A stretch of DNA of 64,000 bases, from positions 1-64,000 of the forward strand of contig CALVSO010000004.1 in the NCBI GenBank assembly GCA_944359055.1. Direction: 5' to 3'. Positions 1 to 64,000 of the stretch are shown one piece after another. The stretch's first letter is position 1; the number at the start of each line of letters is the position of its first letter. The notes under the pieces were generated by a model, which was not told where the DNA came from, did not search any database, and was given only the letters and a program-made list of their open reading frames with translations. The position numbers and the translations under genes are program-made. The DNA comes from an uncultured Bacilli bacterium. Its GTDB lineage: Bacteria; Bacillota_I; Bacilli_A; RF39; UBA660.

Positions 1-28
1 TTCTATCATACGAACATATGTATGTCAA
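1..28 (-). promoter_or_regulatory. Leftward promoter with LexA-like operator
   Basis: Reading leftward, a perfect TTGACA -35 box lies at 28-23. It is followed by a 17-base spacer, and the first five bases of a probable -10 (TAGAA) run off the window edge. The spacer region contains CGAACATATGTATG at 11-24, which matches 11 of the 13 specified positions of the Gram-positive LexA/DinR box CGAACRNRYGTTYC. A repressor there would block the promoter. The gene served lies outside the window, so its identity is unknown. Confidence 0.5.
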
Positions 29-67
29 TATTTTTATTTAAATTTTTGCAAAGCACTTTCCTAGTAT

Positions 68-93
68 ATAAAAAAAACACAAATTAATGTGTT
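68..93 (-). terminator. Terminator of addBA
   Basis: AACACA (76-81) pairs with TGTGTT (88-93). On the minus strand the hairpin is followed by eight Ts. The addA stop codon sits in the loop, so this ends the addBA transcript. Confidence 0.8.
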
Positions 94-3000
94 ATTTCTA
101 ATATATTAGAATCAATTATTGAATACAAATATAAATTAACTTTTTTATTTGTTTTATACTCAATAAAGTTTTTATAACCAGTTAATTGATCAATATATTT
201 TTTATCATCAATATTTTTTAATTTATAATCAATTATATCAATATAATCATCATATTCTAACATCAAATCAATAATACCATGATATTTTATATCATCTTTT
301 GAATATATAAATTCATATTCTTTATATATTTTAGCCTTATCAATATTTTTTAGTAAATCACTATTTAAAAATTTATTTACTTTATCATTTATTAATTTAT
401 TATCAATATTGAATTTTTCTTTGAAATTGATGTTTTCTAATATTTCGTGTACTTCTAACCCAAAATTTAAATTATCTTTTATTTCTTTAGTAATTAAGTC
501 ATTCATCTTTTTAGAAAAACTACTAGTTTCTATTTTTTCATTTTCTATATTAATATTTTCTATATCAATTTTATCATCAATTATTTCTATATTATCTTGA
601 TAATTACCTATTTTAATTAGATTGTAATCTTTTGATAAATTAATACTATTTAAATCAATAGTCTTAATATATTGTTCTAATTTATCTTTAATTGAATTGA
701 TTATATCAGCAAAGCTACGATATTTTTCTTTAACTGAATCATCTACTTTAGTATAACTTATTTCTTTTTTAGGCAATACTAAAATCATTTTTTCTTTTGC
801 TCTAGTAAGCGCTACATAAAACAATCTAATCTTTTCTGATATCTCTTCTTGTAGATAATCTTCTTTAACTAATTTTTTATAAATTGTGTCTGAAATACCA
901 TTATCAAAGTATGGTGTTACAATTCCATATTTATTGTTATATAAAAATCTTTCATTTAAATCACTTATATTAAATGTTTTATAAAGGTTTGCAAAATAAC
1001 AAATATGATATTCTAATCCTTTAGAATTATGGATAGTCATTATTTTAACATTATCTCCAAAATTACTTTCTATTTTATATTTCATATCTAATTTTTCTTT
1101 TAACATTTTATCTAAATGAAGAGAAAAATCAAATATATCATAACCTAATTTACTTAAATTATTGGCCATATCTTTTATCTTATCAATTTTAATTATACTA
1201 GAATCAATATTGCCTATAGTAATTAGTTTTTCATAAAATTTAAATTCATTTAATATTTCATCAATAATATCACTAATAGAATTGTTATTGATTAATTTAG
1301 TTATTTTTAAAGCGTCATTATATAGACTACTTTCTTTAAAATTTTTATTAACAAAATATTTAAAAATCACATCATCTTTTTCATTATATAAAAAACTACG
1401 CATTAAACTGATAAATAAATAATTATCATATTCTTTATTATATATTTTTAAAATATATTTAATTAAATTATTTAAAACTAAAATATCATTATCATCATTC
1501 ATCTTTTCGTCTTTTAAAATATTTAAAGGTATTTTTTGATATTCAAATATCTTTTTAAATAAATCAAAATTAGAAGATCTATCTAATAAAATAACAAAAT
1601 CACTGTATTTAACATCTCTTAATATTTTTTCATCTTTATCAAATATTTGATATTTATTTTCTATCTTTTCTTTAATATCATTAGCAATTATAAAACATTC
1701 TATTTCTTCTTTTGTGTATATTTTATCTTCTTCGTAATCAATTAAATCTAAATTATAATCTTGATTAGTTTTTCCTTCATTAATATAAGTATCGTTACCA
1801 AATACCATTTGATGAGATACTTGATAATCAGCTCCACCTATAAAATCATTCATAATAATATTAAATATTAAATTGATGTTATCTAAAACTTCTTTTCTTG
1901 ATCTAAAGTTTTTATTTAAATCAATTTTATATCCATCAATATTTTTACTATATGAATCATATTTGTTTTTAAAGATATTTGGATTAGCATTTCTAAATCT
2001 ATAAATAGATTGTTTAATATCCCCTACCATATAAACATTATTGTTAGCAATATATTTAATAAATTCTTCTTGTAAATCATTAGTATCTTGATATTCATCA
2101 ATCATAATTTCTTTAAATGAATTTTTTATTTCTTCTCTTACACTTTTGTTTTCTTTTACTATTTTTATAGCAAGTAAAGCAATGTCCGTAAATTCATAAG
2201 CATCGTTTTCAAATTTAAATTTGTGTACTTTTTCCTCTAATTCTAAAATTATTGAAATTATAACATCAACATAATCTTTAGTTTTTAATATTGTATTTTT
2301 TATTTCTTCAACATTTTCATATATACATAATTCATTTATTTCATCTAATGCTTTCTTTAATTTTTCTTTTACTTTTTTAGCTTCTTCTAAACTATTTCGC
2401 GGCAACATTGGTAATTTAATTAAAACATTTTGTTTAATAGATTCATAATCAAAACTATTTAATAAATTACTTAAATCTAATTTTTCCATATAATTAGAAT
2501 CGACATAATCACTTAATTCACTTAATAAATTACCTATACCATCAATTTTTTTCCTTAATAATAAAATATAATTATTAATATTTTGATTTATTTTATCATC
2601 ATTAAAAAAGTCATAATTCTCTAGATATTCTTTTTTGTTAGGTAACATATCTAATTTGGAACTGATAGTTAAAATCTGATTTCTAATATCTTTATCATCT
2701 TTAACACAAAAATCATTAATTAATTTAATAAATTTATCATCCTTCAAATACCTATTTTCGAATATTTCATCTAACATTTCTTTTCTTTTTATTTTAAGGA
2801 TATCTTCTTCTATTACATTAACATTTTTTGATACATTTAATAAGTAGTGATATTTCTTTACTATTGATAAAGCAAAACTATCAAATGTTGTAATATATGA
2901 TGCATCAATCATATCTAGTTCTTCTAATAAATTGTTTTCTTTTATTTTTTTTCTTATTCTTTCTTTCATTTCTTTAGCAGCAGCTTTAGTAAATGTTAAT

Positions 3001-3155
3001 AATAACAATTCATTAATATGAATACCATTTTTTAATTTAGTTATAACCCTCTCACTTAATACAGCAGTTTTACCAGATCCAGCTCCCGCACTTACTATTA
3101 TATTAGTATTATCTTTATTTATGGCTTCACTTTGTTCTTTAGTCCATTTAGGCAT
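84..3155 (-). CDS. addA: AddA, helicase-nuclease subunit of the AddAB recombination complex
   Basis: Catalytic subunit of the RecBCD-equivalent enzyme that resects double-strand breaks for recombination. Visible are the SF1 Walker A AGAGSGKT (residues ~23-30), Walker B region IDEYQDT, a helicase motif near VYMVGDIKQSIYRFR, and the C-terminal RecB-type nuclease signature GIIDL...DYK (~960-980). At 1023 residues it is shorter than the ~1230 of B. subtilis AddA. I place the start at the ATG of MPKWTK. It has GGTGAT four bases upstream and overlaps the addB stop by 8 bp, whereas the upstream in-frame GTG/ATG codons lie inside or before that site. It is translationally coupled to addB. Confidence 0.95.
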   Translation of the reverse strand: MPKWTKEQSEAINKDNTNIIVSAGAGSGKTAVLSERVITKLKNGIHINELLLLTFTKAAAKEMKERIRKKIKENNLLEELDMIDASYITTFDSFALSIVKKYHYLLNVSKNVNVIEEDILKIKRKEMLDEIFENRYLKDDKFIKLINDFCVKDDKDIRNQILTISSKLDMLPNKKEYLENYDFFNDDKINQNINNYILLLRKKIDGIGNLLSELSDYVDSNYMEKLDLSNLLNSFDYESIKQNVLIKLPMLPRNSLEEAKKVKEKLKKALDEINELCIYENVEEIKNTILKTKDYVDVIISIILELEEKVHKFKFENDAYEFTDIALLAIKIVKENKSVREEIKNSFKEIMIDEYQDTNDLQEEFIKYIANNNVYMVGDIKQSIYRFRNANPNIFKNKYDSYSKNIDGYKIDLNKNFRSRKEVLDNINLIFNIIMNDFIGGADYQVSHQMVFGNDTYINEGKTNQDYNLDLIDYEEDKIYTKEEIECFIIANDIKEKIENKYQIFDKDEKILRDVKYSDFVILLDRSSNFDLFKKIFEYQKIPLNILKDEKMNDDNDILVLNNLIKYILKIYNKEYDNYLFISLMRSFLYNEKDDVIFKYFVNKNFKESSLYNDALKITKLINNNSISDIIDEILNEFKFYEKLITIGNIDSSIIKIDKIKDMANNLSKLGYDIFDFSLHLDKMLKEKLDMKYKIESNFGDNVKIMTIHNSKGLEYHICYFANLYKTFNISDLNERFLYNNKYGIVTPYFDNGISDTIYKKLVKEDYLQEEISEKIRLFYVALTRAKEKMILVLPKKEISYTKVDDSVKEKYRSFADIINSIKDKLEQYIKTIDLNSINLSKDYNLIKIGNYQDNIEIIDDKIDIENINIENEKIETSSFSKKMNDLITKEIKDNLNFGLEVHEILENINFKEKFNIDNKLINDKVNKFLNSDLLKNIDKAKIYKEYEFIYSKDDIKYHGIIDLMLEYDDYIDIIDYKLKNIDDKKYIDQLTGYKNFIEYKTNKKVNLYLYSIIDSNILEITH

Positions 3156-5448
3156 TTTCATCACCACTTTCTAATATAACAATATCATTTTCTTTTCTAA
3201 AACAAACATCCCTAAATTCACAGTATTCACAACCGATATTTTTATTATCTATTTTTTTAGGATTAATTACAAAATTAGTATCTAATATTTCATCTCTTGC
3301 TTCAGTTATTTTACTATCAACTAAATTAATTAAATTATTAATTTCTTCATTATTAATCATTTTAGAGTAACTACTAAAACCTTTAGATGTTGTTTTTAAT
3401 GATTTTATAAAATTACTATTTTCATAATTTTTGTCTAATTTTTCTAAAATATCTAAATCATCATTTGTGTAACCTATTAGTTTTAAATTATCTTCTTTCA
3501 ATTCTAAATAAGTATGTTTATTATCTTTTTTTATTTCATTATTTAATATTTTTTGTAAATAAAAACCAGCAACTTCAACATTTTTTAAATCCATATTTTT
3601 ACTCAAATATAAATAGATTGGTAATTGTAAACTAAGACCATATTTTGCATAATCAATATTTATATCAGTATTACCTGTTTTATAGTCAACGATACAAACA
3701 ATAGTTTTGTCATTTTCTTCTTTATATAATAACTTATCAACAACACCCATAAAAGTTACTTTAACATTAGTACTTTTATCAACAAATACTTTTCTTTCAT
3801 AAAATGCATTATTTAAATTAGTATCCTTATATTGTTTTTTTATTGTATCAATAATAAATATTAATTCATCTTTAGCTTTTTTAATAAAAAACTTCTCCAT
3901 ATTATTAAATTCGTATGTTTGTTTACTTAAAAATTCATTATAACATTTATCTAAATCAAAATTATCTAAAAAAGCATTAGATAAAACATAATGAAATAAA
4001 TTACCTAAAACCGTATAATATGTTTCTTGATAAGGAGATATTCTTAAAACATTATTTAAATAATATTTAAATCCACATTTAAAATAATTATCTAAACTTG
4101 AATAAGATAATAATATTTTATTATTAATAAATTTATTAAAATCATTTTTATCAATTTTAGTATATTTATTATCATATTTCATATATTGAATATCTTGATA
4201 ATTACTAAATAACCTAGATAAATTATTTTCTTTAATATTATATTTAACTAATTTATCTAAAGAAGACGTTAATTTTATTTTATTATAAATATCCGATTTA
4301 AAACTATCAATGTTATTATCAACTACTTCTAAATTTAAAACATCATTCAAATTAGATATTGTATATTCTTCATTGTTGTTTTTTAATTTATAAGAAATAG
4401 TTAAATTTTTAATATTATTTATTTTGTTAATTATCTTATTTTTTTCATAAATATTCTTTTCTTTAGATGTTAATAAACCTATTTTTTCTTTTATTTTATC
4501 AGATAAAAAATCTTCATCTTTATATATGTTTGGTATAATTCCATAGTTAAAACCTAAAATAAATAAATAATCATCATCACTTACTAAGCTATCAAATGAT
4601 ATTAATTTAATACTATTTTTTAATTCAATATCTTTTACCTTACAATTCTTAACTTCATAAATAATTAAGTCTTTCACTTCATTAAAATCAAATTCCACAT
4701 ATTTATTAACAATATCTATTAACTTATTAATCAATTCAACATCATTAAACTTATCTTTAATTTCATTTATTATATTTGAATTATAATTTTTAATAAAATA
4801 AGCTCCAACTAAAGTATCACTTAATTTAGTATCACTTGGTATTTCAATTGGAATATTATAAAAATTACTCATTCTCTTTAAAGTATTATAATAATCATTA
4901 CTAACAATCAATTTAATATTGTTTATATTTATATTATTTTTTAACAAATCAACTATTTTATCAAAAACAAATTCAGCTTCTTTTTCTAATGTTTTAAATT
5001 GATAAATTTTACTATGCTTATATTTTGGTTCATCTTTTATAACTTCAATATTATTACTTAATTTTTTTAATAATTCTAAATCAAATTTACTTAACTCATA
5101 ACCATAAACAACAATATTTCTATTTTTATAAACATCTATTCTACTAGTATTAATATAATCTTTTACTTCATCTTTCAATTTTAATAATAATTTTAATTTA
5201 TCATCATCAAAATATTCTTTAACATAAAATATATTATCTAAATATACTTTAGCTACTTCATATTTAAATTTGTATTTATCCATCAAATAATAAATTGCTT
5301 TAACATCATAATTAAAAAACTTTTTATACAATTCTTCTAATGAAATATATTTAATATCTAATAAGTTGTTTTTACTAGTTATTTTTAAAATCATTTCTTC
5401 CTTTATTTCATTAGGTATAATTAATAACGTATTATCTTTTATATTCAT
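3148..5448 (-). CDS. addB: AddB, nuclease/iron-sulfur subunit of AddAB, N-terminally short
   Basis: Partner of AddA. The C-terminal half has a RecB-type nuclease motif (GVVDK...IVDYKTG) and four cysteines arranged as in the AddB 4Fe-4S cluster: one near residue 458 (KCGFKYY) and CEYCEFRDVC near 738-746. The protein is only 766 residues against ~1160 in B. subtilis. It begins at the strand corresponding to FLVPDQ of the B. subtilis protein, so the N-terminal Walker A loop is absent rather than mutated. A strong AAAGGAGG site ahead of the ATG supports this start. First gene of the addBA operon; a TATAAT -10 lies at 5466-5471. Confidence 0.93.
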   Translation of the reverse strand: MNIKDNTLLIIPNEIKEEMILKITSKNNLLDIKYISLEELYKKFFNYDVKAIYYLMDKYKFKYEVAKVYLDNIFYVKEYFDDDKLKLLLKLKDEVKDYINTSRIDVYKNRNIVVYGYELSKFDLELLKKLSNNIEVIKDEPKYKHSKIYQFKTLEKEAEFVFDKIVDLLKNNININNIKLIVSNDYYNTLKRMSNFYNIPIEIPSDTKLSDTLVGAYFIKNYNSNIINEIKDKFNDVELINKLIDIVNKYVEFDFNEVKDLIIYEVKNCKVKDIELKNSIKLISFDSLVSDDDYLFILGFNYGIIPNIYKDEDFLSDKIKEKIGLLTSKEKNIYEKNKIINKINNIKNLTISYKLKNNNEEYTISNLNDVLNLEVVDNNIDSFKSDIYNKIKLTSSLDKLVKYNIKENNLSRLFSNYQDIQYMKYDNKYTKIDKNDFNKFINNKILLSYSSLDNYFKCGFKYYLNNVLRISPYQETYYTVLGNLFHYVLSNAFLDNFDLDKCYNEFLSKQTYEFNNMEKFFIKKAKDELIFIIDTIKKQYKDTNLNNAFYERKVFVDKSTNVKVTFMGVVDKLLYKEENDKTIVCIVDYKTGNTDINIDYAKYGLSLQLPIYLYLSKNMDLKNVEVAGFYLQKILNNEIKKDNKHTYLELKEDNLKLIGYTNDDLDILEKLDKNYENSNFIKSLKTTSKGFSSYSKMINNEEINNLINLVDSKITEARDEILDTNFVINPKKIDNKNIGCEYCEFRDVCFRKENDIVILESGDENA

Positions 5449-5465
5449 AACTTACCTCCTTTAAA

Positions 5466-5471
5466 TATTAT
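5466..5471 (-). promoter_or_regulatory. -10 box of addBA
   Basis: TATAAT on the minus strand, 18 bases ahead of the addB ATG, with AAAGGAGG between them. The implied 5' leader is very short. No good -35 box is visible because the upstream terminator stem occupies that place. Confidence 0.45.
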
Positions 5472-5480
5472 AACATACAA

Positions 5481-5513
5481 ATAAACCTTCTACTGAAAAA
5501 GTAAAAGGTTTAT
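5481..5513 (-). terminator. Terminator hairpin after the S41-like gene
   Basis: On the minus strand AUAAACCUUUUAC pairs with GUAGAAGGUUUAU over 13 pairs, one of them U-G, with a 7-base loop. On the plus strand the same site has a C-A mismatch, so it favours leftward transcripts. The following T-run is weak. The stretch 5514-5584 holds no coding signal. Confidence 0.6.
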
Positions 5514-5584
5514 CATTATTAATTTTTATCTTTTTTTATTATTCATTGTTTTACTATATTTTAAAGCAAAATTTAAAATTGTAT

Positions 5585-6694
5585 CTATATTTTGCATATA
5601 ATCTTCTTTTTTTCTTCAATTAAAATATCTGGATGAAATATATAAGGAACCAATATTTCATTTGTTACTTCATTTTTATATTCATTCTTAGACCTAACAC
5701 TATAATTTAATAGTGGATTAAAATAACATTCAGATACAGAAAAATAATATTCACCGACATTAAACCAATTACTATTTCCGTAACAATTTATAGGAGTACT
5801 TATTTCTTCACCAATTGTAAGTGCTCCTAAATTGATTAAATCAACCAATGCATATCTTCCACCAGAAAAAACTCTGTAATCTGTTAAGCATATTAATTTT
5901 TTATCACTATTTTCTTTAATAAAATCCATTAATATTTTATTTAATGCTGAATTGCCACCTGTATTTCCTCTAATATCAACAATAATAGTATCTATATTAG
6001 ATAAATCTTCTTTTTTTAGCATTTCAATTGTTGACTCTATTTTTTCTTTAAACTTCATTTGTACAGAACTATGATTATAAATTAAACAGTTATCAACAAA
6101 TCTATATGTTGCATTATTACCATACCTATATTCATCATAATCAAACAATTGGTCTTTTAAATATTTTTCATACTTAGTAAATTTAATATTCTCTTTTTTG
6201 CCATCAGTTTTTTCAATTTCAAATACTAATTCATTACTTTCTCTTAATGATGGTATGCCAAATAATTTAACTTTATTAAATAATGATTTTTCTAATTCAT
6301 ATTTCTTTTTACCTTCTGTGCCATATGAAATAGTATCTATTAATTCGTTAATAATGACATCTATATTAATTCCGTTAATAGATATTAATTTTCCATTTTT
6401 CAAATTATTAGGAAAATTAACTAATATATCATTATCAAATATTCTAAAATTAATTGGTAATAAGGATAACAATTCAAATTTTGTATGAGCATCAGTTTCT
6501 CCACACAATCTTTTTATAATATAATCTATAAAATATTTAAATGAATAAATATCAACTACATCCATAACATTAATCAATTTATTATATAATTCATTTAATT
6601 GTTCTTCATTTATTTCGTGCCAGGGATTTATATGAACTCTTTTATAATGTTCAATAAAATCATTGTATAAAATTTCATATTTCTTATTTATCAT
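5585..6694 (-). CDS. S41 (C-terminal processing) family peptidase-like protein
   Basis: The core VDIRGNTGGNS (~residues 242-252) followed by RVFSGGRYA (~275) is the signature of the S41 fold, in which the Ser of the second motif is the nucleophile. No signal peptide or membrane segment is visible, so it is probably cytosolic, unlike CtpA proteases. I see no clear PDZ domain. Of the usual Ser-Lys dyad, the lysine cannot be assigned by eye. It lies 22 bp after the Fic-like gene and is probably co-transcribed. Active protease or a scaffold using the fold are both possible. Confidence 0.7.
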   Translation of the reverse strand: MINKKYEILYNDFIEHYKRVHINPWHEINEEQLNELYNKLINVMDVVDIYSFKYFIDYIIKRLCGETDAHTKFELLSLLPINFRIFDNDILVNFPNNLKNGKLISINGINIDVIINELIDTISYGTEGKKKYELEKSLFNKVKLFGIPSLRESNELVFEIEKTDGKKENIKFTKYEKYLKDQLFDYDEYRYGNNATYRFVDNCLIYNHSSVQMKFKEKIESTIEMLKKEDLSNIDTIIVDIRGNTGGNSALNKILMDFIKENSDKKLICLTDYRVFSGGRYALVDLINLGALTIGEEISTPINCYGNSNWFNVGEYYFSVSECYFNPLLNYSVRSKNEYKNEVTNEILVPYIFHPDILIEEKKKIICKI

Positions 6695-6716
6695 AAACTA
6701 CCTTCATTTTAAAATA

Positions 6717-7373
6717 CTAATTAATTTGTAATCCAAAAATACATTTTTCATATAAAAATTCAACAATTTTATTTTTATTATTGGTATTATAATATTGAGT
6801 AAGTAATATATTAAATTCATTAATATTTTCTTCTTTAACAGTTATAATACCACAACCATTTTCAATCAATATTTTATTAGCAATTATCATACTAGTTCTT
6901 TTATTACCATCCCAAAATATTTGACTACGCATTAAATAAAGCATCAAATCAATTGCTTTTTCTGTAACATTTTCTTCTTGTAAAATTTTGTTTATATTAT
7001 TAATGACAGCTTCTTTAATTGGAATATCAGGTATATAATCAACACCATTGATACCTACTTTACCATTTCTTAAAACGCCCCATTCCAAAGATTCATTTCT
7101 AGAAACATATGAATTTACTTTGCAAATAAAATCTAAATTAATTTCACTATCAATATTAGTTAGCACATAATTCCAAGCATCTCTTAAATTTAATATGCAA
7201 TTTATTTCATCAAGTTTTAATGTCGGAACATTAACACCTTCTAATATTGTTTTTGTATCAGGATAAGTAGTATTAATACCTTCTAACCTTGCACTATTAT
7301 ATATATTTGACACTAAAACTTTTTTAGCTAAAAATAAGTTTTGTTCTTTTGTTAATTGATATTTATCTTTCAT
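6717..7373 (-). CDS. Fic/Doc-fold protein with Gln in place of catalytic His
   Basis: The protein has the Fic layout: an N-terminal inhibitory helix SARLEG (residues 27-32, matching S/TxxxEG/N) and the Fic loop IFWDGNKRTS. Normal Fic and Doc loops begin with His (HxFxxGN). Here the equivalent residue is Gln151, encoded by CAA at 6921-6923. Without the His base, classical AMP transfer is not expected. The rest of the anion-binding loop (DGNKR) is intact, so nucleotide binding may remain. The start is ATG with GAGGTGA upstream. It appears to be the first gene of a two-gene unit with the S41-like gene. Confidence 0.8.
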   Translation of the reverse strand: MKDKYQLTKEQNLFLAKKVLVSNIYNSARLEGINTTYPDTKTILEGVNVPTLKLDEINCILNLRDAWNYVLTNIDSEINLDFICKVNSYVSRNESLEWGVLRNGKVGINGVDYIPDIPIKEAVINNINKILQEENVTEKAIDLMLYLMRSQIFWDGNKRTSMIIANKILIENGCGIITVKEENINEFNILLTQYYNTNNKNKIVEFLYEKCIFGLQIN

Positions 7374-7496
7374 ACTTTCACCTCATTAAACAACTATTAA
7401 TAGTATATCATATAATTTACAATAATTGTTTACTTGTATTACATTAAAATTTAACATATATATATTCTAGTGTTTTATGAAATTTAAAAATATATT

Positions 7497-8042
7497 TTAA
7501 CCTTTCGATATACTATTTAATTCTTTATCAATATAAATTACAGTATCATTACAATTTTTTCTATTGTGTTTACTAGTAAAATCATTCCATTCAGATAAGT
7601 AAAAATCTATATTATCTTTATTTACTTTATCTTTTAATATTGTTTTAGCTGTTTTAAAATAATTCATAACTGCAACAGCACCTAAAGCATTAGGATAAGC
7701 TTCTTCTGGTATTGTTGAAATTTTATAAAACTCTAATGCTATATCATCTGTTACTTTTCTAGGATTAGTTAAAATTATTTTATCACTTCTAAATACACCG
7801 TGAGGAGTTGCGGAATCTTTTACATCAATAACTATAGCATCATCAGGTATTATAACATCATAAATTGTATCCCCTCTATGCAACCATCTTAATAATTTTT
7901 CTGGTGTTGTAAAATTAAATCCACCAAATTCTTTTCCACTTTTAGCTTCAAGATTCCAAACATTTGCAACATTTACTTCATCTATTTTATATTCATAATC
8001 AGCGCCTTTATTACCAAACATCACTTTTATATATTTATTCAT
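7497..8042 (-). CDS. Uncharacterised protein, 181 residues
   Basis: I do not recognise a characterised family. It is soluble and mixed alpha/beta, with a conserved-looking segment GGFNFTTPEKLLRWLHRGD (~40-60) followed by YDVIIPDDA and GVFRSDKIIL. No signal peptide or membrane segment is visible. It starts one base after the histidine-phosphatase stop with AAAGGA overlapping that stop codon, so the two are translationally coupled. The 123 bp downstream (7374-7496) hold only the promoter region of the Fic-like gene. Confidence 0.75.
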   Translation of the reverse strand: MNKYIKVMFGNKGADYEYKIDEVNVANVWNLEAKSGKEFGGFNFTTPEKLLRWLHRGDTIYDVIIPDDAIVIDVKDSATPHGVFRSDKIILTNPRKVTDDIALEFYKISTIPEEAYPNALGAVAVMNYFKTAKTILKDKVNKDNIDFYLSEWNDFTSKHNRKNCNDTVIYIDKELNSISKG

Positions 8043-8043
8043 T

Positions 8044-8670
8044 TTAATTTTCCTTTATATTTTCTATCTTAATCAACTTATTTTCTTCAAATTCTAATTT
8101 AAATATTTCACAATATTTCCAATTACCCATACAATTAAAGAAATATTTTCCATTAAATGTACAATTACCTTGATTATCAATATCAACAATTTTTTTCAAT
8201 AAATATAAAATTGCTGTAGAATGACTTACAATTGCAATTCTTTTACCTTTATATTCTTTTATTATTTCCATTAAGCAATTATACATTCTATTACTTACTT
8301 CTTTTTGTGACTCACCATTGCCAATTTTATAATTTTCATCAACAAACTGTTTCATTTCAAAATCTTTAGGTAATTCATTCCAATTATTTATACCAAATTT
8401 TCTTTCACCTAAAGCTTCTACTATATTTATTTTTATATTATTTTCATTAGCAATATATTTAGCAGTTGATATAGTTCTTACATAATTAGACGAAAATAAA
8501 ATATCTATATTTTGTAATTCATCTAGTTTACTTATTTTGCTTGCTAGCATTTCACCATCAATAGATAAACATGCTTTTTCATTTTGGATTTGTAAATTAT
8601 CATTATTGATTATATTATTAATTTTTTTTAATTGTTCTGAATGTCTAATTAAATATATTGTTGTTTTCAT
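8044..8670 (-). CDS. Histidine phosphatase superfamily protein (phosphoglycerate mutase-like)
   Basis: The phosphohistidine motif appears as LIRHSEQ near the N-terminus (RHS instead of the usual RHG). The second catalytic histidine is in AIVSHSTAIL (~145-155), and the connecting SSNYVRTISTAKYIA helix is typical of the family. At 208 residues it matches small phosphatases such as CobC or PhoE-like enzymes. The substrate cannot be told from sequence. First gene of a pair with the 181-residue unknown. Confidence 0.85.
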   Translation of the reverse strand: MKTTIYLIRHSEQLKKINNIINNDNLQIQNEKACLSIDGEMLASKISKLDELQNIDILFSSNYVRTISTAKYIANENNIKINIVEALGERKFGINNWNELPKDFEMKQFVDENYKIGNGESQKEVSNRMYNCLMEIIKEYKGKRIAIVSHSTAILYLLKKIVDIDNQGNCTFNGKYFFNCMGNWKYCEIFKLEFEENKLIKIENIKEN

Positions 8671-8750
8671 TATATTTTCCTTTCTAATTATAATAAATTT
8701 TGTTTCATTATAGTTTTTCTACACTAAAAATATTCCTTAACATATATAAT

Positions 8751-9884
8751 TTATTTTTTTTCTATAGCATCAGCATGTAATTTAGCATATTTCTCAACTT
8801 GACTACTTATTAATTCATAATCATTTCTATAATCTAAACCAATAGCAGCCTTAACTCTTGCAAGTGTTTTAGAAGCTTTTAATCTTGCTTTTTCACTTCC
8901 CTCAAACAAAATTTGATAAACTTCTGGTATATGTTTTTCCAATTCGTATCTTCTAGCTCTAATTGGGGCCAAAGTATCTTCCAAAACATAGTTTAAGAAT
9001 TTTTTGACTTTCATATCTCCTAAACCGCCACGTTCATAATGAGCTTTTAATTCATCTAAATTCTTATACTCAATTTCTCCAGTTTCTGAATTTTTAAAAT
9101 ATTCTTCAAAATGTTTATCTTTTGAAAATGCTGAAAGATATATAAATACCGGATTACCTTCGGTTACACCTGGATCTTGTACTCTTAAATGATTTGGATC
9201 CGTAAACATTCCCATTACTTTTCTTTTTACTTCTTCCTTACTATCAGATAAATAAATACAATTTCCTATTGATTTACTCATTTTAGCTTGACCATCAGTA
9301 CCTGGTAATCTATGACAAGCAGTATTTTGTGGTAAAACAGCTTGTGGCTCAACCAATGTATTACCATATAGTCTATTAAAAGTACGAACTATTTCTCTAG
9401 TCTGTTCTACCATTGGTAATTGGTCATCACCAACTGGAATTATATTTGCATCAAAAGCTGTTATATCTGCGGCTTGGCTAATAGGATAAGTCATAAATCC
9501 TACTGGCAATGTGTTTTGAAATCCTCTATATACAATTTCTTGTTTTACAGTTGGATTTCTTTGTAATCTTGCAACAGTAACTAAATTCATATAATAAAAT
9601 GTTAAATCACTTAACTCTGGAACTTCAGATTGTAGAAAAATTGTACATTTTTTTGGATCTATTCCACATGCCAAATAATCTAATGCAACTTCTATAACAT
9701 TATCCTTTACTTTTTGAATATTTCCCGAATTATCAGTTGTTGCTTGTGAATCTGCAATTTCTATATACATTTCATCATACATACCTGAATTTTGTAATTG
9801 AACTCTTTGAGATAGCGATCCAACTAAATGTCCTAAATGTAATCTTCCTGTTGGTCTATCTCCTGTCAATATAATATTTCCCAT
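8751..9884 (-). CDS. trpS: Tryptophanyl-tRNA synthetase
   Basis: Class I aminoacyl-tRNA synthetase charging tRNA-Trp. The HIGH motif is HLGH in [17 protein letters not shown] near the N-terminus and the KMSKS motif is intact (AKMSKSIGN). At 377 residues it is somewhat longer than the ~330 of B. subtilis TrpS. No T-box or tryptophan-specific leader fits in the 58 bp between it and rel. It has its own AAAAGGAG site and probably follows rel on the same transcript. Confidence 0.95.
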
Positions 9885-9942
9885 ATTAATCTCCTTTTCT
9901 ACATCTTTATTTTTTTAATTATCATAATTGCTCATTTATAAC

Positions 9943-11373
9943 CTAACTTTTAGTAAACTCTCTTATTAATCTTTTAGCTTGAGTAGTTACTGCTTTATCA
10001 AGCCAATCTTCTCTTGGGCCGTAAGATAATATATCTGTTATAATTCTAACTCTATCTTTACTTTTTAGTACATAATCCGGTTCAACAACTCTATCATTAA
10101 CTATAGCTGAAACCATTGTATTTCCAACATCTGGTCCAATACTATAAGCAAAGTCAATAGTAGTAGATCCTTTTGGTAATTCTATTATATCACCTCTAGT
10201 AGTATATACATATATTCTATCAGAAAATAATTCTGATTTTACTTGTCTTACAAAATCTTGATTATCTGAAAAAACACGATTAATTTCGATTAATGATTTA
10301 AAAAATTGATATTTACTTTTTAAATTTTCTTGCATTATATCTCTAGCATTTCCTTTACTTATATCCCAATAAGCCGTAAGCCCAAATGAAGCAATTTTAT
10401 CCATATCAAATGTTCTTATTTGAGTTTGGACTAATCTTTCATCTGCACCAAAAACAGTTGTATGCAAAGATCTATACATATTTGTTTTAGGATTATATAT
10501 ATAATCTTTAAATTTATTATTTATTGGATGATATTTAGAATGAATCAATCCTAAAGCTTGATAACAATTAGCTATATCATCAACCATTATTTTTAAAGAT
10601 AGTAAATCATGAATATCAGATAATTTATGTCCTTGTTCCATTCTTTTATATATTCCATAGATGTTTTTTGTTCTTACTTTTATTTCATGCGGAATGTTTT
10701 TATCATTTAATATTAAATTAATTGTTTGAAGCATTTCATTTAAACAATTTTGACTTTCCTTTTCTATTCTAGATTTTATTTCTTCAATTCTTTTATATCT
10801 ATCAGGATAAAGATATTGAAGTGATAAATCTTCTAATTGAGATTTTATTCTATAAGCTCCAATGTAATAAGCAAGTGGTACAAATATATCCATTGTTTCT
10901 AATGAATTTTCTTTTTGTTTAAATTCCGATTTAAATTGTAATGTTTGCATATTATGAAGTCTATCAGCTAATTTAATAATTATTATTCGAACATCATCAG
11001 TTATACTAGTTATTATTTTTCTTGTATTAGCATAATTTTGGTCTTGCTTAGAAGAAAAATTCATTTTAGCTAATTTAGTAACTCCATCAACCAAATTAGC
11101 AATACTTTGATTAAAATCATGGGCTATTTCTTCTTTTGTTATATTGGTATCTTCTATTGTATCATGTAATAATCCCGCACATATAGTATCACTATCAGCA
11201 TGCATATCGGCTAAAATACAAGCAACATTTAAAGGATGAATTATATAAGGTTCCCCACTTTGTCTAAATTGACCACTATGCAAATTACTAGCATATTCAT
11301 AAGCTTTTTTTATTATTTCAATTTCTTCTGGATTATAATCCTTTAATTTTCCAATTAAAACATTTAAAGTCAT
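9943..11373 (-). CDS. Truncated Rel/SpoT-type (p)ppGpp enzyme, hydrolase motifs intact, synthetase Glu replaced
   Basis: Stringent-response enzyme with an N-terminal HD hydrolase (HPLNVA, HDTIEDT, KLADRLHNM all present, ~45-150), a RelA/SpoT synthetase domain (RTKNIYGIYKRM, YRSLHTT) and a TGS domain (~385-450). It stops at 476 residues, so the helical, zinc-finger and ACT regulatory domains of ~730-residue Rel are missing. In the synthetase motif normally written EIQIRT, the catalytic Glu is Gln316 (CAA at 10426-10428). The usual LRI/VRI arginine after the DLL motif is Lys. These changes suggest a protein biased to, or restricted to, (p)ppGpp hydrolysis. Transcription is probably controlled by the leader module at 11395-11535. 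Confidence 0.9.
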   Translation of the reverse strand: MTLNVLIGKLKDYNPEEIEIIKKAYEYASNLHSGQFRQSGEPYIIHPLNVACILADMHADSDTICAGLLHDTIEDTNITKEEIAHDFNQSIANLVDGVTKLAKMNFSSKQDQNYANTRKIITSITDDVRIIIIKLADRLHNMQTLQFKSEFKQKENSLETMDIFVPLAYYIGAYRIKSQLEDLSLQYLYPDRYKRIEEIKSRIEKESQNCLNEMLQTINLILNDKNIPHEIKVRTKNIYGIYKRMEQGHKLSDIHDLLSLKIMVDDIANCYQALGLIHSKYHPINNKFKDYIYNPKTNMYRSLHTTVFGADERLVQTQIRTFDMDKIASFGLTAYWDISKGNARDIMQENLKSKYQFFKSLIEINRVFSDNQDFVRQVKSELFSDRIYVYTTRGDIIELPKGSTTIDFAYSIGPDVGNTMVSAIVNDRVVEPDYVLKSKDRVRIITDILSYGPREDWLDKAVTTQAKRLIREFTKS

Positions 11374-11394
11374 TTAAAACACCTCCCAAACACA

Positions 11395-11431
11395 AAAAAG
11401 GCAACCAAAAATATTTTTAGTTACCTTTTTT
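11395..11431 (-). terminator. Intrinsic terminator/attenuator in front of rel
   Basis: On the minus strand GGUAACU-AAAAA pairs with UUUUU-GGUUGCC and is followed by six Us. All stem positions pair on this strand with G-U wobbles. On the plus strand the same positions are C-A mismatches, so the structure is built for leftward transcripts. It lies between a promoter and the rel start, and its 5' arm overlaps the last codons of the leader peptide. Confidence 0.8.
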
Positions 11432-11476
11432 AAACAATATGAATGAAGAGTTATAACAACATAAATTTATTCTCAT
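11417..11476 (-). CDS. 19-residue leader peptide upstream of rel
   Basis: An ATG preceded by GAGGTGAGGAG opens a 20-codon frame encoding MRINLCCYNSSFILFKKGN. Its stop codon and last three sense codons lie inside the 5' arm of the terminator that precedes rel. It begins roughly 25 bases after the predicted transcription start. Tandem Cys-Cys-Tyr codons (UGU UGU UAU) sit at residues 6-8. A ribosome translating to the stop would cover the 5' arm and prevent the terminator from folding. No function outside regulation is expected. Too short for homology-based proof. Confidence 0.6.
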   Translation of the reverse strand: MRINLCCYNSSFILFKKGN

Positions 11477-11506
11477 ACTCCTCACCTCACTAAATAATTA
11501 AGTAGC

Positions 11507-11535
11507 ATTTTACTCTTATATTATTAAGTTGTCAA
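11507..11535 (-). promoter_or_regulatory. Promoter of the rel leader
   Basis: Consensus -35 TTGACA (11535-11530), a 17-base spacer and TAAAAT (11512-11507). It lies just downstream of the alaS stop. Transcription would begin near 11500, upstream of the leader peptide and attenuator. Confidence 0.8.
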
Positions 11536-11550
11536 GATGTTAATTAAATT

Positions 11551-13335
11551 TTATTCTAAAACTGCTTTTATTCTTCTAACACCAGCTGAAGAACTTTGTT
11601 CTTTAACAATTTTAAATTTTCCTAAAGATGATGTTCTTTCAACATGTGGACCACCACATAATTCTTTTGATACATCACCAATTGTATAAACTGTTACAAC
11701 ATCTGGATAAGTTTCAATAAACATACATTCTGCTCCTGTTTTAACAGCATCTTCTTTATTCATTGTTTCTTTTTTAACTTCTAAATCTTCTTTTATCCAT
11801 TTATTAACTAAATTTTCTACTTCTAATTTTTCTTCATCAGTTAATTTATGGTCACAATTAAAATCAAAACGCATTCTTTCACTAGTTATATTACTACCCA
11901 TTTGATGAATATTTTTATCAACAACAACTTTCAAAGCTGCATTTAATAAGTGAGTTGCTGTATGATATTTAGTTTCCATTTCTCCTGAAGAAGCTAAACC
12001 ACCTTTAAATTCCCCAGATAACACTCTTGATTTTTCTTGATGTTCTCTAAACTTTTCTTTGAAAGCATCAGTATCTACTGAAAGACCAATTTCACTAGCT
12101 AATTCTATTGTTAACTCAACAGGGAATCCATAAGTATCATATAATTTAAAACTATCTGGTCCATTAATTACTTTAACATTATTATTTATAAGTCTATTAG
12201 TAAGTTTATAAAATTCATTCATTCCAGAATTTATAGTTTTTTCAAACTTATCGATTTCTTTTTTTAATTCGGTTAAAATGAAATCTTTTGATTTAATTAA
12301 ATTAGGGTAAACATCACCATAAACATCATCAATAAAATTATTAGCTATTTCATAAAATACATCTGTTTTTATATTTAATTTTTTAGCTTGAACAACTGCT
12401 CTTCTTATTAATCTACGAAGAATATAACCAGCTCCTATATTAGAAGGAGTTAAATGTTTTTCATCACCTAAAAGCATAATACTAGTTCTTATATGATCAG
12501 CTATAATACGCATTGATATAGTTGTTGATTTTTCTTCATTATATTTTTTACCTGTTTCTTCTTCTAATATTTTTATTGCACCATTAAATAAATCAGTTAA
12601 ATATACATCACCATTAGTATTTAAGAATGCTAACATTCTTTCTAATCCCCAACCAGTATCAACATTTTTGTTTTTTAATGGTTCATATTCATTATCACTT
12701 ATTCTATCATATTGCATGAAAACATCATTACCTATTTCAATGAAATGACCACAATCACATGAAGGATTACAATTAGGTCCACATGGTTCTTTATCAGTTA
12801 TATAAAACATTTCACTATCTGGTCCACATGGTCCTCTTTCTAATTCCCACCAATTATGTTCCTTAGGTAAATAATAAATATTTTCTTTTAAGAATCCTGA
12901 TTCTTCTCTTAATTTAGCAGTTTCTTCGTCTTTTGGTACATTTTCATTACCACTAAATACTGTAGCAGCTAATCTATCTTTAGGTAAATCAAATACTTGA
13001 GTTAATAATTCATAACTCCAAATAGTTCTTTCTTTTTTAAAATAATCACCTAAACTCCAACTACCAAGCATTTCAAAAAATGTTACGTGACTAGAATCAC
13101 CCACTGATTCAATATCATTTGTTCTTACGCATCCTTGAACATTACATAATCTTTTTCCCTTTGGATGTTCTTTTCCTAATAAATAAGGCATCAAAGGTTG
13201 CATACCTGCTACATTAAATAAAACACCTGTAGTTCCATCACCTATTAAAGAAACTGCCCCAATATCAACATGACCTCTTTGTTCATAAAATTTAATCCAT
13301 TCTTTTCTAAGTTCTTTAGAAGACATTTTTTTCAC
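11551..13335 (-). CDS. alaS: Alanyl-tRNA synthetase lacking the C-terminal (C-Ala) domain
   Basis: Class II synthetase for tRNA-Ala. The catalytic core is recognisable (GVLFNVAGMQPLMPYL, VTFFEMLGSWSLGDYFK), with a Cys-rich insertion around CGPNCNPSCDCGH. The editing domain retains all four metal ligands: HTATH and CGGPH. The protein ends right after the editing domain (GVRRIKAVLE) at 594 residues, whereas typical AlaRS is ~870 residues with a coiled-coil and C-Ala domain. The start is GTG, with AGGTGAT five bases upstream. The promoter is probably TTTACT-18-TACAAT, with a 12-bp palindrome AATAACGTTATT (13353-13364) at the predicted start of transcription. Confidence 0.95.
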   Translation of the reverse strand: MKKMSSKELRKEWIKFYEQRGHVDIGAVSLIGDGTTGVLFNVAGMQPLMPYLLGKEHPKGKRLCNVQGCVRTNDIESVGDSSHVTFFEMLGSWSLGDYFKKERTIWSYELLTQVFDLPKDRLAATVFSGNENVPKDEETAKLREESGFLKENIYYLPKEHNWWELERGPCGPDSEMFYITDKEPCGPNCNPSCDCGHFIEIGNDVFMQYDRISDNEYEPLKNKNVDTGWGLERMLAFLNTNGDVYLTDLFNGAIKILEEETGKKYNEEKSTTISMRIIADHIRTSIMLLGDEKHLTPSNIGAGYILRRLIRRAVVQAKKLNIKTDVFYEIANNFIDDVYGDVYPNLIKSKDFILTELKKEIDKFEKTINSGMNEFYKLTNRLINNNVKVINGPDSFKLYDTYGFPVELTIELASEIGLSVDTDAFKEKFREHQEKSRVLSGEFKGGLASSGEMETKYHTATHLLNAALKVVVDKNIHQMGSNITSERMRFDFNCDHKLTDEEKLEVENLVNKWIKEDLEVKKETMNKEDAVKTGAECMFIETYPDVVTVYTIGDVSKELCGGPHVERTSSLGKFKIVKEQSSSAGVRRIKAVLE

Positions 13336-13352
13336 TTTTAATCACCTTTTTC

Positions 13353-13364
13353 AATAACGTTATT
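13353..13364. promoter_or_regulatory. Palindrome at the alaS transcription start
   Basis: AATAACGTTATT is a perfect 12-bp palindrome between a probable -10 box (TACAAT, minus strand) and the alaS ribosome-binding site. It could be an operator. In such AT-rich DNA it may also be chance. Confidence 0.3.
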
Positions 13365-13444
13365 ATTGTACCATAAAATGTTTTAATTAGTAAATAAATT
13401 TATCAACATCTATGATAAAATTTATTTGTAAATATACAATTTAA

Positions 13445-13476
13445 TCAAAAATAAAGAACTACCTATAGGTAATTCT
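13445..13476 (-). terminator. Terminator of the BRO-domain gene
   Basis: On the minus strand AGAAUUACC pairs with GGUAGUUCU (9 pairs, one U-G, UAUA loop), followed by a TTTATTTTT run. Confidence 0.7.
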
Positions 13477-13535
13477 TCTATATTAAACAATATGATTAAT
13501 GTTATTTCAAAATATGATATAAATTATAAAACTAA

Positions 13536-14372
13536 TTAATTTTCTTCAATATATTTTATTCCAATATTATTATTGTTTGTTATAGCACTATTTCCAGTTT
13601 CTTGTTCATATAATAATCTAGTATTTTTAGCTACATTGCCACCTCTTCTAGCAACATTCATATTTTCTTTTAATCCAAGTGGCTTTTCTTTTTTAGCAAT
13701 ATCTCTTGTTGTTATTTCTCCTATATCAGTAAGAGCAATTTCAATATCACTCATATTATCTCTTAATGATTCTTTTCTTAATCCTTTAAAATTTTTATAT
13801 TCATTAGCCTTCATTCCTGACCAAGTTTTATATATTTCATTTGTTAATATTGCATATTCATAATTTTGATTAATTCCATTCTCTTTCCATACATCAGTTA
13901 ATTTTTTTCTATTAAGTATTCCCTTTAATCTAACTTCAATCCAACTATTAGCATAACCTTTATTTCGATAATAATCTATTGCTCTATTAATAGCTTTTTC
14001 TGGATCAAATACTTCATAAATTCTTTCTTTACCTAAATTAGCTAACCACATTTTAAACGGTTCTGCTTTGGAACTTGGAATTGATTCGATAAGTCTTAAA
14101 ATATTTGTTGTATCCATTGCATCACGCATACGAATTTTACCATCAGAAGATAACATTTTTAACTGACTACAATTTGTAGTCACTTGACTTCCTTCTTTTT
14201 TTAATCGATTTTTTAAGACTGACCAATACTTTCTTGGATTAGTGCTATCAGTTAATGCTTTAATTACATCAACAACACTAAAATAATAATCTTCTTTTTC
14301 ACTATTCCAAATACTTCTAATTTCCGCTCCTTCAAATAAATTTGTAATTGTTTTTAAATTGTTTTCTTTCAA
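13536..14372 (-). CDS. BRO-N/DinD-like protein
   Basis: The N-terminal ~110 residues have the Bro-N pattern (IRSIWNSEKEDYYFSVVDVIKALT...RKYWSVLKNRLKKEG). This domain is found in phage antirepressors and baculovirus BRO proteins and binds DNA. The C-terminal part (TTRDIAKKEKPLGLKENMNVARRGG) resembles DinD-type proteins. The start is TTG with AAAGGAGG eight bases upstream. A good promoter, TTGATT-17-TATAAT, lies at 14447-14419. It stands alone among housekeeping genes with its own terminator and no phage genes nearby, so it looks like a domesticated or recently acquired single gene. Function unknown; DNA-damage-linked regulation is one guess. Confidence 0.8.
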   Translation of the reverse strand: MKENNLKTITNLFEGAEIRSIWNSEKEDYYFSVVDVIKALTDSTNPRKYWSVLKNRLKKEGSQVTTNCSQLKMLSSDGKIRMRDAMDTTNILRLIESIPSSKAEPFKMWLANLGKERIYEVFDPEKAINRAIDYYRNKGYANSWIEVRLKGILNRKKLTDVWKENGINQNYEYAILTNEIYKTWSGMKANEYKNFKGLRKESLRDNMSDIEIALTDIGEITTRDIAKKEKPLGLKENMNVARRGGNVAKNTRLLYEQETGNSAITNNNNIGIKYIEEN

Positions 14373-14418
14373 AATTGATTCCTCCTTTGCTTAAATAATT
14401 ATATTAGTGGATAATGCA

Positions 14419-14447
14419 ATTATATCAAACAAACGTTTTATAATCAA
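14419..14447 (-). promoter_or_regulatory. Promoter of the BRO-domain gene
   Basis: Minus-strand TTGATT (14447-14442), 17-base spacer, TATAAT (14424-14419). Confidence 0.65.
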
Positions 14448-14462
14448 TGGTTTTGAAATATT

Positions 14463-15596
14463 TTAATTAAAAATTTGTTTCAAATATCTTAAATATAATT
14501 CAAATATATTAGCTTTTTTAACATCTTCTTTGACTGTTAAATCTATTGTTCTAATAACATTGTTATCTTCTTTTAAAGTAAGTTTACCAACCACATCCCC
14601 CTTAGATAATGGTGCTTTTAAATTATCTACTTCTACTTCATATGTAAAATTACCTGATCCATCATTTTTATTATATAAGTCATTTACTTCTTCCTTAGCA
14701 ACTATACCAATACTTTCTACTTTACCTTTTTCTACACTAACTTCTTCTAAAATTGTTTCAGTGTCAACTATTTTTTGTAATCCATATTGAGCATATACAT
14801 AATCAAATACACTTGATACATCTTTATTTCTTGTTTCACTGTCTGGTTCACCCATAACGACAGTAATTATTCGCATATCATTTATATTAGCAGTAGCAGT
14901 GATACAAAATCCTGCTTCTGAAGTATAGCCTGTTTTAAGTCCGTCAACACCTTTATAAAATCTAACTAATTTGTTAGTATTAACTAACCAAAATGATCTA
15001 TCAGTTCCTTTTCTTAAATAATCTTCATAAATAGAAGTAAATTCAAATATTTTAGTATGTTTAACTAATTCTTTAGCCATTATAGCCATATCATAAGCAG
15101 TTGAATAATGATTTGCTTCATCTAATCCATGACAGTTTTTAAAATTAGTATCTTGCAAACCTAATTCTTTAGCTCGATCATTCATCATTTTAACAAACAT
15201 TTCTTCTGTACCAGCAATTTTTTCAGCTAAAGCAACAGCTGCATCATTACCTGAAGCAACAGCTAAACCCTTAAACATGTCATAAACACTCATTTGTTCT
15301 CCTGTTTCTAATAATATTTGACTACCACCCATACTAGATGCATTACTAGAAGTAGTTACTATATCGTCCCATTTAATAATATCTTTTTCAATTGCTTCCA
15401 TAACTAATAACATTGTCATTATTTTAGTCATACTAGCCGGATGTCTTCTTTCATGAGAATTTCTTTCATAAATAATTTCACCAGTAGTAGGTTCCATTAC
15501 AATGACACTAGAAGCATTAGTTGCAAGTTCCATAGCTCTTATATTAAAAGGAAGTAATACTAATAAAGATAATAAAATACCACATATTTTTTTCAT
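14463..15596 (-). CDS. dacA: D-alanyl-D-alanine carboxypeptidase (PBP5 type, peptidase S11)
   Basis: Trims the terminal D-Ala from peptidoglycan stem peptides outside the membrane. The N-terminus is a signal peptide (KKICGILLSLLVLLPFNIRA). All penicillin-binding motifs are present: SMTK (Ser55, Lys58), SGN and KTG. A C-terminal beta-rich DacA domain ends in an amphipathic helix (FELYLRYLKQIFN), as used for membrane anchoring. At 377 residues it is normal in length. Promoter TTGACA-17-CATAAA lies just beyond the NUDIX terminator, and AGGTGA stands five bases before the ATG. Confidence 0.95.
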   Translation of the reverse strand: MKKICGILLSLLVLLPFNIRAMELATNASSVIVMEPTTGEIIYERNSHERRHPASMTKIMTMLLVMEAIEKDIIKWDDIVTTSSNASSMGGSQILLETGEQMSVYDMFKGLAVASGNDAAVALAEKIAGTEEMFVKMMNDRAKELGLQDTNFKNCHGLDEANHYSTAYDMAIMAKELVKHTKIFEFTSIYEDYLRKGTDRSFWLVNTNKLVRFYKGVDGLKTGYTSEAGFCITATANINDMRIITVVMGEPDSETRNKDVSSVFDYVYAQYGLQKIVDTETILEEVSVEKGKVESIGIVAKEEVNDLYNKNDGSGNFTYEVEVDNLKAPLSKGDVVGKLTLKEDNNVIRTIDLTVKEDVKKANIFELYLRYLKQIFN

Positions 15597-15641
15597 CTAA
15601 CTCACCTATTAAAATTTATGAATTAAATTAAAAAAAATGTC

Positions 15642-15667
15642 AAAAAAATTAGGAATAAATCCTAATT
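15642..15667 (-). terminator. Terminator of the NUDIX gene
   Basis: AATTAGGA (15647-15654) pairs with TCCTAATT (15660-15667), with a T-run following on the minus strand. The NUDIX stop codon is in the stem. The T-run merges into the TTGACA of the dacA promoter. Confidence 0.8.
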
Positions 15668-16183
15668 ATTATCTTTGATTAAATCTAAAAATGCATCAAT
15701 ATTTGTTTTTCTAATATTACCATTATTATTTATTAATTCCATAATTTCATCTTTTGAAAGATATTTTACATATTCAACTTCATCTAACTGTAATTTAAGT
15801 TTATTTACGTCTATATCTTTTTTTATATAGAAAACATCTTTAAATGCATCTTCATATTTGTATGTTTTAAATAGTGTTATTTCACTAGAATCAATTTCTA
15901 TTCCTAATTCTTCTCTTATTTCTTCTATTATAGCTTCCATACTAGTTTGACCTGATTTTACATGTCCACCTGTTGTTGCCCAAACATTATTTTTTCTTTT
16001 AGAAGTCATTTGAAATAAAAATTCCCCATTAGAGTTTTCTATAAAAGTTAATACAACTACTATGTATCTATTACCGGGAACTTTTAACTTAGTCCCTTTT
16101 TCTCTAAATAATTTTTCACCAGTTAGTTTTTTATTTTCATCATATAAATCTGTATACTCACCATATTTTCCACTATTAATCAT
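15662..16183 (-). CDS. NUDIX hydrolase
   Basis: The NUDIX helix is visible as GGHVKSGQTSMEAIIEEIREELGI (~85-108, written here by its ends GGHVKSGQT and EEIREELGI). The first conserved Glu is replaced by Gln and the usual Arg of REUxEE by Glu, but the metal-binding EE pair remains. The N-terminal YTDLYDENKKLTGEKLFR resembles the isopentenyl-diphosphate-isomerase-like NUDIX group. The substrate cannot be predicted. It is downstream of the hybrid kinase, 44 bp away, and may be co-transcribed. Confidence 0.85.
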   Translation of the reverse strand: MINSGKYGEYTDLYDENKKLTGEKLFREKGTKLKVPGNRYIVVVLTFIENSNGEFLFQMTSKRKNNVWATTGGHVKSGQTSMEAIIEEIREELGIEIDSSEITLFKTYKYEDAFKDVFYIKKDIDVNKLKLQLDEVEYVKYLSKDEIMELINNNGNIRKTNIDAFLDLIKDNN

Positions 16184-16227
16184 AATATCTTCTACCTTTT
16201 AATCAATATATATTTATATTATATAGT

Positions 16228-18813
16228 CTAATTCAAATATTGTTTTACAATTTCTAGTATATTGTTTAATTCTGTTAACAATATATCAAAATTATTTTGA
16301 ACATATGTAGCATCATTTTCTTTACTTTTTAATTCATGTTGTAAACAAATATCTGCTAATTTATCAAATCCTAAATATCTACTTTCACTTTTTAAAGAAT
16401 GAACTAAAATAGCATAATTTTCCATATCATTATTATTTTTAAAATTAGTTAAATTAGTTATTTTTTCATTTATACCATTAACATATTCTTTTAATATTTC
16501 ATTATAAGTTTTAATATCACCTAATAATTCTAAACTAGAATTAATATTAATACCTTTTTCTTTTAAATAATTGATATTATTTTTATTAATATTTCTTTTT
16601 ATTTTATTATCTAATTTTTCTTTTATTAATGGTTTAGCAATATAATCATCAAATCCTTCATTTAAATATTTTTGTTCAGCTCCTTCTACAGCATCAGCTG
16701 TTAAAGCAATTACAACAGTATTAAAATTAGGATTTTCTTTCAATTTATGTAATGTTTGTACACCATCCATTTCTGGCATCATTATATCCATAAAAATTAA
16801 ATCATAATTATTATTACTTTTTTCTAAACATTCTTTACCACTTTCACAAAAATCAATATTAAATTTGTAAGGTTTTAAAAAGTTACAAGTTATAGTTATA
16901 TTTACTTTATTATCATCTACTACTAATACTTTTTTATTACTATAATCAGTCATTTGATTTTCTACAACTTTAGTTTCAACATTTTGCGTAGATTTAGAGT
17001 TACCTAAATATTTATTTAAAATATAAAATAATTTATCTTTTTCTATTGGTTTAGCTAAATAACCATTAAATCCTTTACTTAAATATTGTTCTTCCATTCC
17101 ATTAATTGCATTAGCTGTTAAAACTATAACAGGTGTATTAAAATTAGGATTATCTTTCAATTTAACTAAAACTTCACTACCTTTCATTTTAGGCATCATA
17201 TCATCTAACAAAATCAAATCATAATTATTTAATTTTACTTTTTCTAAGCATTCTAATCCACTTTCACATGAATCAATAGTAGGATTATATTTAATTAATA
17301 TTTTTTCAGCTACTTTAATATTTAATTTATTATCATCTACAATTAATATCTTTTTACCTGTTAAGTCTAAATTTGTATTAACATTTTCTTCTTTTTCTGG
17401 TTCTAATTTAGCTAAAGATAATCTTTGATCAATAGCAACGGTAAATTCGGAACCTTCACCATAAACACTATTAACAACAATATTACCATTCATCATTTGA
17501 ACTAATTGTTTAGTAATAGCCAATCCTAAACCAGTTCCTTCAATAGTTGTATTTCTATCTTCATCAACCCTTTGAAATTTAGTAAATAATTTAGCAATAT
17601 CTTCTTTTTTAATACCTCTTCCTGTATCTTTAACAGATACAATTAAACGACATATTTGATTAGTTTTAACACATTTAACGTCTAAACTAATACATCCTTG
17701 ATCAGTATATTTAACAGCGTTAGTTAATAAATTAATCATTATTTTTTTTACATTTGTATGATCACCATATAAAACTTGTGGTAAATCTTCAGCAATATTT
17801 ACTTTAAATTCTAAAGGTTTATCACCAATTCTTACTCTAATTAATTTAATAACATCGTTAAGTAATTTTTTGATATCATAATCATTTTCTACTAACTCTA
17901 ATTTACCTGCTTCTATTTTCGATATATCTAATATACCATTTACAATTTCTAACAAAGTATTTGATGCAGTTATAACATCTTTAGCATTATCTTTAGCTTC
18001 TTCTAAACTATTGGCATTTATAATACAATCAGAGAAACCTACTATTGCATTTAATGGAGTTCTAATTTCATGTGACATACTAGATAAAAAGTCACTTTTA
18101 GCTCGATTAGCTTTTTCAGCCGTATCTTTAGCAATATTTAATTCTTCTATCATTTTAACATCAGGATTTTCAATAGTGAAATACATTACTAAACAAGTAA
18201 TTACTGTAGAAGGATTTATAATATAATTAAGTTGCGGGTAAAATATTTGAATTAACATTATCAAAATACCTTCAAAAATCAAAATAATAACAGGAATATA
18301 TTTTCTGTTTCTTATTTTTTTAATATTTATTAGCATTAATACTATTAATAAAAAATAAACAAAAGCAAAAAACATATAAGTATAATTCATAGCTAATCCT
18401 TCAACGGTAGTTGAAACATTATTATTTTTTACACTTAAAGGTAAAAGAATTACAATTAAGGCATTTAAATTTCCTAATAATACATATATTCTATTAAATA
18501 ATTTAATTTTTTTTTCGTCGCTATAGGTAATACAAAATGTATAAAATGCAAAAGTTGATATCGTAAAAATCAATCCTATTAAATATAATTTATTAAATAT
18601 TATTATACTTATATTTTTATAAGCACTATCTAAATCTAAAAAAATTCCTAAAATTAAACCAAATAATATCGTAATAATACTTACGGTTAATAATTTTCCA
18701 TAAGTTTCATCTTCAATATTATGCATTCTATTTTTTCCAAAAAAAACAATACTTAAAATAATCAAAACTATTAAAGCATAATTATTTAGTAATAAAAATC
18801 CTTCATTAGCCAT
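16228..18813 (-). CDS. Hybrid sensor histidine kinase: 7TM sensor, HisKA, HATPase, two receivers, HPt
   Basis: Membrane-bound phosphorelay protein of 861 residues. Domains in order: seven predicted membrane helices (~residues 10-215), a dimerisation helix with phospho-His248 (SHEIRTP), an ATPase with N, G1 and G2 boxes (NLLTNAVKYTD, DTGRGI, GTGLGLAI), receiver 1 (Asp537 in LLDDMMP), receiver 2 (Asp676 in FMDIMMP) and a C-terminal HPt with His805 (LVHSLKSESRYLG). The complete relay lies in one chain, yet no separate output regulator is nearby. The start is the ATG of MANEGF with GGGAGG eight bases upstream; an earlier in-frame TTG lacks a site. An extended -10 (TGTTATAAT) precedes it. Confidence 0.92.
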   Translation of the reverse strand: MANEGFLLLNNYALIVLIILSIVFFGKNRMHNIEDETYGKLLTVSIITILFGLILGIFLDLDSAYKNISIIIFNKLYLIGLIFTISTFAFYTFCITYSDEKKIKLFNRIYVLLGNLNALIVILLPLSVKNNNVSTTVEGLAMNYTYMFFAFVYFLLIVLMLINIKKIRNRKYIPVIILIFEGILIMLIQIFYPQLNYIINPSTVITCLVMYFTIENPDVKMIEELNIAKDTAEKANRAKSDFLSSMSHEIRTPLNAIVGFSDCIINANSLEEAKDNAKDVITASNTLLEIVNGILDISKIEAGKLELVENDYDIKKLLNDVIKLIRVRIGDKPLEFKVNIAEDLPQVLYGDHTNVKKIMINLLTNAVKYTDQGCISLDVKCVKTNQICRLIVSVKDTGRGIKKEDIAKLFTKFQRVDEDRNTTIEGTGLGLAITKQLVQMMNGNIVVNSVYGEGSEFTVAIDQRLSLAKLEPEKEENVNTNLDLTGKKILIVDDNKLNIKVAEKILIKYNPTIDSCESGLECLEKVKLNNYDLILLDDMMPKMKGSEVLVKLKDNPNFNTPVIVLTANAINGMEEQYLSKGFNGYLAKPIEKDKLFYILNKYLGNSKSTQNVETKVVENQMTDYSNKKVLVVDDNKVNITITCNFLKPYKFNIDFCESGKECLEKSNNNYDLIFMDIMMPEMDGVQTLHKLKENPNFNTVVIALTADAVEGAEQKYLNEGFDDYIAKPLIKEKLDNKIKRNINKNNINYLKEKGININSSLELLGDIKTYNEILKEYVNGINEKITNLTNFKNNNDMENYAILVHSLKSESRYLGFDKLADICLQHELKSKENDATYVQNNFDILLTELNNILEIVKQYLN

Positions 18814-18862
18814 ATCTAAATCCTCCCAAACTATTTTCAACTATATTATAACACAAAACAAT

Positions 18863-18882
18863 AAAAAAAAGGAAATTACTTT
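18863..18882 (-). terminator. Terminator of the adenylate-forming ligase gene
   Basis: Minus-strand AGGAAA-GTAA-TTTCCT followed by seven Ts; the gene's stop codon is in the loop. Confidence 0.75.
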
Positions 18883-20822
18883 CCTAATTTTTTTACAAAT
18901 GGTTTCTTTATTTGATAAATGTTTATATTACCAACAGAAATATTAGTTTCTTCCATATCAACAGCTATTTCATCACCAGAAATTTCTTCTTTAGTAATAG
19001 CATTAAAATCAATCTTACTATTTTTTGAAACAGGTAATTCAGTTCTAAATTTAAATCTTGTTGGAATTTGACGAGTAGAAACATTAGAATTATTAACAAA
19101 TTGTTTTTGAATTATATCTTTTACTATTGATATTCTTTCTTCTTCTGTTAATTCTTTGTTATCGTCCAAAACAATATGAGCCATTGGCATCAATCCCATT
19201 TTTTCTTCATCTTGATATGGTGTAACGACGCAATATTTTATACCTTCATAATCTTTAATTATTTTTTCAATTTCATAAGGTTTTATTTTAAATCCATCAT
19301 AACGTGTAAATGAGCGGTCACTTCTTGTTAAAAATTTCATTAATCCATTTTTATACATTCTTACAATATCTCGTGTGTAGATATAATCTACTCCATCATA
19401 TTCAACATGTGGGACAATAACTTTGTCATCTAATTTACCACTAGTTACAGCTCTTGAAGAAATCAATAATTCACCTTCAATATAGTCTTTACCATCTTCA
19501 AACTTAATCATTTTTTTTGTTTCCGGATTAATTATCGCATATATCGTATTAGGCATTGGAATTCCAATGCTTCCAGGTTCATTATATGTAGATATTGCAT
19601 AAGAAGCACATCCACAAGTTTCTGACATACCATGTCCTTTAGTAATTTTTGCTGTACAATTATGTTCTTCTAAAAATTTATTAAAATTAATTTCATCTTC
19701 AACATCCATTGAATCTCCACCATATGTAATCATTTTAATAAAAGATAAATCAGCATTTTTTAGACTTGAATCTTTCATCATAGCTAAAAACCAAGTTGGA
19801 GCCCCAATAATTGTTTGTGGTTTATATTTTAAAATTAATTTACCAAAATTAGCTGGAGTAAATTCAGGTATTTGCAATAAATTATTTCCGTGACACAATC
19901 CTGCATGAACAACATCAACAACACCATAAGCAGCAAAATAAGGTAATACTTGTAAAGCTCTATCGCCAGGAGCCATAGTCATATTAGCTCCCATAGTTTG
20001 ATGAACATAAGCATTTAAATTGTCATTAGTTAATGGTATAGGTTTTGGCATAGGACTACTTGTTCCTGAAGTATGAACTATTAAATTTAATAAATCTTTT
20101 TGATATTCAATAGGATTTATACATGTAAAATTGCAATCTTTAACCAATTGTAAATATGGTACTATATTAATTTTAGAAGTTTTTTTAGCTTCTTCCATTA
20201 ATGCTGATATTCTTTTCATTTTTTCCAATTGAATTTTTAAATTTTTTATACCATTAAAACTAACGGTTTCACCAAGATAATTTAATTTTGACTTTAAATT
20301 CATTGAATCACTTGCTGAAACAACAACAATATTTTCTACGCCTAATTCACGTAACTCATTTTCGATAGGTTTTAACATTCCCAAATAACATTGATCTAAA
20401 GCTATTAAATATTTTGCTTTTTCTTCTTGAAATAAAGATAGTATTTTTTTAGCACTTACTTTTAAATCAACACTATCAGGTCGTGGATCAACATAATCAC
20501 ATACTGCACCTATTTGCGTTGTACCATATAATAAATATGCTGTTTCAGGTATATTAGGCATTAAATACATTATACGATCTTGATAATCTACTCCTAAACC
20601 ACGTAAAGCCTTAGAAGCAGCATCAACATTATCATAAAATTGATTAAACCTAACTTCTTTTCCAAAATAGCTAATTGCTGTTAATTCTTCTCTTCCCTTA
20701 TTTAATTTTTTTAAATAATCATAAATATGCATTTGTGGATATTCTTCTTTTAAAAATGCTTCATCATAATACTGATTCCACATTTGATCTTTACTTGGAT
20801 ATCCTGTTTTTAAATTTTCCAT
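18876..20822 (-). CDS. Acyl-CoA synthetase-like adenylate-forming enzyme
   Basis: ANL superfamily ligase that would activate a carboxylic acid as its AMP ester. Motifs: P-loop-like TSGTSSPMPKP (~235-250), GHGMSETCG (~395), YTRDIVRMYKNG, and YDGFKIKPYEIE at the hinge. A C-terminal lysine lies in LPVSKNSKIDF (A10 motif, with Ser for the usual Gly). The length (648) fits medium- or long-chain acyl ligases. No acyl carrier or lipid genes are adjacent, so the substrate is open. The start chosen is MENLKTG, preceded by AAGGGAG; the upstream ATG (MKKREKF) has no site. Confidence 0.85.
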   Translation of the reverse strand: MENLKTGYPSKDQMWNQYYDEAFLKEEYPQMHIYDYLKKLNKGREELTAISYFGKEVRFNQFYDNVDAASKALRGLGVDYQDRIMYLMPNIPETAYLLYGTTQIGAVCDYVDPRPDSVDLKVSAKKILSLFQEEKAKYLIALDQCYLGMLKPIENELRELGVENIVVVSASDSMNLKSKLNYLGETVSFNGIKNLKIQLEKMKRISALMEEAKKTSKINIVPYLQLVKDCNFTCINPIEYQKDLLNLIVHTSGTSSPMPKPIPLTNDNLNAYVHQTMGANMTMAPGDRALQVLPYFAAYGVVDVVHAGLCHGNNLLQIPEFTPANFGKLILKYKPQTIIGAPTWFLAMMKDSSLKNADLSFIKMITYGGDSMDVEDEINFNKFLEEHNCTAKITKGHGMSETCGCASYAISTYNEPGSIGIPMPNTIYAIINPETKKMIKFEDGKDYIEGELLISSRAVTSGKLDDKVIVPHVEYDGVDYIYTRDIVRMYKNGLMKFLTRSDRSFTRYDGFKIKPYEIEKIIKDYEGIKYCVVTPYQDEEKMGLMPMAHIVLDDNKELTEEERISIVKDIIQKQFVNNSNVSTRQIPTRFKFRTELPVSKNSKIDFNAITKEEISGDEIAVDMEETNISVGNINIYQIKKPFVKKLGK

Positions 20823-20854
20823 AAACTTCTCCCTTTTTTTCATTTTTCGCCGTT

Positions 20855-20883
20855 ATTCTAACACAAACTAAAAATATTGTCAA
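20855..20883 (-). promoter_or_regulatory. Promoter of the adenylate-forming ligase
   Basis: Minus-strand TTGACA (20883-20878), 17-base spacer, TAGAAT (20860-20855). Confidence 0.75.
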
Positions 20884-20980
20884 TTTTATGTGCTAAATAG
20901 CCTAAATTGTGTCTCAAATACTAAGATACTTGTTTAAAATATTATATCATAAATTACTAAATGTGAAAATATTGTCAATT
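20871..20980. repeat. Two direct copies of a 15-mer in the divergent promoter region
   Basis: AAAATATTGTCAATT occurs at 20871-20885 and again at 20966-20980. The first copy contains the -35 box of the leftward promoter. Between them lies the interrupted inverted repeat CAAATA-N6-TACTTG. The spacing and placement suggest regulator sites. The 20844-21040 gap otherwise holds only the two divergent promoters. Confidence 0.4.
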
Positions 20981-20992
20981 CTTATTTATTTC

Positions 20993-21021
20993 TAGACTTT
21001 AATTATTTTATATAGTATAAT
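20993..21021 (+). promoter_or_regulatory. Promoter of the first VanY-like gene
   Basis: TAGACT (20993-20998), 17-base spacer, TATAAT (21016-21021), 19 bases before the TTG start. Confidence 0.6.
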
Positions 21022-21040
21022 TTTATTAAGGTGATGATAT

Positions 21041-21946
21041 TTGAAAAAAGAAGAAATAAAAAAAATTATTATTATTGTTGTTTGTGTTGCTATATTAGTT
21101 TCAATTATAATGTTAATTAAAGGTTGTGACAGTACTAAAAGTGATTTAAAAAAAATTGGATACTCTAAAGATGAAATCAATACTATAATCGAAAAATTAA
21201 ATGATGAAGAAATTACTAAAATATTGAATATGGAGTATAATGAAAATTTAGTTAATATAATTAATGAACAATATTATATTCCTTATAATTTAGATAGATA
21301 TTTAAGTTATGCTAATAAAAACGAAAATATTAAAGATGTAATTAGTATTGTTAATGTTGGTGCTGATAATGAATGGTATACTAACACTAAAGAAACTAAT
21401 ATTGATGAAGGAATTAAAATGTTAGTAAATAAATTTCATTATTTAAAAGAAGATTATTCTCCAGACGATATAGTACCTATTAGTAATTGGTATGCTTATG
21501 AAGGACATTCTACTAAAAAAGAAGTTTATGATAAATATGTAAGTATGTGGGAAGCTGCTAACAAAGAGGGATTAACATTATTAGTTAACTCTTCTTATAG
21601 AACATTTGAAGATCAACAAAATGAATATGATATATCTAATGATGATTATGCATCAAGACCAGGTTTTTCAGAACATCAAACAGGACTAGCTTTAGATATT
21701 GTAACTTATGATATTATTGGAAATGAATTTGAAAATACTGATGAATTTAAATGGCTACAAGAAAATGCTCATTTATATGGTTTCATCTTAAGATATCCTA
21801 AAGGTAAAGAATATATAACAGGATACAATTATGAATCATGGCATTATCGTTATGTCGGAAAAGAATTAGCCACTAAAGTAAAAGAAAGTGGTTTAACATA
21901 TGATGAATATTATGCTTATTATTGTGAATATAAAAAAGCTTGTTAA
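21041..21946 (+). CDS. VanY-type D,D-carboxypeptidase (peptidase M15B), membrane-anchored
   Basis: Zinc carboxypeptidase predicted to cut the terminal D-Ala of peptidoglycan precursors or cross-linked stems. A single N-terminal membrane helix (~residues 8-27) precedes a ~100-residue spacer. The M15 domain then shows SSYRTFEDQQ, the zinc motif SEHQTGLALDI (His and Asp ligands) and ESWHYRYVG (third ligand). The start is TTG, with AGGTGAT five bases upstream. A second member of the family lies 4.5 kb away at 26417. It has its own promoter and terminator. Confidence 0.9.
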   Translation: MKKEEIKKIIIIVVCVAILVSIIMLIKGCDSTKSDLKKIGYSKDEINTIIEKLNDEEITKILNMEYNENLVNIINEQYYIPYNLDRYLSYANKNENIKDVISIVNVGADNEWYTNTKETNIDEGIKMLVNKFHYLKEDYSPDDIVPISNWYAYEGHSTKKEVYDKYVSMWEAANKEGLTLLVNSSYRTFEDQQNEYDISNDDYASRPGFSEHQTGLALDIVTYDIIGNEFENTDEFKWLQENAHLYGFILRYPKGKEYITGYNYESWHYRYVGKELATKVKESGLTYDEYYAYYCEYKKAC

Positions 21947-21968
21947 GATAGATTATTCTATCTTTTTT
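21947..21968 (+). terminator. Terminator of the first VanY-like gene
   Basis: AAGATAGA-TTAT-TCTATCTT followed by a T-run. Confidence 0.85.
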
Positions 21969-21984
21969 AGTGCATTAAAAAAGT

Positions 21985-22104
21985 TTAGAATATTTCTAAA
22001 CTTGCAATTTCAACTTCTTTATTCGTATCTATTTTATGATATATAACAATACAACCAATTATTATTAATATAATTGCTATTATTTTTATAATATCTTTTT
22101 TCAT
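21985..22104 (-). CDS. 39-residue membrane or lipoprotein-like mini-protein
   Basis: The ATG overlaps the TGA stop of the amidase-like gene (ATGA), which implies translational coupling. The product starts MKKDIIKIIAIILIIIGC and has one hydrophobic helix (~5-22). The helix ends in IIGC, a possible minimal lipobox, with a charged tail. An alternative reading is a simple single-pass membrane peptide. It is not related by eye to any known family. Support comes from the coupling and the clean amino-acid composition. Confidence 0.5.
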   Translation of the reverse strand: MKKDIIKIIAIILIIIGCIVIYHKIDTNKEVEIASLEIF

Positions 22105-23372
22105 TCGTTCCATCCATATACTTTAATTAAACTAACATAAGGATACGAATAAGCTGAAATAGGATAATTTTCTAAATCAACAGTGTTTGAATTAACTAAT
22201 ATATCGACTGTTTTACCATCTTTTTTATAATCACCGATTACTATTAAGGCATGTCTAGTTGGCCCAGTCGTACCAACATGAATTACATCTCCTGCTTCAG
22301 CATAATACAAGTTTTCATCAACTGAAGCACATAATCCATAACCTGTATTATTTAAAGCATATTCTCTAAAATAAGGAACATATGTCCATGTATAAACATA
22401 TCCTTTATCTATTTCATTCTCATTATAAGTACCATCATACATTTTCCATTGTAAATATTGTGAAGCACTACCAGTATAATCCATTGGAATACCACCACTA
22501 TATAAAACTTGAGAAACAAAATTTTGGCAATTTGAACTAAACTCTGTCCATTCTGGATCTCGTTTATTTACCCAAACTGTTTGTTTTAAAGCTTCTTCCC
22601 TATTATATTCATGATCACAAGTTTTTCTAGTAATACCTGTTCCATTTAGAAAATCATTGTAATCTTTTCTATCTTTTTCTAACTTATCATTTATTAAATC
22701 TAAATAATCTTCTTTAATTTGATCTAATTTAGTTTTACCACCACTACTATATAAATCTGTTATCATAACAAAAAAATCTTGAACCTTATTATACTTAGTT
22801 ATTTTATACTCTCCATCTACTTTTTCTAAAGTAAATTCATTTTTAATATTATATATTTTTGATTCTATTTCTTTCATAAAATTAAAATTCAAATAATTAT
22901 TTTCTAAAACAGTTACTTCTACTGTATCACCATTAGTAGTTACTTCAGTAAAATCTAAATCATATTTTGCCTTATCTAAACTTAAATCATTTGGTTTTAA
23001 TTTTCTAGTTTCAATTAATAAAGACAAAGCTGTTTGATTGATTAAAGCTTGCTCTGATGTAGAATCTTTAAATAAATATGTCATATCATTTTCTTTTAAT
23101 TCTTTAATTGAATTATAATAAACATTTAAAAATTCAACTATTACGTCTTCTACTTCTTTATCCACTTTAACTGTATATTTAACATTATTTAAATAATTAG
23201 TCCCTACTTCATCTACAGTATCTTCTTCGTTTGGAGTTTCATTTGGAGTTTCTACATTAGGATTATCATTTGGTTTGTCATCCTCTTTTTTATTAAAAAC
23301 AAAAAATAAACAAACTACTATAATTGTTAATATTATAAATAATATTACTTTAAACTTCATATTTTTTTTCAT
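22101..23372 (-). CDS. Membrane-anchored amidase-domain (Amidase_6-like) protein
   Basis: An N-terminal membrane helix (~7-28) is followed by a Pro/Asn/Glu linker and a ~200-residue spacer. The C-terminal cysteine-amidase domain shows FSSNCQNFVSQVLYSGGIPMD (Cys nucleophile; only its ends NCQNF and GGIPMD matter), RHALIVIG (His) and VNSNTVDLENYP. The family cleaves peptide or peptidoglycan bonds outside the cell, but this member's substrate is unknown. The start is the ATG after AGGTGA (spacing five), three codons inside the longest frame. The promoter is TTGTTT-17-TATACT, with its -35 inside the upstream terminator. Confidence 0.82.
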   Translation of the reverse strand: MKKNMKFKVILFIILTIIVVCLFFVFNKKEDDKPNDNPNVETPNETPNEEDTVDEVGTNYLNNVKYTVKVDKEVEDVIVEFLNVYYNSIKELKENDMTYLFKDSTSEQALINQTALSLLIETRKLKPNDLSLDKAKYDLDFTEVTTNGDTVEVTVLENNYLNFNFMKEIESKIYNIKNEFTLEKVDGEYKITKYNKVQDFFVMITDLYSSGGKTKLDQIKEDYLDLINDKLEKDRKDYNDFLNGTGITRKTCDHEYNREEALKQTVWVNKRDPEWTEFSSNCQNFVSQVLYSGGIPMDYTGSASQYLQWKMYDGTYNENEIDKGYVYTWTYVPYFREYALNNTGYGLCASVDENLYYAEAGDVIHVGTTGPTRHALIVIGDYKKDGKTVDILVNSNTVDLENYPISAYSYPYVSLIKVYGWNE

Positions 23373-23389
23373 ATAACTCACCTACAAAA

Positions 23390-23426
23390 AGTATATCAAA
23401 AAAACTATTCTAAAACAAGAATAGTT
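23390..23426 (-). terminator. Terminator of the gtrA operon overlapping the amidase promoter
   Basis: AACTATTCT (23403-23411) pairs with AGAATAGTT (23418-23426), followed on the minus strand by a T-run. The -35 TTGTTT (23418-23413) lies in the loop and stem, and the -10 TATACT is at 23395-23390. One short segment ends one transcript and starts the next. Confidence 0.75.
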
Positions 23427-23430
23427 AAAT

Positions 23431-23838
23431 TTAATCTTTCTTAAAGACAAATACTTTACTAAATACATAATTAGAAACAATAACAATTACTTGAGCAATT
23501 ATTTTTGTTACTAAATCATCAATATGTAACGTATCGACAAATACATATAGTATAATCATTTCCATAATTAATGAAACAACTCTAAAGAAGAAAAAACTAG
23601 TTATTTCTTTAATATTTTTTTTAGATTTACTTTCAAATACAAATATTTTATTAGTTATATAAGCAAATAGGACAGCTATTATCCATGATAATACATTACT
23701 TATTAAATAATCAATATGAAATACTTTAGCAAATAAAGCATAAGTAATAATTGAAATTAAAGTAGTTAATCCACCAAATATCAAATAATTAATTATTTCT
23801 TTATATTTTTTGTATAAATCAAATAATTTATTAAACAT
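23431..23838 (-). CDS. GtrA family membrane protein
   Basis: 135 residues with four membrane helices and the family pattern NYLIFGGLTTLISIITYALF near the start, plus a WIIAVLFAYITNKIFVF segment. GtrA-type proteins are thought to help move polyprenyl-phosphate sugars across the membrane. It overlaps the upstream glycosyltransferase by 8 bp and is therefore in its operon. Confidence 0.88.
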   Translation of the reverse strand: MFNKLFDLYKKYKEIINYLIFGGLTTLISIITYALFAKVFHIDYLISNVLSWIIAVLFAYITNKIFVFESKSKKNIKEITSFFFFRVVSLIMEMIILYVFVDTLHIDDLVTKIIAQVIVIVSNYVFSKVFVFKKD

Positions 23839-24769
23839 CTTTTTCGGTCTCCTTAATTATATATACCGGTCTATTTTTAACTTCTAAATAAGTTTTAGCT
23901 AAATACTGTCCCATTATTCCCAAACAAAATAATTGAACACCACTCACAAAAAATATAATACATACTAAACTTGGCCAACCTGATACTGGATCACCAAACA
24001 TTAAAGTTTTAAAAATAATAACTAAAATCATTATAAATGAAATAATACAAAATAATATTCCTGCTATTGAAGAAATTAATAAAGGAACAGTTGAAAATCC
24101 AACGATACTTTCCATTGAATAAGCAAATAACTTCCAAAAATTCCACTTAGTAGTTCCTGCTACTCTTTCAGTATTTTCAAATGTTAACCACTTAGTTTTA
24201 AATCCTACCCAACTAAATATACCTTTAGAATATCTATTATATTCTTTTAAAGATAAAATTGCATCAACCATTTGTCTAGACATCAATCTAAAATCTCTTG
24301 CTCCATCTACTATTTCTGTTTTAGATATTTTATTAATTATTTTATAATACCATTTTGTAAATAATTTTCTAAAAAATGAATATCCATTTCTTGAAACACT
24401 ACGAGTGGCAACGCAATCATAATCACTATTTTCTAAAGTTTCATACATTTCAATTAATAAATGCGGAGGATCTTGTAAATCAACATCCATCATACAAACA
24501 TAATCGCCAACTGATGCTTCTAATCCCGCTAAAATACCAGCTTCTTTACCAAAATTTCTTGAAAAAGATATATATCTTACATGTTTATCCTTTTTAGCTA
24601 ATTCTCTTAATATTTCTAAAGTTTTATCTTTTGAACCATCATTAATAAATATTAATTCAAATTTAACTTTTTTCATTTCTTTCATTACTTTATTTATTTC
24701 TTCATAAAAAATTGGTAATGATTCTTCTTCATTGTAACAAGGTACTATAACACTTATTTTTTTCTCCAT
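23831..24769 (-). CDS. GtrB/DPM1-type family 2 glycosyltransferase
   Basis: The cytosolic GT-A domain has VIVPCYNEEESLPIF at the N-terminus, the metal-binding region DVDLQDPPHLL and a RDFRLMSR segment, followed by two C-terminal membrane helices. Such enzymes load glucose or a similar sugar onto polyprenyl phosphate. The coupled GtrA (8-bp overlap) and the upstream GT-C-like gene (16-bp overlap) complete a three-step sugar-decoration cassette. Confidence 0.9.
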   Translation of the reverse strand: MEKKISVIVPCYNEEESLPIFYEEINKVMKEMKKVKFELIFINDGSKDKTLEILRELAKKDKHVRYISFSRNFGKEAGILAGLEASVGDYVCMMDVDLQDPPHLLIEMYETLENSDYDCVATRSVSRNGYSFFRKLFTKWYYKIINKISKTEIVDGARDFRLMSRQMVDAILSLKEYNRYSKGIFSWVGFKTKWLTFENTERVAGTTKWNFWKLFAYSMESIVGFSTVPLLISSIAGILFCIISFIMILVIIFKTLMFGDPVSGWPSLVCIIFFVSGVQLFCLGIMGQYLAKTYLEVKNRPVYIIKETEKDV

Positions 24770-26328
24770 ACAAACACTCCAAATCCTACAATACTAATTA
24801 TTGAAACAATTTTAGCTAATTCATCATATTTAGTTCCAGTAAAATCTAATTTATAAGTTCCACTTTCTAATTTTGTTTCAATAAAACCGTTTTCATTTTC
24901 ATAAAAACTAATTTTATTATTATTTTCATCTAATAATGTATAACCTATATAATAAAGACGAGGTAATTCAACTGTTACATTATTATCAACTTTAAATTCT
25001 AAATATGGAACATCATTATTAATTATTTCAATATTAGCTTCTCCTTCTTTAATTATTATATCATGATTTCGATTATCATAATAGTCTAAATTATTAGCTG
25101 TATTAACTGGTAGATATTCTTTTTGGTATCCTAAACCATACCAATACTCTAAATTATTAACATCAATAACTTCATTAGTTGCTTGTTTTAAATTAGGTTG
25201 AGCAAGTAACACCATAAATATAATTAAAATAATACTTAACATTTTTTTATCATTAAATTTACTTATACAAAGAGGAGCTAAAACACTAATTGATAATGAA
25301 ACAAACGTTACAAATCGCCAAGGAAATTGAATTATTCTAAGTGATTTAGGTAATAAATCCCAAGGAAATAATTTGCTTGATAAAATTAAACTAATAATAC
25401 CAAATATTAAAATATAATTATAATATTTATTATTATATTGTTTATATTTTTTTAACGTTAAAAATAATAGAATTAAAACAATTAAATCAATATAAAATCT
25501 TGTTTCACCAGTTCCCCATTTATCTCCTATCATAATATATTTTAAAATATTTAAAGCATTACCCCAAGTTCCTTGGACCATAACACCTTCTACAAATACA
25601 TTATAATTACCTAATAATTTTTGTTGTAATAAAGTAACTAAAAATGGTGAAGTAATAGCTAAAATAAATATTGATGCTATTACAAATTGTTTTATATATT
25701 TAATACTTTTTTTATATTTAAAAATTAAAAATATTAAAATTAAAACAGTAAAATATGTCATCATTGTTAAATGTGATAATATACCACCGACATATCCTAT
25801 TACAAAAAATATATAAAATTTCTTATTATTATCATTAAATAATTCATATAATCCCAATAAAATTAAAGGTAAAAATATAAAAAGTAAACTTTCACCTATT
25901 GCATCTCTTATATAAATATCAGATAAATGATATGGAAAAAGCATATAAATTATTGCTGATATTAATCCAATATAATCATTTTTAGATAATCTTTTAGATA
26001 ATAAGAACATACTAATACCTGATAAAAATAAACTTATAAAATAAACTATCTCTACACTAATAACAGGATTATCTATAACAACATTTATATAAGATGCTGC
26101 ATAATGACTTAAAGGAGGATAAAATAAATTTGTACCATAACCAAAATCATTACCAATATTCCCCACTATTTTACTTGGATTAAAAAAATCTTTTTTTATT
26201 TGTTCTGTTAAACTATCAATATTAGTCAAATGAAATTTAGTATCATGACTTGATTTATAATCACTAGTAAAAAGTGGTAACATCGTTATAAAAGCAACTG
26301 CTAGAATAATTAATATGTATTTTTTCAT
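24754..26328 (-). CDS. Multi-pass membrane glycosyltransferase-like protein (GT-C/YfhO type)
   Basis: Thirteen or so hydrophobic segments follow an extracytoplasmic loop with KSSHDTKFHL, a place where GT-C enzymes carry acidic catalytic residues. A ~130-residue beta-rich extracellular domain precedes the last membrane helix. It most likely transfers a sugar from a polyprenyl-phosphate donor, made by the downstream GtrB-like enzyme, to a cell-surface acceptor. First gene of the operon; GGTGA stands six bases before the ATG. Confidence 0.75.
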   Translation of the reverse strand: MKKYILIILAVAFITMLPLFTSDYKSSHDTKFHLTNIDSLTEQIKKDFFNPSKIVGNIGNDFGYGTNLFYPPLSHYAASYINVVIDNPVISVEIVYFISLFLSGISMFLLSKRLSKNDYIGLISAIIYMLFPYHLSDIYIRDAIGESLLFIFLPLILLGLYELFNDNNKKFYIFFVIGYVGGILSHLTMMTYFTVLILIFLIFKYKKSIKYIKQFVIASIFILAITSPFLVTLLQQKLLGNYNVFVEGVMVQGTWGNALNILKYIMIGDKWGTGETRFYIDLIVLILLFLTLKKYKQYNNKYYNYILIFGIISLILSSKLFPWDLLPKSLRIIQFPWRFVTFVSLSISVLAPLCISKFNDKKMLSIILIIFMVLLAQPNLKQATNEVIDVNNLEYWYGLGYQKEYLPVNTANNLDYYDNRNHDIIIKEGEANIEIINNDVPYLEFKVDNNVTVELPRLYYIGYTLLDENNNKISFYENENGFIETKLESGTYKLDFTGTKYDELAKIVSIISIVGFGVFVWRKK

Positions 26329-26416
26329 TTATATTCACCAAAATCATTATACCATAAATTTAGTAAATCATATACCATATTTACCCAATTGCATATAATT
26401 ATTATAGGTGAATATC

Positions 26417-27073
26417 ATGGAAAAAAATTTAAAAAAAGCTTATTATATAATTATTGGTATTTTAATTTTATTGTTTTTTAATAAAGATGAAGAAGGATTT
26501 TATAAAAATATTAAACTTATTGAAAATCCTGACGATGTATTAGTTTTAGTTAATAAAAATAATCAATTGTTAAGTAGTTATATTCCCAAAGATTTAGAAA
26601 GCATTTCTTTAAAATACGCTAATAAAGATAAATACTTAAAAAAAGAAGCGAAAATAGCTTTTGAAAAATTAAGTGAAGACGCATCTAAATTAGGTTATCG
26701 AATTGTAGCTGTTTCTGCTTATCGTGATTACAATTATCAAAATGAATTATTTAATTACTATGTTAAAGAAAAAGGTTTAAATTATGCTTTAGAGTGTTCA
26801 GCAAAACCAGGACATTCTGAACATCAAACTGGTTTAGCTTTAGATGTTGAAGGATCTAACAAAGATTATGATAATTTTGAAAATTCCAAAGAATTTATTT
26901 GGATGAAAGATAACGCTCATAAATATGGCTTTATTTTGAGATATCCTAAAGGAAAAGAACATATAACAGGTTTTAAGTATGAACCATGGCATTATCGTTA
27001 TGTTGGAAATGAGGTAGCTAAATATATTTATGAAAATAATTTAACACTAGAAGAATATTTTAAAAAGATATGA
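26417..27073 (+). CDS. VanY-type D,D-carboxypeptidase (M15B), second copy
   Basis: 218 residues: an N-terminal membrane anchor (~8-25) and an M15 domain with SAYRDYNYQ, zinc motif SEHQTGLALDVEG and EPWHYRYVG. It shares long stretches with the protein at 21041 (for example LRYPKGKE followed by HITG or YITG), so the two are paralogues of different linker length. The start is the ATG after AGGTGA; the longest frame begins at the GTG inside that site. A GT-C-like gene follows 23 bp downstream. Confidence 0.9.
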   Translation: MEKNLKKAYYIIIGILILLFFNKDEEGFYKNIKLIENPDDVLVLVNKNNQLLSSYIPKDLESISLKYANKDKYLKKEAKIAFEKLSEDASKLGYRIVAVSAYRDYNYQNELFNYYVKEKGLNYALECSAKPGHSEHQTGLALDVEGSNKDYDNFENSKEFIWMKDNAHKYGFILRYPKGKEHITGFKYEPWHYRYVGNEVAKYIYENNLTLEEYFKKI

Positions 27074-27096
27074 TATAATACCATTAGGTGATTATC

Positions 27097-28770
27097 ATGA
27101 AATACTTAAAAGAAAATAAGTTTATTATTTTAACAATTGTTATTTTATGTGGATTAATGTTTTATTTTATCAATCAAAAACAAGGCTTCCACGAAGATGA
27201 AATATTTTCATATGGTTCAAGTAATTATAAATATGATAATGTTTATAGATGGTTTGGATATGCTGAAGCTAATCAAGATATTTTATATAAACAAATTTTA
27301 ACAGGTAGTTTAAGTAATCGAATTAATAATTTAATTAAATATAAAACCAATATTGAACAATTTAATAAAGATGAAATATTATCTAAAGAAATACCTACTT
27401 GGAAATATAAAGATGAAGCATTAGAATATCTAGCTATTCAAAAAGAAGATATTTTTAATTATTTTTCTGTTTATCAAAATCAAGCAAGAGATGTTCATCC
27501 ACCATTCTTCTATTATCTTGTCCATTTAACATCAACACTTTTTTATAATAACTTTACCAAATATATAATATTTAGTCTTAACTTAGTTTTCTTTATTGGT
27601 GTTTTATTAATTATTAAAAAAATAGTTGAAGCATTAAATCATAAAGAGTTAGTTATTCCAACTATGATTTTATATGGTGCTAGTATGGGATGTATTAGTA
27701 CTGTTATGTTTCAAAGAATGTATATGATGGTTACTTTCTTTAGTATTTTATATTTATATTTTATAATTAAATTTATTAAGAACGATTTTAAAATAAAAGA
27801 TAAATTTTGGTTTATTTTAACAATTATCTTAGGATTTTTAACCCAATATTATTTTTGTATTTATATAGTTTTAATATTTATTATTTTATCAATTTATTTA
27901 TTACTCAATAAAAAATATAAAAAATGGTTTGATTTTTTAAAACTACATGTTATATCAGCTTTAATTGGTATTGTTATTTATCCATATTGTATTGAAGATA
28001 TATTCTTTTCTTATCGTGGTATAGGTAGTAGCGAAGCTAAAACTAAAACTTTTTTAGAAAGTTTACAATATTATGGTGATCAATTAATTAATTTATTTGG
28101 CTTACAAAATATTATCTACCTTCTAATTATTGGATTAATTATTGCAGTTATACATAAAATAAATAAAAAAGAAATATTAAAAAACAAATTGAATATTATT
28201 GTTATATTTTTACCTATTATTTTATTTATTATGACCATATCTAAAATAGCACCTTTTTTAGGAGAAAATTATACTTCTAGATATATGATGTTATTATTTC
28301 CAGTTATATCTATAGCAATTTTATATATTTTAACATTCTTACTTGATAATAAAAAAACTATTTTTATAGTTGGATTATCAATTAGCTTATTACTAAGCAT
28401 TAATGGTTTATATAATAATACCCCAGTTTATTTATATAAAGATTATGAAAAAGCTATGGAATTAGCTAAAGATAATAGTGATAAATATTTTGTTTATGTA
28501 TTTGATAATTACTTTACTCACTTAAGTTCATTACCAGAATTTAATACTTACAAAGCTTCATTAATCTTAAATAAAAATATTCACGACTTTGAATTATTAG
28601 ATAATAAAGAATTAAATGAATCTAATGAATTTATATTATGCATTAAAAATTGGTTAAATAAAGATGAAATTTTAAATTTAGTTTTAGAAAAATCTGGTTA
28701 TAAAAATTACGAAGTTTTATTAGAATTAAATAGTGATGTTGAATCAACCTATTATAGAATAACAAAATAA
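27097..28770 (+). CDS. GT-C family membrane glycosyltransferase (PMT/ArnT-like)
   Basis: About 11 membrane helices. The first extracellular loop carries HEDEIFSYGSSNY and the next RDVHPPFFYYLVH. An acidic pair followed by D-HPP is characteristic of polyprenyl-phosphate-dependent mannosyl- and arabinosyl-type transferases. The start is the ATG four bases after AGGTGAT, inside the longest frame. An extended -10 (TGATATAAT) overlaps the upstream stop codon, so it may have its own promoter. Confidence 0.85.
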   Translation: MKYLKENKFIILTIVILCGLMFYFINQKQGFHEDEIFSYGSSNYKYDNVYRWFGYAEANQDILYKQILTGSLSNRINNLIKYKTNIEQFNKDEILSKEIPTWKYKDEALEYLAIQKEDIFNYFSVYQNQARDVHPPFFYYLVHLTSTLFYNNFTKYIIFSLNLVFFIGVLLIIKKIVEALNHKELVIPTMILYGASMGCISTVMFQRMYMMVTFFSILYLYFIIKFIKNDFKIKDKFWFILTIILGFLTQYYFCIYIVLIFIILSIYLLLNKKYKKWFDFLKLHVISALIGIVIYPYCIEDIFFSYRGIGSSEAKTKTFLESLQYYGDQLINLFGLQNIIYLLIIGLIIAVIHKINKKEILKNKLNIIVIFLPIILFIMTISKIAPFLGENYTSRYMMLLFPVISIAILYILTFLLDNKKTIFIVGLSISLLLSINGLYNNTPVYLYKDYEKAMELAKDNSDKYFVYVFDNYFTHLSSLPEFNTYKASLILNKNIHDFELLDNKELNESNEFILCIKNWLNKDEILNLVLEKSGYKNYEVLLELNSDVESTYYRITK

Positions 28771-28789
28771 ATATTGAAAGGAATCTAAT

Positions 28790-29243
28790 ATGTTAAGTTA
28801 CGAAGGAATATTTTTTGATGAAAATGCATTAAAGATAATTAAAGCTAACGAATTGTATCATTTGCCAATATTAAATGATATAATTCATTGCACTTTTAAA
28901 TACCACCCATTAGAAAATGAAATTTTTGACGAATTAGTTGAAAAAAAATTTGAAATTAGATTAATAGGATATGGTTGTAATGGAAAAAATAGTGGTTTTC
29001 AAATTAAATTACCAAATGAATTAATTAACTATTATATTTGATGAAGATAATAATACAAAATTAAAAATTCCACATATAACCACATTATTATCTGAAGGTG
29101 CTGAAGCTTCAGATAATAAAAATTTAAATTTTCTTCCTTTAGAAAATCCTATTACGATTATTGGAAAATTTGGTTATTGGATAAAAGATAAAAATAAAGA
29201 ATACATTTCTTTTGAACCATATAAAAATATTAAAAAAATATAA
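28790..29243 (+). pseudogene. Frameshifted gene, uncharacterised product (~150 residues)
   Basis: The first frame (28790-29041) begins with AAAGGA plus ATG and encodes 83 residues (MLSYEGIFFDENALK...). The downstream frame, shifted by +1, is open from before 29031 to the TAA at 29241-29243. It reads on smoothly as LTIIFDEDNNTKLKIPHI then TTLLSEGAEASD and GKFGYWIKDKN. Both halves have normal coding composition, so one base too many (or two too few) near 29010-29030 breaks one gene. A natural frameshift or a sequencing error in an AT-rich run are both possible. I do not recognise the family. Confidence 0.7.
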
Positions 29244-29308
29244 AAATCCAACAAAATGTTGGATTTTTTAGTTATTTAAATATATTCCATCTACAATCAT
29301 CATTTATG
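29238..29308. repeat. 71-bp direct repeat, copy A
   Basis: Matches 30085-30155 at 67 of 71 positions. It carries the terminator hairpin plus the last codons of the CotD-like gene, here decayed (DDCRWNIFK against DDCGCNMFK). The HD gene's stop codon begins one base after this copy ends. Confidence 0.9.
29244..29269. terminator. Bidirectional terminator
   Basis: AAAAATCCAACA-AAA-TGTTGGATTTTT with T-runs in both directions, between the frameshifted gene and the convergent HD gene. Confidence 0.85.
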
Positions 29309-29977
29309 TTAACCTAATAAATTCCATTCCTTATCATTCAATTTAATTTTATATTTTTTGTTAACTTTATTACAAAATGCATCAATTGCTTTAAATATTT
29401 TTTTTGTAAAGTAATATTCATTTAACTCTTTTAAATTCATTTTAGAATTTGCTTTAAAATTAAATACAAACATATCATTTTCAGTATTTACTTTTATGTC
29501 TTCAATATTACAAAATTGTCTATTTCCAATTACCATTTTGCCTGCTTTAGCAACTCTAGTATATTTTACGTCTAATTTATCAGCCAAAATTAAAGCAAGT
29601 GCTATTATATTATCAGTATCAAAACCATCACTGTGAATTTTTATTGCTTCCAATACTTGCTCTTTATTTTTAAAATTTATATTATTTTTTTCAAAGTATT
29701 TTTTAGCAAACTCGTAACTTCTTAAAGCATGGTCGTCTTTTCCTTGTAGTGCTCCTGTATCATGGAGAATAGAGGCAATTTTTGCACTATAGATTAAATC
29801 TTCATCGTAATTTAATATTAATAATATATTTTCTACAATATCAGCAACATTTAATACATGATTATAGTCATGATATGCCCACCCTTTTTCTTTATTTCCA
29901 TCTTCAAATTCATGTATTTTGTTATAAATATCAATTATTAAAGTGTCGTTTTTAATTTTATTATAAAGTTCTTTCAT
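29309..29977 (-). CDS. HD-domain phosphohydrolase
   Basis: 222 residues with the metal-binding pattern of the HD superfamily: YHDYNHVLNVAD (first His), ILHDTG (HD doublet, ~72) and LADKLDVKY (final Asp). Such proteins cleave phosphate from nucleotides, but the substrate is unknown. It has no Rel-like or PDE-type partner domain. The gene sits exactly between the two copies of the 71-bp repeat, so it looks inserted downstream of the CotD-like gene. Confidence 0.85.
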   Translation of the reverse strand: MKELYNKIKNDTLIIDIYNKIHEFEDGNKEKGWAYHDYNHVLNVADIVENILLILNYDEDLIYSAKIASILHDTGALQGKDDHALRSYEFAKKYFEKNNINFKNKEQVLEAIKIHSDGFDTDNIIALALILADKLDVKYTRVAKAGKMVIGNRQFCNIEDIKVNTENDMFVFNFKANSKMNLKELNEYYFTKKIFKAIDAFCNKVNKKYKIKLNDKEWNLLG

Positions 29978-30084
29978 AAAACATCACCAATAAAAGTATA
30001 TCATATTTTTAAAAATTATTATTAAAAAGAACTTTAATATTTATATTTTCACCTTTAAATATTAATTTTTATTCTATTCAAAGC

Positions 30085-30155
30085 ATATAAAAATCCAACA
30101 AAATGTTGGATTTTTCAGTTATTTAAACATATTGCATCCACAATCATCATTTATG
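30085..30155. repeat. 71-bp direct repeat, copy B
   Basis: The parental copy. It contains the last 12 codons of the CotD-like gene (30119-30155) and its terminator. Confidence 0.9.
30089..30116 (-). terminator. Terminator of the CotD-like gene
   Basis: AAAAATCCAACA-AAA-TGTTGGATTTTT, the same hairpin as in copy A, followed on the minus strand by a T-run. Confidence 0.85.
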
Positions 30156-30361
30156 ATTTGTGTTTCTTCTGTACAAGTATATTTTGGAGTATAACTATGA
30201 ACATAATGAACTCTATTAATTGTATGGGTATTTATAGGACAAATATGTGGTACTTCACAATAAAAATCCTTTTCAACACAATTATTAATCATAGGTTCAT
30301 AAACTGGTTGCATAGGTTGTGGCATAAAACCCTTATTACAACAATTCCTTTTATTAAACAT
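30119..30361 (-). CDS. Small Cys/His-rich CotD-like protein
   Basis: 80 residues with seven cysteines. The segment CPINTHTINRVHYVHSYTPK resembles the His/Thr/Tyr-rich core of the CotD spore-coat family (pattern HTxxVNH.xY.H.HxxPH). No signal peptide is visible. No sporulation genes occur in this window, so a coat role is only a family-based suggestion; metal binding or another surface role is possible. It is monocistronic with AGGGGG before the ATG and a TATACA-17-TATTAT promoter. Confidence 0.6.
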   Translation of the reverse strand: MFNKRNCCNKGFMPQPMQPVYEPMINNCVEKDFYCEVPHICPINTHTINRVHYVHSYTPKYTCTEETQIINDDCGCNMFK

Positions 30362-30423
30362 TTTAATCCCCCTTACCTAGTTTATAATATGAAGTAATAA
30401 AATAGTTGTATATGTTTTTGTAC

Positions 30424-30454
30424 TAAAAAATCATTGATTTGTTCAATGATTTTA
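30424..30454 (-). terminator. Terminator of the DpnII-type operon
   Basis: AAAATCATTG pairs with CAATGATTTT around a 7-base loop, with Ts following on the minus strand. Confidence 0.8.
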
Positions 30455-30455
30455 A

Positions 30456-31313
30456 CTAAATTAATTTTTCTAAAACTCCATTTTCTAAATCATTAATATT
30501 ATACATTGTATCTAACACATTAAATGTTTCTTCTAAATTTTTTCTTGCATTATTCCAACCAATACCATCAGTTATCCAAATAAAAGTTACATCTTTAACT
30601 TTTTTAGATTCTTGAGCTAACATTTTATAACTTCTTGCAGTCTCACTTAATTTAGAACCACCACCAGTATAAAAATTGGCTTCTATCACATAAACTTGAC
30701 TATTAGTTTTAATAACAAAATCAAATCTTTTTGTTGATACATTGTTACCAGACATAGAACTTAAATCAAGATTCCATCTTCTTTCTATATCTTTTAAATA
30801 CATTTCTTTAAAATAATTCTTTCCTTTTACAAATCCTGCTTTTACAATATAATTTTCAACTAGATCTTCCATTAAATGGCCGCCACGATTTTTTCTACCA
30901 TTTGAATCTAACCCGACTTCAATTCCTAATACATAATCATGTAAATTATTAATTATATGATTTTGTAGCAAATCAAATAATCCTGATTCTTTCATAAATC
31001 TCACATAATCAGAAATAGAATAAACCATTTTATCAAATTTAAATAAATATTCATTTATTTCATCTTTAACAAATATTTCATTTGATCTTATTGCTAACAA
31101 TACAGGAATACATTCTAAAGTTTCTGGATATTTAATTAAAATATTTTTAAATTCTTCTTCAATATTTTTACTACCAATTAATGAATTTAAAATATTAAGT
31201 TCAATTTTTATTTTATCAACATTTTTGTATATTTTTTCAAAATCAACATAATAAGTATAATCTGATATACTTGATTTAAATTTACTTAACCATTCATTAA
31301 AATTTCTATTCAT
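30456..31313 (-). CDS. DpnII/MboI-type restriction endonuclease (GATC)
   Basis: 285 residues in line with DpnII, with the family opening FNEWLSKFKSSISDYTYYVD and the active-site region KRFDFVIKT then VYVIEANFYTGGGSK. Predicted to cut unmethylated GATC. It overlaps the methylase gene ahead of it by 8 bp. Gene order methylase M, methylase A, nuclease is the same as in the pneumococcal DpnII operon. Confidence 0.92.
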   Translation of the reverse strand: MNRNFNEWLSKFKSSISDYTYYVDFEKIYKNVDKIKIELNILNSLIGSKNIEEEFKNILIKYPETLECIPVLLAIRSNEIFVKDEINEYLFKFDKMVYSISDYVRFMKESGLFDLLQNHIINNLHDYVLGIEVGLDSNGRKNRGGHLMEDLVENYIVKAGFVKGKNYFKEMYLKDIERRWNLDLSSMSGNNVSTKRFDFVIKTNSQVYVIEANFYTGGGSKLSETARSYKMLAQESKKVKDVTFIWITDGIGWNNARKNLEETFNVLDTMYNINDLENGVLEKLI

Positions 31314-32079
31314 TTATATCACTTTCCTTTCTCTTTATAGTCAAATCTAAATACTCTTTTTCTTTTTCAATTCCAATATATTTTCTGTTTAATCTACTAG
31401 CAACAATACCAGTAGTACCGCTACCATTAAATGGATCTAAAATTAAATCACCCTCATTAGTTGATGCTAAAATAATTTTTTCTAACAATTCAATTGGCTT
31501 CTGTGTTGGGTGTTTGCCACATTTTTTTTCACTAGGTTTAGTTAAAGAAGTTTCCCAAACATCTTTCATTTGTTTATTATTATTCATTTTTCTCATTAAT
31601 TCATAATTAAATTTATGTTTGTATTTTTTTATATCTTTCTTTGCCCATAATATTGTTTCAGTTGAATGAACAAAAGCTCTACAACTAATATTAGGAGGTG
31701 GATTTAATTTTCTCCAAGTAATATTATTAATAATTTTAAATCCTTCTTCTTCAAGTGCCATACCTATTGAATATATGTTATGCATAGTTCCACTTATCCA
31801 AATAGTCCCATTGTCTTTTAAAATTTCTTTACATAATCTAATCCATTTTCTATTAAATTTATGCTTTTCCTTAATATTTATCTTTTCATCCCATGCACCT
31901 TTTTTAACACTTACCATTTTTCCTGCGCTACACGAAATGCCATCACCAGACAAAAAATAAGGAGGATCTGCAAAAATCATATCAATACTTTTAGGTTCAA
32001 ATTTTTTTAATACTAATAATGAATCTCCTTGAATAAGTTTAAAATTGTTATTGTCATAATAATATTTTAACTTATTCAT
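31306..32079 (-). CDS. DpnA-type adenine DNA methyltransferase
   Basis: N6-adenine methylase with the catalytic DPPY motif first (FADPPYFLSGDG) and the SAM motif last (DPFNGSGTTGIVASR), the beta-class order. By its position and similarity it corresponds to the second methylase of DpnII systems, which can act on single-stranded DNA. It lies 20 bp after the first methylase and overlaps the nuclease gene. It retains KHPTQKP before the SAM motif. Confidence 0.93.
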   Translation of the reverse strand: MNKLKYYYDNNNFKLIQGDSLLVLKKFEPKSIDMIFADPPYFLSGDGISCSAGKMVSVKKGAWDEKINIKEKHKFNRKWIRLCKEILKDNGTIWISGTMHNIYSIGMALEEEGFKIINNITWRKLNPPPNISCRAFVHSTETILWAKKDIKKYKHKFNYELMRKMNNNKQMKDVWETSLTKPSEKKCGKHPTQKPIELLEKIILASTNEGDLILDPFNGSGTTGIVASRLNRKYIGIEKEKEYLDLTIKRKESDINE

Positions 32080-32099
32080 ACCAATACCTCCTAAATATG

Positions 32100-32951
32100 C
32101 TATTCAAATCCTGTTTTATTTTCAAAATTAGTAATAATTACTTCTTCTACTTTTCCTCTTTTTTTTCCATTAGCATTAATATTTCTTTTAGCCTCTATAA
32201 CGTGAATATTATAATCTTTATACAGTTCGTTAACTAAAGCTGTATTATGATTGGATAACATTACATAGCATCCTCTTTTATCCAAATCTTTAAATACTTC
32301 TGCAAGTCTCTTTTGTTCTTCTTTTCCAAATCCATCTTCAGTATAACTATTAAAAGTAGTAGTATCTGAATCATATGGAGGATCAAAGTAAATAAAATCG
32401 CCTTTTTTAGCATCTTTTACAGCTTCTTCAAAATCAACAGATAATAATTTAATGTTGTTGAAATTTAAAAAACCACAAATAATACCTAAATTTTGTCCTT
32501 CATAAGTGTTAACTTTGTTTTTCTTTCCAAATGGAACATTAAATTCATTTTTACTATTTACTCTATATAATCCATTAAAACAAGCCTTATTAAGATAAAT
32601 TGTTCTAGCAGCTCTTTTATAATCAACTAACTTATTAAACTTCTTTTTATCTCTATCTAAATTTCTAACTTCATAATAATATTTTTCAGAATGCATAGTT
32701 TCATGTTGATTTAACTCTTTACACATAGATTCAAATTTTTTAGCATCTTTAATGCATTCATAAACATTCATAAGTTCTTTATTATAATCGTTGATAACTG
32801 CATTTTTAGGAGATAATTCAAATAATAAAGCGCCTCCACCAACAAAAGGTTCATAGTAAGTGTTAAATTCATCTGGAACATATTGCTTTAATTTATCTAT
32901 AATTTGTCTTTTTCCACCAGCCCACTTTACAAATGGTTTTCCTTTAATCAT
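32100..32951 (-). CDS. Dam/DpnM-type GATC adenine methyltransferase
   Basis: Alpha-class D12 methylase. The SAM motif comes first (KPFVKWAGGKRQI, EPFVGGGALLFEL), the recognition region follows (NKACFNGLYRVNSKNEFNVP) and DPPY comes last (IYFDPPYDSDT). It protects GATC sites from the downstream nuclease. The start is the ATG four bases after AGGTGAT; the longest frame starts at the GTG inside this site. A TATAAT -10 at 32993-32988 provides the operon promoter. Confidence 0.95.
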   Translation of the reverse strand: MIKGKPFVKWAGGKRQIIDKLKQYVPDEFNTYYEPFVGGGALLFELSPKNAVINDYNKELMNVYECIKDAKKFESMCKELNQHETMHSEKYYYEVRNLDRDKKKFNKLVDYKRAARTIYLNKACFNGLYRVNSKNEFNVPFGKKNKVNTYEGQNLGIICGFLNFNNIKLLSVDFEEAVKDAKKGDFIYFDPPYDSDTTTFNSYTEDGFGKEEQKRLAEVFKDLDKRGCYVMLSNHNTALVNELYKDYNIHVIEAKRNINANGKKRGKVEEVIITNFENKTGFE

Positions 32952-32987
32952 ATCTATCACCTCATATAATCATAAATAACAATAAAT

Positions 32988-32993
32988 ATTATA
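32988..32993 (-). promoter_or_regulatory. -10 box of the DpnII-type operon
   Basis: TATAAT on the minus strand, next to the preceding terminator. The -35 is weak. Confidence 0.5.
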
Positions 32994-32997
32994 TCAC

Positions 32998-33032
32998 ATT
33001 AAAAGACATTCTACAGCAAAATGTCTTTTAAT
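32998..33032 (-). terminator. Terminator of the dnaB-dnaI-fic transcript
   Basis: A perfect 13-bp stem: ATTAAAAGACATT (32998-33010) and AATGTCTTTTAAT (33020-33032) with a 9-base loop. Confidence 0.75.
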
Positions 33033-33042
33033 ATTAATAAAA

Positions 33043-33786
33043 TTAGTTTATTTCAAAATCTAATAATTCATTACAAACATTCTCATACAAATCTTGTTCA
33101 TGTTTTATTGTATCAATCAAAAACATTTTATCATTATTATATTCTTTTAATCCTTTCATATAATAAGCTTTATCATCATCTAAAATAATAAATGGCATAA
33201 TATTATTTTTTAAACATTCTTTAAACATAACTATTCTACCAACTCTACCATTTCCATCACCAAATGGATGAATACATTCAAATTTGTAATGAAAATCAAT
33301 TATATCTTCTAAAGTAATATTTTTTTTACTATTATAGTTATTAAGTAAAGAATCAATTTCTTCTTCTACATTTTCAGAATTAGTTGTATTTATTATATTT
33401 ATAGCACCTATTATATTAGGTACTATTTTAAATCCACCAACATTATATCTTGGATTATCTTCATCACTGGTATTTCTTTTTAATATTTTATTCATCTCAA
33501 TAATCATTTCTTTAGTTAAATTATTATCTACATTATCCAACATATAATCAAATAATTTAAAATGATTTTTAGATTCTATCAAATCATCTAGCTTAATTAA
33601 TTCATCATTTTTTGATATAAAAGAAACGGTATCAAATATCGCTTCTGTTTGATCACTGGTTAGTCTACTACCTTCAATTTTATTTGAATTATAAGAAAAA
33701 TTAACCTGTGAATAATGATATATATTTCCCTTAAATTTAGATTGTTTTTGATTTAGTAATTCTTTTTTGATTTTTTTTACATCCAT
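33043..33786 (-). CDS. Fic-domain protein with intact active site
   Basis: 247 residues. The inhibitory helix motif SNKIEG (34-39) and the canonical Fic loop HPFGDGNGRVGR (His173) are both complete, so it is a class II Fic protein expected to transfer AMP (or another nucleotide) to a protein target, with auto-inhibition. It begins one base after dnaI and is the last gene of the dnaB-dnaI transcript. This is an odd place for a Fic gene and might reflect replication-linked control or simple insertion. Confidence 0.92.
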   Translation of the reverse strand: MDVKKIKKELLNQKQSKFKGNIYHYSQVNFSYNSNKIEGSRLTSDQTEAIFDTVSFISKNDELIKLDDLIESKNHFKLFDYMLDNVDNNLTKEMIIEMNKILKRNTSDEDNPRYNVGGFKIVPNIIGAINIINTTNSENVEEEIDSLLNNYNSKKNITLEDIIDFHYKFECIHPFGDGNGRVGRIVMFKECLKNNIMPFIILDDDKAYYMKGLKEYNNDKMFLIDTIKHEQDLYENVCNELLDFEIN

Positions 33787-33787
33787 A

Positions 33788-34678
33788 TTATCCCCTCATA
33801 TTTTTACTGATCATTTCTATTTCATCAGTTAAATATTTAATTCTTTCAATTATTCTTTTAGCTTTAATTAATTCTACTCCATCTTTAGTTTGTGATAAGT
33901 GTTGTTCTAAAGAGTCAATTGGTAAATTAGATGTTATAAAAGTAGCTAAATTATTATCCATGCGATGTTGTAATATAGGACATAATATTTCATCTCTTGA
34001 CCAAGGTGTAGCTGTTTCTGCTCCTAAATCATCAATTAATAATAAAGGTACATTTTTAACATATTCTATTTTTTCTTCATAATCAGTTTCAAATGATGAT
34101 TTTAAATCTCTTAAAAATTCTGGCCAAAATACAACTGCACTTTTAATATTTTTTTTAGCTAATTCATTAAAAGTAGCTACTACTAAAAATGTTTTACCAC
34201 AGCCAAAATTACCTGTTAAATATAATCCTTTATTAGTTGGATTATTAATAAAATTATTTAACCAAATAATTGTTTCTTTTCTACTAACTAATCTTTTATC
34301 TACTTTATCCCATGTTGCATCTAAATAACTTTTAGGTAAATTATAATATTTTACATTTTTAGAATAAGCATATTTTTTATCATTATTTAATTTATATTTG
34401 CAAGGTTTAAAATGAAATGTTATATTTTTACCGACTACTTTAGGTAAATAAACATATCCTATTAATTGATTTTGACATTCTTTTAATCCCTTACAATTTA
34501 AACAGTTATTATATTCACAACTACACTCTTCTAAAGTTGATGTATATTTCATTAATATATTATCATCAGATTTTAATTTACTAATAAAATCTTTAAATTC
34601 TTTATTTTTTAATGCCTCATTATATGATTTTTTTAAATCATCCATATCACATTTTATATTATCACTTAATCTTATCAT
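33788..34678 (-). CDS. dnaI: Primosomal protein DnaI (helicase loader)
   Basis: AAA+ ATPase that loads the replicative helicase with DnaB/DnaD. An N-terminal zinc-binding Cys cluster (CSCEYNNCLNCKGLKEC) is followed by Walker A GNFGCGKT (~165-172), Walker B LLLIDDLGAE, and the sensor FITSNLP. The length (296) is typical. The ATG overlaps the dnaB stop as ATGA. Same dnaB-dnaI order as B. subtilis. Confidence 0.94.
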   Translation of the reverse strand: MIRLSDNIKCDMDDLKKSYNEALKNKEFKDFISKLKSDDNILMKYTSTLEECSCEYNNCLNCKGLKECQNQLIGYVYLPKVVGKNITFHFKPCKYKLNNDKKYAYSKNVKYYNLPKSYLDATWDKVDKRLVSRKETIIWLNNFINNPTNKGLYLTGNFGCGKTFLVVATFNELAKKNIKSAVVFWPEFLRDLKSSFETDYEEKIEYVKNVPLLLIDDLGAETATPWSRDEILCPILQHRMDNNLATFITSNLPIDSLEQHLSQTKDGVELIKAKRIIERIKYLTDEIEMISKNMRG

Positions 34679-35928
34679 CTACCCAACTCACTTTCAAATT
34701 GTTTTAATTCTTCATCAGATAACATTTCTTCTTGTACATCTTGATTAACCCAATTAGGAATTTTTTCTTTTTTAGGAATTTTAACTTTTTTAGTATTCTT
34801 TTGATCATATTCTTTTAAAGCAAAATCCATAGCATCAGATACTGTTTCTATTTTACTTCTTTTCCACTGAACAGCTATTTGTTCAACAAATCCTCTTACC
34901 AACTTATTATTATTTATTTTTAAAACGTAGTCAATTAAAACATTTATTACACCTGGTTTTAGTTTTTGTTCAATCATTAAATATTCAATTATTTCCATAT
35001 CTTTTATTGTTGGTTTAGAATCTTGTTTTAAAGCTAAAAATTCATAAGGATTAGTTGTTTCAAATTGATTGATTAATTTATCTTTTCTTGTATTAATTTC
35101 TTTAAAAGAAGATACATCATCTTGAAATACTATTTTAGGTATTTGACCTTTATGCTCAAATTTATAAAAACTACGACAGTTTTGTTTTAAAACTTCCATA
35201 TCTATTTTTCGATCTACAATACTATTTCTTAATATTTCACTCATTTCATCATTACCTAAATTATAAATAAATGATAACTGATAAATTAATTCTTTATCAG
35301 ATTTAGAAATACTTCTTACATTAAGCATTTCTTCTGGAATTAAACTTAATAGCTCATTAAAATTAATTGTTGGTTCAAAAGATAAATCTAAATGATTTAC
35401 TTTTTTAATATTTTTAGTTTCTATTTTATCAGTACTAACAAAACTAAAAACATCCTTAAAATTACAAGAAACATTTTTATAATCTTTTAAATCTATTTTA
35501 GGTAGTGTAAATGAATCAATTATTCTTTTATATTCTTTTTTATTAATGTTATTATATAATGCAGTATTTAAAATTGGATTATTAATAAATTCATAAGCAG
35601 ACAAAGGTCCATATAACTCATAAACATAATTATTAACATCACCTTTTTTTAAATATGTTTTAATTAAACCAATAGCTTCTAATTTATCTTTAGCTTCTTT
35701 AATATCTTCTAATTTTAATTGCATACTCATAACTAAATCATTATGGGTATTACTAGTAGAAGTTACTTTATTTTTATCTAAAAAACTCCATAAAGTTAGA
35801 TACAAACTAACAGCAATACCACCTATAATTGGTTGATATAAAAGGGTTAGAGTTAAACGATCTTGGTCATCTAAGATAGTTTTATTAATAACATAAAAAT
35901 TATCTAAAGGTAATAATGAATTAACCAT
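34675..35928 (-). CDS. dnaB: Replication initiation/membrane attachment protein DnaB (B. subtilis type)
   Basis: Part of the Bacilli primosome, not the replicative helicase. It shows the winged-helix opening DNFYVINKTILDDQDRLTL with LLYQPIIGGIAVSLYL, and C-terminal DnaD-like repeats around FLALKQDSKPT and LKPGVINVLIDYVL. The length is 417 residues from the ATG (MVNSLLPL), chosen because GGAG stands eight bases upstream; the longest frame has 12 extra residues without a site. Confidence 0.88.
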   Translation of the reverse strand: MVNSLLPLDNFYVINKTILDDQDRLTLTLLYQPIIGGIAVSLYLTLWSFLDKNKVTSTSNTHNDLVMSMQLKLEDIKEAKDKLEAIGLIKTYLKKGDVNNYVYELYGPLSAYEFINNPILNTALYNNINKKEYKRIIDSFTLPKIDLKDYKNVSCNFKDVFSFVSTDKIETKNIKKVNHLDLSFEPTINFNELLSLIPEEMLNVRSISKSDKELIYQLSFIYNLGNDEMSEILRNSIVDRKIDMEVLKQNCRSFYKFEHKGQIPKIVFQDDVSSFKEINTRKDKLINQFETTNPYEFLALKQDSKPTIKDMEIIEYLMIEQKLKPGVINVLIDYVLKINNNKLVRGFVEQIAVQWKRSKIETVSDAMDFALKEYDQKNTKKVKIPKKEKIPNWVNQDVQEEMLSDEELKQFESELGR

Positions 35929-35974
35929 ATCATCAACTCCATTTCTTAAGATATATAATAACACATTTTCTAAA

Positions 35975-36000
35975 TAAAAAAAAGAATTATTTCATTCTTT
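35975..36000 (-). terminator. Terminator of the leftward XRE gene
   Basis: AAAGAAT-N6-ATTCTTT with a T-run; the gene's stop codon is in the loop. Confidence 0.65.
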
Positions 36001-36196
36001 CTTTAAAATCATCATAAAATAATTTATCAGGTTTTGTCTTTAAAATATCAGCTATTTTAATCGCCATTTTATAAGACAATGTTCTTCTATCATTTTCTAG
36101 TTGTGAATAAAATGGTTTGCTTATTTGTAATTGTTCTGCCATATATTTAGTTGTGTAACCTTTTTTCAATCTAGCTTGTCTTAATTTAAAATTCAT
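35987..36196 (-). CDS. Small XRE-family helix-turn-helix regulator
   Basis: 69 residues, a single Cro/C1-type domain: LRQARLKKGYTTKYMAEQL, then the recognition helix SKPFYSQLENDRR. No sensor or oligomerisation domain. It is divergent from another XRE gene across a 110-bp region with paired palindromes that could be its operator. The start has AAGGAG upstream. Confidence 0.85.
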   Translation of the reverse strand: MNFKLRQARLKKGYTTKYMAEQLQISKPFYSQLENDRRTLSYKMAIKIADILKTKPDKLFYDDFKERMK

Positions 36197-36229
36197 ACTC
36201 CAACTCCTTGTTATTTAATTATATCATAA

Positions 36230-36248
36230 AGTGCACTAATAGTGTACT
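36230..36248. promoter_or_regulatory. Tandem palindromic operator between the XRE genes
   Basis: AGTGCACT, AAT, AGTGTACT: two 8-bp near-identical palindromes with centres 11 bp apart, about one helical turn. They lie beside a leftward TATAAT (36222-36227 region) and upstream of a rightward TATAAT, as expected for an auto-repressor site. Confidence 0.6.
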
Positions 36249-36307
36249 GCAAAATATTAAATTTTATGAGAAAATATAATTGGTAATTTTTTCCAAGAGG
36301 TGATTAA

Positions 36308-36538
36308 ATGTCAAATGATTATACTACTTTAGTAAAAAATATAAAATATTTTAGATTAAAAGCTAATATGACACAAGAACAATTAGCCGAGAAATCTGAT
36401 TTAAGTGTTTCTTATATAAAACAAATTGAAGCTGGGAAAGAATTTAAAAACATCACATTTAATACTTTTAGTAAAATTGCTAAAGCATTAAATATTGATG
36501 TTAAAGAATTATTTAATGAAATAGAAGTATTAAATTAA
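36308..36538 (+). CDS. Small XRE-family helix-turn-helix regulator
   Basis: 76 residues with one HTH domain: IKYFRLKANMTQEQLAEKSDLSVSYIKQIEAGKEFKN (key helices MTQEQLAEK and SVSYIKQIE). AGGTGAT lies four to five bases before the ATG. The 3' end overlaps ylxM tail-to-tail by 9 bp, and its likely terminator lies inside the ylxM coding sequence. It may act with or against the divergent XRE protein. Confidence 0.85.
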   Translation: MSNDYTTLVKNIKYFRLKANMTQEQLAEKSDLSVSYIKQIEAGKEFKNITFNTFSKIAKALNIDVKELFNEIEVLN

Positions 36539-36820
36539 TTCTAATAATTTGTTTTTTAAATCATCATCTAAATTATTGATGATTTTTTTTATTTTTTTAT
36601 TCTTTTCATATAATTTTAATACTTTTTCATAATATAATAATTTTTCTTCAGTTTCTTTTAAATTTTTATGAATAGCATTTCTACTAATATCATAATTTTC
36701 ACTCATTTCGCTTAATGATAAGTTTTCAAAATAATAATCTATAAAATATTTCTTTTGTTTATCAGTTAATAATTCCCCATAATAATCATATAAAATACAT
36801 AATAATACTTGATTTTCCAT
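36530..36820 (-). CDS. ylxM: YlxM family DNA-binding protein (SRP-associated)
   Basis: Sigma-factor-like helix-turn-helix protein: LTDKQKKYFIDYYFENLSLSEMSENYDISRNAIHKNL (key parts LTDKQ...YF and SRNAIHKNLKE). In Bacillota the gene usually stands between ftsY and ffh. Here ftsY is upstream but ffh does not follow. The start is uncertain: I prefer ATG at 36820 over the TTG three codons earlier; neither has a strong ribosome site. It lies directly after the small membrane gene. Confidence 0.85.
   Translation of the reverse strand: MENQVLLCILYDYYGELLTDKQKKYFIDYYFENLSLSEMSENYDISRNAIHKNLKETEEKLLYYEKVLKLYEKNKKIKKIINNLDDDLKNKLLELI
36558..36592 (+). terminator. Rightward terminator inside the ylxM coding sequence
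   Basis: AAATCATCA pairs with TGATGATTT around a 10-base loop and is followed by a T-run on the plus strand, 20 bp after the rightward XRE stop codon. The sequence is simultaneously ylxM codons on the other strand (Asp/Asn/Leu-rich C-terminus). Confidence 0.6.
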
Positions 36821-36821
36821 T

Positions 36822-37076
36822 TTAACCAAATAAAGCTGCTGATATTATCACAATACCTAAACCAATATAAATTGGAGTCATATATTTTCTTTTATAAATT
36901 TTATGATTATTATATCCAATTACAAACATTAATAATCCTATTAGTATTTGACATATTATAAATAATTCCTTTTCAAAAAGACTAGCTATACCAAATGAGA
37001 TTAAAAAAATTGCTAAAGATATTTGTAATAAAAGTGTAATTTGTTCAACTGTATTTATTTCTAATTTATTTTTCAT
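36822..37076 (-). CDS. Small three-helix membrane protein
   Basis: Product of 84 residues from the ATG following GGAGGTAATG, with three hydrophobic segments (~16-31, 37-52, 65-82) and no recognisable domain. It starts inside the ftsY 3' end and ends one base before ylxM, so it belongs to the ftsY operon. Function unknown. Its place between two signal-recognition genes makes a membrane-related role plausible, but that is inference. Confidence 0.7.
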   Translation of the reverse strand: MKNKLEINTVEQITLLLQISLAIFLISFGIASLFEKELFIICQILIGLLMFVIGYNNHKIYKRKYMTPIYIGLGIVIISAALFG

Positions 37077-38037
37077 CATTACCTCCAAATAATCCATAAA
37101 TATATTTTTCTATATCAAAGACTCTTAAATCTTCCTCTTTTTCACCTAAACCAATAAATTTAACAGGTATACCAACATTTTCTTTTATAGCAAGTACAAT
37201 ACCACCTTTAGCAGTTCCATCTAGTTTAGTTAATACAATACCAGTTATATTAGTTATTTCTTTGAAATTTTTAGCTTGACTAATACCATTTTGTCCAGTT
37301 GTAGCATCAATTACTAATAATGTTTCATGAGGTGCATTTAGTATCAATTTACCAATTACTTTATTTATTTTATCTAATTCATTCATTAAATTAACTTTAT
37401 TTTGAAGTCTTCCTGCTGTATCAATTAAAACAACATCATAATTTTCTTTTTTAGCTTTTTCTAATCCATCATATATAACACTAGATGCATCTTTATTATC
37501 ACTATAAACAACATCACAATCAGTTTTTTTACCCCATTCGATTATTTGTTCAACAGCACCTGCTCTAAAAGTATCACCAGCTACTAATAATACTTTTTTA
37601 CCTTGATTTTTTAATTTGTAAGCAATTTTACCTATACTAGTAGTTTTACCTACTCCATTAACCCCAACAAATAATATAACTGTTGGTCCATCTTCTACAT
37701 AATTAATTTTATTTACAATAATGTCATTATTAACATATATAATAAACATTTCATCTATTATAATATTCATTAAATCTTTAGAATCAACAATATTTTCTTT
37801 TTTAACTCTTTTCTTTAATTTATCAATAAATTTCATGACTGTTTCAACACCAATATCAGCCATAATAAATATTTCTTCTAATTCTTCAAAATACTCTTCA
37901 TTAACTTTTTTATATTTATTACTTAATAAATTAATTTTATTTACAAATTCTTTACTTGTCTTTTGTAAACCTTCAGAATAAGCATCAGCTTCTTTTTTAT
38001 TACTAAATATATTTTTAAATTTGTCAAATAATCCCAC
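37066..38037 (-). CDS. ftsY: Signal recognition particle receptor FtsY
   Basis: SRP GTPase that docks ribosome-SRP complexes at the membrane. An N domain (~1-110) is followed by the G domain: GVNGVGKTTSIGKIA (G1), DTFRAGAVEQ (G2), DTAGR (G3), TKLDGTAKGG (G4) and GLGEKEEDLRVF near the end. It lacks the long acidic extension of some FtsY. The start is the GTG giving MGLFDKFKNIF, four bases after AGGTGAT, and not the GTG three codons earlier. Confidence 0.96.
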   Translation of the reverse strand: MGLFDKFKNIFSNKKEADAYSEGLQKTSKEFVNKINLLSNKYKKVNEEYFEELEEIFIMADIGVETVMKFIDKLKKRVKKENIVDSKDLMNIIIDEMFIIYVNNDIIVNKINYVEDGPTVILFVGVNGVGKTTSIGKIAYKLKNQGKKVLLVAGDTFRAGAVEQIIEWGKKTDCDVVYSDNKDASSVIYDGLEKAKKENYDVVLIDTAGRLQNKVNLMNELDKINKVIGKLILNAPHETLLVIDATTGQNGISQAKNFKEITNITGIVLTKLDGTAKGGIVLAIKENVGIPVKFIGLGEKEEDLRVFDIEKYIYGLFGGNDEK

Positions 38038-38061
38038 ATGTATCACCTACATAAATTATAG

Positions 38062-38110
38062 CAAAAAAAAATACTTATGTCTAACCTTTTATTGATTAAA
38101 TACATAAGTT
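38062..38110 (-). terminator. Terminator of the yebC-like gene
   Basis: ACTTATGT pairs with ACATAAGT across a 21-base loop, followed on the minus strand by nine Ts. The loop is long, so strength is uncertain. Confidence 0.6.
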
Positions 38111-38117
38111 TACTTTT

Positions 38118-38834
38118 TTAAACATTTGCTACATTATGATATACATTTGAAACATCTTCAACATCATCTAACATAGCTAATAATTTTTTAAATAAATCTA
38201 AATCTTCCCCAGTTAATTCTACTTTTTCTTTAGCTAACATAGTTATTTCATCCATATCAAAAGTAACATTAGGTAATGCTTTAGTAATACTTTCTTTTAT
38301 CTTAAATAAATCTTGTGGATCACCATAAATTACAATACCATCATCTTCTTCAATATCTTTAACATCAACGTCATTTTCAATTAAAGTATTAATAGTATCA
38401 TCCATGCTTAATCCTTTAAAACTTACAATACATAGATTATCATAATTATAAGATACACTACCAATATTACCCATTTTAATATGACATTTATTAACTACTG
38501 CTCTTAATTCACTAACACTTCTATTTACATTATCTGTTAAACATTCAACTATTAAAGTAGAACCTGCAGGGCCAAATAATTCATAAGTATTTTTAATATA
38601 AGTTTCATCAACTCCACTATTTACTTTATCAATAGCTCTTTTAATAATATCTGATGGTACTTGTTCTTTTTTAGCTCTTTCTACTAATCTTTTTAAAGAT
38701 GCATTAGCTTCTAAACTAGTTCCACCATTTTTTGCAGCTTGATATATTTCTTTTGCGTACATACTATAAATTTTACCTCTAGCTGCTCCAGTTTTTTGTA
38801 TACTTGCTTTTCTTACTTCATAAGCTCTTCCCAT
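38118..38834 (-). CDS. YebC/PmpR (TACO1) family protein
   Basis: 238 residues starting MGRAYEVRKASIQKTGAARG, the form seen in the YeeN/YeeI subgroup. The rest is typical: KLYSKY-like IYSMYAKEIYQAAKNGG, LKRLVERAKKEQVPSDIIKRAI, then GPAGSTLIVECLTDN. Family members are described as transcription regulators and, more recently, as factors easing translation of difficult sequences. It lies between rnc and ftsY, a slot where smc is often found in other Bacillota. Confidence 0.92.
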   Translation of the reverse strand: MGRAYEVRKASIQKTGAARGKIYSMYAKEIYQAAKNGGTSLEANASLKRLVERAKKEQVPSDIIKRAIDKVNSGVDETYIKNTYELFGPAGSTLIVECLTDNVNRSVSELRAVVNKCHIKMGNIGSVSYNYDNLCIVSFKGLSMDDTINTLIENDVDVKDIEEDDGIVIYGDPQDLFKIKESITKALPNVTFDMDEITMLAKEKVELTGEDLDLFKKLLAMLDDVEDVSNVYHNVANV

Positions 38835-38887
38835 TTCAAATCACCTCTATATATTTTACATTTATTTTTCTATTTTATCAACCATTT

Positions 38888-39550
38888 TTAACCATTTTGT
38901 GCTTTTTTTAATGCATCATGAGCTGCTTGTTGTTCTGCTTCTTTCTTACTATGAGCTATACCTTCACCATAAATAATATCGTCTATTTTAACTATAACTT
39001 TAAATGTTTTATTATGAGCAGGGCCAAATTCATCTACTACTACATATTCTAAAGATCTTTTATCTGTTTGTACTAATTCTTGTAATACTGATTTATAATC
39101 ATTATCAAATTCTATTTCTTTATTTTCAATTAAAGGAATAACATTATTATAAATAAATTCTTTAACAATATCAAATCCTAAATCTAAATACATTGCCCCA
39201 ATAAAAGCTTCAAATATATCAGCAACAATAGCTTTTCTATATCTTCCACCATTTTCTTCTTCACCATGACCTAATCTTAAATATTTATTTAAATTTAATC
39301 TTGTAGCGTATGCATAATTCGCATCTTCACATACATACTTAGCTCGTAATTTAGTCATTACTCCTTCTTCAAAAGAAGTGTTTTTATATAGATATTCACT
39401 CATAACCAATTCCATAACCGCATCGCCTAAATATTCTAATCTTTCATAGCTTTCTTCTTTATTTTCATTCGCATATGAAGTGTGTGTTAAAGCGGTTAAA
39501 TAAAGTTTTTCGTTTTTATATTTTATTTTTAACTCATCTAATAATTTCAT
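38888..39550 (-). CDS. rnc: Ribonuclease III
   Basis: Double-strand-specific RNase processing rRNA and mRNA. The catalytic signature is ERLEYLGDAVMELV (~38-51), the second acidic pair lies in DIFEAFIGAMYLD, and the C-terminal dsRNA-binding domain spans ~150-220 (GEGIAHSKKEAEQQAAHDAL). The length (220) is normal. GGTGAT lies three bases before the ATG; a leftward TATAAT is at 39573-39568. Confidence 0.96.
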   Translation of the reverse strand: MKLLDELKIKYKNEKLYLTALTHTSYANENKEESYERLEYLGDAVMELVMSEYLYKNTSFEEGVMTKLRAKYVCEDANYAYATRLNLNKYLRLGHGEEENGGRYRKAIVADIFEAFIGAMYLDLGFDIVKEFIYNNVIPLIENKEIEFDNDYKSVLQELVQTDKRSLEYVVVDEFGPAHNKTFKVIVKIDDIIYGEGIAHSKKEAEQQAAHDALKKAQNG

Positions 39551-39595
39551 AAAATCACCAAATCCATTATACTATAAAATTATCTAAAAATAAAA

Positions 39596-39624
39596 TTTAC
39601 TTTTTAAAAAAATTAATGTATAAT
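39596..39624 (+). promoter_or_regulatory. Promoter giving a leaderless yidD transcript
   Basis: TTTACT (39596-39601), 17-base spacer, TATAAT (39619-39624). The ATG at 39631 is exactly six bases after the -10 box, where transcription should begin. Confidence 0.6.
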
Positions 39625-39630
39625 TATCTT

Positions 39631-39852
39631 ATGAAATATTTTTTATTAGGATTTATCAAAACATATCAGATGATACCTGGTCCATGGCATAATATGTGTA
39701 GGCATACACCTACTTGTTCAAATTATGGTATTGAAGCAATAATTAAACATGGATCTTTAAAAGGTAGTATATTGACTATTAAAAGAATAATAAGGTGTAA
39801 TCCGTTTGGTAGTTGTGGTTATGATCCTGTACCAGAGAGGAGAAAAAAATGA
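39631..39852 (+). CDS. yidD: Membrane protein insertion efficiency factor YidD
   Basis: 73 residues with the family core [19 protein letters not shown] and [20 protein letters not shown]. It helps YidC/Sec-dependent membrane insertion at the inner face. An earlier ATG (39616) overlaps the -10 box, so the start is the ATG at 39631 ([12 protein letters not shown]), matching usual YidD beginnings. No ribosome-binding site is visible. The stop overlaps the next gene (ATGA). yidD is not beside rnpA or yidC here. Confidence 0.9.
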
Positions 39853-40742
39853 AAAAAATTATTTTATTACTATTAAGTATTTTATGTTTAACAGGATGTT
39901 TTAAAAGAGATACTATGGAAGGAATTAATATATATACAACAATATACCCTATCACATATGTAACAGAACAATTATATGGAAATTATTCTAATATCAATAG
40001 TATATATCCAAATGGTGTTAATGTTCAATTAGAAGATTGTGAAAATTGTAGTAATTATACTCTAACAGAAAAACAATTAAGTGATTATAGTAAATCAAAT
40101 TTATTTATATTTAATTCATTATTATATGAAGGAAATTATGTTAAGCCAATGTTTGAACAAAATAAAGATTTAAAAATCATAAATGCAACTGATAATTTGA
40201 CAGCAGATGAATTTTATGGATTAGAAGAAATTTGGATGGATCCATCTAGACTACTAACACTAGCTAGAAATATTAAAAATGGACTTAATGAATATATAAA
40301 TAATTATTATTTAAAGCAAGAAATTGAAAATAATTTTAACACATTAAAAAATAACCTTGATAAATTAAGTTCAAAATTATATGATTTAACTAAAAATGCT
40401 GATAATAAAATATTAGTAGTAGGAAATGATGTATTTAAATTCTTTGAAAGAGAAAAATTTGGATTAACAGTTTATTCTTTAGAAGAAAATGAAAACTTAA
40501 ATCAAAAAACTATAAATGATGTTAAAAAATTAATAGAAAACGGTACAATTAAATATATTTATATTAGACAATATGATGAGCCAAACGAAACAATTAATAA
40601 TTTGATTAAAGGAACTGATGTTGAAGTTGTAAAACTTCACATGTTGACTAATTTAACTGAAACTGAAATTAGTAATAAAAAAGACTATTTTACAATAATG
40701 AATGAAAACATTGAATTATTAAGAAAAAATTTATATAATTAA
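39849..40742 (+). CDS. ZnuA/TroA-like substrate-binding lipoprotein
   Basis: A lipoprotein signal ([16 protein letters not shown]) is followed by a cluster A-I solute-binding fold: [17 protein letters not shown] at the start and [17 protein letters not shown] in the middle. In metal-binding members these regions carry His ligands (GxEPHxYEPT and HxWxDP). Here both are replaced ([12 protein letters not shown] and EEIWMDP). No permease or ATPase gene is adjacent. It may bind another ligand, or metal through the Asp/Glu/Cys residues. Translationally coupled to yidD. Confidence 0.78.
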
Positions 40743-40759
40743 TTAAGGAGGTTTTATTT

Positions 40760-41512
40760 ATGTGGATTATATTAATAATTATTGGTTTAGTTTTACTTTC
40801 ATCAATAAAACAAATTGATGAATATGAAAGAGGCGTTAAATTTACGACTGGAAAATTTAGTAAAATGATGGACCCAGGATGGCGATTAGTATTACCTATT
40901 TTTCAATCATTTAAAAAAGTAGATATCAGAACAAAAGCTGTTGATGTTCCAGAACAAGAAGCAATTACTAAAGATAATGTATCAGTAAAAATTAATGCTG
41001 TTTTATATTATAAAGTATTTGACGCTTCTAAAGCTATATTGGCTGTGGAAAACTTTAGATATGCTGTTAGTCAATTAGCTCAAACTACAATGCGTAATGC
41101 TGTTGGTGCTGTTTCATTAGATGATTTATTAGGTGAAAGAGAAAAAATATCTGGTGAAATTTGTAAAATTATTGATGAAGCAACAGATCCTTGGGGAATT
41201 AAAGTAGAAAATGTCGAATTAAAAGATATTTCACTTCCTGAAGAAATGAAAAGAGTTATTGCTAAAGCCGCTGAAGCTGAAAGAGAAAAAATAGCAGTTA
41301 TAACTAAAGCACAAGGTGAAGTTGAAGCATCACAAAATTTAGCTAAAGCTGCTGAAATAATGTCTACTACACCTGGTGCACTACATTTAAGAACATTAGC
41401 AACTTTAAATGATTTAAGTTCAGATCAATCAAATACAATTATATTCGCAGTTCCAATCGAAGTTCTAAGAGCTTTTGAAGGTTCAGATTTAACTAAAATT
41501 ATTAAGAAATAG
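40760..41512 (+). CDS. Slipin (SPFH/stomatin family) membrane protein
   Basis: One N-terminal hairpin or membrane helix (~2-16), then the SPFH domain with YERGVKFTTGKF, DPGWRLVLPIFQ and TKDNVSVKINAVLYYKV, a coiled-coil segment AEAEREKIAVITKAQGEVEA, and the end IIFAVPIEVLRAF. Proteins of this family assemble membrane microdomain scaffolds. The usual NfeD-type partner protease is absent nearby. AAGGAGG precedes the ATG. Confidence 0.93.
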   Translation: MWIILIIIGLVLLSSIKQIDEYERGVKFTTGKFSKMMDPGWRLVLPIFQSFKKVDIRTKAVDVPEQEAITKDNVSVKINAVLYYKVFDASKAILAVENFRYAVSQLAQTTMRNAVGAVSLDDLLGEREKISGEICKIIDEATDPWGIKVENVELKDISLPEEMKRVIAKAAEAEREKIAVITKAQGEVEASQNLAKAAEIMSTTPGALHLRTLATLNDLSSDQSNTIIFAVPIEVLRAFEGSDLTKIIKK

Positions 41513-41530
41513 ACATTACAGTCTATTTTT
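41509..41530 (+). terminator. Terminator of the yidD-slipin transcript
   Basis: AATAGAC-ATTACA-GTCTATT with a run of Ts; the slipin stop codon is in the stem. Confidence 0.85.
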
Positions 41531-41557
41531 TTCATATTATAATACTAGGTGATTAGA

Positions 41558-42157
41558 ATGCATTATATAGGAATAATTGGTAGAAAAAATGATAATAAAA
41601 TAACTTTTAATCAAGAAGTTATAAATGTTATTAATAAATATAATTGCATTCCAATCGGTATTATAGTTGATTTTGATAATAATACAAATATAGAATTTAA
41701 TAAAATTAAAAACATAATTGATTTATGTGATGGATTTATTTTACAAGGTGGATCTAATTATTATGATATTGATATAATAATTACAAAATACTTATACGAA
41801 AATAATATACCAACTTTAGGAATTTGTTTAGGAATGCAAACTATGGCAATGACATTTAATGGAACAATAAGTGAAATTAACAATCATAATAGAAAAAATA
41901 AATATGTCCACTACATTAAAATAAATGAAAATTCTAAATTGTATAATATCATTAAAAAAGATAAAATTTTTGTTAATAGTAGACATAATTCATATATAGT
42001 AAATACAGATTTAGATGTATCCGCAACTAATAATATAATAGAAGCAATTGAAGATAAAAATAAAAAATTTTTTATAGGAGTACAATGGCATCCTGAAAGT
42101 ATAATGGACGAAAATAGTATTTTATTATTTAATTATTTCTTTTTAAGCATAAAATGA
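41558..42157 (+). CDS. Class I glutamine amidotransferase-like hydrolase (peptidase C26)
   Basis: Resembles gamma-glutamyl-GABA hydrolase PuuD: oxyanion region FILQGGSNYYD, nucleophile Cys in GICLGMQTMA (~85-94), and the catalytic His/Glu in GVQWHPES (~170-178). It is 199 residues from the ATG four bases after AGGTGAT. It probably removes glutamate or glutamine side groups from small molecules. Substrate unknown. No polyamine genes nearby. Confidence 0.88.
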   Translation: MHYIGIIGRKNDNKITFNQEVINVINKYNCIPIGIIVDFDNNTNIEFNKIKNIIDLCDGFILQGGSNYYDIDIIITKYLYENNIPTLGICLGMQTMAMTFNGTISEINNHNRKNKYVHYIKINENSKLYNIIKKDKIFVNSRHNSYIVNTDLDVSATNNIIEAIEDKNKKFFIGVQWHPESIMDENSILLFNYFFLSIK

Positions 42158-42187
42158 TAAAAAATTTAAAAATTTTCATAAAAATAC

Positions 42188-42216
42188 TTGCCAAAACAAA
42201 AAAAATACGATATACT
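42188..42216 (+). promoter_or_regulatory. Promoter of the tRNA cluster
   Basis: TTGCCA (42188-42193), 17-base spacer, TATACT (42211-42216), 20 bases before the first tRNA. Confidence 0.8.
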
Positions 42217-42236
42217 TAATATGCGTTTCGAAAGAC

Positions 42237-42313
<77 letters not shown>

Positions 42314-42316
42314 TAC

Positions 42317-42393
42317 GCCTTAATAGCTCAGTCGGTTAGAGCACTTGACTGTTAATCAAGGGGTCGTAGGTTCGAGTCCTACTTGAGGCGCCA
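42317..42393 (+). tRNA. tRNA-Asn (GTT)
   Basis: 77 nt with encoded CCA. Acceptor GCCTTAA/TTGAGGC (one T-G pair), anticodon stem CTTGA/TCAAG, anticodon GTT at 42351-42353, T arm GTAGG/CCTAC. Confidence 0.97.
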
Positions 42394-42395
42394 TT

Positions 42396-42472
42396 GGCCA
42401 GTTGGTGAAGTGGCTTAACACACTGCCCTTTCACGGCAGCATTCACGGGTTCGAATCCCGTACTGGTCACCA
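42396..42472 (+). tRNA. tRNA-Glu (TTC)
   Basis: 77 nt with encoded CCA. Acceptor GGCCAGT/ACTGGTC, anticodon stem CTGCC/GGCAG, anticodon TTC at 42430-42432, T arm ACGGG/CCCGT. Only two to three bases separate the three tRNAs. Confidence 0.97.
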
Positions 42473-42486
42473 ATTAGTAAAAAAAA

Positions 42487-42509
42487 AACTAACTTATGTT
42501 AGTTTTTTT
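42487..42509 (+). terminator. Terminator of the tRNA cluster
   Basis: AACTAAC-TTAT-GTTAGTT followed by a T-run. Confidence 0.85.
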
Positions 42510-42601
42510 ATTATTAAAAAATACTAATGATTATTATATTTCAAGTTAAAAAATTAATATATAATTATTTATATTGTAATTGTGTTTATTACAAAGAAAC
42601 A

Positions 42602-42634
42602 AAAAATCGAGCAAATTTCAAATACTCGATTTTA
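42602..42634 (-). terminator. Terminator of the 132-residue unknown gene
   Basis: AAAATCGAG and CTCGATTTT form a 9-bp stem around a 13-base loop; the minus strand continues with six Ts. The rest of 42510-42735 is AT-rich and shows no gene. Confidence 0.6.
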
Positions 42635-42735
42635 AAAATACTATATAATTATAGTGATACACTACTCTATTAATAAAACTAGTAATTTTTATATATATTT
42701 TTTACTTTATAAAACATAATTTTATGAATATTTTG

Positions 42736-43134
42736 TTACTTAATTTTATTATTGTTTAAAAATTTTACAAGTTTTTCTTCATCTGAATATATTCTGTATA
42801 ATGATATTTGGCTTATTTCTTTTTTCTTTGAATCAAAACCACCTTTTGTTTTTTCAATATTTCCATTAATAATTATATTATTTGATTCAACTGAAAAATC
42901 TATGATTTTCTTAATTATGTATTGTACAGAATCTGTATTTCTAGAATCATAAATACCACTACCACTATCCCATTTTACATGATAATGTAATTCATTATTA
43001 TCATCTATAAATAATTTAGAATTTTTTAATTTATTTCGAATTCCTTGATTATAACAAAAATTTATAAATATAGGTATTCCTCTTCTAACTTTCAATTTTT
43101 TAATTTTATTTCCATCTTTATGAAATTTGTACAT
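42736..43134 (-). CDS. Uncharacterised protein, 132 residues
   Basis: Soluble and basic (KIKKLKVRRGIP near the start), with an alternating hydrophobic pattern suggesting a small alpha/beta domain and a motif-like HYHVKWDSGSGIYDSRNTDS in the middle. I recognise no family. The ribosome site is poor (GGAAGAG some distance upstream). It lies in a gene-poor stretch with decayed DNA upstream, so it could be an acquired gene or itself partly decayed. Confidence 0.6.
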   Translation of the reverse strand: MYKFHKDGNKIKKLKVRRGIPIFINFCYNQGIRNKLKNSKLFIDDNNELHYHVKWDSGSGIYDSRNTDSVQYIIKKIIDFSVESNNIIINGNIEKTKGGFDSKKKEISQISLYRIYSDEEKLVKFLNNNKIK

Positions 43135-43202
43135 CTTTTATCACTCTTCCAATAATTATAAATAATTCTATTATTTTTTATATTTTTCTTTTTGCTTTTA
43201 TA

Positions 43203-43292
43203 TTATCTATTTTCATCAGTAAATTTTTCTGGAATATTACACTTTAATAATTTTATAAGTTTAATTAGTTCTTTTTCAGCATAATCTTTCAA
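43203..43292 (-). pseudogene. Possible gene remnant
   Basis: The frame reads LKDYAEKELIKLIKLLKCN and continues IPEKFTDENR before a stop, with an in-frame stop three codons upstream (TAA, then AAA ACA TGT). The helical, charged composition looks like the C-terminus of a real protein. There is only a TTG as possible start and no ribosome site. Confidence 0.35.
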
Positions 43293-43369
43293 ACATGTTT
43301 TTTATCATTTGTATTTAAATCTATATTTAATTTTTATGGTAATTTAATTACATCAATAAATATTATTTT

Positions 43370-43403
43370 AAAAATTGCTATTTTTTAGTATATAGTAATT
43401 TTT
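43370..43403 (-). terminator. Terminator-like hairpin downstream of ddl
   Basis: AAAAATT and AATTTTT, then CTAT and ATAG, pair with one mismatch; the minus strand ends in Ts. Confidence 0.45.
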
Positions 43404-43465
43404 TTGTAACATCAAATTAAAGTAATCATTATTCATTATATATATTGTTATATTTTATATTAATC

Positions 43466-44650
43466 CTATAATTTTCCTTTAACACCTTTACTACCACCAA
43501 AATTGCTCAAAATATTAGTATCAAATGAGAATGTTTTTTGATGACGTAATTTATACTGTTTAATAGCTAATGTGATCATTTCATCTAATAATTGTTCATA
43601 AGATTTATCAGTCTTTTCCCATAAGTAAAATGATAAACTACCAGGTATTGTATTAGGTTCATTGATATATATTTTATTTGTTTTACCATCAATTAAGAAA
43701 TCGATACGACAAACACCACTTAAATTTAAAGCTTTAAATGCTTCTTTAGCTATCTCTTTTACTTTTTCAGTTGTTTTTTCATCTAATCTAGCAGGAATAA
43801 TTCTACTAGCTCCAGCCATTCCTTTGCTACCTTTAGAACCTAACTTACCTTTTCCACCACTTAAATACTTATCTTGATAAGTTAAAAATTCAGCTGTACT
43901 CATTACTTCTTCTAAAGTACTTGTTTGTTGATTAACATAATTGCCTAAAACACTACAATTAACCTCAACTAAATTTTCTACAGCTTTTTCTACTACAATT
44001 TTAGTATCATATTTAATAGCTTCTTCAATAGCATTTTCAATTCCTTCACTATCTTTTACAAAGGTAATTCCTACACTACTTCCAAGTGTTGCAGGTTTAA
44101 CTATAACTGGATAGCCAATTTTTTTGATTTTTTTAAGTATTTCTTCTTTTTCTTCAAAATATTCATTATCAAAAAACCAAGTATAATCTACAACAGGTAA
44201 ATCTAAACTTTGAAATACTTGTTTCATTATTACTTTATCTTGACCTAAACTTGATCCTAAAACATTACTTCCAACATATGGAACTCCTACCATCTCTAAA
44301 TAACCTTGAATAGTACCATCTTCCATATTATTACCATGAACAACAGGAAGAACTATATCCAAATCAGCTACTACTGTTCTAAAAAGATTTAAAGCTTGTA
44401 ATCTAAATGCTCCATTATGATTATATAATACTACTTTTTTAGCGTATTTTTTTAATGTTTCAAAATCACGATAGATATCGATATCCATTAACATTTTACC
44501 TGTGTACCAAGTTCTATCTTTTGCTACATAAATTGGATAAATATCATATTTTTCCTTATTTAAATGATTCATTGCTTGAACTGCTGAAATAATACTTACT
44601 TCATGTTCAACAGTCACACCACCAAATATTACTCCTACTTTAATTTTCAT
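43466..44650 (-). CDS. ddl: D-alanine--D-alanine ligase
   Basis: ATP-grasp ligase making the D-Ala-D-Ala dipeptide of peptidoglycan. Visible are FGGVTVEHEVSIIS at the N-terminus, LPVVHGNNMEDGTIQG, YPVIVKPATLGSSVGI, and RIDFLIDG then INEPNTIPGSLSFYLW in the C-terminal grasp domain. A Gly/Ser/Lys-rich insertion (SGGKGKLGSKGSKG) lies in the omega-loop region and makes the protein 394 residues, longer than most Ddl. The start is the second ATG, nine bases after AGGAG. It overlaps the hydrolase gene ahead of it by 11 bp. Confidence 0.95.
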   Translation of the reverse strand: MKIKVGVIFGGVTVEHEVSIISAVQAMNHLNKEKYDIYPIYVAKDRTWYTGKMLMDIDIYRDFETLKKYAKKVVLYNHNGAFRLQALNLFRTVVADLDIVLPVVHGNNMEDGTIQGYLEMVGVPYVGSNVLGSSLGQDKVIMKQVFQSLDLPVVDYTWFFDNEYFEEKEEILKKIKKIGYPVIVKPATLGSSVGITFVKDSEGIENAIEEAIKYDTKIVVEKAVENLVEVNCSVLGNYVNQQTSTLEEVMSTAEFLTYQDKYLSGGKGKLGSKGSKGMAGASRIIPARLDEKTTEKVKEIAKEAFKALNLSGVCRIDFLIDGKTNKIYINEPNTIPGSLSFYLWEKTDKSYEQLLDEMITLAIKQYKLRHQKTFSFDTNILSNFGGSKGVKGKL

Positions 44651-45380
44651 TATTATCATCTCCTATAAAACTTTTAAGTACTCTTACTGTTTGATCAAAT
44701 CTTTCTAAATAAGCATAATGAGAACAGCCTTCATAAGTAACTAATCCACAATTATCAATCAATTTTTCTAATTCATATGCATCATTGATACTAACTGCTT
44801 GATCCATAGTCCCCCAAATAAGTAAAGTTGGACATTTAATTTTATATAATTGATCAGATATATCATAATTTACTGTTTCAACTAATATTTTACGCATCAT
44901 ATCACTGGCATTCTTATAATCAGTTGAACCAATATGTCTTTTAGCAAATCCTTCTAATTTATTTAAAACTGGTATCTTTTTAGCAGTTTTTAATAATTTA
45001 GTTTTTAAAGATAATTTTTTAACATTCTTTTTATATGGACTAGCTAAACAAATTAATTTTTTTACATTATATTTTGTAGCATATAATAGCCCTATCTTCC
45101 CACCAAATGAATGACCAATTATAATAGGATTATCAACATGCAATTTATCTAATAATTCTTTTAAAAATGAAACATAATCATCTACAGTCCATACTTCTTT
45201 TGGTTCTTCGCTTTTACCATAGCCTGGTAAATCAACTATTATAATTCTATTAGTATTAATAAATTGATTACCAAGTCCTTGCATCATTTCTATATTTTGT
45301 CCCCAACCATGTAACAAAACTATTGGGTTGCTTTTTGTGCCATAATCTACATAATTAATATCTACATCTTTTATTACCAT
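44640..45380 (-). CDS. Alpha/beta hydrolase
   Basis: 246 residues: oxyanion HGWGQN near residue 25, nucleophile elbow GHSFGG (~93), acid Asp in WGTMDQAVS (~190) and His in GCSHYAYLE (~220), a full catalytic triad. The substrate cannot be predicted. Its 3' end overlaps ddl, which suggests co-regulation with cell-wall synthesis. GGTGAG lies upstream of the ATG. Confidence 0.9.
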   Translation of the reverse strand: MVIKDVDINYVDYGTKSNPIVLLHGWGQNIEMMQGLGNQFINTNRIIIVDLPGYGKSEEPKEVWTVDDYVSFLKELLDKLHVDNPIIIGHSFGGKIGLLYATKYNVKKLICLASPYKKNVKKLSLKTKLLKTAKKIPVLNKLEGFAKRHIGSTDYKNASDMMRKILVETVNYDISDQLYKIKCPTLLIWGTMDQAVSINDAYELEKLIDNCGLVTYEGCSHYAYLERFDQTVRVLKSFIGDDNNEN

Positions 45381-45431
45381 GTTCTCACCTTCTTAATTAT
45401 ACCATTTTTTTCATATTTTTCAAACAATTTA

Positions 45432-45824
45432 TTAATTTATAATAATATTTTCAATATTTAAATTTCTTATTTTATTTAAATCACAATTAACTTTTATTTT
45501 TTTTATTATAATTCCTGAAATATTAAAATTTATTGATTCATTTTTATAATTGTTATTAATTAATTCACTAATAACGGCATTTTTAAATGTTTCAACATCT
45601 TTAAATTTATATCTTTTTTTTATCTTATATAGATCATTAATATATGGCTCAACCCATACAACATTTATATCATTAAAATATAAATTAAAATTATTAGTAG
45701 ATATATTTTGATTAGGAAATTCTAAAATATATGTATTTGATTCTAATTTTATCTCATTAAAAACAGGCATAGAAGGATTATTTATAAATAATAAAAAAAA
45801 TACAAATAGAATAAATTTTTTCAT
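45432..45824 (-). CDS. Small secreted or membrane-anchored protein, unknown
   Basis: 130 residues from the ATG five bases after GGTGA. An N-terminal hydrophobic signal (KKFILFVFFLLFI) is followed by a soluble region rich in Asn, Ile and Val, presumably extracytoplasmic. I recognise no family. It lies between the glycosyltransferase and hydrolase genes on the same strand. Confidence 0.6.
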   Translation of the reverse strand: MKKFILFVFFLLFINNPSMPVFNEIKLESNTYILEFPNQNISTNNFNLYFNDINVVWVEPYINDLYKIKKRYKFKDVETFKNAVISELINNNYKNESINFNISGIIIKKIKVNCDLNKIRNLNIENIIIN

Positions 45825-45862
45825 AAAACTCACCATTTGTATTTTGTCCTTTTTTATTTAAA

Positions 45863-47092
45863 TTATTTTTTTATTTCTTCAATATCCATACTTCTTTTAT
45901 GTTTTATTGGTTCCCAAGCTAAATCTTTCTTAAATAAACAGATAAAGTTAATTGGTATCCATGTTAACATAAAAAGTGAGAATAATAATATACCTGACAT
46001 TATATCTTTAACACTTTTCTTATTATATCTAATAACAAATATATTAATTACAACATTAGCTAAATAAGTTATTAAGAAGAATAATATACCATATGAATAC
46101 ATATATGAAAACACATCATATAATTGTACATTAAATATTCTAAATAATATTAATACGACTGTTAATAAAGTAGCTAAAACTTGAACATATGGTGCCATAA
46201 AAGATAATAACATATCTAAACAAGCAATATAACCTGTTTTACTATATGTTCTAAATAAATCTTTATAATATCTTTTAAAACATTGCATATTACCCATTGA
46301 CCATCTTTTTCTTTGCTTCCAAGATTGCTTAAATTCTGTTGGTTGTTCATCATATGTAAGAGCATCTTCCACAAACATAACTTTTATTCCTCTTAATGCA
46401 CATTGAGCTGTGAATTCAACATCTTCAGTTAAAGTGTATGTATTAAATCCATATTCGTCAATAACTTCTTTTTTTATCATAAAACCTGTACCATTTATAC
46501 TAGCTGCTCCACCCATTTGCATACGTGCTTTACTGAAAAAGAAATTTTGAATCCAATAAAATATAGAATAACTTCCACTTATCCAGTTATCACTTGGGTT
46601 TTTACTATCTCTAAATCCTTGCGCAACTTTATGTCCTTCACATAATGCATCATTCATTCTTGCTAAAAATTCTGGATGAACAACATTATCAGCATCAAAT
46701 ATTATATATGCATCGATATCTTTATTTTTAGATAGCTTATCAAATGTAAATTTTAAAACTTCACCTTTTGATTTTGTTGGTACAGTACATTTAATAATTT
46801 TAGCTCCAGCTTTCTTAGCAGCTTTTTCTGTATCATCAGTACAATTATTAGGTATTACATAAACATCGTATAAATCTTCAGGATAATCTTGTTTTAACAA
46901 ACTTTTAACTAAATTTCCAATAACTCCTTCTTCATTTCTTGAAGCAATTAAAATAGCAAATTTGTGTTTTGGTTTATGCTTTTTTATTAATTTTTTATTA
47001 ATATTTTTAAAAGCAAAAAAACCAGTTAATAAAAAATATAAACCATATGCCAAAGACATAATAAATAAAATATAATAAATAAATTGTATCAT
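45863..47092 (-). CDS. Processive family 2 glycosyltransferase (IcaA/BcsA-like)
   Basis: Membrane enzyme with one or two N-terminal helices (~1-25), the GT-A domain and three or more C-terminal helices. It carries the polymerase signature D, DxD, TED, QxxRW: FDADNVVHPEF, LTEDVEF and QRKRW. It would polymerise a UDP-sugar into an extracellular polysaccharide or glycolipid. IcaB/IcaC-type partner genes are missing here. 409 residues. Confidence 0.88.
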   Translation of the reverse strand: MIQFIYYILFIMSLAYGLYFLLTGFFAFKNINKKLIKKHKPKHKFAILIASRNEEGVIGNLVKSLLKQDYPEDLYDVYVIPNNCTDDTEKAAKKAGAKIIKCTVPTKSKGEVLKFTFDKLSKNKDIDAYIIFDADNVVHPEFLARMNDALCEGHKVAQGFRDSKNPSDNWISGSYSIFYWIQNFFFSKARMQMGGAASINGTGFMIKKEVIDEYGFNTYTLTEDVEFTAQCALRGIKVMFVEDALTYDEQPTEFKQSWKQRKRWSMGNMQCFKRYYKDLFRTYSKTGYIACLDMLLSFMAPYVQVLATLLTVVLILFRIFNVQLYDVFSYMYSYGILFFLITYLANVVINIFVIRYNKKSVKDIMSGILLFSLFMLTWIPINFICLFKKDLAWEPIKHKRSMDIEEIKK

Positions 47093-47155
47093 TAAAATTT
47101 CACTCCTAAAACTTGATATTTACATTATACCATATTTTACTAAAATAGTAAAAAA

Positions 47156-47587
47156 CTATAAATATTTTTTCAAACTATTTATAGTTTCGTTTTGAAATTC
47201 TAAAAATTCTTTTGCCATTTTAATAGTTTTTTTATCAGCAATTTCATCATATTGACTAATTTTCTTTTCCATATCTAATGTTCCCATTGATATACCTTTT
47301 ATTAACATATCAGCAATACTAGCATCACTATTATCACTAATAACTTCTTTTTTTATTCCTAAACTTGATCCCATTTTAGCCATCATACCAATTGGCTTTG
47401 CCTTTACACCTTTTAATTGTTTTTTAATACTCTTATAATACTCTTCATATTTTTTTAATATATCTTCTAATGTTTTAATAATTTTATTATCTTTATCTTT
47501 TAATTCATTAATTAATTTTTCTATTGAATATTTTGCCATTTCACTATCTTGGTAAATATATTCTAATAATTCATTATTTTCATTCAT
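47156..47587 (-). CDS. All-helical protein of unknown function
   Basis: 143 residues, predicted as a four-helix bundle: two amphipathic helices (~1-55), a loop with KPIGMMAKMGSSLGIK, then helices with NSDASIADMLIKGISMGTLDM and a C-terminal helix. I think of a family widespread in Bacillota but cannot name a function. Monocistronic, with GGAGATGAT before the ATG. Confidence 0.65.
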   Translation of the reverse strand: MNENNELLEYIYQDSEMAKYSIEKLINELKDKDNKIIKTLEDILKKYEEYYKSIKKQLKGVKAKPIGMMAKMGSSLGIKKEVISDNSDASIADMLIKGISMGTLDMEKKISQYDEIADKKTIKMAKEFLEFQNETINSLKKYL

Positions 47588-47633
47588 AATATCATCTCCA
47601 ATAATATTATGGAATTAAATAATTATTTTATAC

Positions 47634-47655
47634 AAAAAAAGGTGCATTAAGCACC
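47634..47655 (-). terminator. Terminator of rpsB-tsf
   Basis: GGTGC and GCACC pair around the tsf stop codon; seven Ts follow on the minus strand. Confidence 0.85.
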
Positions 47656-48519
47656 CATTTGTTTTGCAACTTCGCTAGCGAAATCTTCTTCTCTTTTTTC
47701 CATTCCTTCGCCAACTTCGAATCTTACCATATTATCAATAGTACCACCATTATTTTTAACATAAGTTAAAACATTGATACTATCATCTTTAACGAAAGAT
47801 TGTTCTTCTAAACATGATTCTTGATAGAATTTTAATAATCTACCTTCAACCATTTTTTCAGCTATATTAGCAGGTTTTCCTTCTTCCATAGCTTGTTTTT
47901 TAAGTACTTCTCTTTCATTATCAACTACTTCTTGAGCTAACTCATCTCTTCTTACAACAGTAGGTTTCATAGCTGCTGCATGCATTGCAACATCTTTAGC
48001 AACTTCTTCTGTTGTATTAGATAAAGTTACTAATACAGCAATTTTTCCACCCATGTGTAAATAAGAACCAAATACTTGATTATCTTCTTTAGTTAATTTT
48101 TCAAATCTTCTGAAAGATAATTTTTCACCAATTTTAGCTGTTTTATTAACAATTAAATCTTCGATAGTTTCTCCATCAACATTTAATTTTAAAACATCTT
48201 CATTAGTTTTAACATCATTATTAATAATAGCTTTTAAAATAGTATCTACTAATGATTTGAATTCTTCGTTTTTAGCAACAAAATCTGTTTCTGAATTTAC
48301 TTCAACGATAACAGCTTTATTACCATCTATTAAAGTAGCAGCTAAACCTTCTGCAGCAATTCTATCTGCTTTTTTAGCGGCTTTACTAATTCCTTTTTCT
48401 CTTAACCAGTTGATAGCTTCATCTATAGAACCATTTGTGGCTTCTAAGGCTTTTTTACAATCAAGCATACCAGCACCAGTTACTTCTCTTAATTCTTTTA
48501 CTAAACTAGCACTTATCAT
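47647..48519 (-). CDS. tsf: Translation elongation factor Ts
   Basis: Nucleotide exchange factor for EF-Tu. The opening is LVKELREVTGAGMLDCKKAL with the EF-Tu contact EVNSETDFVAKNEEF (~75-89) and a CLEEQSFVKDDS region near the end. 290 residues is normal. It is 12 bp downstream of rpsB, the usual arrangement. Confidence 0.97.
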   Translation of the reverse strand: MISASLVKELREVTGAGMLDCKKALEATNGSIDEAINWLREKGISKAAKKADRIAAEGLAATLIDGNKAVIVEVNSETDFVAKNEEFKSLVDTILKAIINNDVKTNEDVLKLNVDGETIEDLIVNKTAKIGEKLSFRRFEKLTKEDNQVFGSYLHMGGKIAVLVTLSNTTEEVAKDVAMHAAAMKPTVVRRDELAQEVVDNEREVLKKQAMEEGKPANIAEKMVEGRLLKFYQESCLEEQSFVKDDSINVLTYVKNNGGTIDNMVRFEVGEGMEKREEDFASEVAKQMGA

Positions 48520-48531
48520 TATTATCTCTCC

Positions 48532-49533
48532 TTATTTTAAAGCTTCTAATAATTCAGCTTTTTTCATAGTTGAATAACCTTTGATTTCTTTTTCTTTAGC
48601 TAAATCTCTTAATTCAGCTACAGTTAAAGATTCTAAATCAACTTTTTTTTCTTCAACTTTAGTTTCTTTTTTTACTTCTTCTTTTACTTGTTTTTTTTCT
48701 TCTTTTTTGAAATCTTTTTTGTTAAATTGTTTTTTAAATGGTTTGGTTTCTTTTCTTGGTCTTTCTTCTCTTTTTTTAACTGTTTCTAAAGCTTTTTGCA
48801 TAACTTCAGTAGCATTTTCTTCTTTTTTGTCATTAGCATAATCAATTATTTCTCCACCATTTGCTTCGATAACTGCATTAGCCATAGCACTTGTAATTAA
48901 TTTTACAGCTCTAATAGCATCATCATTAGCAGGTATTACATAATCAACCATATCAGGATCACAATTAGTATCAACAATTCCAAATACTGGAATATTTAAT
49001 TTTCTTGCTTCTCTTATAGCAATTTCTTCTTTAGAAGGATCTACAATGTATAAAGCTTGAGGTAATTTAGTCATTTCTCTAATACCACATAATAAGTTAT
49101 CTAATTTAGCATATTCTTTCTTTAATCCGATAACTTCTTTTTTAGGTAATAAATCAAATGTTCCATCAGCTTCCATTTTTTCGATTTCTTCTAATCTTCT
49201 AATTCTTCTTCTAATTGTTTTGAAATTAGTTAAAGTTCCCCCTAACCATCTTTCAGTTACATAATAAGAATTTGATCTAATTGCTTCTTCTTTAATAGCT
49301 TCTTGAGCTTGTTTTCTAGTACCAACAAATAAAACTTTACCACCATTTGCAGCGATTTCTTTTAATGCTGCATAAGCTTCATCGATTTTTTTAGCTGTTT
49401 TTTGTAAATCGATAATATAGATTTCATCTCTAGAAGTATAGATGTATTCCTTCATTTTAGGATTCCATCTTTTTGTTTGATGTCCAAAATGAACACCAGC
49501 TTCAAGTAAATAACTCATTGACACAACTGCCAT
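48532..49533 (-). CDS. rpsB: Ribosomal protein S2 with C-terminal Rho-N-like domain
   Basis: The S2 core (~1-235) is clear: [55 protein letters not shown] ~65-residue Lys/Glu linker follows and then ~35 residues, [17 protein letters not shown] then [10 protein letters not shown], which match the Rho N-terminal/SAP-like helical domain. Standard S2 ends near residue 240-260. The extra domain could touch RNA or DNA. The start has GGAGGAAT upstream, after a leader of about 145 nt. Confidence 0.95.
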
Positions 49534-49712
49534 TATTTAATTCCTCCTTTTGTTATTACTTCGAGATATTTCAAAATTACACCACTTATAAAAGCACTAG
49601 GCATAAAAATCCATATCTGTGTTTATTTACATTTTCTAAATTATAGCAATCCCCGAATGTAAGCGGTTTAAAAAAGCCACTAATATTATATCATAAAGTT
49701 TTTAAAAATAAA
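49534..49712 (-). promoter_or_regulatory. rpsB-tsf promoter region and leader
   Basis: Upstream promoter TTTATT-16-TATAAT (49712-49685). Right at its start site a hairpin forms: minus-strand AGUGG...CCGCU plus UUU/AAA (49681-49662). A second, extended -10 TGCTATAAT lies at 49648-49640. Ribosomal-protein leaders often carry feedback sites; no known S2 leader motif is recognisable to me. Confidence 0.5.
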
Positions 49713-49735
49713 CATATTTTTTTCTTAATTTGATT

Positions 49736-50206
49736 TTATTTTTCAAATTTTATATCACAATTGGCAAGTTTTTTTAATCTTTTAATTCTTATTCTAATTT
49801 TATCACTTTCAAATAACCAAGCATAAGCAGCTTCCCATATTGCTACCCATCCTATTATCAATATAATTTCCGATAAAACAAAATTAATTTTTAAAACATA
49901 AGATATATAAAGAAATATTATCCCTAATAAAAATATTAGCATTTTTTTTATAGTAGAATATTTAATTATTAGTAAGTTTTCTTCTAAATCAATTTTATAA
50001 TTGTTATGAATTTTATTAATAATATCTTTTTTCTTTTCTTCATTTAATTTAAAATTAGATTTTATAAAAATTGATATTTTGTTGTTAAATGGTTTACCTT
50101 TACACTCTTCATATATATAATTGCTTAAATCATTAGATAAATTATTTGAATTATATTTACTAATATAATCATTTTCATCATCAATATTAATTATTATTTC
50201 GTTCAT
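49736..50206 (-). CDS. Uncharacterised protein with two membrane helices
   Basis: 156 residues. The soluble N-terminal ~80 residues are acidic then basic; two hydrophobic segments (~89-104 and ~109-128, KMLIFLLGIIFLYISYVL and SEIILIIGWVAIWEAAYAWL) are followed by a basic tail IRIRIKRLKK. No family is recognised. It starts 12 bp after parC on the same strand with AGAGGG upstream, so it may be the last gene of the parE-parC transcript. Confidence 0.65.
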   Translation of the reverse strand: MNEIIINIDDENDYISKYNSNNLSNDLSNYIYEECKGKPFNNKISIFIKSNFKLNEEKKKDIINKIHNNYKIDLEENLLIIKYSTIKKMLIFLLGIIFLYISYVLKINFVLSEIILIIGWVAIWEAAYAWLFESDKIRIRIKRLKKLANCDIKFEK

Positions 50207-50217
50207 TTATTCCCTCT

Positions 50218-52719
50218 TTAAATTTTAAAATCATCTAAAAAATCATCAATTGTTAATATTTTTTCATCAACTTCATCTAAAGAAATATCGATTATTTCTT
50301 CTTCAAATTTTGGTGTTTCTTTTTCTTGTTTTGTTAAATTAATTATTTCAAAACAATCAACAATTCCTTTTTTGTTAATAACTGTTCCTGTTGAATATCT
50401 ATCAACTATAGGTAATTCGGTAACTTTAATATTTGTAATTTTATCAGTTAAAATACCTAATTTTTTAACATCAATAAATGATTTTAATATTTTATATGGA
50501 TTAGTTTTAACATCTCTTACTAATAAAACACCACGTCTAGCTCTTGTAGATAATTCAAATTCAGATAATTTAACTCGTTTACCAGTACCATTAGTTGTAA
50601 TAACTGTAATATAATCACTACTATCAAATAAATTACCACTAACCACATAATCATCTTTTAAATTAATAGCTTTAACACCGCTTGCTTTAATACCAACAAT
50701 TGATATTTCATTAGTTTTATATCTTAATCCATAACCATTTAATGTTGTTATAAATACTTCACTTCCATTAGAATCAGTTACACTAACTAATTTATCATTA
50801 CCTTTTAATTTCATACAACACATCGGCTTGGAATATCTAGTTACTTTAAATTCATCTAATTTAGTTCGTTTAACCAATCCATCTTTACTAAATAAAGTTA
50901 TATATTTATTTTCATTAAAATCATAAACTGGAATACTATTTATAATATTTTCTTCACTATTTAATTTAATAATATTACTTATGTGTTTTCCTAATTCTTT
51001 CCATTTTAAATCTGGTAATTCATAGATAGGCACATATAAATAATTACCTAAATCTGTAAACAATAACAATGTATCTAAAGTATTCATTTGATATAAGCCA
51101 ATAATATAATCATTTTCTTTTAATAAAGTTTCACCATCATTAGCGTTATAACTTCTTAAAGAAACTCTTTTTACATATCCTTGTTTTGTAACTACTACTA
51201 TACAATCTTCTTTAGGTATCATTGATGTAGTATCTATTTTAATATCTTCTACTTCATCTACTATAAGAGTTTTTCTTTCTGTTGCATATTCTTTTTTAAT
51301 ACTTCTTAATTCATCTTTCATAACTGTTTTTAGTTTATTTTCATCATTTAAAATACTTTCTAAAAATTCAATCATTAATTTTAAATTATCTTTTCTTTCT
51401 AATAATTCTGTAACATCAGTATTAGTTAATTTATATAATTGTAACATAACAATAGCTTCTGCTTGCTTTTCAGTAAAATCATATTCTTTTACCAAATTAT
51501 CCTTAGCATCACTTTTGTTTTTAGAACTTCTTATTGTTTTAATGACTTCATCTAAAATTGATAAAGCTTTAATTAAACCTTCTACTATATGCATTTCGGC
51601 TAAAGCATGATCTAAATCAAATTTAGTTCTTTTCAAAATAACTTCTTTTTGATGAGCTATATAAGCATCTAATATTTGTAATATTCCCAATGTCATTGGT
51701 CTATTATTTACAATAGCAACCATATTATAGTTAAAAGATATTTGCAAATCAGTATTTTTTAATAAGTAATTTATTATTAAATCACTATTGGCATCTTTTT
51801 TTAAGTCGATAACGATTGTTTCAGGATTTTCTAAATCTGATTCATCTCTTACTTCTTGTATTCCTTCAACTTTTTTATCTATTCTAATTTCATCTATTTT
51901 TTTTACTAAAGCTGCTTTATTAACATCAAAAGGGATTTCAGTAATTACTATTTGATCTTTACCTTTATTCTTTACAATTTCATACTTTGATTTTACTATT
52001 ACTTTACCACGTCCAGTAGTAAAAGCATCAATTATGCCTTGTTTTCCGCAAGCTATACCACCTGTTGGAAAATCTGGACCTTTTACTATATCTAAAATTG
52101 TATCTAAATAACAATTAGGACTATCAATCCTTTTAATTGTCGCATCAATTATTTCACCCAAATTATGAGGTGGAATATTTGTTGCATATCCTGCAGATAT
52201 ACCATTAGAACCATTTACTAATAAATTAGGAAATTTAGCAGGTAATACAGTTGGTTCAAATAATGTATCATCATAATTATAAGTCATTATAACAGTATCT
52301 TTATTTATATCTTTTAATAATTCATTACTTATTTTAGATAATCTTGCTTCTGTATAACGATAAGCAGCTGGACTATCACCATCCATTGACCCATTATTAC
52401 CATGCATATCAATATATGGTGTATTTTGTTTCCACCATTGACTCATTCTTACCATTGCTTCATATATACTAGAGTCCCCATGTGGATGGTATTGTCCCAT
52501 AACATCTCCTACTGTTTTAGCAGATTTACGATATGGTTTATCATAAGTATTTTTTCCTTGATACATTGTATATAATATTCTTCTTTGAACTGGTTTTAAG
52601 CCATCTCTTACATCAGGCAATGCTCTATCTTGAATAATTGTTTTAGAGTATCTTCCAAATCTTTCTCCCATTATATCTTCTAATGAATAATCATATATTC
52701 TTTTTAAAACATCTTGCAT
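50218..52719 (-). CDS. parC: DNA topoisomerase IV subunit A
   Basis: Decatenates replicated chromosomes with ParE. The catalytic tyrosine is Tyr122 in [14 protein letters not shown], with [14 protein letters not shown] upstream and the C-terminal beta-pinwheel domain from ~500. 833 residues is normal for Bacillota ParC. AAYRYTE, rather than the AATRYTE of GyrA, and linkage to parE support ParC. It lies 3 bp after the sugar transferase. Confidence 0.95.
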
Positions 52720-52722
52720 AAC

Positions 52723-53268
52723 TCACCTACCTAATATTCTATTGATTATTGTTTTTAATGATTTAAAAAATATTTTAATATCAAATAATAAACTAAAATT
52801 ATCATAATATTCTATATCACATTTTAAAGTATCTTTATAGCTTAATTTTCTTCCGCCATAAACTTGCGCTAAACTGATGATTCCTGGTTTTACTAAATAT
52901 CTCTTAGGACTTATTTTTCCTTCGGGTAACTTTTCACCACATATAAATGCTCTAGGACCAATAATAGACATATCCCCTTTTAAAACATTATAAAATTGTG
53001 GTAATTCATTTAAGCCAGTATCATCTATAAATTTACTTATTTTACTATAATGACTATTACCATTTTTATCATATATTCTTGTTCTTATTTTATACATATA
53101 AAATGGTTTTTTATTTTTTCCTTCTCTAGGAATTTTTATATCAATTAATGGTAACCCAATATCTAAAAATGTAATTATTAAAACTAACAACATAAATGGA
53201 AAAGTTAGTATAATAAATATTATAGATAAAATTATATCTAAAAATCTTTTTAATATTTCATATCTCAT
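52723..53268 (-). CDS. Sugar-phosphate transferase-like protein with Asn in the catalytic dyad
   Basis: Monotopic phosphoglycosyl transferase fold, 181 residues. A re-entrant N-terminal helix (RFLDIILSIIFIILTFPFML) is followed by KPFYMYKIRTRI and LNELPQFYNVLKGDMSIIGPRA. In active members the dyad is Asp-Glu (LDELPQ); the Asp forms the phospho-sugar intermediate. Here it is Asn87-Glu88 (AAT at 53008-53010). Its ATG overlaps the parE stop (ATGA). It stands between parE and parC, although family members usually belong to polysaccharide loci. No other polysaccharide genes flank it. Confidence 0.88.
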   Translation of the reverse strand: MRYEILKRFLDIILSIIFIILTFPFMLLVLIITFLDIGLPLIDIKIPREGKNKKPFYMYKIRTRIYDKNGNSHYSKISKFIDDTGLNELPQFYNVLKGDMSIIGPRAFICGEKLPEGKISPKRYLVKPGIISLAQVYGGRKLSYKDTLKCDIEYYDNFSLLFDIKIFFKSLKTIINRILGR

Positions 53269-55166
53269 TTTCTATAATCATCCTGTAAAGTAAAATCAAC
53301 GTTTTCTTCTATCCATTCTTTTCTTGGCTCTACTTTATCTCCCATTAAAATACTTACTCTTTTTTCGGCTAAGGCAACATCAGTTATATTAATTTTAACT
53401 AAACTTCTAGTATCTGGATTCATTGTTGTCTCCCATAATTGATCAGCGTTCATTTCTCCTAATCCTTTATATCTTTGAGTTTCTAATTTAACTTTTGATT
53501 TTTCTAATATTTCTTTTCTTTCTTCATCAGTCCATGCATAATAAATTGTTTTACCGTTAAATAATTTATATAAAGGTGGCATAGCAATATATAATTTACC
53601 ATGTTCAATTAATGGTTTCATATATCTATAAAAGAAAGTTAATAATAATACTTGAATATGCGCCCCATCATCATCAGCATCGGTCATAATTATAACTTTA
53701 TCATAATTACAATCTTTAATATCGAAATCACTACCAACACCAGCTCCAACTGTATGAATGATAGTATTTATTTCCTCATTTTTAAATATTTCTTCTAGTT
53801 TAGTTTTTTCGCAGTTTAAAACTTTACCTCTTAAAGGTAATATTGCTTGAAATTTTCTATCTCGCCCTTGTTTAGCAGATCCACCCGCTGAATCTCCTTC
53901 AACTAAAAATAATTCATTTTTATTTGGATTTTTAGTTTGAGCAGGAGTTAATTTACCTGATAAAGCTTGTTCTTTTTTATTTTTTCCCTTACCATTTCTT
54001 GCTTCATCACGAGCTTTTCTTGCCGCTTCTCTAACCATTTTGCTTTTAACCATTTTATTTAATATATCAGTAGCAATAGCTTTATTTTCTTCTAAGAAAA
54101 ATTGTAATTTTTCACTTGTTATACTTTCTACAATTGTTCTAGCTACTGGTGTACCTAATTTTGCTTTTGTTTGTCCTTCAAATTGAAGTAAAGCTTCTGG
54201 TATTTGTAAACTTATTATAGCAGTTAAACCTTCTCTTGTGTCAGTTCCTTCTAAATTTTTATCTTTAGCTTTTAAATAACCATTAGTTTTTGCATAATCA
54301 TTAAACACTTTAGTTAAAGCTGTTTTAAACCCTACTTCATGTGAACCACCATCAGTAGTTTTTACATTATTAACAAAACTAATTATATTTTCAGAATAGG
54401 TATCAGTATATTGAAATGCAATTTCAACATTAATTCCTTCTTTACTACCTTCAAAATGAACTACTTTATGTAATTCACTTTTACCATCATTTAAATATTC
54501 AACAAATGATTTTAATCCATTATCATAACAAAAAACTTCTTGCTTATTATCTTCTTCATCAATTACTTCAACAGTTAAACCTTTAAGTAAAAAAGCTGAT
54601 TCTTGCATTCTTTCACATATTGTTGTAAAAGAAAAATGCGTTGTACTAAAAATAGTATCATCAGGCATAAATCTAACTTTAGTACCAGTTTTACTTGTTT
54701 TTTCTAATTTCTTTAAAGGTATTTTTACTTTCCCGCCATCTTCAAATCTAATATAATGAACATAACCATCTCTTTTAATGGTTACTTCCATCCATTTACT
54801 TAAAGCATTAACTACAGATCCACCTACACCATGTAATCCACCTGATACTTTATATCCGGCATTTTCAAACTTTCCACCAGCATGTAATACTGTATATATA
54901 ACTTCAGGAGTAGACATACCAGATTCATGCATTCCAACTGGTACTCCTCTTCCTTCATCTTCTACACTCACTGAACCATCTTTGTGAATAATTATTTTTA
55001 TTTTTTTACCAAATCCATTTAATACTTCATCAATACTATTATCTACAATTTCCCATACTAAATGGTGTAATCCTCTTTTATCTGTTGAACCAATATACAT
55101 ACCAGGTCTTTTCCTTACAGCTTCTAAGCCTTCTAGTATTTTTATTGAACTTTCATTGTATGCCAT
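53265..55166 (-). CDS. parE: DNA topoisomerase IV subunit B
   Basis: GHKL ATPase plus TOPRIM subunit. ATP-binding motifs EIVDNSIDEV, DEGRGVPV and GGLHGVGGSVVNALS, then TOPRIM LVEGDSAGGSAKQGRDRKFQ and IIMTDADDDGAHI. 633 residues. The KQGRDRKFQAILPLRGK form and pairing with parC point to ParE, not GyrB. AGGTGAT lies three bases before the ATG. Confidence 0.95.
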   Translation of the reverse strand: MAYNESSIKILEGLEAVRKRPGMYIGSTDKRGLHHLVWEIVDNSIDEVLNGFGKKIKIIIHKDGSVSVEDEGRGVPVGMHESGMSTPEVIYTVLHAGGKFENAGYKVSGGLHGVGGSVVNALSKWMEVTIKRDGYVHYIRFEDGGKVKIPLKKLEKTSKTGTKVRFMPDDTIFSTTHFSFTTICERMQESAFLLKGLTVEVIDEEDNKQEVFCYDNGLKSFVEYLNDGKSELHKVVHFEGSKEGINVEIAFQYTDTYSENIISFVNNVKTTDGGSHEVGFKTALTKVFNDYAKTNGYLKAKDKNLEGTDTREGLTAIISLQIPEALLQFEGQTKAKLGTPVARTIVESITSEKLQFFLEENKAIATDILNKMVKSKMVREAARKARDEARNGKGKNKKEQALSGKLTPAQTKNPNKNELFLVEGDSAGGSAKQGRDRKFQAILPLRGKVLNCEKTKLEEIFKNEEINTIIHTVGAGVGSDFDIKDCNYDKVIIMTDADDDGAHIQVLLLTFFYRYMKPLIEHGKLYIAMPPLYKLFNGKTIYYAWTDEERKEILEKSKVKLETQRYKGLGEMNADQLWETTMNPDTRSLVKINITDVALAEKRVSILMGDKVEPRKEWIEENVDFTLQDDYRK

Positions 55167-55181
55167 GTTATCACCTATTTA

Positions 55182-55210
55182 ATTATAACCTAAAAAACTT
55201 TATTTTTCAA
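55182..55210 (-). promoter_or_regulatory. Promoter of the parE operon
   Basis: Minus-strand TTGAAA (55210-55205), 17-base spacer, TATAAT (55187-55182). Confidence 0.7.
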
Positions 55211-55222
55211 GTCAATTTGATA

Positions 55223-55251
55223 TTTACATTTAAAAGAATATATGGTATATT
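55223..55251 (+). promoter_or_regulatory. Promoter of the repeat-rich membrane protein
   Basis: TTTACA (55223-55228), 17-base spacer, TATATT (55246-55251), divergent from the parE promoter. Confidence 0.7.
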
Positions 55252-55277
55252 TATGCATAGAATAGGAGTAGATATAT

Positions 55278-57158
55278 ATGAATGAAAATTTAAACAATCA
55301 AGAGAATTTAAATAATTCTCAGACTATTAGTAGTCAACCGACACAACCTGTGCAGCCAACTCAACCTGTACAACCAACTCAACCTGCACAACCAACTCAA
55401 CCTGTGCAACCAACTCAGCCTGTACAACCAACTCAGCCTGTACAGCCAACTCAACCTATGCAACCAACCCAACCTGTGCAACCAAGTCAACCAGAAATAG
55501 ATGATAGTTTCAAAGACATTAAAAGCAGCAAACCAATAATATTTATAATAATATTAATCTTATTATTAATTGGTGTTGGAGTTGGAGTATTCTTTATTTT
55601 AAATAAAGCAAAAGATCCACAAGTTATATTTAAAGAATCTTTTAATCAAGTAAAAGAACAATTTAATAAATTAATTGATACTGTTGATAAAAATGATAAC
55701 GGAGAAGAAATTAATAAATTAACATTCGATGGAACATTAAAACTTGGAACCAATATTGAAGGATTTGAAGAATTAGAAAACTATAAATTTGATATTTTAG
55801 AAGAAATTGATTACACTAATAAATATCTTAGTTCACAATTAGCTTTCGGAAACGAAGAAAAAGACATTATTACATTATTAACTTACCTTGTTGATAACCA
55901 AATGTTTTTAGAAACAGATTTACTTAATAAAACTATAAAAATTGGCGAAACTGATTTTAGTGAATATTTTAGTGATAATAATACATTAAATCAAGATTTA
56001 GAAGATATTAAATATATAATTAATAATTTAATTGATTATACTAGTGATTCTTTAATTGCCGAGAAATTTGAAAAAACCAATGAAAAAATTAATATTAATG
56101 ATAAAGAATTAGAAGTAATTGCTAATGCATATATTTTAGATAATGATACCTTAAACACTATGAAAAATTCAATCATTGACAAAATATTAAACGATGAAAA
56201 ATTTATTAAGATATTAGCTAAATTAAGTGAAACAACTACTGATGAAATAAAAGAACAATTAAATGAAGAAAAAAATAATTCAATCGAAGATAATATACTA
56301 GCAGCATATGAAAGTGAAGCTAATATGATTTTATCTAGTATCAACAGTTATTGTTCACTAACAGATATGAAAAAAGAATATGGTATTTTAACTGAAGATG
56401 ATGTAGATTGTTCAAATAAAAGTAATTTTACTAAAGAAGAATTAGATAAAATTGTTTATTTGAATGGAGCTGAAATAGAAAAATTAACTTACAATGATGA
56501 AGTCACTGAATTAGTAATAAAATTTGATAATTACACTTATACACTAAATAATGGTTCTTGGAATCATGAAAAAACAGCTGAAGAAATAATCACAAAAGCA
56601 ATTATTTACACTTATAAAAATAAATTTGTCGGCTTTAAATTAGATGAAAATGAAGATTATATTAGTTATACAGATTATGAAAATATTCAAAACTTTATTA
56701 TAAAAATTGATGATGAAGAAATTTTAACAGCTTCATCTGATGAAAATAATATTGAAATATCTTTAAATGACAATAATAATAGTATTACTATTAATTATGA
56801 TAAAATAACTAAAATAGCTAACATGACATTTGACATTGATGATGAAATAGTTAATGTAAAATTAAAATTAAGCTATAATAAAGTGACTGATACTGAATAT
56901 GCCTTCAATATAGATTTAACTCTAAATTATACAACTGAAGAAGAAAATTTTGAATTTACTGTTAATTTAAACATGAATGAATATATTAATAAAGATATTG
57001 AAATAAATAAACCAAATAGTTATATCGAACCTGATGAATTAACTGATCAAGATTATCAAGAAATATTTACTAACTTATATGAAAATGTAAAAGGAACATC
57101 ATTAGAAGAATTTTTAAATTTATTACTTAGTAACAATAATTCATTAGATATTTATTAA
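55278..57158 (+). CDS. Single-pass membrane protein with Pro/Gln/Thr repeats
   Basis: 626 residues. A Gln/Asn-rich N-terminus is followed by nine tandem 6-residue units, mostly QPTQPV (~20-73), one membrane helix ([20 protein letters not shown], ~88-108) and a ~510-residue domain outside or across the membrane. That domain starts [17 protein letters not shown] and is rich in Asp, Glu and Asn with beta-strand patterns. It lacks a cleavable signal, so the repeats are cytosolic if the helix runs N-in. Two cysteines in the middle could form a disulfide. Family not recognised with certainty. Confidence 0.8.
55335..55496 (+). repeat. 18-bp tandem repeat, nine copies
   Basis: Nine in-frame 18-bp units coding QPTQPV (variants ending A, M and QPSQPE). 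The silent variation in Pro, Gln and Thr codons is limited, which suggests recent copy-number change. Confidence 0.9.
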
Positions 57159-57181
57159 AAGTGTTTTCGAACACTTTTTTT
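57157..57181 (+). terminator. Terminator of the repeat-rich gene
   Basis: AAAAGTGTT-TTCG-AACACTTTT with a T-run; the UUCG loop is especially stable. Confidence 0.9.
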
Positions 57182-57222
57182 ATTTTATTAAATATGATAA
57201 AATTAATTTAGGTGATTTTAAA

Positions 57223-58164
57223 ATGACTATTACTTTGAAAGTTAGTGAAAATACTAAACAAAAAATGATTGAATACTTTGAAGATAAAAAAAGACCTAAA
57301 ACTCCTGATTATGCTATATTTCAAGCCGATGAAGCAGATACAGTAGTTACTTTGTATAATTCAGGAAAAGCTGTTTTTCAAGGTGTAAGTGCGGATATAG
57401 ACGCTAATATGTGGAAAGAAATGGAAAGACATTTAAATCCTACTAAAAAAGTAGAAATGACTAATAGTAATGATAAAAAGAAAAAAGAAAAAATTATTGA
57501 AAAAATAGATCCTAAGATATATTATGCTAATACTATTGGTTCTGATGAAGTTGGAACTGGTGATTACTTTGGTCCAATAGTTGTTACTGCTAGTTATGTT
57601 GAAAAAGAAAATATTCCTTTTCTAGAACAATTAGGTGTCAAAGATTCAAAGAAACTAACTGATGAAAAAATATTAGAAATAGTGCCACAAATAATAAAAA
57701 AAATACCTTACGAATGTATTATTTTATCCAATAAAGAATATAATGAAAATTATACTAACGATATGAACATGAACAAAGTAAAAGCAATATTACATAATAA
57801 AGCATTAAGTAAATTAAAAGAAAAATATCAGGCTGATTATGTTGTTGTTGATCAATTTGCGCAACCATTTGTATATTATAACTATTTAAAAGGTACAAAC
57901 TATGTAAGAAACATTACTTTTATGACAAAAGCAGAAGATAAATGTTTATCTGTTGCCTGTGCTTCTTTAATTAGTAGATACGTATTTCTAAAACAATTTG
58001 ATAAATTAGGAGAATCTATCGATACATTTTTAATTAAGGGTGCCAGCGATAAAGTTGATGAATTAGGTGTTAAAATAGTTAAAAAATATGGATTTGACAA
58101 ATTGAAAGAAATTGCCAAATTAAATTTTAAAAACACCGAAAAAATTAAAAATTTAATAAATTAA
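57223..58164 (+). CDS. rnhC: Ribonuclease HIII
   Basis: Removes RNA from RNA-DNA hybrids. The N-terminal substrate-binding domain (~1-75) has the TBP-like pattern with YAIFQADEADTVVTLYNSGK; then the catalytic domain: IGSDEVGTGDYFGPIVV (Asp-Glu pair, ~103), the ADYVVVDQF Asp and a late acidic residue near DKCLSVACASLISR. 313 residues, as in B. subtilis. AGGTGAT stands six bases before the ATG. Confidence 0.95.
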   Translation: MTITLKVSENTKQKMIEYFEDKKRPKTPDYAIFQADEADTVVTLYNSGKAVFQGVSADIDANMWKEMERHLNPTKKVEMTNSNDKKKKEKIIEKIDPKIYYANTIGSDEVGTGDYFGPIVVTASYVEKENIPFLEQLGVKDSKKLTDEKILEIVPQIIKKIPYECIILSNKEYNENYTNDMNMNKVKAILHNKALSKLKEKYQADYVVVDQFAQPFVYYNYLKGTNYVRNITFMTKAEDKCLSVACASLISRYVFLKQFDKLGESIDTFLIKGASDKVDELGVKIVKKYGFDKLKEIAKLNFKNTEKIKNLIN

Positions 58165-58167
58165 TAA

Positions 58168-58199
58168 AAAAATCCTTCTTTAATTGGAAGGATTTTTTA
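58168..58199. terminator. Bidirectional terminator between rnhC and the lipoprotein gene
   Basis: AAAAAATCCTTC pairs with GAAGGATTTTTT around an 8-base loop. It serves convergent transcripts from both sides. Confidence 0.85.
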
Positions 58200-58727
58200 A
58201 TAATTATATATTCCATTTATTTTATCATAAGTATCACTATCTAATTTTTCAACATTCCATTTGTCATTTATTCTAGTTAAATTAATTTCTATTGTATATC
58301 TTACTTTTTCTTTAGCGTCTTTTAATTTTTCTAATTTGTAATCATTAAATTTAGTTACACTATATTCACCATTTTCATAGAATTGTTCCTTATTATCATT
58401 CATATAGTTATTAGCTTCATCTAATACTCTTTTAAAATCTGTTACAGATATTTCCACAGTTACCACTGCTTCATCACCATCCATTATTTCATCTTTAATT
58501 TCATAGCTTAAATTTTGATAATGTTTTTTCATTATATCAATATATTTTTCTTTTTGTGATTCATTCAAATCGCTTTCATTAACAACATTATTTAAATCCG
58601 TTAATACACTATTATCTAAAGTTTGATATTTTTTTAAAAACTCTTCTGTTTTTTTGGTTGGTGTATTTGATAAATCATTACATCCTACTAATAAAAATAA
58701 AAAAAGTATACATATTAATTTTTTCAT
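58197..58727 (-). CDS. Small lipoprotein of unknown function
   Basis: 176 residues with a lipoprotein signal (ICILFLFLLVGC; Cys16). The mature part is an NTF2-like or DUF4878-like alpha/beta domain with VVTVEISVTDFKRVLDEA and a C-terminal TIEINLTRINDKWNVEKL, a pattern often seen in surface lipoproteins. Function unknown. AAGGATG-type site before the ATG. Downstream of the pilin-like gene on the same strand. Confidence 0.8.
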   Translation of the reverse strand: MKKLICILFLFLLVGCNDLSNTPTKKTEEFLKKYQTLDNSVLTDLNNVVNESDLNESQKEKYIDIMKKHYQNLSYEIKDEIMDGDEAVVTVEISVTDFKRVLDEANNYMNDNKEQFYENGEYSVTKFNDYKLEKLKDAKEKVRYTIEINLTRINDKWNVEKLDSDTYDKINGIYNY

Positions 58728-58783
58728 ATAATCATCCTTTCATATATAGTTTGATTAAAAATTAATATTATATACTTGTTATT

Positions 58784-60340
58784 TTAATTTGATAATAATA
58801 CTGCGCGAGTAGAATGGTCAGTTGAAGCTTGACCATTTTGAGTGGAAAATGTAAATATCCCAGCATCACTCCCAGAATTTGCCTTGCTGTGGCCTCTATA
58901 AAACCAAGGGTTTGTAGAATTTGGAATAACGGAAAAATCATTATACCAGCCCCCACTAGTAGTTCCAAATGTCTTTAATGTTTCTTTTGTTGCATCTCCT
59001 AATTTTCCTCGTCCGTGGATTATACCGGATGTGTTATATGTGTAACTATCATAATACTTTGAATTCGGAGCAACAACAAATCCTGCGCTACCAGAATAAA
59101 AAGAGCTACTGGTATTTACCATATTACCCATAACCATTTCCCATGATCCTCCATTCATATCATATACACCATAAATATTTTTAGTAGTTGATTGGGCAAT
59201 GTTTGTTTTGTATGCATTAGATGTTCCTCCACCAGTATAATAACTATTATTAGAATTTACTGTAACTTCTACACACGTTCCATCTGTACATGTTCCATAT
59301 TTACTATGCGATAAATATGCTATTGCTCCCCATTCCATATTTTTGATCATATGTGAGTCACCATTAATTGAATATACATTATTTAAATTTTGAATAGAGT
59401 AAAAGTAATTAGATAATGTTACATTTCTTAAGCTAGCAACATTTGGCTTTATTGTTATATTATTTATACTTCCACTTACTTCAAATTTTCCTACCCAAAA
59501 TCCGGTTAATTCTTGATTGCCAAATGTAAATGCCGGATGAGTATACCAATTACCATTTACTGCATTTTCACATATTTCGCTCACTGTTGCAGCAGTTCCA
59601 GATATAGTATCAGTACATGTTACATTACCACTAGATACAATATCTGTTTCAAATTTTATTTGAATTTCTTGTTCTACAACACCACCATTATCAGCATTAA
59701 ATAATTGATATTTATATCTAGGTATCCATACATACCAAAGTGCTATTTCACTTTCAGTTATTGTATCTCCTACATTTTTTGTAACACCACTATTTAATAC
59801 TACAACATTTGCCCATTCTTTTGCATCATAATCATACCATTCTTTTTTAATATCTGCATATATCCAATTTGTTCCGTCATATTTGACAGGTATCATATTA
59901 TTCAATAATAACGGCTGATTAGCTCCGCTGTTATCCACATAATATTCTTCTTCCGGATCAGAAGGATCTACTGTAACACCAATACAATTATTGTTCATAT
60001 TATAACTATAATTATTATTTTCAACTTTAATTTCTATTATATTATCAGTAGATATTTCTTCACCAGTTACTGAATCATATACTTTAGTTGGTAAATATTC
60101 TCCTTTAATTAGTGTTTCTATAGTTACACAATAAACATTACCTTCAGTTTTTGGTAAACTATTTGAATTATCAGAAGTATATAATCCAACCGCATTATAT
60201 AATATCTCTTTACTAGCATCACTTATTTCACTTTTAGTCTCTCTAATTGCATTTAAAATAGGTGGGAAAGCTAATAAAGCTATCAAAGCCAAAATAATAA
60301 CTACACCTATCAATTCAGTTAAAGTAAACCCTTTTTTCAA
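58784..60340 (-). CDS. Large type IV pilin-like protein with C-terminal lectin/FGE-like domain
   Basis: The N-terminus is a class-III prepilin signal, KKGFTLTELIG, cleaved after Gly with Glu at position 5, then the hydrophobic helix VVIILALIALLAFPPIL. The start is a TTG six bases after GAGGTG; the longer frame starts at the GTG in that site. At 518 residues it is far larger than normal pilins. The last ~200 residues (GFWVGKFEVSG, YDMNGGSWEMVMGNM, FYRGHSKANSGSDAGIF, then STRAVLL) look like the formylglycine-enzyme/C-type-lectin fold used in surface binding proteins. No pilus assembly genes are near. The 3' part is GC-rich (98 of 240 bases at 58801-59040). Confidence 0.8.
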   Translation of the reverse strand: MKKGFTLTELIGVVIILALIALLAFPPILNAIRETKSEISDASKEILYNAVGLYTSDNSNSLPKTEGNVYCVTIETLIKGEYLPTKVYDSVTGEEISTDNIIEIKVENNNYSYNMNNNCIGVTVDPSDPEEEYYVDNSGANQPLLLNNMIPVKYDGTNWIYADIKKEWYDYDAKEWANVVVLNSGVTKNVGDTITESEIALWYVWIPRYKYQLFNADNGGVVEQEIQIKFETDIVSSGNVTCTDTISGTAATVSEICENAVNGNWYTHPAFTFGNQELTGFWVGKFEVSGSINNITIKPNVASLRNVTLSNYFYSIQNLNNVYSINGDSHMIKNMEWGAIAYLSHSKYGTCTDGTCVEVTVNSNNSYYTGGGTSNAYKTNIAQSTTKNIYGVYDMNGGSWEMVMGNMVNTSSSFYSGSAGFVVAPNSKYYDSYTYNTSGIIHGRGKLGDATKETLKTFGTTSGGWYNDFSVIPNSTNPWFYRGHSKANSGSDAGIFTFSTQNGQASTDHSTRAVLLSN

Positions 60341-60352
60341 ATTAACCACCTC

Positions 60353-61720
60353 TTAATATTCACAATTTCCTGGTGTACGAGGATAAGGTATTACATCACG
60401 AATATTTTCAACACCAGTTAAATAAATTAATAATCTTTCAAATCCCATTCCGAATCCTGAATGAACACATCCACCAAATTTACGTAAGTTCAAATACCAT
60501 TCCATACCATCCATTGGCATATTTAATTCTTTCATTCTATTAATTAATTTATCATAATCTTCTTCTCTTTGAGAACCACCCATTAATTCGCCTGCTCCTG
60601 GTACCTCTAAATCAACAGCAGCAACTGTTTTACCATCTGGATTAGCTTTCATATAAAAGGCTTTAATATCTTTAGGCCAATCGGTGATAAATACTGGACC
60701 ATTAAAATATTCAGTAATATATTTTTCATGTTCTTTAGCAATGTCTTCGCCATATTCAGGTTTAAATTCAAAATCAACTTTAGCTTCTTTTAATATTTTT
60801 ATTACTTCTTTATGAGTAATTCTAGTAAATTTAGAATTAACTAATTTGTTTAATTTATCAATTAATCCTTTTTCTACAAATTGATCTAAAAATTTCATTT
60901 CTGATGGACAATTATCTAAAACATACTTAACTACATATTTAAGCATTTCTTCCATTATGTCCATATCTTGTTTTAAATCACAAAAAGCTATTTCTGGTTC
61001 AATCATCCAAAATTCAGAAGCATGTGTTTTTGTATTAGAATTTTCTGCTCTAAAAGTTGGACCAAAAGTATAAGTCTTTTTATAAGCTAAAGCAAAAGTT
61101 TCAGCTTGTAATTGACCAGATACTGTTAAATTTGCTGGTTTACCAAAAAAGTCTTTGCTATAATCTGGTTTACCATTTACTCTATTTAGATCTAAAGTAG
61201 TTACTTGAAACATTTCACCTGCTCCTTCACAATCACTTGCTGTAATTATAGGTGCATGAAAATATACATAACCATTATTTTGAAAATAATTATGAATTGC
61301 GAAAGCAGCAACACTTCTTACTCTAAATACTGCTTGAAATAAGTTAGTACGTGGTCTTAAATAAGCTACTTCCCTTAGAAATTCTCTTGTATGTCTTTTT
61401 GGTTGAATTGGATAATCTTCCGGACAATCACCTAACAAAATAACATCTTTGGCTGTTACTTCATAATCTTGTCCTGATCCTAAAGATTTAGATAAAGTTC
61501 CTACTACTTTAATAGCGCATCCTACTCTTAATTTAGATATAAAATCAAAATTAGACAATTTGTTGTCGTAAACAATTTGAATACTTTTAAAACAAGTTCC
61601 ATCATAAAAATCAATAAAGCCAAATTCTTTTTGTTTTCTATGATTTCTAATCCAACCTTCTAAAATAACTTCTTTAGATAAATATTGTTCAATATTTTCA
61701 TATAATTTTTTTAAATCCAT
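60353..61720 (-). CDS. asnS: Asparaginyl-tRNA synthetase
   Basis: Class IIb synthetase. An N-terminal OB-fold (ILEGWIRNHRKQKEFGFIDFYDG) is followed by motif 2 (FGPTFRAENSNTKTHASEFW) and motif 3 (GMGFERLLIYLTGVENIRDVIPYPR). The ENSNT and PRTPG features indicate Asn rather than Asp specificity. 455 residues. Its GGAGG site overlaps the stop of the 55-residue gene upstream, so the two are linked. No T-box is present. Confidence 0.96.
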   Translation of the reverse strand: MDLKKLYENIEQYLSKEVILEGWIRNHRKQKEFGFIDFYDGTCFKSIQIVYDNKLSNFDFISKLRVGCAIKVVGTLSKSLGSGQDYEVTAKDVILLGDCPEDYPIQPKRHTREFLREVAYLRPRTNLFQAVFRVRSVAAFAIHNYFQNNGYVYFHAPIITASDCEGAGEMFQVTTLDLNRVNGKPDYSKDFFGKPANLTVSGQLQAETFALAYKKTYTFGPTFRAENSNTKTHASEFWMIEPEIAFCDLKQDMDIMEEMLKYVVKYVLDNCPSEMKFLDQFVEKGLIDKLNKLVNSKFTRITHKEVIKILKEAKVDFEFKPEYGEDIAKEHEKYITEYFNGPVFITDWPKDIKAFYMKANPDGKTVAAVDLEVPGAGELMGGSQREEDYDKLINRMKELNMPMDGMEWYLNLRKFGGCVHSGFGMGFERLLIYLTGVENIRDVIPYPRTPGNCEY

Positions 61721-61732
61721 AATATATTCCTC

Positions 61733-61900
61733 CTAATCACGATGTAAAGATCTATAAACCCATTCAAAAATCAATAAAGCTATTATTATAATAGCTATCC
61801 ATAAAATTGGATTGTGGCTATTTTCCAAGAAAAAATCTTTGATATTTCCAGTAATATCATTAAACCAATTATTAATATTATTCCATAAGTTTGACCACAT
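61733..61900 (-). CDS. 55-residue single-pass membrane protein
   Basis: ATG preceded by AAGGAAGGTG, three bases after the pcrA stop; the TAG stop lies in the asnS ribosome site. The product begins MWSNLWNNINNWFNDITG (Trp/Asn-rich amphipathic helix), then has a hydrophobic helix PILWIAIIIIALLIFEWVY and a basic end RSLHRD. Composition and tight spacing argue for a real gene missed by length cut-offs. Function unknown. Confidence 0.7.
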   Translation of the reverse strand: MWSNLWNNINNWFNDITGNIKDFFLENSHNPILWIAIIIIALLIFEWVYRSLHRD

Positions 61901-61903
61901 AAT

Positions 61904-63958
61904 CTACACCTTCCTTATTTTTTTATGACCTTTTATCAACATTTTAATTCCATATGGATGTTTAAATGCTACAGTTAATATTTTATCTTTTATACCAACG
62001 ATAACGCCTTCACCATATGTATCAAAATAAATATGTTCTCCAATACTATATTCAACACTATCATCAACATTATTTAATTTAGATTTACTAGTATTAGTAT
62101 TAAAATATTTAGAATCAATTTCTTTAATGAATCTACTTTCTTTATTGCTTACTCGATTACCATATATAGTACGAGATAAAGCATTTATTAACCATAATCT
62201 TTTTTTAGCTCTTGTAATTGCTACATAACATAATCTTCTTTCCTCTTCTAGTTTGTCATTACTTTCAAATGAATTAAAATGAGGAAATATACTTTCTTCT
62301 AATCCAACAATAAATACATTATCAAATTCTAATCCTTTAGCAGAATGAATTGTCATTAAGGTTACACTTTCATTATCTTTATATTCTGTTATATCAGCAA
62401 CTAAACTTATTTCATTTAAGAAATCTTCTAAACTAATTATACCATAATTTTCCTCAAATTGATAAGCAATAGATTTAAATTCATTTAAGTTTTCTATTCT
62501 AGTTTGAGCTTCAATGGAATTCTCTTCTTCTAATTCTTTGATAATACCTGTTTTTTCTAATATTAAATCAATAAATTTAGTTAAAGTATAGTTATCTTTA
62601 TTTTCTCTTAAATATGAAATTATATTCTTGAATTCTAATTCTTTACCAGAGTCAATCGCATCATACATTGAACAATTTAAATCGTTTGCTTTTTTAATTA
62701 ATTTATCAATTGTAACTTTACCAATTTTTCTTCTTGGAACATTAATTATTCTAGTTAAACTAACATCATCATCTTTATTATAAATTAATTTTAAATAAGC
62801 CATTAAATCTTTAATTTCTTTACGATTATAAAAATATACACTGCCAACCACTTTATAAGGAATATTATTTAATAATAATTCATCTTCTAAATTACGTGAT
62901 TGAGCATTTGTTCTGTAAAGAATAGCTATATCACTTAGTTTAGAACCATTATCTAATAACTTATTAATTTCATTAACAACATAAAAAGCTTCATCTTTTT
63001 CATCAGTAGCTCGTTTATATTCTATTTTTAACCCCTCTTCATTATCAGTCCATAAATTTTTATCTTTGCGATTAACATTATTTTTAATTAAATCATTAGA
63101 AGCATTAATAATTGTTTTGGTTGATCTATAATTTTGTTCTAGATAAACTGTTTTACAATTTGGATAATCTTTTTCAAAATTTAATATATTTTTATAATTA
63201 GATCCTCTCCATGAATAAATAGATTGACTATCATCACCCACTACACAAATATTTTTATATTTTGCACTTATCATTTTAGTTAATAAATATTGTGCTTCAT
63301 TAGTATCTTGATATTCATCAATTAAAATATATTTATATTGTTCTTGATATTCTTTTAATATTTCTGGATGTTTTCTAAATAAAACTATTGGCAACATTAA
63401 TAAATCATCAAAATCAACACTATTATTTTTAATTAATCTATTTTCATATTTTCTATAAATATCTAAAACTAACTCATCATAATCGTTAGCTACAAATCTT
63501 TCATATTCATAACTATCTATTAAAGCATTTTTGTTATTACTTATAATGTTTTTAATTGCTTTATAGTTTTCATCACAATTCATATCTTTTAGAATATTTT
63601 TAATTAAAATACTAGTGTCATCACTATCCAAAATAGTAAAATTTTTACTTAATTTTAATTTATCATAATGTTTTTTTAAAATATTTAATCCAAAAGAATG
63701 AAAAGTTGATATTTGAATCTTATATCCTATTGATCCAACCATATTAAGTATTCTTTCTTTCATTTCTTTAGCTGCTTTATTAGTAAAAGTGATAGCAAGT
63801 ATATTAGATGGATCAACATGATTATCTAATATTAATTTGGCTACTTTAGTAGTTAATACCTTTGTTTTACCAGAACCAGCTCCGGCTAAAACCAATAAAG
63901 GACCTTCTGTTATATTTACTGCTTCTTTTTGTTTATCATTTAATGTATCTAAATTCAT
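61904..63958 (-). CDS. pcrA: ATP-dependent DNA helicase PcrA/UvrD
   Basis: SF1A helicase for repair and for removing RecA and transcription complexes. Walker A AGAGSGKT (25-32), Walker B ILIDEYQDTNEAQ, motif III GDDSQSIYSWRG, motif V VTLMTIHSAKGLEF and motif VI EERRLCYVAITRAK are all present. The C-terminal Tudor-like tail HIYFDTYGEGVIVGI binds RNA polymerase in other species. 684 residues, slightly short. A leftward TATAAT is at 63979-63974, with the -35 cut by the window edge. ligA, often next to pcrA, does not follow. Confidence 0.96.
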   Translation of the reverse strand: MNLDTLNDKQKEAVNITEGPLLVLAGAGSGKTKVLTTKVAKLILDNHVDPSNILAITFTNKAAKEMKERILNMVGSIGYKIQISTFHSFGLNILKKHYDKLKLSKNFTILDSDDTSILIKNILKDMNCDENYKAIKNIISNNKNALIDSYEYERFVANDYDELVLDIYRKYENRLIKNNSVDFDDLLMLPIVLFRKHPEILKEYQEQYKYILIDEYQDTNEAQYLLTKMISAKYKNICVVGDDSQSIYSWRGSNYKNILNFEKDYPNCKTVYLEQNYRSTKTIINASNDLIKNNVNRKDKNLWTDNEEGLKIEYKRATDEKDEAFYVVNEINKLLDNGSKLSDIAILYRTNAQSRNLEDELLLNNIPYKVVGSVYFYNRKEIKDLMAYLKLIYNKDDDVSLTRIINVPRRKIGKVTIDKLIKKANDLNCSMYDAIDSGKELEFKNIISYLRENKDNYTLTKFIDLILEKTGIIKELEEENSIEAQTRIENLNEFKSIAYQFEENYGIISLEDFLNEISLVADITEYKDNESVTLMTIHSAKGLEFDNVFIVGLEESIFPHFNSFESNDKLEEERRLCYVAITRAKKRLWLINALSRTIYGNRVSNKESRFIKEIDSKYFNTNTSKSKLNNVDDSVEYSIGEHIYFDTYGEGVIVGIKDKILTVAFKHPYGIKMLIKGHKKIRKV

Positions 63959-64000
63959 AAAACCACCTTAAATAATTATAACATAATTTGTATAAAAATA

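Follow-up and report, generated by a model that had tools for sequence, protein, structure and literature searches.

In ribosome-dependent transcription attenuators, a translated leader ORF is followed by an intrinsic terminator, both lying in the 5' portion of the gene under control. In pyrBI and ampC of E. coli, termination is averted when translation of the leader extends to the terminator, no antiterminator being needed. Leaderless polycysteine ORFs of mycobacteria were reportedly described by Canestrari et al. in 2020 (cited in PMC13236596), being said to be cysteine-responsive and to precede operons tied to cysteine supply. In Rhodobacterales, the cysS leader uORFC-8-2 carries Cys codons, predominantly UGC, ahead of an intrinsic terminator, with stalling presumed to permit read-through (PMC8632094), and the vmlR leader of B. 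subtilis relies on an anti-antiterminator/antiterminator switch that is induced by stalling (PMC9226507). Ribosomes of E. coli were found to repress terminators sited just after stop codons (PMC4824070), and under tight coupling ribosomes are held to prevent the formation of intrinsic terminator hairpins (PMC5021804). No published report of an attenuator preceding a rel gene or a gene for an RSH hydrolase was found in the open-access literature searched.

The window, meaning the whole stretch of 64,000 nucleotides analysed here (contig C4 of a 1.34 Mb source assembly of 48 contigs), was found to carry a predicted translated leader ORF followed by an intrinsic terminator ahead of a rel gene, in the minus-strand gene order alaS, leader, rel of 476 aa and trpS (Table 1). 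These elements probably constitute a ribosome-occluded transcription attenuator controlling a Rel paralogue that is predicted to be hydrolase-only.

Locus layout and conservation of the leader

Identification of a near-consensus promoter, a 19-codon frame and a good ribosome site was in agreement with the initial annotation, which had proposed all three at these places. The promoter was the top-scoring match among 46 promoters found in 7 kb and is kept in three related loci (L058, L059, L070). The last codons of the frame form the 5' arm of a terminator before the rel gene, as had also been proposed, and this terminator is directional in that its G-U pairs turn into A-C mismatches on the opposite strand. 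It was absent from the list returned by a simple terminator scan, because its U-tract lies mostly within the stem. The leader RNA of the window was predicted to form two hairpins, one joining the SD with the pre-terminator segment and the other being the terminator, and its fold was more stable than those of shuffled sequences (z = -6.4); the stem hiding the leader ribosome site goes beyond what had been annotated. A search of Rfam with the leader gave no matching family. Examination of 50 genes in the window identified a leader of this kind only at rel, the sole other match lying at position 35928 with a 69-aa XRE-like ORF.

Table 1. Positions of the leader, terminator and short rel features in the window
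Feature	Position	Strand	Basis
Promoter TTGACA-17-TAAAAT of the leader-rel transcript	11507..11535 (TTGACA 11535-11530; TAAAAT 11512-11507)	-	Promoter scan
Leader SD, doubling as left arm of the predicted SD-sequestering stem	11478..11488 (arm ~11475-11490)	-	Sequence, fold
Leader ORF, 19 codons, MRINLCCYNSSFILFKKGN, stop included	11417..11476 (ATG 11476-11474; stop 11419-11417)	-	Sequence; frame-specific codon signal in homologous leaders
Cys-Cys codons (TGT TGT), ~24-29 nt upstream of terminator arm	11456..11461	-	Matches family-wide Cys peak position
Right arm, segment pairing with leader SD	11439..11452	-	Fold; in leaders generally, SD partner at -30 to -6 nt
Intrinsic terminator; 5' arm overlaps final leader codons and stop	~11393..11432	-	Fold, dG -17.7 kcal/mol
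rel SD	11387-11380	-	Sequence
Short rel, 476 aa, HD-synthetase-TGS; predicted (p)ppGpp hydrolase, Gln at synthetase catalytic Glu	9943..11373 (ATG 11373)	-	Domain search, alignment

With regard to the flanking genes, alaS (11551-13335, minus strand) is the sole alanyl-tRNA synthetase gene detected in the genome, and its product of approximately 594 aa stops after the tRNA_SAD domain and seemingly has no C-terminal domain of the usual kind. The trpS gene 3' of rel (8751-9884, minus strand) is one of two tryptophanyl-tRNA synthetase genes, the other (contig C8) being 49% identical.

Among 74 curated (81 raw) short rel genes from 50 genera, a common anatomy of promoter, leader ORF of 17-48 codons and terminator was identified. 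The terminator of the 74 curated leaders ends approximately 20-30 nt upstream of rel, with its 5' arm overlapping or abutting the leader stop, so that the stop-arm overlap noted in the initial annotation is common over 50 genera. A leader ORF (preceded by an SD and ending at -10 to +32 nt relative to the first nucleotide of the 5' arm) was found at 81 of 96 terminators before short rel, against 3.9 +/- 2.2 (maximum 9) in 30 trials with shuffled upstream sequence, and the arrangement is therefore not due to chance. When grouped by identity to the window Rel, leaders were present at 29/31 loci (at least 75%), 34/38 (65-75%), 14/23 (57-65%) and 4/26 (below 57%), and none of 35 long rel genes had such a leader. 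A -35/-10 pair scoring at least 10/12 was found upstream of 62% of homologous leaders, compared to 8% for the null, and its -10 element lies approximately 31 nt from the leader ATG. At short rel loci with less than 57% identity (e.g. L157, L170, L177), a terminator often lies at a greater distance from rel, with a TTGAC-like promoter after it and without a leader. As distant short rel genes are often without a leader, the attenuator is characteristic of only part of the short-Rel group.

The genes upstream of short rel fall into 64 clusters among 70 loci, indicating that the leader belongs to rel and not to a genomic place; synteny as the cause of conservation was rejected, given that the upstream genes differ. 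Since the window has alaS on the same strand, upstream of the leader, the terminator could be taken as merely ending the alaS transcript, with the leader ORF being fortuitous. This reading is scarcely credible, as the promoter sits between alaS and the leader, only some 20 nt separate the terminator from rel, upstream genes vary among loci and are sometimes in opposite orientation, and leaders end at the arm in the 81 cases mentioned where 3.9 would be expected.

The short Rel paralogue

The genome was found to encode two Rel proteins sharing 52% identity, a long one of 724 aa (contig C22), which is of the ordinary kind, and the 476-aa copy. The latter possesses the Pfam domains HD_4, RelA_SpoT and TGS and terminates after TGS, being without the C-terminal part that contacts the ribosome (alignment to B. 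subtilis Rel 6yxa) and which characterizes full-length ribosome-associated Rel. Judged by its sequence, the window rel is a second, C-terminally truncated paralogue and not the main Rel.

A set of approximately 125 short Rel proteins was assembled from one bacterial family, whose members are uncultured and live in the gut; the named relatives carrying them belong to the Bacilli and include Candidatus Faecisoma, Candidatus Onthousia and UBA660. Short copies were confined to this family in a sample of 247 genomes spanning the class (E <= 1e-130). Short Rels separated from long ones with a support of 98-99 in a FastTree phylogeny that held only six long sequences. The synthetase catalytic Glu (E323 in S. 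equisimilis numbering, within PLEVQIRT) was identified to be Gln in 123 of 125 short Rels and Lys in the other 2, with Glu in none; long Rels of these bacteria and their relatives have it in 36 of 36. The hydrolase residues H53, H77, D78, E81, D82, D144 and N148 are essentially invariant in short Rels. This corresponds to the pattern of a hydrolase-only RSH, with HD residues conserved and a synthetase catalytic residue lost, while synthetase residues D264 and Y308 are retained. By the shared motif, E319 of E. coli SpoT is presumably the same position as the altered Glu. The SpoT E319Q variant is severely deficient as a synthetase and shows normal (p)ppGpp decay (PMC6085430). Given the replaced Glu, the preserved hydrolase site and this precedent, the short rel is best read as encoding a predicted dedicated (p)ppGpp hydrolase. 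The initial annotation had regarded the target as a stringent-response rel, which holds true as far as homology to Rel is concerned, but the gene encodes a paralogue whose synthetase is predicted to be dead and whose hydrolase site is intact, and the physiological meaning would therefore be reversed.

Six genomes (G009, G016, G067, G068, G105, G400) were found to have two short rel copies on different contigs, most copies having their own leader and terminator. At locus L058 of a close relative (G008, Candidatus Faecisoma merdavium), short rel is split over two frames near codon 36, representing a pseudogene or an assembly error; leader and terminator are retained there although rel is split, and the leader Cys is shifted next to the stop.

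Cysteine codons and RNA structure of the leaders

Across the 74 curated leaders of 50 genera, in-frame Cys codons accounted for 13.9% of all codons in the stretch from -42 to -18 nt relative to the arm, compared to 3.5% and 3.7% in the other frames (Fisher p = 3e-14); the Cys share of the Rel proteins is 0.9%, and no other amino acid is enriched as strongly at this position relative to Rel. This excess is frame-specific, which shows translation of the leaders and the importance of the residue or codon, and an origin at the level of RNA only was rejected for the same reason. A Cys codon lies between -48 and -13 in 57 of the 74 leaders, the fixed place expected of regulatory codons in classical amino-acid attenuators (trp/his/cysS type), and 17 are without one. 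Relative to the start of the arm (16 nt in length), the last Cys has a median position of -24 and the end of the stop one of +12.5. Cys frequency drops after -18. The leading edge of a ribosome lies approximately 12-14 nt beyond its A site, and the drop coincides with where a ribosome awaiting Cys-tRNA would start to cover the arm.

The expectation in the initial annotation that relatives would share the leader was borne out for the leader-terminator arrangement, present over 50 genera and enriched in Cys, but not for the tandem Cys-Cys, which is not fixed (L070 has Cys-Arg, and the only Cys of L058 is near the stop), nor for the leader sequence, as a DNA search with it gave matches within the genus only, owing to the divergence of leaders. 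Leader sequences are unrelated between genera, position and Cys being all that they share. This speaks against the leader encoding a functional Cys-containing small protein, with the terminator just setting the ratio of small protein to Rel, as does the observation that many of the peptides are not hydrophobic; a few (L085, L180) resemble membrane peptides, with LSC close to the end, which would suit such a protein, but the explanation is very improbable.

TGC accounts for 46% of leader Cys codons and 15% of those in rel, an excess above that of other C-ending codons. Part of it may be due to pairing with the SD, which does not fully account for it, and as the preference for TGC over TGT exceeds the general trend, sensing of Cys-tRNA alone is insufficient as an explanation. 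Four leaders (L117, L127, L134, L153) share CGC-CCN (Arg-Pro) near the SD-pairing segment, three of these having no Cys in the key stretch. This pair may provide another place for stalling or may simply belong to the pairing.

The leader SD was found to pair with a segment approximately 6-30 nt before the arm beyond what shuffled segments allow (74 leaders, duplex z = -1.57, p = 7e-10), and leader folds exceed shuffles in stability (mean z = -2.1, p = 6e-13). A NusG-type TTNTTT pause motif before the terminator was not enriched. The initial annotation had put forward a weak pairing of GUUGUU, from the Cys codons, with GGUAAC of the terminator arm as an antiterminator. This proposal failed, since in homologous leaders the pre-terminator segment pairs with either terminator arm no better, and slightly worse, than shuffles do; no classical antiterminator overlapping the 5' arm of the terminator is therefore detectable.

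The effect of ribosome position was modelled with a 30-nt footprint, reflecting geometry only. The mean probability of the terminator was 0.94 for free RNA, 0.93 with a ribosome at the start, 0.06 at the stop and 0.92 at Cys, the last value being partly built in, as Cys sites were chosen within a distance window; for the leader of the window the respective values were 0.96, 0.91, 0.00 and 0.96. The lack of any rescuing structure with a ribosome at Cys was not built into this choice of sites. In terms of geometry, a ribosome near the stop would thus mask the terminator as in the pyrBI/ampC type. The model reproduces two suggestions of the initial annotation, namely that a ribosome finishing the peptide would mask the arm and that one held at Cys would leave it free.

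These results bear on stall-induced antitermination, in which a ribosome stalled at Cys by starvation or antibiotic would free an antiterminator and turn rel on, as in the vmlR and cysS leaders. The Cys codons do adjoin the SD-containing stem, a feature of Cys attenuators already described (PMC8632094), and Bacilli have many attenuators that are inducible by antibiotics (PMC9226507). Nevertheless, with the pre-terminator segment pairing with neither arm above chance and the terminator staying at 0.92 with a modelled ribosome at Cys, this explanation is unlikely. Occlusion could instead read general translation capacity, in the manner of ampC-like growth-rate control, with Cys codons serving only as slow or rare timing codons. 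The evidence for occlusion, i.e. the 81 of 96 leaders ending at the arm and the modelled masking at the stop, applies equally to this case, and 17 of 74 leaders have no well-placed Cys; it is a rather doubtful reading in view of a Cys peak that is sharp in both frame and position and is approached by no other amino acid.

Proposed mechanism and relation to known attenuators

In the proposed mechanism of ribosome occlusion, RNA polymerase would start at the leader's own promoter and transcribe the short leader ORF. A first ribosome completing the leader would reach the stop in or beside the 5' arm of the terminator and block the hairpin, allowing rel to be transcribed. If the ribosome were held at Cys approximately 18-42 nt before the arm, due to low Cys-tRNA or slow translation, or if initiation did not take place, the hairpin would form and transcription would terminate. 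Once transcribed, the pre-terminator segment would close the leader SD, probably limiting the test to the pioneer ribosome. Under sufficient cysteine and translation, the predicted hydrolase would be made and (p)ppGpp kept low, while under deficiency of either it would be withheld and (p)ppGpp from the long bifunctional Rel would persist. That a family-wide RNA switch gates a hydrolase-only Rel by cysteine in particular, with a stall at Cys meaning off in reversal of the classical polarity, is about evenly balanced between being right and wrong. Against occlusion with gating by Cys stand the 17 of 74 leaders without Cys in the key stretch, the preference for TGC and, within the genus, the loss of the second Cys in L070. 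Transcription and translation may be only loosely coupled in Bacilli. In E. coli, terminators lying in the initial 100 bp of a coding region were found to be efficient (PMC4824070), suggesting that the pioneer ribosome may come late, which counts against occlusion, as does the missing enrichment of the TTNTTT motif.

The ribosome is known to control Rel enzymes by binding them directly. If the proposed mechanism is true, the ribosome would also control (p)ppGpp via transcription of a dedicated hydrolase that has no ribosome-binding part, and the stringent response would gain a second, RNA-level input, acting on (p)ppGpp decay and not on its synthesis. A stall that turns expression off would invert the textbook polarity of amino-acid attenuators, yet would suit an enzyme that removes an alarm signal. 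The 74 natural leaders would also provide a ready set for establishing how codons and distances govern terminator occlusion in Bacilli.

Comparison with described systems reveals both shared and differing elements. As for the gene product, SpoT E319Q and other synthetase-defective long RSH proteins (PMC6085430) share the Glu-to-Gln change at the EVQIRT motif and an intact hydrolase site, whereas in short Rels the change occurs naturally and is fixed throughout the family, the part C-terminal to TGS is also absent, and the protein coexists with a complete long Rel. The mycobacterial polycysteine ORFs resemble the proposed attenuator in cysteine-responsive leader translation, but are reportedly leaderless with polycysteine tracts and are not known to have a Rel target. 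Like the cysS leader uORFC-8-2 (PMC8632094), those of short rel are short ORFs with Cys codons ahead of an intrinsic terminator; however, the target there is a cysteinyl-tRNA synthetase, and here it is a Rel paralogue for which stalling is predicted to lead to termination. The vmlR leader (PMC9226507), from a member of Bacilli, likewise has a leader ORF, an SD-containing hairpin and a terminator, and differs in its antiterminator, none being detectable in short-rel leaders. With pyrBI and ampC, the proposed attenuator would have in common that leader translation favours expression without an antiterminator, the differences here being a target of the hydrolase-type Rel, a positioned Cys cluster, an SD sequestered by the pre-terminator segment and occurrence in another bacterial group. 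The proposed mechanism would be a variant of known attenuation with a new target.
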